DNA from: Gemmatimonadota bacterium
GTDB taxonomy: Bacteria; Latescibacterota; UBA2968; UBA8231
Direction of reading: 5' to 3'
DNA length: 40,238 bases
Assembly: GCA_002712305.1 (NCBI GenBank)
Contig: PATE01000104.1
Coordinates: 1 to 40,238 of the forward strand
A program made the translations under genes and the position numbers. The notes under the pieces are model-generated. The model saw nothing but the letters and a program-made list of their open reading frames with translations. It ran no database searches and was not told the origin of the DNA. Shown piece after piece: positions 1 through 40,238 of the stretch (its first letter is position 1; each line of letters begins with the position of its first letter).

Positions 1-536
1 GCGGCGACACGGATGCCTTTGACGGTGCCGGATGAGTGAGAAACCCTACCGTACCACGTGTAGGTGATAATGTTACCCGATTTGGATACGCCAATCGAGT
101 CACCATCACCTGCATGCTTGTGGGCGGAGTCAGCACGGGTAATGGCGGCTGCTACAAACTTGCCATCCGTAACCGTGACGCCGGCCGTATTCTTGACAAG
201 CGCGGCGCCCGAAGCTGTACGCACGAGATTATCCAACTGGGTGCCGTTGAGCGCCGTGTCGGAGTCGTTCCCCCACGCGGCCCCGCCGAGGTCGGTGTCC
301 GCGACAACCGTAGAGTCGTTGCCTACGAACAGATAGAAAAGGATCCCATCTGACGTCTCGGTAGTGAAGTCTTCGACCGTTGCTACGGCGACGAAGGATG
401 AATCAATGCCCCTTACTGCGCCGCTGTCGGGAGAGCTGATCGTGACGCTCGATACAATCGATTGAGCGTCAGCAGCGATCACCCCGAATCCCACCAGTAC
501 GGCGGCAAAAAGGGCTATGCATTTCCTATACTGCAT
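1..536 (-). CDS. Secreted protein of unknown function, 3' end cut by window edge
   Basis: An open frame of 178 codons runs from the ATG at 536 to the window edge without a stop. The product starts MQYRKCIALFAAVLVGFG, a typical Sec signal peptide (Arg/Lys n-region, hydrophobic core, cleavage probably after ADA near residue 24). The mature part is rich in Ser, Thr, Val, Asp and Gly with alternating polar and hydrophobic residues, as in beta-sandwich extracellular proteins. I recognise no family. The start is fixed by a strong Shine-Dalgarno AGGAGG at 549-544, seven bases before the ATG. It has its own promoter (850-878) and a long structured leader. The protein is probably exported to the periplasm, surface or medium. 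Its function and full length are unknown. Confidence 0.75.
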   Translation of the reverse strand, partial: MQYRKCIALFAAVLVGFGVIAADAQSIVSSVTISSPDSGAVRGIDSSFVAVATVEDFTTETSDGILFYLFVGNDSTVVADTDLGGAAWGNDSDTALNGTQLDNLVRTASGAALVKNTAGVTVTDGKFVAAAITRADSAHKHAGDGDSIGVSKSGNIITYTWYGRVSHSSGTVKGIRVA

Positions 537-660
537 GTTCTTTCCTCCTCAGGGAGCCCTCTCCCTGCTGTGAAACTGATTCGCGGCGGTAGATGACCGC
601 CATGAAGAATTCGGATAGCTGTTGTGAGGTTGGCACGTTCATAAATCTTGTCTGTTTCAT
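526..660 (-). CDS. Possible 44-aa upstream ORF overlapping the secreted-protein start
   Basis: ATG at 660 opens a 44-codon frame that begins MKQTRFMNVPTSQQLSEFF. It ends with TAG at 528-526, inside codons 3-4 of the downstream secreted-protein gene, which is in another frame. The same frame is open further upstream to a GTG at 699. There is no good Shine-Dalgarno before the ATG, so translation is uncertain. If it is translated, ribosomes would pass through the leader hairpins at 585-601 and 550-567 and terminate just past the next start codon. That is an arrangement compatible with translational coupling. It has no recognised domain, and it may be a chance ORF in the leader. Confidence 0.25.
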   Translation of the reverse strand: MKQTRFMNVPTSQQLSEFFMAVIYRRESVSQQGEGSLRRKEHAV

Positions 661-843
661 CGAGTAGGAACCACGAGCACCCCGGCTTTCGTCATCCACC
701 CGGGGCGAAACTACCTCCCTCGTCGCCTCTCCTCCTTTCTGAAGTCCTTGGTACTCGGTTCAATCAACCTGGTCTATTGGCCAAAGCTGCTTACACCCTG
801 ACACACATACGCACACTACCCCCTACCGCCTTAGCGCAGGGGG
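537..843 (-). promoter_or_regulatory. Long structured 5' leader of the secreted-protein gene
   Basis: From the predicted transcription start near 843 to the ATG at 536 there are about 300 nt. Three hairpins are visible: CCCCGG/CCGGGG (680-685 with 700-705), GGCGGT/ACCGCC (585-590 with 596-601, 5-nt loop), and CAGGGAG/CTCCCTG (550-567). Two purine-rich AGGAGG-type tracts occur near 730-737 and 714-719. I could not match it to a known riboswitch class by eye. The motif GACGAAAGCCGGGG vaguely recalls the core of GEMM (cyclic-di-GMP-I) aptamers, but the other conserved blocks are missing. Confidence 0.4.
544..567 (-). promoter_or_regulatory. Shine-Dalgarno with adjoining hairpin
   Basis: A perfect 7-bp inverted repeat (CAGGGAG at 550-556, CTCCCTG at 561-567, 4-nt loop) lies directly upstream of the AGGAGG at 544-549. 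In the minus-strand transcript the stem ends at the base next to the ribosome-binding site. Folding could modulate access to the start codon at 536 or stabilise the 5' end. This is a structural reading only. Confidence 0.45.
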
Positions 844-849
844 ATCCTT

Positions 850-878
850 ATAATATCACCGGGTAAAATGAGTGTCAA
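850..878 (-). promoter_or_regulatory. Sigma70-type promoter for the secreted-protein gene
   Basis: On the minus strand a perfect -35 hexamer TTGACA (878-873) is followed by a 17-bp spacer and a -10 of TATTAT (855-850), one mismatch from TATAAT. This is the strongest promoter match I found in the window. The start would fall near 843. It faces the secreted-protein gene starting at 536. Confidence 0.7.
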
Positions 879-991
879 GCACTTTTTCCTCTAGTCAAAA
901 GCGTCCCAACCTAGGGTAATTTCAGAACATACGTGCACTTTACCTGCCTCGGATCTGGCTGCCCAGAGGATAACGCCGGACTGGGCCTTCA

Positions 992-1013
992 CAATGTGAC
1001 AGCTGTCACATTG
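992..1013. promoter_or_regulatory. Perfect 22-bp palindrome resembling a CRP/FNR-family operator
   Basis: The 22 bases are perfectly self-complementary with no loop. The core TGTGACAGCTGTCACA (995-1010) matches the CRP consensus TGTGA-N6-TCACA at all ten half-site positions, with AA and TT flanks as in strong sites. It lies in a gene-poor stretch, about 160 bp upstream of the predicted start of the minus-strand promoter at 850-878. That is farther than classical activator positions. No CRP-family gene is in the window, so the cognate regulator is unknown. Confidence 0.55.
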
Positions 1014-1329
1014 GAACCGGCTTTTTTCGGTGCCTGGAGTAAGATAGACGTATCGCGGGGTCTGGATCAAGCTAGTTTCGTGCCAAAGAATCTGTTTCCT
1101 TCTCACTACGCCTTTACGAAGGAAGGCCAGATCTCCTACGGAAGGTCCACGAGGCTCCGATCATCATCTTGTCATGGAACCAGACAGAAGGCCTGAAGGA
1201 TCCACGTCCAGGCGGTGTGGTTCCTTGGTCGACCTACTGGCAGCAGGCGGCGCGGCTGGTGAGCAGAACACAGTACGTTGCCCGATAGTTGCCTGGCAGC
1301 GAAGAGGAAAGACCGGACGATCTGCCGCC

Positions 1330-3879
1330 TCATTCCACGGTTGGCGCGGTCATACCCGGCGAGCGCTCAGCTTCACGCCTGAACAGCCACGCCGCTGCGC
1401 CGATAACCAGCACGAGAGACACCGACGCCACCGAGCGCGCCGACGCCAAGGGCTGGGATCGATAGTCGAACTCGATCGCATGTTCCCCCGGCTCGAGATA
1501 GATGGCTTGCCAGACATAGTTGGCACGCACGATCTGGGCGGGGCTCCCGTCTACGGCTGCGGTCCAATGGGGGTGGTGATTGTGCGAGAGGATGAGGAGC
1601 CGATTCCCGTTCGATGAACTCTGCAGTCGGATTCGACCTTCCACTGCGTTGTATTCGGTCAGGTAAAGCTCGTCTGTGACCCGATCGGCATCGAGCCCAG
1701 GGAGTGGTCCAGGCAGCGGCGCCTCCAGCACAGCTCGCTGACGGGGGTCGATCGACCGGGTTCGCAATGCCTCCAGTGCCTGGTCCTCGTCGGTGGCGAC
1801 GACAGCGTCGGACACGAGATACGAGAAAGGCAGCGCATCGGTGTTCTCATACAGCCGGACACGCTCCTGCCCCATGACCTCGGGGTATACCGATGTTTCC
1901 AGACGAATCCCCGATGGAACGACCAGATAACGAACATTGATCAGATCCAGAAGGGGATCGATCGCTCCGAGGAGCTGTTGGTCCGTGTAGGGGGACTGTT
2001 GACCCTGGAAGTAGCGTGCGTAGTAGACACCGAGCACGCCGTCGAATTCCTGCATGAGGCGGTCGTAGCGTCGCATCGTGTAGTTGTTCATGCCCGTGGC
2101 GATCGTCGCATCTGCCAGGTGATGCTGCGGGCTGGACATGATTCCGTAGTGAGGAATCGGGAAGATGCGGAACTCCCCGGGCTGCTGCTTGAGAAATGCG
2201 ACGGTTCGCGGGTTCGCTGCCCTGAAGTCAGGGTGACGGCGCGGCTCCTCGTAACGCAGGAAGATCCGATCGATCCGCCATGTGTCACCCATGGCCAGAA
2301 TGGCCAGCCCCGCCACCATCAGGGTCGGACCGATTCGCCCCTGGATTCGAGCCCAGGCCAGAGCCGACGCACTGGCGATGACGAAGCAGCTGATCAGGGC
2401 CCCGGCGGTCCGCCACTGCGCACTGTCTACCATGATCTGGCGTTTGCCTTCTGGGATATCTTGCCAGAACAGGGAGATCCATGATTGGGCGGCGCCAACG
2501 GGGGCGATAAGGACCAGCGCCAGGATCGCCGTCAATGCCCCACCGGTGATCACGATTCGTCGACTAAGTCTCTCCCGGGCCTCATCCTCAAGTTGGCTGC
2601 TCAGCATCTGGTGCAGCCCGAGTGCCGCCAGTATCACGGCGGGAAAAGCGAAGAGGAAGGCCGCCATTCCCGTTGTGCGAAGGACCTTTGCCCCTGGAAT
2701 GATGTGGAAGGCGATCCAATGTACGGGCGTGTGCCCTCCGAGAGTGAAGGCAAGCACGAGAAGGAAAAAGCCTCCGAGAAACCAGGCCAGGCGTCGCCGA
2801 GGACATTCGAGCAGGCCAATGATGGCCAGAAAAACCACGGTGATGCCGAAATACTCCGAGTTCTTCTTGAAGAAGTTTCGACCCCAGTAGTAATTCGCAC
2901 CCCCCGCTCCCTCGAAGCCGCCAAACTCGGGTAGAACAAGGGATCCGATCTCCTCTGGGTGAAGGGACCAACTGCGCGCCAGAGCCAACTGCTGCTCTTC
3001 CGTGCGCCTGGATTCCTCGCCGGATGCCCTCTTTGAATGGGTCTTTACGTGCAGGTAGGGAGGGAGCAAGCCTTCGGCAGCCAGGCCAAACCCGACGATG
3101 ACGGCAAGGGTGAACAGCCCCGCTCGCAGCGCAAGCAGCTGATGGGCCACCCCCTCACGCCACAGGTCGTAGAGGCGGTATAGGAAGAAGAGACCGATCC
3201 CGAGAAGCCCGTATTGCAGCATCTGCAGATGGGGAGAAAACGCCGCCAAGGCGATAAGGACGGAGAACAGCAGCCACCATCGGGCGGCTTTGAACCCATC
3301 CGTCATGCCCCGATCGACACAGAGACAGAAATAGGGGAACAGGGCGATGACCGACATCTTGGCGAAGTGACCTGCCAGGGTGAAGGTCATGAACGTGGGC
3401 GCCGAGAGGTAGGCGATTCCCGCCCAGAGGGACGCTAGCTGACCAACGCCGATCTGTCTCAGGAAGAGAAACATGCCGAAGCCCGAGGCTGCAACGGTCA
3501 GGATGTAGCGCCAGCCGATGGCTCGTTGATGCGTCGTAAACAGTTCGATCAGATACGTGGGAAAGAAGTTGTGACGGATCTCGTCGGAGATGGGATACCC
3601 GCCCATCTGCCGACTCCACATATCTGGAACAAACTCGTCAATCTTCTCCGAAATCGTCGTGTTCCCGAGGTGGTAGTCCTGACCGATGTCTTCCCCGAAA
3701 ATAACCTTGTCGCTGAGAGGAAACTCCCAGAAATAGAGCAGGGAAAGAACCAAGTATAGAGCGATAGGGAACCAGGATCGTCGCCAGACTGGGAGCGTTG
3801 CTACTTCCGGATTCGGCGCAGTGGCCGGGGGCTGTTCCTGCTGAACGCGTGTTCGGCGCCGGTCAGATTTCTTGACCAC
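1330..3879 (-). CDS. YfhO-like large polytopic membrane protein
   Basis: The 849-residue product has a basic N-terminal tail followed by many hydrophobic segments (for example around SWFPIALYLVLSLLYFWEF, ILTVAASGFGMFLFL and SVLIALAAFSPHLQML). A large soluble C-terminal part and one last membrane segment (VASVSLVLVIGAAAWLF) follow. Layout and length fit the bacterial YfhO family (PF09586), GT-C-like proteins linked to cell-envelope polysaccharide or glycolipid glycosylation. The longest frame begins with TTG at 3924. I prefer GTG at 3879, which has AAGGAG ten bases upstream and sits four bases after the TGA of the glycosyltransferase gene, suggesting termination-reinitiation coupling. The pair probably acts in one envelope glycan pathway. 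The substrate is unknown. Confidence 0.75.
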   Translation of the reverse strand: MVKKSDRRRTRVQQEQPPATAPNPEVATLPVWRRSWFPIALYLVLSLLYFWEFPLSDKVIFGEDIGQDYHLGNTTISEKIDEFVPDMWSRQMGGYPISDEIRHNFFPTYLIELFTTHQRAIGWRYILTVAASGFGMFLFLRQIGVGQLASLWAGIAYLSAPTFMTFTLAGHFAKMSVIALFPYFCLCVDRGMTDGFKAARWWLLFSVLIALAAFSPHLQMLQYGLLGIGLFFLYRLYDLWREGVAHQLLALRAGLFTLAVIVGFGLAAEGLLPPYLHVKTHSKRASGEESRRTEEQQLALARSWSLHPEEIGSLVLPEFGGFEGAGGANYYWGRNFFKKNSEYFGITVVFLAIIGLLECPRRRLAWFLGGFFLLVLAFTLGGHTPVHWIAFHIIPGAKVLRTTGMAAFLFAFPAVILAALGLHQMLSSQLEDEARERLSRRIVITGGALTAILALVLIAPVGAAQSWISLFWQDIPEGKRQIMVDSAQWRTAGALISCFVIASASALAWARIQGRIGPTLMVAGLAILAMGDTWRIDRIFLRYEEPRRHPDFRAANPRTVAFLKQQPGEFRIFPIPHYGIMSSPQHHLADATIATGMNNYTMRRYDRLMQEFDGVLGVYYARYFQGQQSPYTDQQLLGAIDPLLDLINVRYLVVPSGIRLETSVYPEVMGQERVRLYENTDALPFSYLVSDAVVATDEDQALEALRTRSIDPRQRAVLEAPLPGPLPGLDADRVTDELYLTEYNAVEGRIRLQSSSNGNRLLILSHNHHPHWTAAVDGSPAQIVRANYVWQAIYLEPGEHAIEFDYRSQPLASARSVASVSLVLVIGAAAWLFRREAERSPGMTAPTVE

Positions 3880-3883
3880 AGTT

Positions 3884-5020
3884 TCAGTGCTCCTTCGGCG
3901 TCGTCGCCGGTCGTTGCGATTCAAGGTCTTTGGCGAGGAACTCCTCCTGGTCTACGGCGATCTGCTCCCAGTCAAACCGCCTGGCCCATTGTCGACCTGC
4001 GACACCGAGTCGATGACGTAGGTCGCCGTCCTCCAGTAGACGCTTCATGGATTGCGCCAGCGCATCGGCATCTCCAGCTTCTACGAGCAGACCCGTCTCT
4101 TCATCCTTCACCGCATCAACGAGGCCTGGAATCCGCGTCCCCACCAGGGGACGGGCTGCTGCAGCTGCCTCGATCGCCGCGATGCCCCAGCCTTCGTATC
4201 TCGAGGGCATGGCCACCAGCAGTGCCCGACGAAGCAGCTCGCTCTTCGCCGCTTCGTCTACACTACCGATGATTTCGACCCGATCCTCGAGGCGGGCAGC
4301 CTTCACCAACTGGTCGAGTCGTTCCTCCTGTTCGGGTGAGCCTCTACCTGCAAACCGGAGACGGAGGGTCGGATGGTCGCTCGCGAGCGTCGAGAAGGCC
4401 TCGATGAGCGTGTCGAGTCCTTTGGTGTGGATGTCGGTGCGACCGAAATACAGGATGTAGTCCCCCTCTTCGGGCTCCATCTGGAAATAGGAGGATTCCA
4501 CTCCTGTGTACACACACTGGATCAGGGCGTCCGGTCGGCGCTGAGCGATCAGGTCTGTTACGCTCGGAGAGATCGTCAGGATTCGCCTATAGGCTCGAAG
4601 GACCCAATTCTCTGACAGCCATGAAACCCAACCGACGATGGGGTGCTTCTTCACGGCGTGAAAACCCAACAGATGGTAGAAGAACAGCACGCCATTCTGT
4701 CGGCGTCGAGTGGAAGGAAACAGAGGGGCAAACGCAGAGAACTCATGCACCCACACATCGGAGTCCTGTCGGCCCAAGTGGCGCAGCGCCGAAAGGGCGT
4801 ACGTCAGCCGGCTTAGCGCATACGAGCGTTGGCTGCCGACGCGGAGGATACGGATCCCGTCGACACGTTCCTCTGAGGGTGCGCCGGGATAGGCACCGCA
4901 GATCAGGGTGATCTGATGTCGAGGGGCAAGGCGCCGATAGATCTCTCGGGCGCGAACGGCGCCTCCGCCGCCAAGCCAGGGATTGCCAAGGTCGTCATAG
5001 ATGAGATGAGTGATCCGCAC
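3884..5020 (-). CDS. Glycosyltransferase family 4 (GT-B fold)
   Basis: The 378-residue protein has a GT4 architecture. An N-terminal Rossmann domain contains a glycine-rich acceptor loop (WLGGGGAVRAREIYRRLA near residue 15). The C-terminal nucleotide-sugar domain contains YFGRTDIHTKGLDTLIEAF and the family motif EGWGIAAIEAAAAARP, with the E-x7-E signature. GT4 enzymes transfer sugars from NDP-sugar donors, usually at the inner face of the cytoplasmic membrane. It starts with GTG, 24 bases after the hisB stop, and its last codons supply the AAGGAG ribosome-binding site for the YfhO-like gene. Context suggests envelope glycan or glycolipid assembly. Donor and acceptor cannot be read from the sequence. 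Confidence 0.85.
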   Translation of the reverse strand: MRITHLIYDDLGNPWLGGGGAVRAREIYRRLAPRHQITLICGAYPGAPSEERVDGIRILRVGSQRSYALSRLTYALSALRHLGRQDSDVWVHEFSAFAPLFPSTRRRQNGVLFFYHLLGFHAVKKHPIVGWVSWLSENWVLRAYRRILTISPSVTDLIAQRRPDALIQCVYTGVESSYFQMEPEEGDYILYFGRTDIHTKGLDTLIEAFSTLASDHPTLRLRFAGRGSPEQEERLDQLVKAARLEDRVEIIGSVDEAAKSELLRRALLVAMPSRYEGWGIAAIEAAAAARPLVGTRIPGLVDAVKDEETGLLVEAGDADALAQSMKRLLEDGDLRHRLGVAGRQWARRFDWEQIAVDQEEFLAKDLESQRPATTPKEH

Positions 5021-5044
5021 GCTCGAACGATAGCCGCTGTGCCG

Positions 5045-5638
5045 CTACAGCGAACCCTTCGTCGAGGGGATCCCCGTCACTCGATCGGATCGTCGCACGG
5101 CCTCTGAAAGGGCCCGGCCGACGGACTTATAGATCGCCTCGATACCGTGATGGTCGTTGCCACTGCGCAGCAGATCGACGTGCAGGTTGATACGAGCGTG
5201 GTCGGTCACCGAGCGGAGGAACTCCTGCACCATGGCGACAGGGAACTCGCCGACCGTCTCGTCGACGAAGGCGGCATTGAGTACGAGGAATGATCGGCCG
5301 GACAGATCGACGACAGATCTGGCCAACGCCTCGTCCATTGGCACGTAGCTGTGTCCGAATCTCTCCAGTCCCGACTTGTCACCAACGGCCTCGGCCAGGG
5401 CCATGCCCAGGCATATCCCGATGTCTTCGACGGTGTGATGAGCATCCACATCGAGGTCGCCGTCACAGCGCAAGGCCAGATCGAACAGGCTGTGGCGGGC
5501 AAAGGCTGTGAGCATGTGATCGAAGAAACCGATACCCGTAGCTACTTCGGCGTTGCCGTCCCCATCAAGGTTCAGCTCCAGCTCGATGGCGGTCTCCGTC
5601 GTCTTGCGCTCGATCCGCGATTGTCTCTGTTCACTCAC
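5045..5638 (-). CDS. hisB: Imidazoleglycerol-phosphate dehydratase
   Basis: HisB converts imidazole glycerol phosphate to imidazole acetol phosphate in histidine biosynthesis. The 197-aa product is a monofunctional HisB of usual length. It carries the Mn-binding motifs FFDHML (near 38-43), DAHHTVED (65-72) and the second DHHGIEA block near residue 165. The longest frame starts at a TTG at 5653, but the GTG at 5638 is better: it overlaps the hisD stop as GTGA and has GGAGG eight bases upstream. Tight coupling to hisD and hisG supports a partial his operon. No phosphatase domain is fused, so histidinol-phosphatase must be encoded elsewhere. Confidence 0.95.
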   Translation of the reverse strand: MSEQRQSRIERKTTETAIELELNLDGDGNAEVATGIGFFDHMLTAFARHSLFDLALRCDGDLDVDAHHTVEDIGICLGMALAEAVGDKSGLERFGHSYVPMDEALARSVVDLSGRSFLVLNAAFVDETVGEFPVAMVQEFLRSVTDHARINLHVDLLRSGNDHHGIEAIYKSVGRALSEAVRRSDRVTGIPSTKGSL

Positions 5639-6951
5639 GATGATTGCCTCCAACGCTCCAAGCGCACTTCGATGGCACGTGCGTGGGCCTCGAAACCCTC
5701 GGCCCGAGCCAAGCGGGTGATGTGGTCGGCGGTCTTGAGCAACCGCTGCCGCGAATAGGCGACGATACTGCTGGTCTTGACGAAGTCAGCCAGTCCCAGG
5801 GATGATGCAAACCGGGCAGCGCCGTTGGTGGGCAACACGTGATTGGTGCCCGCGTAGTAGTCACCGACCGGTTCGGTCGCCGCCTCTCCGAGGAATACGG
5901 CACCGGCGTCGCGAACGTCTCCGAGCAGCTCCCATGGGTCTTCCACCAGTAGCTCAAGGTGTTCGGGGGCCAATCGGTTGACAAGATCGATCCCGACATC
6001 GAGATCGGGCACGAGCACGATGGCGCCGAATCGATCGAGGGCGACCTCGATCGATTCTCGACGGGGCAGGGCCAAGGCCTGTTGCTCCACTTGACGCTGC
6101 ACCGCTTCGGCAAGTTTCGCACAGGGCGTGATGCATACGGAGGCCTCAAAACCAGAGCCATGTTCCGCCTGGGACAGCAGATCGGCGGCGACAAAGGCTG
6201 GATCCGCATTCTCATCCGCGAGGACGACGATCTCCGACGGGCCGGGTACCATCTCGATCCCGACGACACCATAGACCTGACGCTTGGCCGCCACTGTATA
6301 GGGCCCACCGGGGCCTACGATCTTGTCGACGGAGGGAACCGAGGCCGTCCCATAGGCCAGTGCTGCGACGGCGTGCGCCCCTCCGAGCGCATAGACTTCG
6401 TCGATCCCGACGTGGGAAGCTGCGGCAAGCAGGTCGGGGTGGGGAAGTCCATCTGACTGGGGCGGGGTCACGATGCAGATCTCATCGACACCGGCAACCT
6501 GCGCCGGCACGGCAGCCATGAGGAGACTGGAGATCAGAGGGGCCGCTCCGCCTGGGACACAGATCCCAACACGGTGCAGAGCGGTCACCTTCTTGCCCAG
6601 GACCACCGCGTCCCCATCATCCATGAACCACGAATTGCTGCGCTGTCGCTCATGGAAGGCGCGGATGTTGGCCGCCGCCGCGTCGATCGCTTCCAGCAGA
6701 TCGCCATTCACCGACTGACGTGCGTCGGTCATCACCTGTGAGGGTATCCGAAACTGCTCAGGTGACAATGCGACACCGTCGAAGCGCTCGCTACAGCGGG
6801 ACAGCGCCGCATCTCCGTCGGTGCGCACGTCGGCGATAATGGTTCGGACAGCTTCTTCGATGTCCTCTGGAATCCCGGCCTGACGGTTGAGTATCTCGCC
6901 GAGTTTCGGCGGCAACTCCGCCCCCGGGCGATAGTCGACGATCTCGATCAC
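5635..6951 (-). CDS. hisD: Histidinol dehydrogenase
   Basis: HisD carries out the last two NAD-dependent oxidations of histidine synthesis, from L-histidinol to L-histidine. The 438-aa protein has the family blocks VPGPSEIVVLAD (235-246), LLSQAEHGSG, LAPEHLELL and GDYYAGTNHVLPT. The zinc ligands expected from E. coli HisD map to Gln261, His264, Asp364 and His423, and the catalytic Glu-His pair to Glu330-His331. Translation starts at GTG 6951, 17 bases after the hisG stop. The stop overlaps the hisB start. Gene order hisG-hisD-hisB without hisC in between is a shortened his cluster. Confidence 0.96.
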   Translation of the reverse strand: MIEIVDYRPGAELPPKLGEILNRQAGIPEDIEEAVRTIIADVRTDGDAALSRCSERFDGVALSPEQFRIPSQVMTDARQSVNGDLLEAIDAAAANIRAFHERQRSNSWFMDDGDAVVLGKKVTALHRVGICVPGGAAPLISSLLMAAVPAQVAGVDEICIVTPPQSDGLPHPDLLAAASHVGIDEVYALGGAHAVAALAYGTASVPSVDKIVGPGGPYTVAAKRQVYGVVGIEMVPGPSEIVVLADENADPAFVAADLLSQAEHGSGFEASVCITPCAKLAEAVQRQVEQQALALPRRESIEVALDRFGAIVLVPDLDVGIDLVNRLAPEHLELLVEDPWELLGDVRDAGAVFLGEAATEPVGDYYAGTNHVLPTNGAARFASSLGLADFVKTSSIVAYSRQRLLKTADHITRLARAEGFEAHARAIEVRLERWRQSS

Positions 6952-6968
6952 GGTTGGCCCACCATCAC

Positions 6969-7856
6969 TTAGTAGACAACCTTGTTGAGAGGATACTCGA
7001 TGATCCCCTCTGCGCCGGCCCGCTTGAGTTGAGGGATGATCTCCCTCACCAGCCGTTCGTCGGCGATGATCTCAACGGCGACCCACGCTTCGTCCGTCTG
7101 GCTGGAGATGGTTGGCGCGTGGAGTGCTGGAAGAATGTCCATCACTTCTGTCAGTTTCGATCTGGGGACATTCATCTTGAGACCAACCTTGCTGTCGGCT
7201 TCGAGGGCACCCAGCAGGAGGGTAAGAAGATTCTGTGCCTTTTCCCGCTTCCAGGGATCCTCCCACGCTTGCCTGTTGGCGATGAATCGTGTCGTGGATT
7301 CGAGCATGACCTCTACTATGCGTAGACGATTCGCTCGCAGAGACGATCCTGTTTCAGTGCCATCCACAATCGCGTCGGCGACACCGGGTATGCCTGCTTT
7401 GACCTCCGTCGTTCCCCACGAAAACTCGACCTCCGCCTCGATACCGCGTTCCTCGAGGAATCGGCGCGTCACACCCACCAGCTCGCTGGCGATGGTCTTG
7501 CCCTGCAGATCCTGGACACTCTTGATGGGTGAATCCTCGGGAACGGCGATCACCCATCGCAGGGGTTTTGACGTCGCCTTGCTGTAGCGCAATTCGCCGA
7601 TTTCCACGACATCGGCTTGCCACTCTTCCACCCAATCCTTGCCCGTCATACCTACATCGATGACGCCGCGTTCGACGTAGTGTGCGATTTCCTGTGCTCG
7701 GAACATCAAGCCCGACAATTCGGGATCATCGATGTCCGGTTCGTAGGAGCGAGACGACAGATTGATGCGATAGCCGGCGCGTGCGAAAAGCTTGAAGGTC
7801 GCCTCCTGCAAGCTCCCGGAAGGAAAGCCGATCTTGAGGTTGTTGCTGGAGCTCAT
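6969..7856 (-). CDS. hisG: ATP phosphoribosyltransferase, long form
   Basis: HisG joins ATP and PRPP in the first, feedback-controlled step of histidine biosynthesis. At 295 residues it is the long (HisGL) type with a C-terminal ACT-like regulatory domain, visible as the segment from about 220 to the end (KVGLKMNVPRSKLTEVMDIL). Short-form HisG would need HisZ. The PRPP-binding motif DAIVDGTETGSSLRAN lies near residues 160-175. It begins 27 bases downstream of the HEAT-lipoprotein stop, with a modest AGGA ribosome-binding site. Histidine inhibition through the C-terminal domain is expected from the family. Confidence 0.95.
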   Translation of the reverse strand: MSSSNNLKIGFPSGSLQEATFKLFARAGYRINLSSRSYEPDIDDPELSGLMFRAQEIAHYVERGVIDVGMTGKDWVEEWQADVVEIGELRYSKATSKPLRWVIAVPEDSPIKSVQDLQGKTIASELVGVTRRFLEERGIEAEVEFSWGTTEVKAGIPGVADAIVDGTETGSSLRANRLRIVEVMLESTTRFIANRQAWEDPWKREKAQNLLTLLLGALEADSKVGLKMNVPRSKLTEVMDILPALHAPTISSQTDEAWVAVEIIADERLVREIIPQLKRAGAEGIIEYPLNKVVY

Positions 7857-7883
7857 CTGGTGTGTTCCTGTCTGCCTCGGTGT

Positions 7884-8780
7884 CTATTGCGACGCACCAA
7901 GGCCCTCCAGGACGCGGCGCGCTTCTCGTTGGTCTTCTTCGGTGCCTTCGGACAACAAACGACGCAGTGACGCCGTCACTTCAGGGGCACCGATTTGCTC
8001 TATGGAGCGAACCGCCTTGGTGCGAATGCTCTGGTACGGCTCGTCGAGGGCGGCTTCGAGTGCCTCGACCACATTCGTCCGGTCTTGCCCTTGCAGGGGG
8101 CCTGGCGAGCGTGGCACCAGCCCTGCGCCAGCCTGACCCAGCGCCTGGACGGCCACGTGCCGCACCTCAGCCGATGGGTCTCTGGACAGTCGGATCAGTG
8201 CCGGCGACATGCCGACGTATCCAAGCCGCCTGGCACTTTGTAATGCCGCTATACGCACCTTCGGTGTCGGATCCTGCAAGCGCATGTTCACGACGGCCAC
8301 GAGGGTGTCCCGTAGATCCGCATGAATCGTATCGTCGTAGCAACGTCCCAGCGCGGTAATGATCTGTGCACGAAATCCCTTGGATGGTGTCTCCAAGTGC
8401 AGCAGAAGTGCTGGAACCGCATCTGGCGCGCGAAGCTCACCCAGACCCCAAGCGGCGTACTGAGCGACGTTGAATGAATCGTCTTCCAACAACCGAATCA
8501 GGGTCGGTGCGCCGCGCGGATCCTTGATACGACCCAATAGCCGTGCAACCTCGAAGCGCACCCGGATGTAGTCCGAGTGACCCTCTTCGATCAGACGGTC
8601 GACGACACTTTCTCCGTAGAGAACGAGCTTAGCCGCCGCCTTCTCACGAACGTCAGATCGGATGCTGTGCAATTGCTCGATCAGAGGCTCGGGCGAAGGC
8701 TCGGAACATGCCCACAAGCCTACCACCATGACCGCAGTCACGATGACCAGCACTGTGCTCTTTCGTCCGGGGTCTGCCAC
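7884..8780 (-). CDS. HEAT-repeat lipoprotein
   Basis: From the chosen GTG the product is 298 aa. A basic, hydrophobic signal (MADPGRKSTVLVIVTAVMV) ends in the lipobox LWAC, so Cys25 should be lipidated. The rest is a string of HEAT/PBS-lyase-type repeats (for example VRFEVARLLGRIKDPRGAPT, QYAAWGLGELRAPDAVPALL, VRHVAVQALGQAG), each about 35-40 residues. These form an alpha-solenoid used for protein contacts. It lies directly upstream of hisG on the same strand but has no obvious link to histidine. The longest frame reaches 8861. I chose 8780 because it gives a normal-length signal peptide, and it lies four bases after a short leader ORF with the only strong Shine-Dalgarno. The start is less certain than the gene. 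Confidence 0.8.
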   Translation of the reverse strand: MADPGRKSTVLVIVTAVMVVGLWACSEPSPEPLIEQLHSIRSDVREKAAAKLVLYGESVVDRLIEEGHSDYIRVRFEVARLLGRIKDPRGAPTLIRLLEDDSFNVAQYAAWGLGELRAPDAVPALLLHLETPSKGFRAQIITALGRCYDDTIHADLRDTLVAVVNMRLQDPTPKVRIAALQSARRLGYVGMSPALIRLSRDPSAEVRHVAVQALGQAGAGLVPRSPGPLQGQDRTNVVEALEAALDEPYQSIRTKAVRSIEQIGAPEVTASLRRLLSEGTEEDQREARRVLEGLGASQ

Positions 8781-8784
8781 AATG

Positions 8785-8817
8785 TCAAGGATAAGCCGGC
8801 CCGTGGATTGCGTCCAT
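8785..8817 (-). CDS. Possible 10-aa leader peptide before the HEAT lipoprotein
   Basis: A near-perfect ribosome-binding site AAGGAGGT (8831-8824) is followed seven bases later by ATG at 8817. The frame encodes only MDAIHGPAYP and stops with TGA at 8787-8785, four bases before the GTG I take as the lipoprotein start. The same TGA-N4-GTG geometry joins the glycosyltransferase and YfhO-like genes. Either this is a coupled leader ORF, or a one- or two-base indel separates the true ATG from the lipoprotein frame. Confidence 0.35.
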   Translation of the reverse strand: MDAIHGPAYP

Positions 8818-8972
8818 GCAACGGACCTCCTTCGGCACACACCCAGATCCGCCAAATTCATAAGCAGGTCACTTGTTCTGTCCGCAACGGCGCAGGGCCG
8901 CCCGGGCCACGTCGGCCCAACAGCAGCACCCGCGTCAGGCAGATATACCGACGTCGCATCGATTTCGTTTTT

Positions 8973-9977
8973 CTAGAAGAAACTGCTGCGTCTTAACGGC
9001 ATATCATCGGGGAAGGGATACACATTCCCCCACAACAGCGCACCGAGGATCATGACGGCCAGATACCAGAACAGAAGGCGGCGGCCGAACACGGCACCGA
9101 GGGTTCCCACCGTGTGAAACTTGGTTGCAGGGCCCGCGATGAAAAAGGCCAGGGCCGCACCAGGCGTCATGCCCATCTGAATCATGATTTCGACAATTGG
9201 CAACGTGCCCCCGCCGCAAGCGTACAAGGGAACTCCCAGGGCGACGGCAGCCGGTACCGACCAACGGCTTCCCGCTCCGAGGACCGTTCGAACGAACTCG
9301 GGTGAAAGGAGGGCTGCCGAAAGGGCGGCGATCAGAATTCCGATGGTAAACCATTTGGAGATGAAGGCCAGATCCTTCGTGAATCTGCGCGGCAGCTCAC
9401 TCCAGGCGGGCTGGGCAAGGGCCGCACCCGAGCCGCCGGCCACGACGGGGTATCTGTCGGGCTGAGGGAGAATGGTCGAGGCGAGATGCCCATACCGCTG
9501 CAGAAGTTGGGTGCCGAAGCCTGCCACGAGCCCGATCGACACAGCGGTCAATGTGCGAGCTGTCGCCATCTCGATACCGAGTGTTCCATAGGTGTAGGTG
9601 AACAGCGCCGGGTTCATCAGAGGCGAGGCGAAGAGGAACGCCATCACAGGTGGGGCGATGACACCTGACTGCAGGACCCGGGCGGCCACGGGAATGGCAG
9701 CGAACGTGCACAGGGGGGACACCAGCCCCAAAATGGTGGCCCCGAACACCGCACCGGTGCGGTGCTTTCGCAAGACCCTGTCGAGACGTGCCCGCGGCAA
9801 CAGGTGAGAAGCCAGGGCGCTGCATGCCGCACCTGCGATCACCCAGAACCACAATTCTGCAGTCAGCTCAAAAAACTGAATACCCACCTCACCGGTGTAG
9901 GTACCCGGTAGCTCGTCTCGACACCAGTCGGCCGCGTAGTACAGCAGATAGGTCGGGGACCACAGGAACTCAGACAA
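8973..9977 (-). CDS. Permease of the PF03773 (ArsP/DUF318) family
   Basis: The 334-aa protein has about eight hydrophobic segments. It carries the paired family signatures LGLVSPLCTFAAIPVAARVL and ASPLMNPALF in the first half, and GVPLYACGGGTLPIVE with MTPGAALAFFIAGPATK in the second half. Characterised relatives export organoarsenicals, and others are linked to metal handling. The Cys in each half (SPLC, YAC) fits a thiol or metalloid substrate, but specificity is not proven. The longest frame starts at TTG 9977 with no clear ribosome-binding site, so a somewhat later start is possible. It stops about 190 bases upstream of the lipoprotein start. Confidence 0.8.
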   Translation of the reverse strand: MSEFLWSPTYLLYYAADWCRDELPGTYTGEVGIQFFELTAELWFWVIAGAACSALASHLLPRARLDRVLRKHRTGAVFGATILGLVSPLCTFAAIPVAARVLQSGVIAPPVMAFLFASPLMNPALFTYTYGTLGIEMATARTLTAVSIGLVAGFGTQLLQRYGHLASTILPQPDRYPVVAGGSGAALAQPAWSELPRRFTKDLAFISKWFTIGILIAALSAALLSPEFVRTVLGAGSRWSVPAAVALGVPLYACGGGTLPIVEIMIQMGMTPGAALAFFIAGPATKFHTVGTLGAVFGRRLLFWYLAVMILGALLWGNVYPFPDDMPLRRSSFF

Positions 9978-10059
9978 GATGGAGGCGTCGACTCGGAAAG
10001 GGTTGCAGCAGGGGGAGTTACGACCGCGTGGATGGCTATTGTACCCGGCGATCCGGTCT

Positions 10060-10088
10060 TTGACAACCGATAGTCTGCTCAGTAGGTT
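10060..10088 (+). promoter_or_regulatory. Candidate promoter for the TPR-rdgB genes
   Basis: A perfect TTGACA (10060-10065) is followed by 17 bp and TAGGTT (10083-10088), which matches TATAAT at three of six positions. The start would be near 10095, about 58 bases before the TPR-protein ATG. It lies in the divergent gap with the permease gene. Confidence 0.4.
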
Positions 10089-10152
10089 GAGCGACCTTCA
10101 TCTGCCGCTGCCAGGCCATCCCAAATGCACGAAAAACCACTGCCCAGATGCT

Positions 10153-11244
10153 ATGAATTCGAACTTCGTCAGGTCACTCGCTACACTCGCGCTGCTCGCT
10201 TGCCTGCAGGCAGCAGACGCTGCGCCGTCCTCGGAAGCGGTCGCCCACTACCGATCTGGTTATGAACTGTTGAGAGCTCGGGATTTCCGCAACGCCGCCA
10301 TCGAGTTGGAGCAGGCAGTGCAGCTTGACTCTGCCTACGGTGACGCTCTCTATGCGCTGGGCACGGCGCACGCTTCCCTTCAAGATTTCAATAAGTCCGC
10401 TTTGGCACTTGAAGCAGCTTTTCGCCACGGAACCAGTCGCCCTGAACTTGTCGAACGGATCCCACGGTTGCTGGGCGACCTGCACTTCAAAGCAGCCCTG
10501 AAGTCGCGCAAGCAGCGCCGATATGGAGAGGCCATCGATCACTTTGGTCAGTCCCTCACCTATCGCCCCGGCAACGCGCAGGCACACTTCAGCATCGGCA
10601 CCTGCCATCTGCAGCTACGACGACGGGAAGAGGCGCGCGGTGCGTTTCTGGCGGCAATTGAGGCTGATGCAGGCTACAAGTGGCCATACGTATCCCTAGG
10701 GAATATCCATCGACGTGCTGGTGAACTGCGGCAGGCACGAAGCATGTATGAGAAGGCGATTTCCCTGGATGGAGAGTTTGCTGATGCCTTTGAGGGTCTT
10801 GCCCATGTGCAGATTGCATCAGACGACCTCGAAGGAGCCGTGGTCACCTTACGGAAGGCGGTGGACATCAACGGCGACTATACGGAAGGGTTTGTCCTGA
10901 TCGGCACCGCCCTCAATCAACTCGGCCGTCACGGCGAGGCCATCGAACCGCTACAGCAGGCGACTCAGCTCGAAGCAAAGAACGCGGACGCGCACTACCG
11001 ACTGGCCGAGGCCCATCTTGGGACGGGCAGCTACCGTGACGCGGTGCAAACTGGGAAAAGGGCCGTCACCCTGCGTCGCGATTTCCACGCTGCGCAGGTC
11101 ATCCTCGCCGACGCTCACTTCAAGTTGGGCGACCTCGATAAAGCCCGTCGGTTGTACACCGCTGCAGTGAGCGACAGCCGCTTCAAGGACTACTGCCAAC
11201 ATCAACTGGCGGAAATGGATCGGCCCCCAGTCGAGGGTGGTTAG
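10153..11244 (+). CDS. Exported tetratricopeptide-repeat protein
   Basis: The 363-aa product begins MNSNFVRSLATLALLACLQA, a signal peptide with likely cleavage after ADA near residue 24. It continues with about eight to nine TPR units (for example AHYRSGYELLRARDFRNAAI, EARGAFLAAIEADAGYKWPY, EAIEPLQQATQLEAKNADAH), filling nearly the whole protein. The frame is open upstream to 9979, but this ATG is the first that gives a signal peptide. Its ribosome-binding site is weak. TPR solenoids act as protein-interaction scaffolds, here in the periplasm. It ends 18 bases before rdgB. No enzymatic domain is visible. Confidence 0.8.
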   Translation: MNSNFVRSLATLALLACLQAADAAPSSEAVAHYRSGYELLRARDFRNAAIELEQAVQLDSAYGDALYALGTAHASLQDFNKSALALEAAFRHGTSRPELVERIPRLLGDLHFKAALKSRKQRRYGEAIDHFGQSLTYRPGNAQAHFSIGTCHLQLRRREEARGAFLAAIEADAGYKWPYVSLGNIHRRAGELRQARSMYEKAISLDGEFADAFEGLAHVQIASDDLEGAVVTLRKAVDINGDYTEGFVLIGTALNQLGRHGEAIEPLQQATQLEAKNADAHYRLAEAHLGTGSYRDAVQTGKRAVTLRRDFHAAQVILADAHFKLGDLDKARRLYTAAVSDSRFKDYCQHQLAEMDRPPVEGG

Positions 11245-11262
11245 TACTCGGAGCCGTGCGAA

Positions 11263-11874
11263 ATGCCTTTGCTTATCGCCACGGGCAATGCGGGCAAGCT
11301 GGCTGAGTTTCGACGGCTTCTACCAGACATCGAGATCATCAGTCCCTCCGAGATAGGCCTTTCCAGTTTCGACGTCGAGGAATCGGGAACCACCTTTCGG
11401 GAGAATGCGCTTCTCAAGGCACGAGCCTTCGCCGACGCTTCCGGCTGCATTGCCGTTGCTGATGATTCCGGACTTGAGGTCGACGCGCTGGGTGGCGCTC
11501 CTGGCGTTCATTCTGCCCGCTTTGGTGGCCCCGATCTTGATGACGCGGGACGATGTCGTCTTCTTCTCCAACAGCTTGAATCGGTTTCCCCGTCGCGGAG
11601 ATCTGCACGTTTCCGCTGCCACCTGATGGCTTGTCCACCAGATGGTGATCCCCTCGTCGAAGGCCAGGGTTCGTGCGAGGGGCTGATCACCACGGCCCCC
11701 GCCGGAACAGGTGGCTTCGGTTACGACCCCGTCTTCTGGGTGAACGAACTCGATAGAACCATGGCGCAGATCTCCAGCACTCAGAAGAATCAGATCAGCC
11801 ATCGCGGCCAGGCGATCGAGGCACTCAGGCAACCACTGTTGGCGACGTTTCCCGAACTGGCGAAGGCCTCCTGA
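11263..11874 (+). CDS. rdgB: XTP/dITP diphosphatase (HAM1/RdgB family)
   Basis: RdgB hydrolyses non-canonical purine nucleotides (XTP, dITP, ITP) to the monophosphate and pyrophosphate, keeping them out of DNA and RNA. The 203-aa protein shows the family motifs in order: ATGNAGKLAEF at 6-16, AVADDSGLEVDALGGAPG with the metal-binding acidic pair near 66-67, GGFGYDPVF near residue 150, and SHRGQA near the C-terminus. The length is normal. The start codon has CGGAG upstream and follows the TPR gene by 18 bases. It is a housekeeping gene; no special regulation is seen. Confidence 0.95.
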   Translation: MPLLIATGNAGKLAEFRRLLPDIEIISPSEIGLSSFDVEESGTTFRENALLKARAFADASGCIAVADDSGLEVDALGGAPGVHSARFGGPDLDDAGRCRLLLQQLESVSPSRRSARFRCHLMACPPDGDPLVEGQGSCEGLITTAPAGTGGFGYDPVFWVNELDRTMAQISSTQKNQISHRGQAIEALRQPLLATFPELAKAS

Positions 11875-11927
11875 GCCTCGACCAGCCCGCTTGACCTGAA
11901 AGCCGGTGAGTTTTCCCTTCCCCTGCC

Positions 11928-13670
11928 ATGTTTGGACCCTTCTCTCGCTACACGTCACCTTACCTTCGATTGGTCGTCGCCGGTGTGATCGCCATCGCCG
12001 TGGCGCAGGCGGCGGCGGCCCTCATCCCCCTGGAGCTCGGTTCGGCCATCGATGCCCTTGGGGAGCCATCGCCGGATTCACTTTCCGTCGTTGGTATTCA
12101 TGTGGCCAGGGTGCTGCTGTTGGCGCTGCTGGTTGCCGTGGGTGGGTACGCCATGCGGCGACTCCTGGGCAGTGCTTCCACGCGCATTGAGTACGACATC
12201 CGCACGAAGTATTTCGATCATCTCCTGACCCTCCCTCTTTCGTTCTATCAGACCCAGCGCACGGGTGATCTGATGGCGCGCGCGACGAATGATCTCAATG
12301 CTGTGCGGATCTTCTTCACGTATGGAATCCGTGGCATCGTCGAGACGAGTCTCATCTTCGTGTTCTCCATCACGATAATGTGTTCCATGGACTGGAAGTT
12401 GTCTCTCTGGGTTCTGACCCCTCTGCCTCTGATGAGTTTGTTCATCATCCGCATGGCATCCCTCGTTCATACGCGCTTCAAGGCGATCCAGGAATTCTTC
12501 GGTGAGATGAGCAACTTCATCCAGGAGAATGTGTCCGGGATCCGTGTGATCAAGGCTTTTGTGCAGGGCCCTGCGCAGACAGAGCAGTTTCAGGATCTCA
12601 ACATCGAGTATCTGCGTCGCAACAACGAGCTCATCCGAACACGCGCCGTGTATCGGCCTCTGTCGTTCCTGATCGCCTCCCTCGGCCTGGGGCTCAATCT
12701 GTGGTTGGGAGGAAAAGCGGTCATCGACGGGCAATTGAGCATCGGAGACTTCGTTGCCTTCAACGCTTATCTGACCCTCTTGATCCAGCCGATCTCGTAC
12801 ATGGGTTGGGTGATCGACCGTTTCCAGCGCGCTCTGGTCGCCATGAGACGGATCAATGAGATCCTGGAGATCGAGGCTGATATCGAGGATGCCGGAGGGA
12901 TCGCCGGGGACGGTCACAAGACGGCAGGACAACTCGAGTTCAAAGGCGTCGGGTTTTCCTACGGAGACCAGCTCCAGGCTCTGCGCGGGATCGACCTCAC
13001 GATCCGGGCGGGATCAACACTGGGTGTGATCGGTCGCGTCGGTGCGGGCAAGACGACGCTTGCACGCCTGATCCCTCGCCTGGTTGAGGCAACAGAGGGG
13101 GAGATCCTGCTCGACGGGAAACCACTGCAGGCGTGGCCCCTCGACGAACTCAGACAGCACATCGGCTATGTCGCCCAGGTCCCCTTTCTGTTCTCCACGA
13201 CGATGGCCACCAACATCGCCTATGGAAGTGCTCAAGCTGATAGAGAACAGGTACACCAAGCCGGTGAAGAAGCACAGGTTGGGGCCGATATCGAAGCCTT
13301 CGAGCAGGGTTACGAGACGGTTGTTGGAGAAAGGGGCGTCACCCTTTCGGGTGGCCAGAAGCAACGCACGACATTGGCACGCGCCCTGTTGCGCCGGCCG
13401 AGCATCCTCATCCTCGATGATGCGCTGTCCGCCGTAGACACGAACACAGAGACGGCGATTCTCGGTCACCTGCGTCAAATCATGGCCGATCGGACCACGA
13501 TTCTCATCGCCCACCGGATCTCCACCCTCCGCAATGCAGATCACATCATCGTACTCGACGAAGGACGGATCGTGGAGCAGGGCTCGCACGAGCAGTTGCT
13601 CGCACAGGATGGGTTCTATGCAGATATAGCCCGCCGTCAGCAACTGGCTGCAGAACTGGACAACCTGTGA
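11928..13670 (+). CDS. ABC exporter half-transporter, degenerate-site subunit
   Basis: The 580-aa protein has an N-terminal six-helix exporter domain (about 1-320) and a C-terminal ATPase domain. Walker A is GRVGAGKTT (369-377), the signature is LSGGQKQR (473-480) and Walker B is ILILDD (493-498). The position of the catalytic Glu is Asp498. This is the hallmark of the degenerate-site partner in heterodimeric exporters such as BmrC/BmrD and TM287/TM288. The downstream partner overlaps by four bases. The substrate is unknown; drugs, lipids or peptides are possible. The start ATG has no strong Shine-Dalgarno. Confidence 0.92.
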   Translation: MFGPFSRYTSPYLRLVVAGVIAIAVAQAAAALIPLELGSAIDALGEPSPDSLSVVGIHVARVLLLALLVAVGGYAMRRLLGSASTRIEYDIRTKYFDHLLTLPLSFYQTQRTGDLMARATNDLNAVRIFFTYGIRGIVETSLIFVFSITIMCSMDWKLSLWVLTPLPLMSLFIIRMASLVHTRFKAIQEFFGEMSNFIQENVSGIRVIKAFVQGPAQTEQFQDLNIEYLRRNNELIRTRAVYRPLSFLIASLGLGLNLWLGGKAVIDGQLSIGDFVAFNAYLTLLIQPISYMGWVIDRFQRALVAMRRINEILEIEADIEDAGGIAGDGHKTAGQLEFKGVGFSYGDQLQALRGIDLTIRAGSTLGVIGRVGAGKTTLARLIPRLVEATEGEILLDGKPLQAWPLDELRQHIGYVAQVPFLFSTTMATNIAYGSAQADREQVHQAGEEAQVGADIEAFEQGYETVVGERGVTLSGGQKQRTTLARALLRRPSILILDDALSAVDTNTETAILGHLRQIMADRTTILIAHRISTLRNADHIIVLDEGRIVEQGSHEQLLAQDGFYADIARRQQLAAELDNL

Positions 13671-15517
13671 GTCAGTCTGGCAGTCTGGGCACCGAAGAGG
13701 AAGTCGAAGAGCGACCGGTTCAACTGGCTCTGGTCTCGAGGCTGGTGGGTTATCTCCGACACTATAAAGCCCGGGTCGCTGCTTCCCTGTGTTTGATCCT
13801 GATTTCAGCCACAGCCAGTCAGGTTGGGCCTCGCCTGACGCAGATCGGTGTGGACGAGCACATTCTGATCGGCGATCTGGACGGGCTCTACGGGCTGATC
13901 GGGCTCTACTTCCTCAGCATCATCGTCCAGTATGTGGCTCAGTACGGCCAAACCCGGGTCACAGAGTTGACGGGACAGTATGTCATGCGCGATCTGCGAC
14001 GGCAGATCTTCATGCATTTACAGCGACTGCCCCTGCAATACTTCGACCGCACGCCGGTAGGGCGCACGATGACACGCACGACCAACGACGTGGAAGCCCT
14101 CAACGAGTTCTTCACCGAGGGTGTCGTGTCCGTCTTCATGGATTTGTTCACGCTTGTTGCCATCATCGCCTTCATGGCGGACATGGACTGGCACTTGACG
14201 CTGGCGTCGTGCACGATGATCCCGATCCTGGCGCTGGCCACGTTCTATCTGCAGAACAGGGCGATGGGGGCTTATCGCGAGTTGCGTCGCCGACTGGCCC
14301 GACTCAACGCATATCTGCAGGAGAACATCACCGGCATGGAAGTGGTGCAGTTGTTCGGTCGGCAACGTCAGAATCTGGCAGAGTTCGACGACGAACACCT
14401 GCCTTATCGACGGGCCGAGGACCGCGAAATCCACTACTACGCGATCTTCTTTCCCTTCACCGAATTCATGGGCACCGTGGGAATGGCAGTCGTTGTGTGG
14501 TATGGAGCCAGTTCGGTTCTGGAGCAGCGAATTGATCTTGGGGTTCTGGTCGCTTTCCTGCAGTATGTGCGCAGGTTTTTTCGGCCCATCATGGACATCT
14601 CCGATCGCTATGCGCTTCTGCAGAGTGCGATGGCCGCATCAGAACGGATCTTCGAATTGCTCGACCATCCAACCGAGGCACGCGGGGGTCAGATCAATGA
14701 AGCCGCCGAGGACGAGATGGCGATCGAATTCGATCACGTGTTCTTCAAATACGATCCTGATGGGGCAGATTGGATTCTCGAAGATGTCAGTTTTCGCGTG
14801 GAATCAGGTCATAGTCTGGCGCTAGTCGGCGCCACGGGCTCAGGGAAGACGACCATCGTCAATCTTCTGTGTCGCTTCTACGAGATCCAGCAGGGTACAG
14901 TGCGAGTGGATGGGGTGGATGTGCGCGACTGGGACCTTCATGCCCTGCGTCGACGCATCGGGATCGTGCAGCAGGATGTGTTTCTGTTCACGGGGAATGT
15001 GGCGGACAACATCCGCCTCGGCGAAAAGCAGATCGAAACCGCTCAGGTGGAACAAGTGGCCCGATACGTGAACGCCGATGGGTTTGTCGGACGACTACCC
15101 AATGGTTTCAACCAGCAGGTGGCTGAGGGCGGTGCCAGTCTGTCTTCGGGTCAGCGTCAACTGCTGTCCTTCGCGCGCGCCCTGGCCTTTGACCCACACA
15201 TCCTGGTCCTCGACGAGGCAACGTCGAACATCGACACAGAGACAGAGCAGTTGATTCAGGATGCGATGTCACGGCTCATGCGTGAACGGACATCGGTGGT
15301 CATCGCCCACCGGTTGTCGACGATCCGGAATGCTGATCAGATCCTGGTGCTGCATCACGGACGGGTCCGTGAAGAGGGGCGGCACGATGACCTGATCCGT
15401 CAGGACGGTATCTACGCCCGGTTGTATCGGTTACACTATGGGGCCAACCAGAATGCGGCCGCAGAGCTGGGCACTACGACTCCTCAGGCGCCCCCCCCGC
15501 CTCCAGCAGGCAGCTGA
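13667..15517 (+). CDS. ABC exporter half-transporter, catalytic-site subunit
   Basis: GTG at 13667 overlaps the stop of the upstream subunit as GTGA, so the two are translationally coupled. The 616-aa protein has a membrane domain (about 30-330) and an ATPase domain with Walker A GATGSGKTT (388-396), signature LSSGQRQL (492-499) and Walker B ILVLDE (512-517). Glu517 is intact. It therefore supplies the competent Walker B that complements the degenerate partner. The C-terminus ends in a run of prolines encoded by a C8 homopolymer (15491-15498). The exact tail is therefore sensitive to sequencing errors, and it overlaps an antisense small ORF. Confidence 0.92.
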   Translation: MSQSGSLGTEEEVEERPVQLALVSRLVGYLRHYKARVAASLCLILISATASQVGPRLTQIGVDEHILIGDLDGLYGLIGLYFLSIIVQYVAQYGQTRVTELTGQYVMRDLRRQIFMHLQRLPLQYFDRTPVGRTMTRTTNDVEALNEFFTEGVVSVFMDLFTLVAIIAFMADMDWHLTLASCTMIPILALATFYLQNRAMGAYRELRRRLARLNAYLQENITGMEVVQLFGRQRQNLAEFDDEHLPYRRAEDREIHYYAIFFPFTEFMGTVGMAVVVWYGASSVLEQRIDLGVLVAFLQYVRRFFRPIMDISDRYALLQSAMAASERIFELLDHPTEARGGQINEAAEDEMAIEFDHVFFKYDPDGADWILEDVSFRVESGHSLALVGATGSGKTTIVNLLCRFYEIQQGTVRVDGVDVRDWDLHALRRRIGIVQQDVFLFTGNVADNIRLGEKQIETAQVEQVARYVNADGFVGRLPNGFNQQVAEGGASLSSGQRQLLSFARALAFDPHILVLDEATSNIDTETEQLIQDAMSRLMRERTSVVIAHRLSTIRNADQILVLHHGRVREEGRHDDLIRQDGIYARLYRLHYGANQNAAAELGTTTPQAPPPPPAGS

Positions 15518-15572
15518 AAAGCCAGAGTCCCGTCGCCAGGCCGATCATCAGCCCGAAGAGAAAACGAATCAC
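15474..15572 (-). CDS. Putative 32-aa membrane microprotein
   Basis: GTG at 15572 overlaps the stop of the upstream 113-aa gene as GTGA. The frame encodes a short hydrophobic peptide beginning MIRFLFGLMIGLATGLWLF, then an acidic tail, with TAG at 15476-15474. This reads as a single membrane span with a GxxxxGxxxG face, like small inner-membrane peptides. It runs antisense to the last 44 bases of the ABC gene. Evidence is the coupling and the clean hydrophobic pattern. A chance ORF cannot be excluded, and the C8 homopolymer could shift its end. Confidence 0.4.
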   Translation of the reverse strand: MIRFLFGLMIGLATGLWLFSCLLEAGGAPEES

Positions 15573-15910
15573 GTTGTCGTCTTCTCGTCCTGGGTTTGCT
15601 CTGCCCGCTCCGGCGCGTTGAAGCCGCCCTGCATGATATCCTTCAGCTGACCTTCATGCATGCGGGCTTCAGCCTTGAGTCCGTCAATCCGTTCCTTGAG
15701 TGTCAGCAGCTGGTGGTCACCTGCATATTCGCCCTCCTGCAGGCGTCGATACATCTCCTCGCCCAGGTCGGCGTACGTATTCCTCAGTCGGCGACGGGTA
15801 GCCGCCATGTCAGCCCTGACACCCAGGGCTTGCCCAATGACCTTGCCACGCTCGGCAACATCGGCCAGTCGTTCTCTGAATCCGTCAGCTATTTGCTTCG
15901 TCGTCGGCAT
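15569..15910 (-). CDS. Small coiled-coil protein of unknown function
   Basis: The 113-aa protein starts MPTTKQIADGFRERLADVAE and is almost entirely charged helix with heptad-like spacing (RRLRNTYADLGEEMYRRLQE, LLTLKERIDGLKAEARMHEG). A soluble, probably oligomeric coiled coil is likely. I chose ATG 15910 over ATG 15919 because AGGAGG abuts the earlier ATG but stands nine bases from this one. It overlaps the YtxH-like gene by 26 bases and is coupled to the microprotein downstream. The three small genes look like one envelope-associated unit. No family is recognised. Confidence 0.65.
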   Translation of the reverse strand: MPTTKQIADGFRERLADVAERGKVIGQALGVRADMAATRRRLRNTYADLGEEMYRRLQEGEYAGDHQLLTLKERIDGLKAEARMHEGQLKDIMQGGFNAPERAEQTQDEKTTT

Positions 15911-16136
15911 CTTCCACATCCTCCTGGCGGTGCACCATCAGATCTTCCACACGCTCTACAACCTGGTCACGTTTCTCACCCGCCGTGCGTACAAGCTTGC
16001 GCCGGGTGATATCCCCGCGATGAGGTGCCATGAGAATGCCTAATGCCGCCCCCATCACGATTCCCGCCAGACAGCCGAGCAGGAAGCCGTTGAGGGAAGT
16101 GCCAGTGTCACGACCGTAGTGCCGCATGTAAGGCAT
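15885..16136 (-). CDS. YtxH-like small membrane protein
   Basis: The 83-aa protein has one N-terminal hydrophobic segment (GFLLGCLAGIVMGAALGILM) followed directly by APHRGDITRRKL and a charged helical tail. This is the GxxxG-rich span plus APxxGxxxR pattern of YtxH/PF12732 proteins, which are often stress-linked. AAGGAGT nine bases before ATG 16136 supports the start. It is the first gene of a three-gene minus-strand unit running toward the ABC exporter. Confidence 0.75.
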   Translation of the reverse strand: MPYMRHYGRDTGTSLNGFLLGCLAGIVMGAALGILMAPHRGDITRRKLVRTAGEKRDQVVERVEDLMVHRQEDVEDADDEANS

Positions 16137-16213
16137 GGGGTTACGACTCCTTGAGAATCCCCGCAGGGATGGTGATCTGGAATGGCTGCGCCAAAACTAT
16201 GCTGCCGACCTCG

Positions 16214-16242
16214 TTGAATAAAGGCGATCGGACCCTTAAGTT
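16214..16242 (+). promoter_or_regulatory. Candidate promoter upstream of guaB
   Basis: TTGAAT (16214-16219), a 17-bp spacer and TAAGTT (16237-16242) form a moderate sigma70-type match in the divergent gap between the YtxH-like gene and guaB. The start would be near 16250, leaving a leader of about 160 nt. Confidence 0.3.
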
Positions 16243-16243
16243 C

Positions 16244-16259
16244 TGTGACCTATCTCGCA
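16244..16259. promoter_or_regulatory. Imperfect CRP-like site
   Basis: TGTGACCTATCTCGCA matches TGTGA-N6-TCACA at nine of ten positions. It lies just after the candidate guaB -10 element, where a bound regulator would repress. It is weaker than the perfect palindrome at 992-1013. Confidence 0.25.
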
Positions 16260-16407
16260 AAGGACAATTTACCTCTTGCGACCGATGTCGCCGGCCGCTC
16301 CCCGGCCGACCAACCCAGTTCGCCCTCCCCCACCCCTGGCGGTCTGTAGATTCGTGTGCGCTCACGGATCTCGGCACGTTAGGGGTCTCTTGTAAGGACG
16401 AGCCACC

Positions 16408-17889
16408 ATGGCGAAGGTTCTCGACGCCCCGTCACACAGCCTCCGAGAGTTCCGCATCCTGCCGGGCTACACGCCTCCGGATGGCAATGCCCTCAACGTC
16501 AATCTGACCACTCGACTGTGTCGACACGGGGACGGATTCCTCGAGTTGCACTGCCCCTTCCTGTCCGCCGCAATGCAAGCGGTGACCGGGGTGGATATGG
16601 CGATTGCCATCGCTCAACTCGGCGGTATAGGGATTCTGCCAGTCAGTCAGACCATCGAAGATCAGGCCGACAAGATCGGGCGCGTGAAACGCTTCAAGGC
16701 CGGTTTCCAGACCTCGTTGACGACATTGTCCCCTCAGCACACGATCGCCAATGCCATACAGATCATCGAGGAAACGGGCTATTCCACCTTCCCCGTGACC
16801 GATTCGGGTGATTTCCACGGCAAATTGCTCGGAGTTATCACCGACAAGGACTTTGACGTGCGCCGGGATCATGCGTGCACGGTGGAAGAGCGAATGAGGA
16901 CGGACGTCAATCATGGCGTCAATATCCAGGATCTGAAGGAAGCCAACCAACTGATGATCAAGTTCGGCCGCGGCTTCCTGCCCATCGTCAACGACGGTGG
17001 CAAGCTGATCTCGGCCGTCTTCAAGAAGGACCTCGACAAACATCTGCAGCATCCGAATGAGTCGATTGACGTCAAAAAACGTCTGCTCGTGGGTGCTGCC
17101 GTCTCCACGCACCCAGAAGACCGCGAACGTGTTCAGTGCCTGGTGGAACAAGAAGCTGATGTCATCGTCATCGACGCGTCCGACGGGCATACGCACTACC
17201 AGCGCCAGATGATCGAATGGATCAAGGGTAACTACGATGTTCCCGTGATCGGTGGAAATGTGGTGACCGCCCAAGCCTTTGAGTTCCTCGTTGATGCCGG
17301 CGTCGACGCTGTAAAGGTGGGGATGGGCATTGGCTCGGGCTGCACAACCCAGGAGGTGAAAGCCACCGGGCGCGGTCAGGGGTCAACGTTGCTTGATATC
17401 CCCCCGTCGCGCGATCGACATGCGGACAAGACCGGCGCCTACATCCCCATCGCCGCAGATGGTGGAATCAGCGGCCCTGCCGACATGTCCGTCGCCCTGG
17501 CCCTGGGTGCCGACACACTGATGATGGGCAACTTCTTCGCTCGATATACCGAGTCTGCGGGCAACCTGATGCGCAATGCAGCGGGCGAGATCGTCAAAGA
17601 GTATTGGATGGAGGGCAGCGCCAAGGCCAGCAATCACCGACGCTACTCACAATTGAAGAACCTCTTCTTCGAAGAAGGGATCACCGGGTTTGTCCCACAC
17701 CTTGGGTCCATCTTCGAGAAACTTCCTGTCGTGTTGCAGATCCTTCGATCGACGATTGCCACTGCGGGTTGTCGGTCCATCGACGAATTGCACACCCAGG
17801 CGGTACTTGAGAAGCAATCGCCCACGGCTCTGCGCGACTCCGACATCCACGATATGGTGCCCGCCAATATCGACCAGCAGATCTTGTAG
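16408..17889 (+). CDS. guaB: IMP dehydrogenase, divergent (protozoan-like) type
   Basis: GuaB oxidises IMP to XMP with NAD, the committed step to guanine nucleotides. The 493-aa protein has a TIM barrel interrupted by a tandem CBS module (about 110-220, with STFPVTDSGDFHGKLLGVIT). The catalytic loop reads GIGSGCTTQEV with Cys312, where most bacteria have GPGSICTT. The flap reads EGSAKASNHRRY, retaining the Arg412-Tyr413 pair that separates IMP dehydrogenase from GMP reductase. The loop and EYWMEGS resemble the kinetoplastid group more than E. coli GuaB. AAGGA precedes the ATG. It lies 11 bases before the phosphonate-cluster TIM-barrel gene. Confidence 0.9.
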   Translation: MAKVLDAPSHSLREFRILPGYTPPDGNALNVNLTTRLCRHGDGFLELHCPFLSAAMQAVTGVDMAIAIAQLGGIGILPVSQTIEDQADKIGRVKRFKAGFQTSLTTLSPQHTIANAIQIIEETGYSTFPVTDSGDFHGKLLGVITDKDFDVRRDHACTVEERMRTDVNHGVNIQDLKEANQLMIKFGRGFLPIVNDGGKLISAVFKKDLDKHLQHPNESIDVKKRLLVGAAVSTHPEDRERVQCLVEQEADVIVIDASDGHTHYQRQMIEWIKGNYDVPVIGGNVVTAQAFEFLVDAGVDAVKVGMGIGSGCTTQEVKATGRGQGSTLLDIPPSRDRHADKTGAYIPIAADGGISGPADMSVALALGADTLMMGNFFARYTESAGNLMRNAAGEIVKEYWMEGSAKASNHRRYSQLKNLFFEEGITGFVPHLGSIFEKLPVVLQILRSTIATAGCRSIDELHTQAVLEKQSPTALRDSDIHDMVPANIDQQIL

Positions 17890-17900
17890 CGGTTGGGAAC

Positions 17901-18758
17901 GTGATGAAGATCGGCTACTCCACATGGGGGATGCCGGAGACACCGATCGATGTGGCCCTCGACCACCTAGGTGGTTTGGGCTTCACCGGGGTCGAACCTA
18001 CCGTCATCCCTGGCTATTCGACTGAATTGGATGGACTCGATGCGGCGGAGCGCAGTCGTATCCGACGTCGATTCGACGAACTTGGTCTGCAGATGCCCGC
18101 CGTCGCCGGGCATCGGTCTCTCACAGCGCGCGACAACACCGAACACCAGGAGAACTGGCGACGCCTGACGGGTGCCATCGATCTATGTGCCCAGTGGTCA
18201 GGTGCCGAGGGTACTCCGGCTCTCGACACAACCCTCGGACTCCGTCCGGAAGATTGGGAACCCCAGCGGCAGTTTGTCCTCGATCGAGTGGGGGAGTTGG
18301 TATCCTACGCCGGGAAGCGCGGTGTTGTGGTGGCGATCGAGCCCCATGTCGGCTCAGCACTCGATCTGCCGGAGAAGGCCGTTTGGCTCCTTGAGCAGAT
18401 CGGCTCCCAATTCCTGAAACTCAACTTTGACATCAGTCACTTCGATGTCCTCGGCATTCCCACGGCTGAATCGGTGGCTGCCCTCGCACCTCATTCTGTG
18501 CACACCCACGTGAAGGACCAGCGGGGAAGAGCCCCGGATCATGAGTTCCTCATTCCGGGTGAGGGGCCGTTCGATTTCTGTGAATACCTGCAACACATGG
18601 CAGCAGCCGGCTACGATGGCTTCGTCACGGCTGAGGTGAGTGTCATGGTGCAACGACGGCCGACCTACGATCCTCTCGGTGCCGCCGAATTGACGTTTCG
18701 CACACTCAGGGAAGCGTTTTCGGCGGCGGGGCTCGAACCGGGATTGGCAGCCCGTTGA
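17901..18758 (+). CDS. Sugar-phosphate isomerase/epimerase-like TIM barrel
   Basis: The 285-aa protein belongs to the AP-endonuclease-2/xylose-isomerase-like TIM-barrel superfamily (PF01261). Metal-binding residues expected for the fold map to Glu147 (AIEPH), Asp177 and His180 (NFDISHFD), His203 (HTHVKD) and Glu245 (VTAEVS), so a divalent-metal enzyme acting on a sugar or small polyol is likely. It follows guaB by 11 bases and precedes the phosphonate genes on the same strand. Its role there is not established. It may isomerise a hydroxylated substrate, or be unrelated to phosphonates. An alternative start one codon later is possible. Confidence 0.82.
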   Translation: MMKIGYSTWGMPETPIDVALDHLGGLGFTGVEPTVIPGYSTELDGLDAAERSRIRRRFDELGLQMPAVAGHRSLTARDNTEHQENWRRLTGAIDLCAQWSGAEGTPALDTTLGLRPEDWEPQRQFVLDRVGELVSYAGKRGVVVAIEPHVGSALDLPEKAVWLLEQIGSQFLKLNFDISHFDVLGIPTAESVAALAPHSVHTHVKDQRGRAPDHEFLIPGEGPFDFCEYLQHMAAAGYDGFVTAEVSVMVQRRPTYDPLGAAELTFRTLREAFSAAGLEPGLAAR

Positions 18759-18822
18759 GCACAAGCGATCGACGTACCGACAGGAGCCATCAGGGCTCCG
18801 CCTGCGCGAATGGTGTCCCACG

Positions 18823-19881
18823 ATGAAAGTGACCACTGCCGCGCAGATCTTCGATGGTCCGGGTCAACCATTTCGCCTCGAGCAGTTGCCACTTCCGGAT
18901 CCCGGACCCGGTGAACGGATCGTGGCAGTAGGGTGCGCGACGCTTTGCGGATCCGACATTCACACCGTCGATGGACGCCGCCGCGAGCCGACGCCTGCGA
19001 TCCTCGGACACGAGGGGATTGGCCACGTGATTGCGGCTGGACCAGGCGCAGAGGCAGATGTGGGCCGTAGAGTTACGTGGAGCCTGGCAGACAGTTGTGG
19101 TCACTGTCGATTCTGTCGTCGACATGATCTACCGCAGAAGTGCGACCGCTTGTTCAAGTATGGGCATGCGGATCTGGCCGATGGCTCTGGTCTGAATGGT
19201 ACCTACGCGTCGCATATCCTTCTGCGGGCTGGAACTCATCTCGTCGACATACCCGATTCGATCAGTGACCCGGTTGCGGCGCCTGCCAACTGCGCCCTGG
19301 CCACGGCGGCGGCGGCCCTTGATGCACTGCCACATAGCGCAGAGCGAGTTCTTGTTCAAGGCGCAGGTCTTCTAGGTCTCTATGCGGCAGCCCTGTTGCG
19401 ACACCGAGGTGTGGATTGTGTGATGTGCAGCGATCCGGTGGAAAGGCGTCTCGAACAGGTGGCAAGCTGGGATGTAATGCCCATCGAACCCGAGAACGTT
19501 TCGCAGATCGAAGAGTGTGATGCCGTGTTGGAGATGTCGGGTCATGCTGACAGCGTCGTGGATGGTGTCCAGGCGTTGAGGGTTGGAGGAACCTACGTCC
19601 TGGTTGGGCTCGTCCATCCGGACAGCGCGCTGGCGCTGACGGGAGAACAGATCATCCGCAAATGCCTGCGGTTTCAGGGAGTACACAACTACGCCCCAAG
19701 GCACCTGGATGAGGCCATCGACTTCCTCACAGACGTGGGAGCCGACGATCGTTTGCTTCAACTCGTGTCCCCTCCGCGCCCACTGGCGTCGCTGGACGAC
19801 GCGTTCGATGAGGCGCGAACTCAGACTTGGCACCGCGTGTCCGTCACTCCGAATCCGCCCTCGTCGCCTCAGGAGAACTGA
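18823..19881 (+). CDS. Zinc alcohol dehydrogenase, phosphonate-catabolism type
   Basis: The 352-aa medium-chain dehydrogenase keeps catalytic-zinc ligands Cys42 (CGSDIH) and His63-Glu64 (GHEGIG), and structural-zinc cysteines 92, 95, 98 and 107. A nucleotide-binding loop reads VQGAGLLGLYAA. The CGSDIHTVDGRRREP region and the overall layout match what I know of the TIGR03366 family, the putative phosphonate-catabolism-associated alcohol dehydrogenases. It is joined to phnA by a one-base TGA/ATG overlap. The inferred role is oxidation of a phosphonate alcohol, for example 2-hydroxyethylphosphonate, to phosphonoacetaldehyde. The activity is unproven. Confidence 0.85.
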   Translation: MKVTTAAQIFDGPGQPFRLEQLPLPDPGPGERIVAVGCATLCGSDIHTVDGRRREPTPAILGHEGIGHVIAAGPGAEADVGRRVTWSLADSCGHCRFCRRHDLPQKCDRLFKYGHADLADGSGLNGTYASHILLRAGTHLVDIPDSISDPVAAPANCALATAAAALDALPHSAERVLVQGAGLLGLYAAALLRHRGVDCVMCSDPVERRLEQVASWDVMPIEPENVSQIEECDAVLEMSGHADSVVDGVQALRVGGTYVLVGLVHPDSALALTGEQIIRKCLRFQGVHNYAPRHLDEAIDFLTDVGADDRLLQLVSPPRPLASLDDAFDEARTQTWHRVSVTPNPPSSPQEN

Positions 19882-21134
19882 TGTCATCAGATGCAGCGTC
19901 CCCGTCTCGGCTGCAGGTCAACGGTCGAGACTATACGATGCCACGAGTGCCGATAGTGGGTATCTGTCTCGACGGGTGTGAGCCAGCCTATCTCGATGAA
20001 GCCGCGTCGCAGATGCCCCACCTGGCGGCCATCGTTTCAGACGGTGTCCGAGGCGAAGCGCACACCGTGGTCCCGTCTTTTACCAATCCGAACAATGTGG
20101 CGATCGTGACGGGTGTACCTGCCGCCATCAATGGCATTGCCGGCAACTTCTACTACGACGCGGAGACTGACAGCGAAGTCTTGATGAACGACCCCCGTTG
20201 GTTGCGCTGCCCGACGCTGCTGGCAACCTTCAGCCAGGCCGAACTCGACGTGGCGGCGGTGACGACGAAGGACAAGTTGCGCGCCTTCCTTGCCCAAGGA
20301 CTGGCGGAAGGTGCCGTCGCGTTCTCCGTGGAGAAGGCCGACGAGGCACAGGTGGCGACCCACGGAATCGGCGACGTGTTAGAGATGGTGGGACGCGCGA
20401 ATCCTGGGATTTATGACCCTGAGGCCAGCGTATTCTGTATCGAAGCAGGTGCTCGCTTGATGGATCGCAAGGCAACGGACGTCCTGTACCTGTCGACGAC
20501 GGACTTCGTCCAACACAAGTGGGCCCCTCACGAGCCGGAAGCGATCGCCTTCTACGCTCGCCTCGATGAGTTCCTCGGCCAGTTGCATGCATCGGGTGCC
20601 ATCGTCGCCATCACGGCTGACCATGGGATGAATGGGAAAACGATGGAGGGCGGTTCGCCCAATGTCCGCTATCTGGAGACGATCCTTGTCGACAGTGGAG
20701 TTGCGGAGGCGCGCGTCATTCTGCCCATCACAGACCCCTATGTGGTTCATCACGGCGCCCTCGGCTCGTACGCCACCGTCTACGTCGACGATCATCACGT
20801 GACGGTGGCTGCTCAGCGTCTGAGGGGCATCGATGGCGTCGAGGCCGTTCACACACGCGCCGAAGCGGCCGAACGGTTCCAGTTGCCCCCGGACAGAATC
20901 GGCGACCTGGTCGTGCTGGCCGACCGAGGCACGGTGCTGGGGCGCACGCCGGACTGGCACGACTTGAGCGATGTTGCGGACGGATTGCGCTCGCATGGCG
21001 GTCTACACGAAGCAACGGTGCCCTTCATCGTCAATCGACCATTGAACGGAGAGTTCTCCGATCAACTCGAGGGGGGCAAGTTGCGAAACTATGACCTATT
21101 CCAGGTTCTGTGTGATGGATGGGCCGATGCTTGA
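19881..21134 (+). CDS. phnA: Phosphonoacetate hydrolase
   Basis: PhnA cleaves the C-P bond of phosphonoacetate, giving acetate and phosphate, using a two-zinc alkaline-phosphatase-fold site. From the ATG that shares one base with the dehydrogenase stop, the product is 417 aa, the usual size. The nucleophile is Thr68 (PSFTNPNN). Zinc ligands map to Asp31, Asp208, His212, Asp247, His248 and His376, almost the same numbers as in the Sinorhizobium enzyme. The frame is open further upstream to 19827, but the coupled ATG fits length and motifs. It overlaps phnY by eight bases. This is the cluster's most diagnostic gene. Confidence 0.93.
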   Translation: MSSDAASPSRLQVNGRDYTMPRVPIVGICLDGCEPAYLDEAASQMPHLAAIVSDGVRGEAHTVVPSFTNPNNVAIVTGVPAAINGIAGNFYYDAETDSEVLMNDPRWLRCPTLLATFSQAELDVAAVTTKDKLRAFLAQGLAEGAVAFSVEKADEAQVATHGIGDVLEMVGRANPGIYDPEASVFCIEAGARLMDRKATDVLYLSTTDFVQHKWAPHEPEAIAFYARLDEFLGQLHASGAIVAITADHGMNGKTMEGGSPNVRYLETILVDSGVAEARVILPITDPYVVHHGALGSYATVYVDDHHVTVAAQRLRGIDGVEAVHTRAEAAERFQLPPDRIGDLVVLADRGTVLGRTPDWHDLSDVADGLRSHGGLHEATVPFIVNRPLNGEFSDQLEGGKLRNYDLFQVLCDGWADA

Positions 21135-22551
21135 GTTTGGCACCATTGCCAATGGCACACAGGCATCGGGTGACCAGTGGCTCGATGTAACCAGTCCATA
21201 CGACGGCCGCGTCGTGGGTCGTGTGGCCATGATCGGGGCAGAACGCGGCGCGCAGATCCTTGAAGAGACATACTCAACCCGTGTCGAGCTAACGCGACGC
21301 CAGCGAGCCGACGTGTTGGAGTCCATGGCCGATGCGATCGATGAACGCCGGGGCGAAGTGTCGCAGCTGATCACCGATGAAGCGGGTCTATGCGTGAAGG
21401 ACTCCATGTACGAGGCAGGGCGTGTTGGAGATGTCCTGCGATTCTCCGCCGCGCGGGCTCTGGAGGACGACTCTGAGGTTTTCCCCTGCGATATCACGCC
21501 CCACGGTCGAGCAAGGCGCATCTATACTATGCGCGAGCCCTTACGTCTTGTTTCGGCGATCACTCCCTTCAATCATCCGATGAACCAGGTCGTTCACAAA
21601 GTGGCGCCGGCCATTGCCGTGGGGACGCCTGTAGTGCTCAAACCATCGGAGAAGACCCCTCTGTCTGCCTATTGGCTGGGCCAACTGGCGTTGGACTGCG
21701 GCTTACCCGCCAATGCGCTCAATGTGATCAATGGGCCGTTGGCCGAGATCGCTCCGCTGTTGGTTCAACACGAGCGAGTAGAGATGGTCACCTTCACAGG
21801 GTCGAGTGCCATCGGTCGACAGATCGCCGAGCAAGCCGGATACAAACGTCTGATCCTCGAGTTGGGGGGCAGCTCGCCTCTCTTGGTTTTGGAGGACGCA
21901 GATGTCGAGGCGGCTGTGGAGATCGCCATGGCGGGGATCTTCAAGAACTCTGGTCAGCGCTGCACAGCGATTCGACGCCTCGTCGTCCATCGGTCGTTGG
22001 CCGATCGGTTCGCCGAGAGTCTCGCAGCCGCGACGGCTCAGTTGACGTGTGGCGACCCATACGATGAAGCAACCGATATGGGCACCGTCATCGATGAAGA
22101 CGCTGCCCGCCTGCTGGAGAGTCGGGTGAATGGCGCGGTGAAAGCAGGGGCGCGTGTACTGACGGGCAACCGTCGGGAGGGAGCTCTGTATTGGCCCACC
22201 GTCGTAGATCAGGTTGAGAACGACTATGATCTGGTTCGGTCGGAGAGCTTCGGACCCATTGCCTCGATTTTGCGCTTTGACGATCTGAGTGAAGCGCTCG
22301 CCATCGCCAACGACACCGAGTACGGTCTGTCCTCGGGCGTGGTGAGTCAGCACTGGCCTTCGATTCAAGCGTGCATCAGTGGCATTGAGGCAGGCACGGT
22401 CAACGTCAACGAAGCACCCAGTTACCGGCTCGAATGGACTCCCTTTGGCGGCATCAAAGCCAGCGGATTGGGTTACAAGGAGGGCGTCATCGAGACGATG
22501 AAGGCCATGACCTACGTGAAGACCTATTCCCTTCCGTGGGACCGTCCGTGA
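21127..22551 (+). CDS. phnY: Phosphonoacetaldehyde dehydrogenase
   Basis: PhnY oxidises phosphonoacetaldehyde to phosphonoacetate with NAD, feeding PhnA. The 474-aa product is an aldehyde dehydrogenase. It has FNHPMNQVVHKVAPAIA with VVLKPSEKTP (cofactor), TFTGSSAIGRQI, the general-base region LELGGSSPL and the catalytic cysteine in NSGQRCTA. The C-terminal block NEAPSYRLEWTPFGGIKASG is characteristic of the PhnY branch. In-frame ATGs at 21091, 21115 and 21127 all overlap phnA. I chose 21127, which gives MLEFGTIANG and the shortest overlap. No phnW (aminoethylphosphonate transaminase) follows or precedes it. Confidence 0.92.
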   Translation: MLEFGTIANGTQASGDQWLDVTSPYDGRVVGRVAMIGAERGAQILEETYSTRVELTRRQRADVLESMADAIDERRGEVSQLITDEAGLCVKDSMYEAGRVGDVLRFSAARALEDDSEVFPCDITPHGRARRIYTMREPLRLVSAITPFNHPMNQVVHKVAPAIAVGTPVVLKPSEKTPLSAYWLGQLALDCGLPANALNVINGPLAEIAPLLVQHERVEMVTFTGSSAIGRQIAEQAGYKRLILELGGSSPLLVLEDADVEAAVEIAMAGIFKNSGQRCTAIRRLVVHRSLADRFAESLAAATAQLTCGDPYDEATDMGTVIDEDAARLLESRVNGAVKAGARVLTGNRREGALYWPTVVDQVENDYDLVRSESFGPIASILRFDDLSEALAIANDTEYGLSSGVVSQHWPSIQACISGIEAGTVNVNEAPSYRLEWTPFGGIKASGLGYKEGVIETMKAMTYVKTYSLPWDRP

Positions 22552-22610
22552 GCCAGAACGAGGTCAACGTCGCCGTTCTTGCTGAAATCGCTGAATCGCC
22601 GTCGGACTGA
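22548..22610 (+). CDS. Possible 20-aa ORF coupled to phnY, or gene remnant
   Basis: GTG at 22548 overlaps the phnY stop as GTGA and opens MSQNEVNVAVLAEIAESPSD followed by TGA at 22608-22610. The composition is that of an ordinary protein N-terminus, but the frame ends just before the convergent oxidoreductase gene. It may be the stump of a lost fourth gene of the phosphonate operon, or chance. Confidence 0.25.
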   Translation: MSQNEVNVAVLAEIAESPSD

Positions 22611-22618
22611 TCCCGCAA

Positions 22619-23641
22619 CTACAGACTCGCCAACTCCACCTTCCGCCCCTCGCTGAGACTGACTTGCACGGCCTCGGTGAACGTCATGTATTTCACACCG
22701 TCGTCGAAATTGGTGTGGGTGACCGGTTTGCTATCACGGATGGCGTTGACGAAATCTGCTTCAACATCCCACCCCCAGGCTTTCTCGGGAGAGATCTCGA
22801 GGACACGGAAATCGTCGTCCCCCTCCAGCGCCACGTAGGCGCTGCCCCCCTCGAGTTTGAAGGCCCCCTTGGTCCCGTGCGCTTCGATCTCACCCCCTCG
22901 ACCGTGTTTTGCCACACTGCTGAGGTGGTAGACGGCGGTCGCATCGTTCTCGAGGTGTGAAACCACGCCGAGGCTCTCCGGTACATCGACGGCCCGTGTA
23001 CCACCCTCAGGACTATGTCTCTTGGGGGTGAAGGTGTGCGCTTGAGCGATCAACGATCGGTCATGTCCGGCGTATCTGCGTACCGTCTCATTGAGAATAC
23101 CCATGGACATGATATTCTGACCGGATAGATCGCGACGCTGACGCCAATGCAGGGGGGCCGACGGATCCCATCCGCCACCCAGTGCGTTGACGTGGATCTC
23201 CAACAGATCACCGAATGCACCCTCAGCAACCATCTCCAGCAACGTTGGCTCGCTCTCCAGATAGAAGGGTGCGGGTACGATCATGGCGACTCGATCGGAA
23301 CCGGCAGCGGTCGCTTGCATTCGCCGAGCCTCGGCCAGATCCATGGCCATTCTCGCCTCGGTGAGCACGTGTTTTCCTGCCTCCAAGGTTGCCAGACTGA
23401 TCTCACAGTGCAGATACGGCCACGTGCCGATGCAGACGGCGTCGACGTCATCAGCCTGCACCAGATCCAGCCAGTTCTCGTAGACGCGGGCGATGCCGAA
23501 TTCATCCGCCGCCTTCTGCCCTGATTCCCGTGTCCTGTTGCAGACGGCGATCACCTCTACGCCGTCGATCTCCTGGAAGCCGGGAATGTGACGACTTCGG
23601 GTATTGGCTCCAGCGCCAACGATGCCGATGCGCAGACTCAT
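22619..23641 (-). CDS. Gfo/Idh/MocA-family oxidoreductase lacking the EKP lysine
   Basis: The 340-aa protein begins MSLRIGIVGAGANTRSRHIPGF, the NAD(P)-binding Rossmann start of the family, and has the C-terminal alpha/beta substrate domain (IMSMGILNETVRRY, GTKGAFKLEGGSAY). Family members usually carry EKP after GKHV, whose Lys is catalytic. Here the segment is GKHVLTEARMAMD, so that Lys is absent. ATG at 23641 overlaps the M81 gene stop as ATGA with GGAG seven bases upstream, so the two are coupled. The longer frame to 23674 is unlikely. The role could be a sugar or inositol dehydrogenase-like function, but the missing Lys makes the chemistry uncertain. Confidence 0.82.
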   Translation of the reverse strand: MSLRIGIVGAGANTRSRHIPGFQEIDGVEVIAVCNRTRESGQKAADEFGIARVYENWLDLVQADDVDAVCIGTWPYLHCEISLATLEAGKHVLTEARMAMDLAEARRMQATAAGSDRVAMIVPAPFYLESEPTLLEMVAEGAFGDLLEIHVNALGGGWDPSAPLHWRQRRDLSGQNIMSMGILNETVRRYAGHDRSLIAQAHTFTPKRHSPEGGTRAVDVPESLGVVSHLENDATAVYHLSSVAKHGRGGEIEAHGTKGAFKLEGGSAYVALEGDDDFRVLEISPEKAWGWDVEADFVNAIRDSKPVTHTNFDDGVKYMTFTEAVQVSLSEGRKVELASL

Positions 23642-25128
23642 TTGCTGTCTCCTGCGTTGGGTGTCAGTGTCCATTCGTAGAGTTGTGTTCGAGCATGTTC
23701 ATAGGACGACGGCCCCCTTCCAATCCAGCAGGCGCCACCCGAATCGACTTCGATCAGATGAGGTGACACGGGTTCATAGGCCGCCCGTGGCGCGATGGCG
23801 CCCTTTGCGGCGAGGATTTTCTGCTGCGCAGGCACAATGCCCACACTCGTGATCTGATGGATGCTGTTGGGCGACTGCCGTTCACTGTTGATCACCAGAG
23901 AGCCACTACCTTCCCCACACGGGACCCGAACGACGACCGTGAGTCCCTGGTGATGGCGGCGACCACCCCCGTGTCGTCGTTCGAACTCTTCGTAGTTGCC
24001 GTCGCTCAGGGTTCTGACAGTGCCTTGAACGGACTGCGTTGTGCCATGTTCGGTGTCTGTCTTTGCGCCCACCTGCAGATCGACGGCACCGCCGATGCCC
24101 GCCTGTTGGCACTGCTTCGCCGCATCTGGATCCCAGATCGTCACGACCCAGCCATCTGCTTGCTGTGCAAGCAGCTGCTCGAGCACGAAGGTGGAGTCTC
24201 CGGCTGAACCACCGCCGATATTGTCGCCAAAGTCCAACAGCGTTGTCGGATTGTCGTCGCTGGCGATCGCCTGCCGAACGGCGGCGGCAGGGTCTGGAAC
24301 GTCGAGAACCAACTGCTCTCGAATTGACCACATGGCGTCGCCGATCTTCTCCGCCTCGCGGGTTGCCAAATCTGCATCTCCATCGGTAACCAAGACGATG
24401 GCAGGTCCCATCCATTCCACATCCGCGTACTGATAGCCGGCTGCGATCGATGCCGCCAGGATGCCGGGCCTCTGTTCGAGTTCTATCGCTTGCTGCATCA
24501 GCGGCTGCATCGGCGCGACACTTGTGTTGTGGAAATAGATATTGAACACCACTTCAGGGTTCACCATGTGCATCTTCGGACAAATCTCGCCGCGGATGGT
24601 GCGGGCAAGGATCTTCGCCGCCTGAATGCCTCGCTCGCGCTGATCGATATGTGGATTCGTCTTGTAAATGACGAGGACATCGGCATACGCGATCAGCTCA
24701 GGCGGCACGTTGGCATGGTAGTCGTGGGTTACGACAATGGGAATCTGATCACCCACCTGTTCGCGCACTCGGCGGACCGTCTCTGCATCTCCGTGCCCGA
24801 TTCCCTCGACAACCATGGCCCCGTGAAGCGCCAGAAGGACGCCGTCGACGGGGCCCAGATCAGCGAGGCCTGTGAGAATACGACCAACGAGTGTCTCGTA
24901 GTCTGCAGTCGTCACCGGACCGGCGGGGGTCGCCGTCGCTGACAGGAGGGGCAGCAGTTGCATGCCTTCCTCCTGGGCGGCAACGATATATCCTGCGATC
25001 TCGTGATACGTATCAGCATTGTCATCGAGCAGTTGCTGGCCAACCTCAATCTCGAAGTCGTCGAGGGTCGTTGGCTGGCTCGAGAATGTGTTGGATTCGT
25101 GGGCGAAGCCGGCAACTGCAACACGCAT
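23638..25128 (-). CDS. M81-family (MlrC-like) metallopeptidase
   Basis: The 496-aa protein matches the M81 family (microcystinase C, formerly DUF1485). It begins MRVAVAGFAHESNTFS with the conserved HESNTF at 10-15. It carries LHGAM (101-105), the metal-binding THDYHAN (134-140) and DFGDNIGGGSAGD in the C-terminal domain. Characterised MlrC cleaves linearised microcystin peptides. Most bacterial relatives have unknown substrates and often sit near amidase or sugar-acid genes. GGAG six bases before ATG 25128 supports the start. It is coupled to the Gfo/Idh/MocA gene downstream. It is cytoplasmic, since there is no signal peptide. Confidence 0.88.
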   Translation of the reverse strand: MRVAVAGFAHESNTFSSQPTTLDDFEIEVGQQLLDDNADTYHEIAGYIVAAQEEGMQLLPLLSATATPAGPVTTADYETLVGRILTGLADLGPVDGVLLALHGAMVVEGIGHGDAETVRRVREQVGDQIPIVVTHDYHANVPPELIAYADVLVIYKTNPHIDQRERGIQAAKILARTIRGEICPKMHMVNPEVVFNIYFHNTSVAPMQPLMQQAIELEQRPGILAASIAAGYQYADVEWMGPAIVLVTDGDADLATREAEKIGDAMWSIREQLVLDVPDPAAAVRQAIASDDNPTTLLDFGDNIGGGSAGDSTFVLEQLLAQQADGWVVTIWDPDAAKQCQQAGIGGAVDLQVGAKTDTEHGTTQSVQGTVRTLSDGNYEEFERRHGGGRRHHQGLTVVVRVPCGEGSGSLVINSERQSPNSIHQITSVGIVPAQQKILAAKGAIAPRAAYEPVSPHLIEVDSGGACWIGRGPSSYEHARTQLYEWTLTPNAGDSK

Positions 25129-25156
25129 GGGTCACTCCAGTATGGGGGAGGCCGCC

Positions 25157-25168
25157 GCCCGATCGGGC
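25157..25168. promoter_or_regulatory. 12-bp palindrome upstream of the M81 gene
   Basis: GCCCGATCGGGC is a perfect palindrome centred 35 bases before the M81 ATG. It could be an operator or a short leader hairpin. In GC-rich DNA a chance palindrome of this length is not rare. Confidence 0.2.
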
Positions 25169-25199
25169 AGCGTCCTCAGTAAACAGAAACGGTGAAGCG

Positions 25200-25217
25200 T
25201 CGGCGCCTGAACGCCGA
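25200..25217 (-). terminator. Weak possible terminator of the peroxiredoxin gene
   Basis: TCGGCG (25200-25205) pairs with CGCCGA (25212-25217) around a 6-nt loop, just downstream of the peroxiredoxin stop. On the minus strand it is followed by a T-rich but not pure T tract. It is short and may not terminate efficiently. Confidence 0.3.
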
Positions 25218-25225
25218 GCGTTGGT

Positions 25226-25788
25226 TCAGATCTTGCCGACCAGATCAAGACCCGGCTTGAATGTGTTGGATCCAGGTTCCCAGTTGGCTGAGCAGACCTG
25301 ATCGCCATGCTCGGCGACAAACTGTGCGGCACTCAGCTTGCGCAGCAGCTCCTTGGCCGAACGACCGATGCTGTTGTCATGGATTTCGATCGTCTTGAGA
25401 GTCCCCTCCGGATCGATCACGAAGCTACTTCTCAGTGACAAACCGACATCTTCGATATAGGTACCGAAGGCGCGACACAGTCTCCCCGTTGGATCCGCCA
25501 CCATGGGGTAGTCGACTTTGCCAATCGCGTCGGAGGCGTCATGCCATGCCTTGTGAACAAACACGGTATCCGTGCTGACACACAGAATCTCAGCATTCGC
25601 CTTCTGAAACTCCGGATAAGGCTTGGCGGCATCCTCCAGTTCCGTCGGACAGACGAACGTGAAATCAGCCGGATAGAAGATCCGGCAGAGCCATTTGCCC
25701 CGATAATCACTGAGTTTGATCTTCTTCACTTCGTCGTTGTGGTACGCTTCGACTTCGCAATCTGGAACTCTACCCCAATCCTCGCCAT
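25226..25788 (-). CDS. ahpC: AhpC-type 2-Cys peroxiredoxin, apparent one-base deletion near the start
   Basis: AhpC reduces hydrogen peroxide and organic hydroperoxides. The sequence shows FTFVCPTEL with the peroxidatic Cys and GDQVCSANWEPG with the C-terminal resolving Cys, the typical 2-Cys pair. The main frame runs upstream into non-homologous sequence (to ATGs at 25825 and 25852). A different frame offers ATG 25788 with AAGGA nine bases upstream, reading MARIG. Adding one G to the GGGG run at 25773-25776 joins the two as MARIGGRVPDCEVEAYHND and gives 187 aa, the same as E. coli AhpC. A single-base deletion, either real or an assembly error, is therefore likely. No F- or D-type reductase partner lies nearby. 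Confidence 0.88.
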
Positions 25789-25937
25789 CTGATCCATTCC
25801 TTGCAGAGACCCAGCGACGGGGCATTGTGATCGGATACAACGATTGTCGCATCCTTTGCGATTCTCAGACGTCTATTAAAGACTGTGCAGGAAAATGAAC
25901 GGATCCGCTACGGTGCGCGCAAAAGCATGAGGCGTCC

Positions 25938-27047
25938 ATGACCACGGACACGACGAAGCCCATGCGAATTCTCTTCCTCGCGCGGCGGTATCCCCCTTCT
26001 CGAGGGGGCGCCCAGACGCACGCGTACAAGCTGTTCACCTATCTCAGTGCAAGGATGCCAGTGACGCTCGTGGCGCTACGACTGGCCTCCATCGTCCATC
26101 TGGCGTGGTTCTTCCCCTGGGCGTGGCTTCGTGGAGTGAGCGCTCTGATCCTGGGTCGTACGGACATCGTGTATTTCGGCGACGGCGTGACCGCCGCCGT
26201 GGCGGTCGGACTGTCCCCCTTTCAAGGTCGCACACGATTCTGCTGCAGCCTGTACGGGTTGGAAATGACCTTCGGCAACCGATGGGCGAGATCCTTGATG
26301 GGTGCCGGGGTTCGGCGTTGCGATGGGATCGCCGTGATCAGCGACAATTCCATCGATATCGCCCACACATCCTGGGGCATCCCGCGCGAGCGTATGCGGT
26401 TGATCTATCTCGGAGCCGAGCCCGAGGAACTCTCGTCGGTGCGCGACGATCAGCTGAAGCAGGCCTTCGAGCAGGAGCACGGGATCGACTTTGCCAATGA
26501 CCGAGTGGTACTGAATCTGGGCAGGCAGGTCGTGCGTAAGGGTGTTGCCGCGTTCATCGAACGCGGCATGGCGCTGCTCGATCCCGACATCAAAGTCCTC
26601 ATTGTTGGTGGGGGGCCGGACGCCGATCGCATTGCTGAAGGCATCACGAAACTCGCGCATCCAGATCGGGTGATGCATCTGGGGATCCTCGATGACGACG
26701 TGTGTTCCATGCTCCGACGCCACTGCGATCTGTTCCTGATGCCGAATGTGAAGACCCCGGGCGATGTGGAGGGGTACGGCATCGCACCCCTGGAAGCGAT
26801 GTATTTTGGAACGCCCGTTGTTGCCTTCGCCGTCGATGCCCTTGTCGAGGCGGTGCGTGAGGGCGGCTGGCTTGTGGAACCAGAGGACTATCAGGGCTTC
26901 GCCGACATCATCCACGCGTTTTATGATTTACCCCAGAGTGAGCAGACAAAGGTGGGACAGCAGGCTCGCGACTATTGCCTGCGTGAATATGGCTGGGATA
27001 CGACGTCTGCCCGATACGCACAGCTTTTCGAGGAGATCTCCGCCTGA
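25938..27047 (+). CDS. Glycosyltransferase family 4
   Basis: The 369-aa GT-B protein has the N-terminal RILFLARRYPPSRGGAQTHA loop. Its C-terminal donor domain has LNLGRQVVRKGVAAFIERG, LIVGGGPDADRI and the EGYGIAPLEAMYFGTPVVAF E-x7-E signature. The N-terminal half is somewhat short, and a hydrophobic, Trp-rich stretch near residues 47-72 suggests membrane association. Its TGA shares one base with the ATG of the PLP-enzyme gene. That is an unusual pairing for a glycosyltransferase and may simply reflect genome compaction. Donor and acceptor are unknown. It is distinct from the GT4 gene at 3884-5020. Confidence 0.85.
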   Translation: MTTDTTKPMRILFLARRYPPSRGGAQTHAYKLFTYLSARMPVTLVALRLASIVHLAWFFPWAWLRGVSALILGRTDIVYFGDGVTAAVAVGLSPFQGRTRFCCSLYGLEMTFGNRWARSLMGAGVRRCDGIAVISDNSIDIAHTSWGIPRERMRLIYLGAEPEELSSVRDDQLKQAFEQEHGIDFANDRVVLNLGRQVVRKGVAAFIERGMALLDPDIKVLIVGGGPDADRIAEGITKLAHPDRVMHLGILDDDVCSMLRRHCDLFLMPNVKTPGDVEGYGIAPLEAMYFGTPVVAFAVDALVEAVREGGWLVEPEDYQGFADIIHAFYDLPQSEQTKVGQQARDYCLREYGWDTTSARYAQLFEEISA

Positions 27048-28096
27048 TGAATGTGAAAGAGTTGGATACACCGAGTCTGTGTGTCGACATCGATGTCCTG
27101 GACAGGAACATCACGAACCTGCAGTCTGCTTGTGATGAGTTGGGCATTCCGCTGCGTGTGCATACCAAGACCCACAAGACGCCCGCCATCGCCCAGCGTC
27201 AGATGGCGGCTGGAGCGATCGGCATCGTGGCGCAGAAACTGGGCGAGGCCGAACCGATGGCGGCAGCGGGAATCCCAGACATTCTGGTGCCATACAACAT
27301 CGTGGGCGCTGCAAAGTTGTCGCGTCTGGTCCAATTGGTAGGCTCGGAGCAGACTCAACTGACCGTGGCTGCCGACTCGGAAGCGACGGTTGAGGGGATT
27401 TCGGCGGCTATGGCGGCGGCCAATCTGACCGTGCGTATGGTGGTGGAGATGGACACGGGTTCCCATCGATGTGGCACCCAGTCACCGGAGGAAACGATCG
27501 CTCTTGCGCAAGTCATCGATCAGGCGCCAGGGACCGAATTCGTCGGCGTCATGACCTATCCAAGCAATGAGCGGGTACGACCGTTTTTGGATGAGGTCCG
27601 CCAACGGGCTTCGGCGGCAGGCCTGGAACTGCAGGTCATCAGCGGCGGCGGTACGGGCAGTCAGGAAATCTCGAAGTCTCTCGGATGCACAGAGACGAGG
27701 ATCGGCTCCTATGCATGGGAAGGCATGACACGTGTCGGCAAGCGCGAAGATCTCGACCCAACACGGTGCCCCTTACGATTGGTGACGACGGTCGTATCGA
27801 CCAATGTGGCGGGACAGATCGTCATCGACGCCGGCCAGAAGGCCTTTACCAGTTACCCACCGACGCCGCATGGGTACTGTCTCGAACACCCGGAGATTTC
27901 GATCAAAGGCATGTCGGTGGAACACGGTCACGTGGACATCACCGCCAGCGAGCATAGATTCTCCGTCGGCGAGATGTTGTCCTGGATCCCGCTACACGGT
28001 GGTATGACCACCAACCTTCACGAGCGCCTGTTCGTGGTCAAAGCAGATGAAGTCGTCGACGAGTGGACGGTGGACGGCCGCGGTCGCGCCCAGTAG
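27047..28096 (+). CDS. D-threonine aldolase / D-serine dehydratase-like PLP enzyme
   Basis: The 349-aa protein belongs to the fold-type III (alanine-racemase-like) DSD1/D-threonine-aldolase group. It begins MNVKELDTPSLCVDIDVLDR and has HTKTHKTPAIA, carrying the PLP-binding lysine (Lys41 or Lys44). It also has MDTGSHRCGTQ, VISGGGTGSQ (phosphate-binding loop) and a C-terminal VEHGHVDI motif near residues 287-294 that supplies metal-binding His. Known members cleave D-threonine to glycine and acetaldehyde or dehydrate D-serine. Which reaction applies cannot be told here. It is translationally coupled to the glycosyltransferase upstream, and its stop lies about 30 bases before the thioredoxin-TPR gene. 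Confidence 0.88.
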   Translation: MNVKELDTPSLCVDIDVLDRNITNLQSACDELGIPLRVHTKTHKTPAIAQRQMAAGAIGIVAQKLGEAEPMAAAGIPDILVPYNIVGAAKLSRLVQLVGSEQTQLTVAADSEATVEGISAAMAAANLTVRMVVEMDTGSHRCGTQSPEETIALAQVIDQAPGTEFVGVMTYPSNERVRPFLDEVRQRASAAGLELQVISGGGTGSQEISKSLGCTETRIGSYAWEGMTRVGKREDLDPTRCPLRLVTTVVSTNVAGQIVIDAGQKAFTSYPPTPHGYCLEHPEISIKGMSVEHGHVDITASEHRFSVGEMLSWIPLHGGMTTNLHERLFVVKADEVVDEWTVDGRGRAQ

Positions 28097-28128
28097 TTCC
28101 TACAAACACACGGAGTGCCAAGAAATCG

Positions 28129-29025
28129 ATGGAAGTCCAGCCCCCCACCGCTAATATCATCGACGTCGATGCCGCCAGTTTCGAGCAGGTCGTCCTGCAG
28201 GGATCACAGAGCAAGACGATCGTCGTCGACTTCTGGGCACCGTGGTGCGGTCCGTGCAAGACGCTGACTCCGATTCTCGAGGAGGTCGTCACGCAACTCG
28301 GCGCCAATGCGGTTCTCGCCAAAGTCAACGTCGACGAGAATCAGGAATTGGCGACGGCCCTGCGCGTGCAGAGCATCCCCGCCGTGAAAATCGTGAAGGA
28401 TGGCCAGCTCGTCGATGAGTTCACCGGGGCCATGCCGCGTGAGCAGGTCGAACAGATGTTGCGTAAGCACGTTCCGGATGCACCTGCTACCGAAGCAGAG
28501 GAAGCCGTCGATCTGACCGATACGGCTCGCCAGCGCATAGAGACAGGAGATCACCTTGGCGCCGAAGAGCTGTACGCCCAGGCGCTGCAGGAAGACGCGG
28601 AGAATGGCGCCGCCCTGCTCGGCCTTGCGCGTCTTCGTCTGCTGCAGGAAGCCGATGAAGAGGAAGTGCGAGATCTCGTGGGACGCATCGAGGAGGGGAC
28701 CAGCGAATGGGAGCAGGGCAAAGCGTTGTTGACCCACCTCGAGTTTCGTCAGCTGTGCCATGAGGCTGGCGGCCGCCAGGCCTGCACCCAGCGACTGCTC
28801 GCACAGCCAGACGATTCAGAGGCTCGATATCTGTTGGGTTGCTGTGCTGCCGTTGAAGGCGATTATCCGAGTGCACTGAAGGAGTGGTTCACCATCATCG
28901 AGAAGGACCGCAACTTCCGCGACGGGGCGGCGAAAGATGCGATGGTGTCCGTTTTCCATCTGTTGGGACGGCAGCATCCGGCGGTCGACGACTATCCCCA
29001 GCGACTGTATCGAACGCTGTATTAG
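28129..29025 (+). CDS. Thioredoxin-TPR protein, CnoX-like
   Basis: The 298-aa protein has an N-terminal thioredoxin fold (1-115) with an intact WCGPC at 39-43 and the cis-Pro in SIPAVKI. A C-terminal helical TPR region (about 125-298) follows. This two-part layout is that of CnoX/YbbN, a chaperone-holdase that protects proteins from oxidative damage and hands them to GroEL or DnaK. E. coli CnoX has lost the first active-site Cys, but here both are present, so thioredoxin activity is likely. The open frame extends upstream to 28063 inside the PLP gene. ATG 28129 starts the domain correctly. It is cytoplasmic, as there is no signal. Confidence 0.88.
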   Translation: MEVQPPTANIIDVDAASFEQVVLQGSQSKTIVVDFWAPWCGPCKTLTPILEEVVTQLGANAVLAKVNVDENQELATALRVQSIPAVKIVKDGQLVDEFTGAMPREQVEQMLRKHVPDAPATEAEEAVDLTDTARQRIETGDHLGAEELYAQALQEDAENGAALLGLARLRLLQEADEEEVRDLVGRIEEGTSEWEQGKALLTHLEFRQLCHEAGGRQACTQRLLAQPDDSEARYLLGCCAAVEGDYPSALKEWFTIIEKDRNFRDGAAKDAMVSVFHLLGRQHPAVDDYPQRLYRTLY

Positions 29026-29120
29026 TCCGCCGCGGCTCGGCACTCATTACCTACAGTGGCGCGACTTGAGGATGTCTCGAGCAGGGACTGCGCAGCGGGC
29101 TGAACTTGGGTACCGGGTCG

Positions 29121-29918
29121 CTAAACCCAGGCGGCCTGTCCGGGTCCGAGAATCTTGACTCGCTGACCCTTGCGCGCGATACGGGTATTGGGGAACCCTT
29201 CGCGCGCTCTCGATAACATCGCCGCCGCCTGGTCAGCCTGATAGTGAACGAGGGCCAGACTGCTGGTTGAGGATTCCTGGGCGACCCGGGCCGCGTCCTG
29301 TGGGCGGGAGTGCAGGAATTGCTGATTGACGGTGGCCGCAGCGGGTGGAGCCGCCGCCTCGTGGATCAACACATCGCAGTCTTTGGCGAACTCAGCGAGA
29401 CCCTCGTGATAAGCCGTATCGCCGGTGATCACCACGCTTCCTTTACTGACGGTGTCTGTGAATCGATAGCTGCGCGCATCCAGTGGGTGGAAGGCGCGAC
29501 CTACATCGACCCGTAGTTCACCGATCTCCAGACTCTGTTCGGGATAGAGTAAGTGCACCTCGTGGTCGGGCACGACCTGAGGAAAACGATCGGCTTGCAG
29601 CATGGCCAGAGCCGCTTGTGTGACCACGGCCAGGTCTTGGGGACCATAGAGCTGCAGAGGTCCGACGTCGGCACGAGCATCGGCTCGCTTGCTGGAAAGG
29701 AACAGAACGCCCGGCAGACCGATCACATGGTCGTGATGGCAGTGGGTGATGAAGACGTGGTCGATGTCCAAGGGAGACACGCCAAGGGCCTGCACACTGA
29801 TCCCCGCGTTGAATCCCACATCGACGAGGATATTGTCGTTGACGAGGAAACAGGTGGACTCCTCGCCATCTCCCGGATGGGCGCTACTGACGCCGACAAA
29901 TGCAACTTCCAGTGCCAT
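29121..29918 (-). CDS. Metallo-beta-lactamase-fold hydrolase, RNase Z-like
   Basis: The 265-aa protein has the MBL signature H-x-H-x-D-H at 59-64 (HCHHDH), then VITGDTAYHEG with the bridging Asp and a late His in LALVHYQA. It resembles the ElaC/RNase Z-like and PhnP-like branch by the GLPGVLFLSS segment and absence of a long exosite arm. The exact activity (tRNA 3' processing, cyclic phosphodiesterase, lactonase) is open. AGGAG six bases before the ATG fixes the start. It is the third gene of a minus-strand run after Ldh and FucU, each 24 bases apart, so a lactone or phosphodiester in sugar-acid metabolism is plausible. Confidence 0.85.
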   Translation of the reverse strand: MALEVAFVGVSSAHPGDGEESTCFLVNDNILVDVGFNAGISVQALGVSPLDIDHVFITHCHHDHVIGLPGVLFLSSKRADARADVGPLQLYGPQDLAVVTQAALAMLQADRFPQVVPDHEVHLLYPEQSLEIGELRVDVGRAFHPLDARSYRFTDTVSKGSVVITGDTAYHEGLAEFAKDCDVLIHEAAAPPAAATVNQQFLHSRPQDAARVAQESSTSSLALVHYQADQAAAMLSRAREGFPNTRIARKGQRVKILGPGQAAWV

Positions 29919-29942
29919 TCTAGCTCCTTTGACGTGGTTGGC

Positions 29943-30380
29943 CTAGGCCGCCGACGGTGTCACGCCCTTCTTGAGAATGATGTTGCCATACTTCGCCGTC
30001 TCTCCCGTCATCACCACCGCGTAGGCCTGCTGCGCACGTTCGTAGAAGGCATAACGCTCGAGTCGAGCGATGGGCGGCGTTTGTGGCCAGTGCAGATCGA
30101 CCACGGCGCGATAGGCGGCCTCTACGACAGGGTCCAGCTCGTCGCCGGGTACGGGGGCCATCATCAGCAAGGGGTCGTCCACGTATTCGTCCAGACAGAA
30201 TAGCGGCAGAATCGCCCCCAGCAGATTGGCAACACCCAGACCGTCGGCACGTATGCAGCGTTGCCCCATCGTCTCTCCGGGGAAATGGGCGTCGGCCAGG
30301 ACGATCTCGTCACCGTGACCCATACGGCACAATTCGGCCAGCAGCTGCGGACTCAAAAGTGGAGAGATTCCTACGAGCAT
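29943..30380 (-). CDS. fucU: RbsD/FucU-family sugar mutarotase
   Basis: The 145-aa protein begins [20 protein letters not shown] and continues [16 protein letters not shown], the hallmark of FucU/RbsD. The second half carries [19 protein letters not shown] and ends near [10 protein letters not shown] as in FucU. These enzymes interconvert the anomers of L-fucose, ribose or related sugars. The conserved His of MGHGDE takes part. It sits 24 bases after the Ldh-family gene and 24 bases before the metallo-hydrolase, in one likely operon. The closest subfamily is FucU, but the substrate may be another deoxy sugar or uronate. Confidence 0.9.
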
Positions 30381-30404
30381 GATGTGCTCTGAATCTTCGA
30401 CGTC

Positions 30405-31385
30405 CTACCAGGGCACATCGATGCCGATCTCCTTGGCCACGTCCTCCAGCCGCAGACGATGGTCCTCTCCCACCGGCACCCCTTCCGCGCCGAAGCGTGC
30501 CTCCTGTTCGGCCTCGACGCCACCGGCCATGTACGATGCAGTAAAGCCGTCTAGTGGTGTCAGCTTTCGAACTGCTTGCACGTATGCATCCATCTGGGCC
30601 CTGAAGTCGGCCACCTCGGCAAACAGATCGATGCGGAAGGTGATCACCAACGAGCCTTGATTGGCTCCGGGCCAGCTCCAGCGCGGCGGATCGGCGTGCA
30701 GAGGGAGGCCGGAAAGCAGGCCACCCCAGGATTGGCAGATCTCTCCCATCCCGATGCAACGCAGCACGAGTCCGGGGGCCAGTGAGGCGATTTCGTCTCG
30801 ATGCGGGGAGTTCGCATACAGATCGTGCATGGCACCGAAATCAAGGACCAGGGAGCTTTCCTGCCCCGCGGGGGCGCTGAAGGCCATGGGCGACCCGCCG
30901 CCCGCGGAGAAGATGTCATTCCCTGGTCGCAGATTCTGCTGGACCCCGGAGGTCACAAAGGTCAGAAGATCGTGCTCCAAAGGCATGCGGGCGTAGATCC
31001 CGGCCGCTCCAAAGTGGCCGTGATTTCGTGAAGACATGACGGCGATCCCCGTCTCCCTGGCCTTTTCGATGACCCGCTGCGTGCCTTCATGGGCAGGGAA
31101 GTAGCCGAGACCACCATCCCCATCGACGAGCAGACTGCTTGGCGTCTCCTGAACCACTTCGATTTCGGGTTGGTTGTTCAGCGTGCCGTCGCGCATCAGC
31201 AGAGCGTAGGTGGCGATCTGCTGCGTCCCGTGACTGAAGATGCCACGCAGATCGTTGGTTGCCAGCAACTGTCCGAGCAGACCCGCCTTGTCATCGGGCA
31301 ACCCGACGGTGGTCGCTGCGGTGGTGACGAAATCGCGCAGGCGCTCGTATGAAACGCGAATGAATTCTTTGGGCGCCTGATTCAT
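30405..31385 (-). CDS. Ldh-family NAD(P)-dependent oxidoreductase (PF02615)
   Basis: The 326-aa protein belongs to the type-2 malate/L-lactate dehydrogenase family, which also includes ureidoglycolate and 2,3-diketogulonate reductases. Visible blocks are LLATNDLRGIFSHGTQQI (catalytic His in SHG), VDGDGGLGYFPA, VMSSRNHGHFGAAGIYA and the cofactor loop FSAGGGSPMAFSAPAG. It reduces or oxidises alpha-hydroxy or alpha-keto acids, and the exact acid is unknown. It heads the minus-strand unit with fucU and the metallo-hydrolase, divergent from the GH88 operon. A joint role in sugar-acid catabolism is likely. Confidence 0.88.
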   Translation of the reverse strand: MNQAPKEFIRVSYERLRDFVTTAATTVGLPDDKAGLLGQLLATNDLRGIFSHGTQQIATYALLMRDGTLNNQPEIEVVQETPSSLLVDGDGGLGYFPAHEGTQRVIEKARETGIAVMSSRNHGHFGAAGIYARMPLEHDLLTFVTSGVQQNLRPGNDIFSAGGGSPMAFSAPAGQESSLVLDFGAMHDLYANSPHRDEIASLAPGLVLRCIGMGEICQSWGGLLSGLPLHADPPRWSWPGANQGSLVITFRIDLFAEVADFRAQMDAYVQAVRKLTPLDGFTASYMAGGVEAEQEARFGAEGVPVGEDHRLRLEDVAKEIGIDVPW

Positions 31386-31695
31386 GGGACCTGCTTGGTT
31401 GCAGCGAGTTCAGATGATCGGACGAAGGTACAAGGCGGTAAGGAAAGTAACCCATTCCGCAAGGTGAGCGACACGCGGCCAATCGCCCTGCACCTTAGCT
31501 CGTGACCGCTCTTCGCACGACCACTCTGCCAATGTCGGTTTTTTTGAAACTACGTCGGGTCTTGATACGACGTCGAAGCGGTGAAACTACCGGTCATGTG
31601 GATCGGGTCCAAGTGCGTTGACCCCCTCTTGGACCGCTTCTATCTTCGCGCCGCCCTTCCTCGACCTCTCTATCCTCGTCTGGAGTGTGGTTCCT
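31386..31695. other. Divergent intergenic region of the sugar-acid locus
   Basis: About 310 bases separate the start of the Ldh-family gene from the GH88 start. They hold the plus-strand promoter with its inverted repeat (listed separately) and two direct copies of TGAAACTAC (31545-31553, 31582-31590), 37 bp apart. I see no clear minus-strand promoter, and no small gene. Confidence 0.5.
31606..31646 (+). promoter_or_regulatory. Promoter flanked by an inverted repeat, upstream of the GH88 operon
   Basis: TTGACC (31618-31623), a 17-bp spacer and TATCTT (31641-31646) form a good sigma70-type promoter. A perfect 8-bp inverted repeat, GGTCCAAG (31606-31613) and CTTGGACC (31628-31635), brackets the -35 element with half-site centres 22 bp apart, about two helical turns. 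This is the geometry of a dimeric repressor site. The start would be near 31653, about 43 bases before the GH88 GTG. Confidence 0.55.
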
Positions 31696-33072
31696 GTGAA
31701 GATTCAGCGACGCCTGAGTGCCACGAAACTGCGGCCTGCCATCGACCAGTTCCTGAAGCTGAGCGGTCGGAAGATCCTCTCCATCGACCGTGGATGGAAC
31801 CCCGCCGATGGAACCCCCGTGTTTACACAGAAGGGCCAATACACCACCCGCGGATGGACGGAGTGGACGCAAGGCTTCCAGTATGGCTGCGCGATTCTGC
31901 AGTATGACATGACCGGCGATGAACAGTTTCTCGAATTGGGGCGACGGCAGACGGTGGACCGAATGGCAGCCCATGTGAGTCATGTCGGTGTCCACGACCA
32001 TGGCTTCAACAACCTTTCCACTTACGGGAATCTGCGTCGCCTGATGCGGGAAGGGCGCATTGACCACGATCCGCGAGAACTCGAGTTCTACGAGTTGGCC
32101 ATCAAGCTGTCCGGCGCTGTGCAGGCTGCACGGTGGACGGAGACGGCCTATGGTACCGGATTCATCCATTCCTTCAATGGGCCGCACTCGCTGTTCTCCG
32201 ACACGATTCGCTCCTTGCGGATCCTGTGTCTGGCGGATCAGTTGGGACACGTGCTGATGGCAGAGGGAGACAAGGCACACAACCTGCTGGGCAGGGCAAT
32301 CGAACATGCGCTCACGACGGCCCGCTTCAACGTCTATTACGGAGAGTCTCGGGACGCCTGGGATGTGGAGGGGCGAGTCGTACACGAGTCGATCTTCAAC
32401 ACCAAGGATGGCAACTATCGGTGTCCCAGCACGCAGCAGGGGTATTCGGCCTTCTCAACCTGGACACGCGGGTTGTCGTGGATCCTGACCGGATATGCCG
32501 AACAACTCGAATTCTTCCGCACCGTCAAAGGGTCGCAGATCGAGCCACACGGGATCAGCAAACGCAAGCTGGTGGCCATGATGGAACGTGCAGCGATTGC
32601 CTCGGCAGAGTTCCATATCGAAAACAGCTTCGTCGACGGGATCCCGTTCTGGGACACGGGGGCGCCCGGTGTGGCCTCCTTCGGGCGATATACAAACACG
32701 GCCTCCGATCCCTACAACGATGTGGAACCCCTCGACGCTTCGGCAGCCGCCATCAGTGCCCAAGGTTATCTGCGACTGGGGAACTACCTGCTCGCCAAGG
32801 GAGATCAGGCGCGGGGCGAACGTTATCGGACAGCAGCCTTTACCATCGCCGAGGCCCTATTGCAGGAACCCTATCTGTCGACGTCGCCGAAACATCAGGG
32901 GATCACATTGCACTCGATTTATCATCGGCCGAACAACTGGGACTACGTCCCGAGGGGCCGCAAGATCCCTTGTGGTGAATCAGCCATGTGGGGTGACTAT
33001 CACACGATGGAGCTGGCCCTGCTTGTGAAGAGAGAAGCCGAAGGCGACATCTATCCCACGTTCTACAGCTGA
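31696..33072 (+). CDS. GH88-like unsaturated glucuronyl hydrolase
   Basis: The 458-aa protein has the (alpha/alpha)6 barrel layout of GH88. It has HDHGFNNL at 100-107 (Asp101 aligned with Asp88 of Bacillus UGL), a second acid in SLFSDTIRS near 169, YSAFSTWTRGLSWILTGYAE, and the C-terminal CGESAMWGDYHTMELALLV. GH88 enzymes hydrate the 4,5 double bond left by polysaccharide lyases and release the unsaturated uronic acid. No signal peptide is present, so it acts on imported oligosaccharides. I chose GTG 31696 (GGAG ten bases upstream). The frame also opens at 31618, but that would overlap the promoter. It heads the operon with the dehydratase-like gene. Confidence 0.82.
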   Translation: MKIQRRLSATKLRPAIDQFLKLSGRKILSIDRGWNPADGTPVFTQKGQYTTRGWTEWTQGFQYGCAILQYDMTGDEQFLELGRRQTVDRMAAHVSHVGVHDHGFNNLSTYGNLRRLMREGRIDHDPRELEFYELAIKLSGAVQAARWTETAYGTGFIHSFNGPHSLFSDTIRSLRILCLADQLGHVLMAEGDKAHNLLGRAIEHALTTARFNVYYGESRDAWDVEGRVVHESIFNTKDGNYRCPSTQQGYSAFSTWTRGLSWILTGYAEQLEFFRTVKGSQIEPHGISKRKLVAMMERAAIASAEFHIENSFVDGIPFWDTGAPGVASFGRYTNTASDPYNDVEPLDASAAAISAQGYLRLGNYLLAKGDQARGERYRTAAFTIAEALLQEPYLSTSPKHQGITLHSIYHRPNNWDYVPRGRKIPCGESAMWGDYHTMELALLVKREAEGDIYPTFYS

Positions 33073-33087
33073 AGAGAGAAGGGTCCT

Positions 33088-34233
33088 ATGAAGATCACAG
33101 CGATCAAGACCTTCGTTGCCCGATTCGGCAATCGGCCGAGGGCGCTGATCAAGGTGGAAACAGACGAGGGCATCTACGGATGGGGTGAAGCCTATTCGAC
33201 GGGACCGGATCTGTCGGTGGAACCCGTGGCGGATTATCTGTTCGAGATGATCGGCGGAGAAGATCCGCGACGCATCGAATACATCATGATGAAGCTGCAG
33301 CAGCAGTTTCGTTTCCCGCCGGGTGGCGTCGGACTTCCGGCCATCTCGGCCTTGGATCACGCCTTGTGGGACATTTCGGGCAAGGCGGCGGGATTGCCCG
33401 TCTATATGCTGTTGGGTGGCTCGGTACGAGACCGGGTTCGAATCTACCAGGGCTGCGGTGGTCGCGACGGCAAAGAAGCGGCCGATGGCGCTCGGCGACT
33501 CAACGAGGAGTATGGCTTCACGGCGTTCAAAACGAGCCCCTTCAAGTTGAATCCCGACGAGAGTCGTTGGGGTCGAGTCTGCTCAGAGGCGGCCAAATAC
33601 TTCGAAGAGCTGCGGCTGAATACGCCCGACGATTGGGAGTTTGCCTTCGATCCCCATGCGAAGATCTTCGAACCCGTCCGAGCGCTGCAACTTGCCGATG
33701 CATTGGCACCGTATGATCCGTTCTTCTACGAGGAACCGCTGCGACCGGAGAACATCCCACAGTGGGCAAGGCTGCGTGAGCAAATGCGTGTGCCCCTGGC
33801 CACCGGCGAGAGTCTTTACGGTCGATTCGAGTTTCTTGACCTGATCGCCGCCAATGCTGCAGACATCATTCAGCCCGATGTCTGCATCTGCGGGGGGCTG
33901 CTCGAGATGCGCAAGATTGCCGCCATCGCCGAGGCCCACTATGTGAGTGTGGCTCCCCACAATCCGATGGGCCCCCTCGCGACGGCTGTCAACGTCCACT
34001 TCGCAGCGGCTTCCCACAACTTCAAAATTCTCGAGTATTTGATCCCCACGCAGATGGAGTGGGGCAAATGGGTGGACGAGCCCTACATGCCCGAGGATGG
34101 ATATCTGCAACTGCGTCCTGATCGGCCGGGGCTCGGTGTCGAAGTGAACGAAGAGGCCATCACCGACAATGAGTACATCCACTGGCAGCGCACCTGTCCG
34201 ATCCGACCGGATGGCTCCACAGGATATATATAG
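33088..34233 (+). CDS. Enolase-superfamily sugar-acid dehydratase, galactonate-dehydratase-like
   Basis: The 381-aa protein belongs to the mandelate-racemase group of the enolase superfamily. Metal ligands are Asp188 (AFDPH), Glu215 (FYEEPL) and Glu241 (ATGES). Catalytic His190 and His291 (APHNPMGPLAT) match the D-galactonate dehydratase pattern. The N-terminal capping domain is complete and begins MKITAIKTFVA. The reaction is expected to remove water from an aldonic or uronic-derived acid to give a 2-keto-3-deoxy acid. It sits 15 bases after the GH88 gene with AAGGGT before its ATG. The exact substrate is open. Confidence 0.9.
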   Translation: MKITAIKTFVARFGNRPRALIKVETDEGIYGWGEAYSTGPDLSVEPVADYLFEMIGGEDPRRIEYIMMKLQQQFRFPPGGVGLPAISALDHALWDISGKAAGLPVYMLLGGSVRDRVRIYQGCGGRDGKEAADGARRLNEEYGFTAFKTSPFKLNPDESRWGRVCSEAAKYFEELRLNTPDDWEFAFDPHAKIFEPVRALQLADALAPYDPFFYEEPLRPENIPQWARLREQMRVPLATGESLYGRFEFLDLIAANAADIIQPDVCICGGLLEMRKIAAIAEAHYVSVAPHNPMGPLATAVNVHFAAASHNFKILEYLIPTQMEWGKWVDEPYMPEDGYLQLRPDRPGLGVEVNEEAITDNEYIHWQRTCPIRPDGSTGYI

Positions 34234-34242
34234 GAGCTCGTC

Positions 34243-34782
34243 ATGGTGAGGGTCGACCAGTCCAGCTTCGTCCTGATCGATGTGCAGGGCAAACTCGCAA
34301 CGCTCATGTTCGAGCGTCAGCGATTGGTTGAAAATCTGCAGATCCTCTTGAAAGGGGCTCGCATTCTCAATCTGCCGATCCTCTGGCTGGAGCAATATCC
34401 GAAGGGTCTTGGCCCCACGGTCCCCGAGGTCGCCGAGATTCTCGACGGACTTGATCCGATCTCGAAGACCACCTTCAGCGCCTGTGGTGAACAGCGATTC
34501 CTCGATGCCCTAAGCGCAACGGGCCGACGGCAAACGATCGTGGCCGGCATCGAGAGTCACGTCTGCGTGTATCAGACGACGCGTGATCTGCTCGCCGATG
34601 ACATGGAGGTAGAGGTCATCACGGACGCTGTGTCGTCACGAACCGAGGCGAATTACCGACTCGGCCTCGGTCGAATGGCATCGATGGGCGCCACCCTGTC
34701 GTCGGTGGAGATGTGCCTTTTCGAACTGCTGCGGGAGGCTGGAAGCGACCCGTTCAAGGAGATCTCCCGACTGGTTCGATGA
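34243..34782 (+). CDS. Isochorismatase-fold cysteine hydrolase
   Basis: The 179-aa protein has the Asp-Lys-Cys triad of the family: Asp13 (VLIDVQGKL), Lys75 (ISKTTFSAC) and Cys108 (GIESHVCVYQTTRDL). These enzymes hydrolyse small amides or vinyl ethers, and the short form resembles YcaC-like hydrolases of unknown substrate. AGGAG six bases before the ATG fixes the start, nine bases after the dehydratase stop. It is translated in one run with the dehydratase and rsmE. A clean-up role in the pathway is possible but not shown. Confidence 0.9.
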   Translation: MVRVDQSSFVLIDVQGKLATLMFERQRLVENLQILLKGARILNLPILWLEQYPKGLGPTVPEVAEILDGLDPISKTTFSACGEQRFLDALSATGRRQTIVAGIESHVCVYQTTRDLLADDMEVEVITDAVSSRTEANYRLGLGRMASMGATLSSVEMCLFELLREAGSDPFKEISRLVR

Positions 34783-34792
34783 GGCGGCGACC

Positions 34793-35509
34793 ATGAACCT
34801 CATCCTCTTCACCGAAGCAGAGATCCGTTCTCCTCTGCCACGCCACGACGCTCGCGCCAAACACATTCTGGAGATTCTTCGTTTTGGCGTCGGCGATGCG
34901 GTGGATGTGGGCATCATTAATGGCCCGGCGGGCAAGGCGACGATCGTCGAGATCGGCGAGTCAGGGCTCGTCCTCGACTATGATCTAACACGGCAGCCGT
35001 CGCCCCTCTACCCAGTCAGCATGATCATCGGCCTGCCGCGGCCCCCAAGCAGTCGTCGGATTCTGGGAGACCTGACGTCCATGGGTGTGCAGCAGATGCA
35101 CTTTGTTGCCACCGACAAAGGCGAGAAGTCTTACCTGCGAAGTCGGCTGTGGGCGGAGGGTGAATTCGAGCGTCTGCTGCGGGAGGGTGCCCAGCAGGCC
35201 TTCAGCACATACCTGCCTGATGTTCGGGTACACGCGGGGCTCGAAGACTGCTTCGAACACCTGGTCGCGCCGACGGACCGTGTAGCATTGGACAACTACG
35301 AGGCGGCTCTTCGCCTACAGCAATTCGACCCGACGACCGATCATTGCACCCTTGCCGTGGGGTCGGAGCGGGGCTGGTCGGCACGGGAACGAGACCTGCT
35401 GCGTGAGGCGGGGTTTCAACTGATGGGGATGGGAACGCGGGTTCTCAAGACCGAGACCGCCTGTATTGCCGGACTCGCTGTCGTCCTTGGAAAGCTGCAG
35501 AGGCCCTGA
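34793..35509 (+). CDS. rsmE: 16S rRNA m3U1498 methyltransferase
   Basis: RsmE methylates U1498 of 16S rRNA using S-adenosylmethionine. The 238-aa SPOUT protein has the N-terminal PUA-like part (RHDARAKHILEILRFGVGD), the middle LPRPPSSRRILGDLTSMGVQ and the C-terminal trefoil knot with AVGSERGWSARERDLL and MGTRVLKTETACIAGL. All core motifs are intact. It follows the cysteine hydrolase by 10 bases and ends the plus-strand run. A translation housekeeping gene at the tail of a catabolic operon is unusual. It has no visible promoter of its own. Confidence 0.93.
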   Translation: MNLILFTEAEIRSPLPRHDARAKHILEILRFGVGDAVDVGIINGPAGKATIVEIGESGLVLDYDLTRQPSPLYPVSMIIGLPRPPSSRRILGDLTSMGVQQMHFVATDKGEKSYLRSRLWAEGEFERLLREGAQQAFSTYLPDVRVHAGLEDCFEHLVAPTDRVALDNYEAALRLQQFDPTTDHCTLAVGSERGWSARERDLLREAGFQLMGMGTRVLKTETACIAGLAVVLGKLQRP

Positions 35510-35540
35510 GGGGTCACCTGGGCGGCCGGGGGCGGCTCGT

Positions 35541-36782
35541 TTAACCGAACAGTTCCTTGTAGCGTCGATCGAAGTCATCTGATCCATCGTCCAGCCCCCG
35601 CTCCAGTCGCACACCGGGCAGAAAGCCCGGCAGTTTGCCATCCAGGAATTGCTGTCGATAGCCGCCATCGGGGTAGTGACTCGCGCGGCCATCGGGCCAT
35701 TGGATCGTATGGATTTCCCGCGGAGCTGGCCGGATGAAGTCATCGGCTACGCGGAAGCCCTCGACGGCCTCCCAATCGACGTCCACACCGAGACCAGGGG
35801 CGTTGGGCACCTGCAGATGACCCCCAGAAATCTCGAACTGTTGCAGAAGCGTGTGGCTGTAGATGTTAATGCACGGGATGGCGGGCCAGCGAGCCTGGGG
35901 CAGAACGGCCCCCAGATGCGCGGCGAAGGTCGTGGTCAGACCGGTACCAACCATCTGCAACCAGAATGGCATCTTTGCGTGGCCGGCAAGCGTGCCCTGG
36001 CTCATGACAGCGCTTGCCCCGCCGCCGATGACGAAGCCGTCACACACACCCTCGCGAATGGCCGTCATGGCCGGCGGATTGCCAAAGTGCATGGCGATGG
36101 GACTGGCGATCTTCTTGCGCAGGGCCGCATTCCCCGCCACATCGTCCTGGGGAATGGGCGACTCGATGATGGCCAGGACGGGGAAGGTCTCTTCCAAACG
36201 GCGCAGCAGGGGGGCCGCGTGGTCGACACCTAGCAACAGACCGTTGAAGTCCGCATCCAGTTGGAAGTGATTGGATGTCGCCTCGCTAACAGCTTCCAGC
36301 TGATCTTCGATATCGAACCAGGGTCGTGCCTTCACCTTCATGGTGGTAAAACCATTCTTCTCGGCGGCAGCCGCCTCTGCTGCCCACAGGTGCGGCTGCA
36401 TGTCCTGCGCCCACCAGGAGACGGGGCACGCCTCGCGATGCTGGGCACCCAGCAAACGATGGATGGGGACTTGCGCTGTCAGGCCCACCGCGTCAAAGAT
36501 CGCCATCTGCAATCCCGCGCCGAGTCGATCCTGCCACATGAGTTCCATCGCATTCCCACCGACGTGTTCGGCGGCCCCGTCGTCCTGGATCTTCCCCCAC
36601 GTATAGTTCTCCAGCGTTTCGCCGACCCCGATCGCTCCCGACGCCAGGGTCACACGATACAGATCCACGACCGACCACCCGGGCACGCGAATGTCCGTCG
36701 TATGGGCACAACGCTCGTGGAAAGGAACGTTGAGACGCCATCTTTCAATGTTGGTGATCGTGAAATCAGCGCTGCTTGCCAT
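35541..36782 (-). CDS. Enolase-superfamily protein with an altered metal site
   Basis: The 413-aa protein has the capping and barrel domains of the mandelate racemase/muconate-lactonizing group. It has the KxK motif (Lys149, Lys151 in MKVKARP), a first ligand in QLDADFNG (Asp176 or Asp178) and Glu207 in IIESPIP. At the third ligand position, usually Glu or Asp, it reads SPIAMHFGNP with His232. The metal site is therefore altered, and the chemistry may differ from ordinary dehydratases or racemases. It starts 36 bases beyond the acnA terminator, so a promoter would have to overlap that hairpin. It converges on rsmE with a gap of about 30 bases. Confidence 0.85.
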   Translation of the reverse strand: MASSADFTITNIERWRLNVPFHERCAHTTDIRVPGWSVVDLYRVTLASGAIGVGETLENYTWGKIQDDGAAEHVGGNAMELMWQDRLGAGLQMAIFDAVGLTAQVPIHRLLGAQHREACPVSWWAQDMQPHLWAAEAAAAEKNGFTTMKVKARPWFDIEDQLEAVSEATSNHFQLDADFNGLLLGVDHAAPLLRRLEETFPVLAIIESPIPQDDVAGNAALRKKIASPIAMHFGNPPAMTAIREGVCDGFVIGGGASAVMSQGTLAGHAKMPFWLQMVGTGLTTTFAAHLGAVLPQARWPAIPCINIYSHTLLQQFEISGGHLQVPNAPGLGVDVDWEAVEGFRVADDFIRPAPREIHTIQWPDGRASHYPDGGYRQQFLDGKLPGFLPGVRLERGLDDGSDDFDRRYKELFG

Positions 36783-36813
36783 GGGTCATCTCGCCTGATG
36801 TTGTCGTACACAG

Positions 36814-36845
36814 AAAACGGCCCCGGACCATTCGCGCCGGGGCCG
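36814..36845 (-). terminator. Intrinsic terminator of acnA
   Basis: CGGCCCCGG (36818-36826) and CCGGGGCCG (36837-36845) form a perfect 9-bp GC-rich stem with a 10-nt loop. On the minus strand it is followed by TTTT (36817-36814). It lies about 40 bases past the acnA stop and is the clearest rho-independent terminator in the window. Confidence 0.8.
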
Positions 36846-36884
36846 CAAAGATGGGTTCTGCGCCGCGCGGGCGCCATCGACCGA

Positions 36885-39566
36885 TTAGGAGGCCATGCGT
36901 CGCAGGACCGTCTGTAGGATGCCCCCGTTGCGATAGTAGTCGAGTTCGACGGGTGTATCGATGCGGCACACGGCGGTGAAACTCGTCCGCTCGTCTTTGC
37001 GATGTGCGGTTACGCGAACATCGTCACCCGGCTGCAAGCTGTCATCGATGTCGACGTCGAAGATTTCCTCACCATCGAGTCCTAGACTGTCGCGCGATTC
37101 GCCATCGATGAACTGCAGGGGCAGGACACCCATGCCGATCAGATTCGAGCGGTGGATGCGCTCGTAGCTTTCGGCAATCACCGCTCTTACGCCCTGAAGA
37201 AACGGGCCCTTGCCGGCCCAATCGCGACTGGATCCCGTGCCGTATTCGGCCCCTGCGAGGATGATCGAGGGGACGCCGTCGGTCATGTATTTCTCGGCGG
37301 CGTCATAGATCGTCATCTGCTCGTTGGAGGGCATGTGACGGGTGTAGCCGCCCTCGACGCCCGGTACCAATTCGTTGCGGATGCGGATGTTGGCGAAGGT
37401 GCCGCGCACCATCACCTCGTGATTGCCGCGGCGCGAGCCGTAGCTGTTCCAGTCTGTGCGCTCGACGTTGTTGGATTCCAGATACTTGGCCGCGGGGGAA
37501 TCCTTGGCGATGGAGCCGGCGGGCGAGATGTGATCGGTGGTGACACTGTTGGCCAGACGGGCCAGGACCCGGGCCCCCTCGATCTTGCCGATGGTTCCCA
37601 CGGTCTTGCTGAGTCCTTCGAAGAAAGAGGGACGGCGGATGTAGGTACTTGCTTGATCCCACGTATAACGTTCACCCTCTGCAACGGGGATCTGATTCCA
37701 CGTTTCGTTGCTGGCGAAGACGTTGCCATATTCTTCTTCGAACATCTTCGGCTGCACGGAACGACCGATCTCCGCTCGGATTTCGTCTTGCGACGGCCAG
37801 ATGTCTCGCAGAAAGACATCGCCGTCGGGACCATTGCCGATAGGCTCAGTCTCGAAATCGATATCTGCGCGACCGGACAACGCGAAGGCGACCACCAGCA
37901 GCGGCGAGGCCAGATAGTTTGCCCGCGTCTGTGGGTGCACTCGCCCCTCGAAGTTGCGATTGCCCGACAACACGGAACACACAACCAGATCTTGTTCTGC
38001 AATGGCGGCTTCGATGTTCTCGTGCAGGGGCCCGGAGTTGCCGATGCAGGTGGTGCATCCGTAACCGACGGTGTGGAACCCAAGGGCCTCGAGATCCTCT
38101 ACGAGACCGGCCGCTTCCAGATAACGAGTGACCACGCGAGATCCAGGAGCCAGGCTCGTCTTCACGTAGTTGGGTACGCTCAGACCTTTGGCTACGGCGT
38201 TGCGGGCGAGCATCCCCGCCCCGAGCATGACGGAGGGATTGCTCGTATTCGTGCAGGACGTGATCGCCGCCAGCACGACGGCGCCCTCCGGAAGTTGAGC
38301 GGTGCCTTTGTCGCCAAGATCGACCTCGATGGAACGACCCTCGTCCTGACGCTTCAACGTTTCGGTGAGGGTTGTCTTGAAGGCAGGCTTCATGTCGGTG
38401 AGGGCGACGCGATCCTGCGGCCTCGTGGGCCCCGCCAGACTCGGCTCGACGGTGGACATATCGAGACCGAGGGTTTCGGAAAAGACCGGGTCAGGTGTGT
38501 CGGGGCCGTAGAGCATGCCCTGTGCTTCCATATACGCACGTACGCGCTCGATGACGGCCGGCTTGCGGCCCGTCTGCTGCATGTAGGCGAGGGTTTCTTC
38601 GTCGACAGGGAAGATACCGATGGTGGCGCCATACTCTGGCGCCATGTTGGCGATGGTGGCACGATCGGCAAGGCTGAGCTTGCTCAAGCCTGGGCCGTAG
38701 AATTCCACAAACTTCCCCACCACCCCATGCTCGCGCAGTTTCTGGGTCACCGTCAGGACCAGATCCGTCGCCGTCGTGCCCGTCGGCAATTCGCCATCGA
38801 GGCGAAAACCGACCACGTGCGGCAACAACATGTAGATCGACTGACCGAGCATGACAGCCTCGGCTTCAATGCCACCGACGCCCCAACCGACCACACCGAG
38901 TCCATTGATCATGGTCGTGTGGCTGTCGGTGCCGACCAGACTGTCGGGTAGCCAGACTTCGCCGTCGTCCGTGGACTGGGCCTGTACGCACGAGGCGAGA
39001 TACTCGAGATTGACCTGGTGCACGATGCCAGTGGCCGGGGGCACGACGCTGAAATTGTCGAAAGCTTCCTGCCCCCAGCGAAGGAACTCGTAGCGTTCAC
39101 GGTTGCGCGAAAACTCGCGTTCGGCGTTGAGCTCCAGCGCCTTCTTGAGACCGAAGTAGTCCACCTGGACCGAGTGGTCGATGACGAGGTCTACGGGGAT
39201 GAGTGGGTTGACCTTGTTCGGGTCGCCCCCGAGTTCGACCATGGCATCTCGCATCGCTGCCAGATCGACGACGGCTGGTACGCCTGTGAAGTCCTGCATG
39301 ACCACTCGGGCCGGCTTGAAGGGGATCTCCTCTTTGCCTGCGCTCTCGGGACTCCAACGAGCAATCCGCTCCACATCCTCACGCGAAATCTCGAAGCCGT
39401 CGCACTGCCGCAACGCCGCCTCGAGCAGAATGCGGATGGAAAACGGGAGCTTGGAGACCTCGGCAATGCCGTCCTCCTCCAGTTTCTGAATTCTGTAGAT
39501 CGTACCGGTGCCCGCGCCCCCTGCTTCAAGGGTTGTGCGAGCACCGAAGACGTCGTTGTCAGCCAT
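36885..39566 (-). CDS. acnA: Aconitate hydratase A
   Basis: AcnA isomerises citrate to isocitrate through cis-aconitate in the TCA cycle, using a [4Fe-4S] cluster. The 893-aa protein is the usual AcnA/IRP length. Cluster cysteines are Cys438 ([17 protein letters not shown]), Cys504 and Cys507 ([14 protein letters not shown]). The swivel domain near the C-terminus has [39 protein letters not shown] in family order. ATG 39566 has AGGAG seven bases upstream. The frame open to 39656 is not homologous. It is cytoplasmic. A very long antisense ORF inside it is a shadow. Confidence 0.96.
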
Positions 39567-39676
39567 TGAACTGCTCCTGTGGCGGTAGCCGATTGCCGGA
39601 TCTGATGATGTTGTTTTGTCGAAATAGAGAGTGGGGGCCGCCGTGCCAGGTGTCAAGGATCGAGGACGTCCCTAAC

Positions 39677-40138
39677 TCACTGGGGGGCAACCGAAAACAG
39701 CTCACGCATGGCGGCCAGTTCAGGCGTGTGCACTTGCCCTTCGCAGACCAGTTCGACCAGGGCACGGCCCGTAACGGGACCGAACTTGAATCCATGACCT
39801 GAGAAGCCCGCACCGATGGCGATCCGATCATCCTCCGGATGGAGGTCGATGATGAAATCTTCGGTAGCTGTGTTTGTGTAGTGGCAGTGTTCGGCGCCCA
39901 GAAACGACTCGACCTGTGGGACGAATTCAGCATGCAAATGTCGGCGCAGATCGTCGATGGACTCTTGAGTGATCTCATCGACGCACTCTGGATCGTCATC
40001 CGCATCGTGTGTGATGTGGCGTGCGATCTTGATTCCATCACGTCCGAACGTGGGCAGCCCATAGTAGATGGGATCCTGTTCCGACCCGAGATTGCCCCAC
40101 ACAGGCCAGCGCCCCACTTCGAAATCCGCCGGTTTCCC
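39677..40138 (-). pseudogene. 5'-truncated FAD oxidoreductase, sarcosine-oxidase-like (DAO family)
   Basis: The 153-codon open frame contains the C-terminal 40% of a monomeric sarcosine/N-methyl-amino-acid oxidase. It has KPADFEVGRWPVWGNL, PIYYGLPTFGRDGIKIARH and the FAD-contacting GAGFSGHGFKFGPVTGRALVELV near the end. Full-length members have about 375-390 aa and an N-terminal GxGxxG FAD motif. Here an in-frame TGA at 40141-40139 closes the frame, and no minus-strand frame between it and the window edge looks like the missing region. The gene is therefore truncated or rearranged, or the contig end is misassembled. It lies 110 bases upstream of acnA. Confidence 0.7.
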
Positions 40139-40238
40139 TCAGACTCTGACATCGTTCTCACCATGTATGCCGAGCGGCCAGAGGATGTGACGCGGTTTGT
40201 CACACGGGTGCTTCGATCACACCCGCTGGTGAAGTCCA
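40118..40238 (+). other. Open plus-strand fragment at the edge, weakly Lrp/AsnC-like
   Basis: Beyond the truncated oxidase, the most protein-like reading is on the plus strand. It is open to the window end and ends DVTRFVTRVLRSHPLVKS. The pattern DIVLTM-x10-DVTRFVTRVL-x4-LVKS resembles the ligand-binding (RAM) domain of Lrp/AsnC regulators. No HTH domain precedes it. It could be a fragment of another gene joined here by rearrangement. The evidence is slight. Confidence 0.2.

Follow-up and report, generated by a model that had tools for sequence, protein, structure and literature searches.

A zinc alcohol dehydrogenase gene linked to phnA and phnY in a sponge-type Latescibacterota bacterium points to a possible second supply of phosphonoacetaldehyde

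Introduction

In an attempt to understand how phosphonoacetaldehyde could be supplied to the PhnY and PhnA enzymes of a sponge-type Latescibacterota bacterium, we analyzed a 40-kb stretch of its genome (40,238 nucleotides; contig C104, hereafter the window), in which phnA and phnY follow a zinc alcohol dehydrogenase (ADH) gene and no phnW was found. A first-pass annotation of this DNA had proposed that the ADH provides a transaminase-independent entry into phosphonate breakdown. By comparing the locus with those of related genomes and of other phyla, we evaluated which of its genes belong together and which substrate the ADH most probably uses.

Results

Four genes were confirmed to lie in one run on the plus strand, encoding a xylose-isomerase-like TIM-barrel protein (17904..18758; PF01261, 95 bits), a TIGR03366-like zinc ADH (18823..19881), the phosphonoacetate hydrolase PhnA (19881..21134) and the phosphonoacetaldehyde dehydrogenase PhnY (21127..22551). 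The overlaps of one and eight bases described previously are borne out by the coordinates, as the ADH stop codon ends and the phnA ATG begins at the same base, 19881, while the phnY ATG at 21127 precedes the end of the phnA stop codon at 21134. Two boundaries were revised: the TIM-barrel reading frame is real, but its start is probably the ATG at 17904, three bases past the GTG chosen earlier, and phnY is likewise real but ends at 22551 instead of 22610. The run is flanked by genes that are syntenic in relatives, namely an IMP dehydrogenase (IMPDH)-like gene on the conserved left side (16408..17889, plus strand; NF005493, 443 bits), and on the conserved right side a Gfo/Idh/MocA oxidoreductase gene (22619..23674, minus strand; PF01408) and an M81 family metallopeptidase (MlrC-like) gene (23638..25128, minus strand; PF07364).

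Profile searches with TIGR03366, TIGR02335 and TIGR03250 matched each model to the gene to which it had been assigned, with only PhnA exceeding its curated cut-off. PhnA scored 484.6 bits against TIGR02335 (cut-off 407.55) and 408 bits against the solved PhnA structure 1EI6, and in alignment with 1EI6 it has T68 and the metal ligands D31, D208, H212, D247, H248 and H372, so that the claim of an intact Thr68 nucleophile and six zinc ligands holds. PhnY scored 613.9 bits against TIGR03250, by far its best family, slightly below the cut-off of 635.65, which is passed by the PhnY of two relatives at the same locus. Its best solved match is Sinorhizobium PhnY (4I3T, E 9e-133), and alignment with this structure found identical residues at the active-site C279 in the motif NSGQRCTA, at H150 in ITPFNHP, and at E245, R99 and R434.

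Although phnW is absent from the window, as the first-pass annotation had stated, this does not hold genome-wide: a full-length phnW, scoring 547 bits against a cut-off of 401 and retaining the PLP lysine K199, was found on contig C74 (9759-10874), whose tetranucleotide profile correlates with that of the window at 0.97. A phnW in the genome, linked to the locus in relatives, had been regarded as evidence against the proposed entry; the gene is indeed in the genome, but it lies apart from this locus. Two family members, G007 and G019, encode a PhnW 78% identical to it directly beside a second phnA-phnY pair, in the order phnA-phnY-phnW. A transaminase-free pathway is thus not required in this bacterium. 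Searches of the same genome gave no match to the C-P lyase PhnJ and neither PhnX nor PEP mutase over cut-off, which favors the PhnY-PhnA route and catabolism. Taken at the level of sequence, these results support the identities of PhnA, PhnY and PhnW and a predicted role of the phnA-phnY locus as a phosphonoacetaldehyde-degrading module.

The TIM-barrel gene shows a different association. Orthologues 71-72% identical to it follow the IMPDH gene in five related genomes without phnA, while it was present at only 3 of 10 ADH-phnA loci of the family and missing from the otherwise matching locus of the same-genus relative G001. The linkage to phnA-phnY loci that had been expected for this gene was therefore not found. 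Matches of its product to hydroxypyruvate isomerase and IolE remained below the family cut-offs (45.3 versus 353 and 34.3 versus 290, respectively). Because the gene pairs with IMPDH in phnA-less genomes and is missing in G001, a role as pathway isomerase was rejected, and we judge that it belongs with the neighboring IMPDH gene, outside the phosphonate module.

For the ADH, the best NCBIfam match was TIGR03366, with an E-value of 6e-93 and a score of 311.5 bits that falls a little short of the curated cut-off (328.1); the orthologue in the family genome G012 reached 352 bits. The catalytic zinc ligands C42, H63 and C157 and the structural cysteines C92, C95, C98 and C107 are conserved, and the nearest characterized relatives in NCBIfam and PDB include L-threonine 3-dehydrogenases. 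No phosphonate-specific residue signature was found, the conserved residues being equally so in phosphonate-linked and unlinked ADHs. The ADH gene adjoins phnA in 10 family genomes, stays beside it in relatives without phnW, and recurs at such loci in other phyla, so the linkage predicted for homologous phnA-phnY loci is supported as a conserved one. One family genome (G015) encodes ADH and PhnA, and profile searches of it found no PhnY, FAD oxidase or PhnW.

Beyond the family, 78 loci of TIGR03366-type ADHs were surveyed for phosphonate genes within 6 kb; many lie on short contigs, and such genes may also be located elsewhere. Homologues of the ADH also occur in cultured strains, Verrucomicrobium sp. 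BvORR034 and Brevifollis gellanilyticus. At least one phosphonate gene was near the ADH in 34 of the 78 loci: PhnX or a PhnX-like HAD in 20, an FAD oxidase in 14, PhnA or PhnY in 13, and PhnW in only three. PhnZ-type oxygenase genes were also among the neighbors, and several loci contained neither FAD oxidase nor PhnZ, having only PhnA with PhnY or only PhnX. No marker gene was nearby in about half of the loci, including all members of a Poribacteria clade (n=12). In a tree built by a quick method, one ADH clade that includes the window spans both terminal routes, PhnY-PhnA and PhnX (SH-aLRT 100). A similar context surrounds an unrelated iron dehydrogenase, TIGR03405, on proteobacterial plasmids: its neighbors are phnA-phnY in Ensifer, two Variovorax and Leisingera, and phnX in Comamonas and Agrobacterium, and the plasmid stretches examined contained no phnW.

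Most relatives carry, directly after phnA or phnY, a gene for a TIGR03364 FAD oxidase of the PbfD type, which was found in G001 as well as in 10 further genomes of the family and would act as a further entry enzyme at the same locus. Its site corresponds in the window to the short interval separating phnY from the Gfo/Idh gene (22552..22618), where the gene is absent, and no match at E 1e-40 was obtained in the whole genome of the window. A remnant of the gene in this 67-bp gap was rejected as too weak, since its nucleotide score was reached by 3 of 500 shuffles and its protein score by 28 of 500.

Discussion

Two supplies of phosphonoacetaldehyde are suggested by these data. PhnW, encoded in trans on C74, would form it from 2-aminoethylphosphonate, and the adjacent zinc ADH may form it from a hydroxy-phosphonate, most simply 2-hydroxyethylphosphonate; PhnY would then oxidize phosphonoacetaldehyde to phosphonoacetate, from which PhnA would release acetate and phosphate. 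Such a dual supply, with the TIM-barrel protein outside the module, has in our estimate an even chance of being correct. Because phosphonoacetaldehyde is the intermediate common to the PhnY-PhnA and PhnX routes, putative oxidation of 2-hydroxyethylphosphonate is the best reading of the ADH substrate and direction that gene context offers. The entry suggested by the first-pass annotation is thus strengthened as a prediction, while with PhnW in the genome it would not be the sole entry.

That phnW, phnY and phnA all occur in this genome, and form a single cluster in G007 and G019, could also mean that an ordinary PhnWAY pathway is split over two loci and that the ADH is peripheral, for example acting on a by-product or removing surplus phosphonoacetaldehyde by reduction. 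We regard this as rather unlikely, as the ADH stays beside phnA in phnW-less relatives and recurs with two routes of different end products, which makes a merely peripheral enzyme less likely. The FAD oxidases and the frequent PhnZ-type oxygenase genes near the surveyed ADHs, together with the kinship to L-threonine 3-dehydrogenases, would fit an ADH acting upstream of an amine oxidase or oxygenase, for example on 1-hydroxy-2-aminoethylphosphonate, without making phosphonoacetaldehyde directly; given that the window and several other loci lack both partners, this appears improbable. Least credible by far is the full scheme originally drawn from the close spacing of the four same-strand genes, in which the TIM-barrel protein isomerizes a precursor and the ADH oxidizes the product as the sole pathway entry: it is at odds with PhnW in the genome, with the pairing of the TIM-barrel orthologue with IMPDH in phnA-less genomes and with its absence at the G001 locus, and the comparative gene context gives no backing to an isomerization step upstream of the ADH.

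Returning to the dual supply, its extension beyond this bacterium is more tentative: TIGR03366 zinc and TIGR03405 iron ADHs may, with somewhat less than an even chance, be catabolic 2-hydroxyethylphosphonate dehydrogenases that feed PhnY-PhnA or PhnX in a widespread route free of both C-P lyase and transaminase. In the literature searched, no TIGR03366 member was tied to a measured substrate, substrates were found for neither dehydrogenase family, and no paper turned up that names TIGR03366 or its family title, or PsrA together with phosphonate. For both families the gene context directly predicts a substrate. If true, the dehydrogenase route would yield phosphate and acetate from hydroxyethylphosphonate, and gene surveys could count hydroxyethylphosphonate users that are now missed.

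Compared with the PhnWAY (PhnWYA) pathway for 2-aminoethylphosphonate, the genome has adjacent phnA and phnY as well as phnW, whereas classical clusters hold all three together and here phnW lies on a separate contig and an ADH inside the operon. The FAD oxidase is a published phnW-independent entry, with PbfD2-PhnY-PhnA clusters lacking phnW in Luteolibacter luteus (PMC10590968); these resemble the relatives, with their oxidase after phnY and no phnW, and share the phnA-phnY core, but the genome of the window has phnW and the ADH and lacks the oxidase. The ADH is like TIGR03366 (HpnZ_proposed; putative phosphonate catabolism associated alcohol dehydrogenase) in best match, zinc ligands, family motifs and phosphonate neighborhood, yet its score is below the cut-off and the family function is itself putative. 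The TIGR03405 dehydrogenase PsrA similarly accompanies phosphonoacetaldehyde breakdown genes in stretches without phnW, although it is iron-containing and non-homologous to the ADH of the window. Finally, the PhpC-type phosphonoacetaldehyde reductases would act on the same two compounds, converting 2-hydroxyethylphosphonate and phosphonoacetaldehyde into each other, but they belong to the iron-ADH family and are described for biosynthesis (PMC9381506), whereas the genome of the window has no PEP mutase over cut-off.

The phosphonate locus in the window and its relatives

The four genes described in the first-pass annotation were borne out by re-derived coordinates: a TIM-barrel protein (17904-18758), a zinc alcohol dehydrogenase (ADH, 18823-19881), phnA (19881-21134) and phnY (21127-22551), with overlaps of 1 base between ADH and phnA and 8 bases between phnA and phnY. 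By profile search, PhnA passed its curated cut-off (484.6 vs 407.6 bits), and its site is indeed intact, T68 and the six metal ligands aligning with 1EI6. PhnY (613.9 vs 635.7 bits) and the ADH (TIGR03366, 311.5 vs 328.1 bits) scored slightly under their cut-offs, yet these families were the closest by far, and same-locus orthologues of both in relatives exceed the cut-offs. The best structural match of PhnY was the solved Sinorhizobium PhnY 4I3T.

Among related genomes (the family), ABC-ABC-IMPDH and Gfo/Idh-M81 form the two conserved borders of the locus. They enclose variable sets of a TIM-barrel protein, two SDR proteins, ADH, PhnA, PhnY, a TIGR03364 FAD oxidase and an ion channel. The fullest arrangement, IMPDH-TIM-SDR-SDR-ADH-PhnA-PhnY-FAD, was found in G012 (L040); the window holds TIM-ADH-PhnA-PhnY without SDRs and FAD oxidase, and the same-genus G001 (L038) holds ADH-PhnA-PhnY-FAD without TIM and SDRs. 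Of the linkage originally seen, the ADH-phnA part is kept in 10 family genomes, but the TIM-barrel gene is missing from the G001 locus. The FAD oxidase occurs in 11 family genomes, not in the window's own genome (G000), and phnW in only three (G000, G007 and G019). In G007 the old locus keeps ADH and FAD but not PhnA-PhnY, and a phnA-phnY-phnW cluster lies elsewhere in the genome; to the extent that its broken contigs can be read, G019 is arranged likewise. In G020-G023, phnY lies apart from phnA, elsewhere in the genome, and this gene (L083 8336-9772 on contig 9 of G020, with equivalents in G021-G023) is 65% identical to PhnY of the G007 cluster. ADH and PhnA were found in G015; PhnY, FAD and PhnW were not. 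In G024, a nearly full-length phnA flanked by short ADH and FAD oxidase fragments (L044, G024:C1:2555000-2574999, 9250-10783) looks as if the locus were decaying. Two consecutive SDRs, weakly like the glucose-6-phosphate dehydrogenase Azf, separate IMPDH or TIM from ADH in most relatives (L039 11887-13307; also L040, L042, L043, L045-L047, L049 and L065), in neither the window nor G001.

A role of the TIM-barrel protein in the phosphonate module, proposed earlier as an isomerisation step, is made unlikely by its orthologues (71-72% identical), which directly follow IMPDH, at a distance of 12-57 bp, in five phnA-less genomes from a different genus (G004, G008, G011, G014 and G017); no ADH, phnA, phnY or FAD genes were seen beside the pair there. 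In the simplest reading, IMPDH-TIM would be an old pair that the phosphonate genes came to adjoin.

PhnW is encoded on another contig

The supposed absence of PhnW did not hold. In the 4.77 Mb draft genome G000 (90.9% complete, including the window as contig C104), a TIGR02326 search found a full-length phnW on C74 (9759-10874; 546.5 bits vs cut-off 400.8), with the PLP lysine K199 kept and an E of 4.5e-149 against solved PhnW. Contamination is unlikely, because C74 matches the window in GC (60%) and tetranucleotide profile (correlation 0.97); PhnW, as judged by homology, is thus present in the window's organism. The next gene 3′ of it encodes an MBL-fold protein weakly similar to PhnP. Genome searches of G000 gave no hit for PhnJ, and nothing reached the cut-off for PhnX or PEP mutase. 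The transporter search that had been suggested yielded a single PhnD-type binding protein that passes its cut-off. It lies on C93, where it is followed by an ABC ATPase at the contig end (L087 8166-9760), a candidate importer of phosphonate, phosphite or phosphate.

The dehydrogenase beyond the family

Across 84,980 genomes, a profile-guided search turned up 80 ADH loci, 78 of them non-family. A phosphonate gene lay within 6 kb in 34/78, a lower bound since many contigs are short. Within that distance, 13 loci had PhnA or PhnY, 20 had PhnX or a PhnX-like HAD, 14 had the FAD oxidase and 3 had PhnW. Recurrent neighbours were a PgtP/GlpT-like transporter (11 loci) and, in some, PhnCDE-type ABC genes. 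A quick tree placed the ADH of the window in a 30-row clade (SH-aLRT 100) holding both PhnA/PhnY-linked and PhnX-linked members. Planctomycete clusters (L138, L145, L151, L158, L169, L170, L171 and L174) combine the TIGR03366 ADH with a PhnZ-type oxygenase, TIGR03364 FAD oxidase, PhnX and a membrane protein that resembles MFS transporters but had no NCBIfam hit in the single member scanned.

The PhnX route ends in acetaldehyde, the PhnY-PhnA route in acetate; the common intermediate is therefore phosphonoacetaldehyde, and an ADH that accompanies both routes would most simply make or remove it. As roughly half of the ADH loci lack marker genes nearby and conserved residues did not separate phosphonate-linked from unlinked members, we rate the putative assignment of 2-hydroxyethylphosphonate as the ADH substrate at an even chance or somewhat less.

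Comparison with known entry routes

A transaminase-free start of the phosphonoacetaldehyde pathway, proposed at first pass, is already known, because pbfD2 clusters, most of them without phnW, have been published, including a PbfD2-PhnY-PhnA cluster in Luteolibacter luteus (PMC10590968). PbfD-type FAD enzymes (TIGR03364) act on N-methyl-AEP, and in the case of PbfD2 on AEP too, to give phosphonoacetaldehyde (PMC10590968); most relatives of G000 likely use this entry. Carriage of phnW, phnY and phnA has been reported in sponge-associated Latescibacterota (PMC12993501). As to 2-hydroxyethylphosphonate, the substrate first suggested for the ADH, it is not oxidised by PbfB-D (PMC10590968), and for PbfF its oxidation was named a possible but less likely role and was not the answer there (PMC12366243).

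No phnW was found in the examined plasmid stretches carrying the non-homologous iron dehydrogenase TIGR03405 (PsrA). On these proteobacterial plasmids (L091, L096, L220, L221, L222 and L224; some with PhnCDE transporters), this enzyme keeps the same phosphonate-gene company as the zinc ADH, beside phnA-phnY or phnX: psrA-phnA-phnY in Ensifer, phnA-ADH-phnY in Variovorax, psrA-ABC-phnA-phnY in Leisingera, phnDCE-psrA-phnX in Comamonas, and psrA beside phnX in Agrobacterium.
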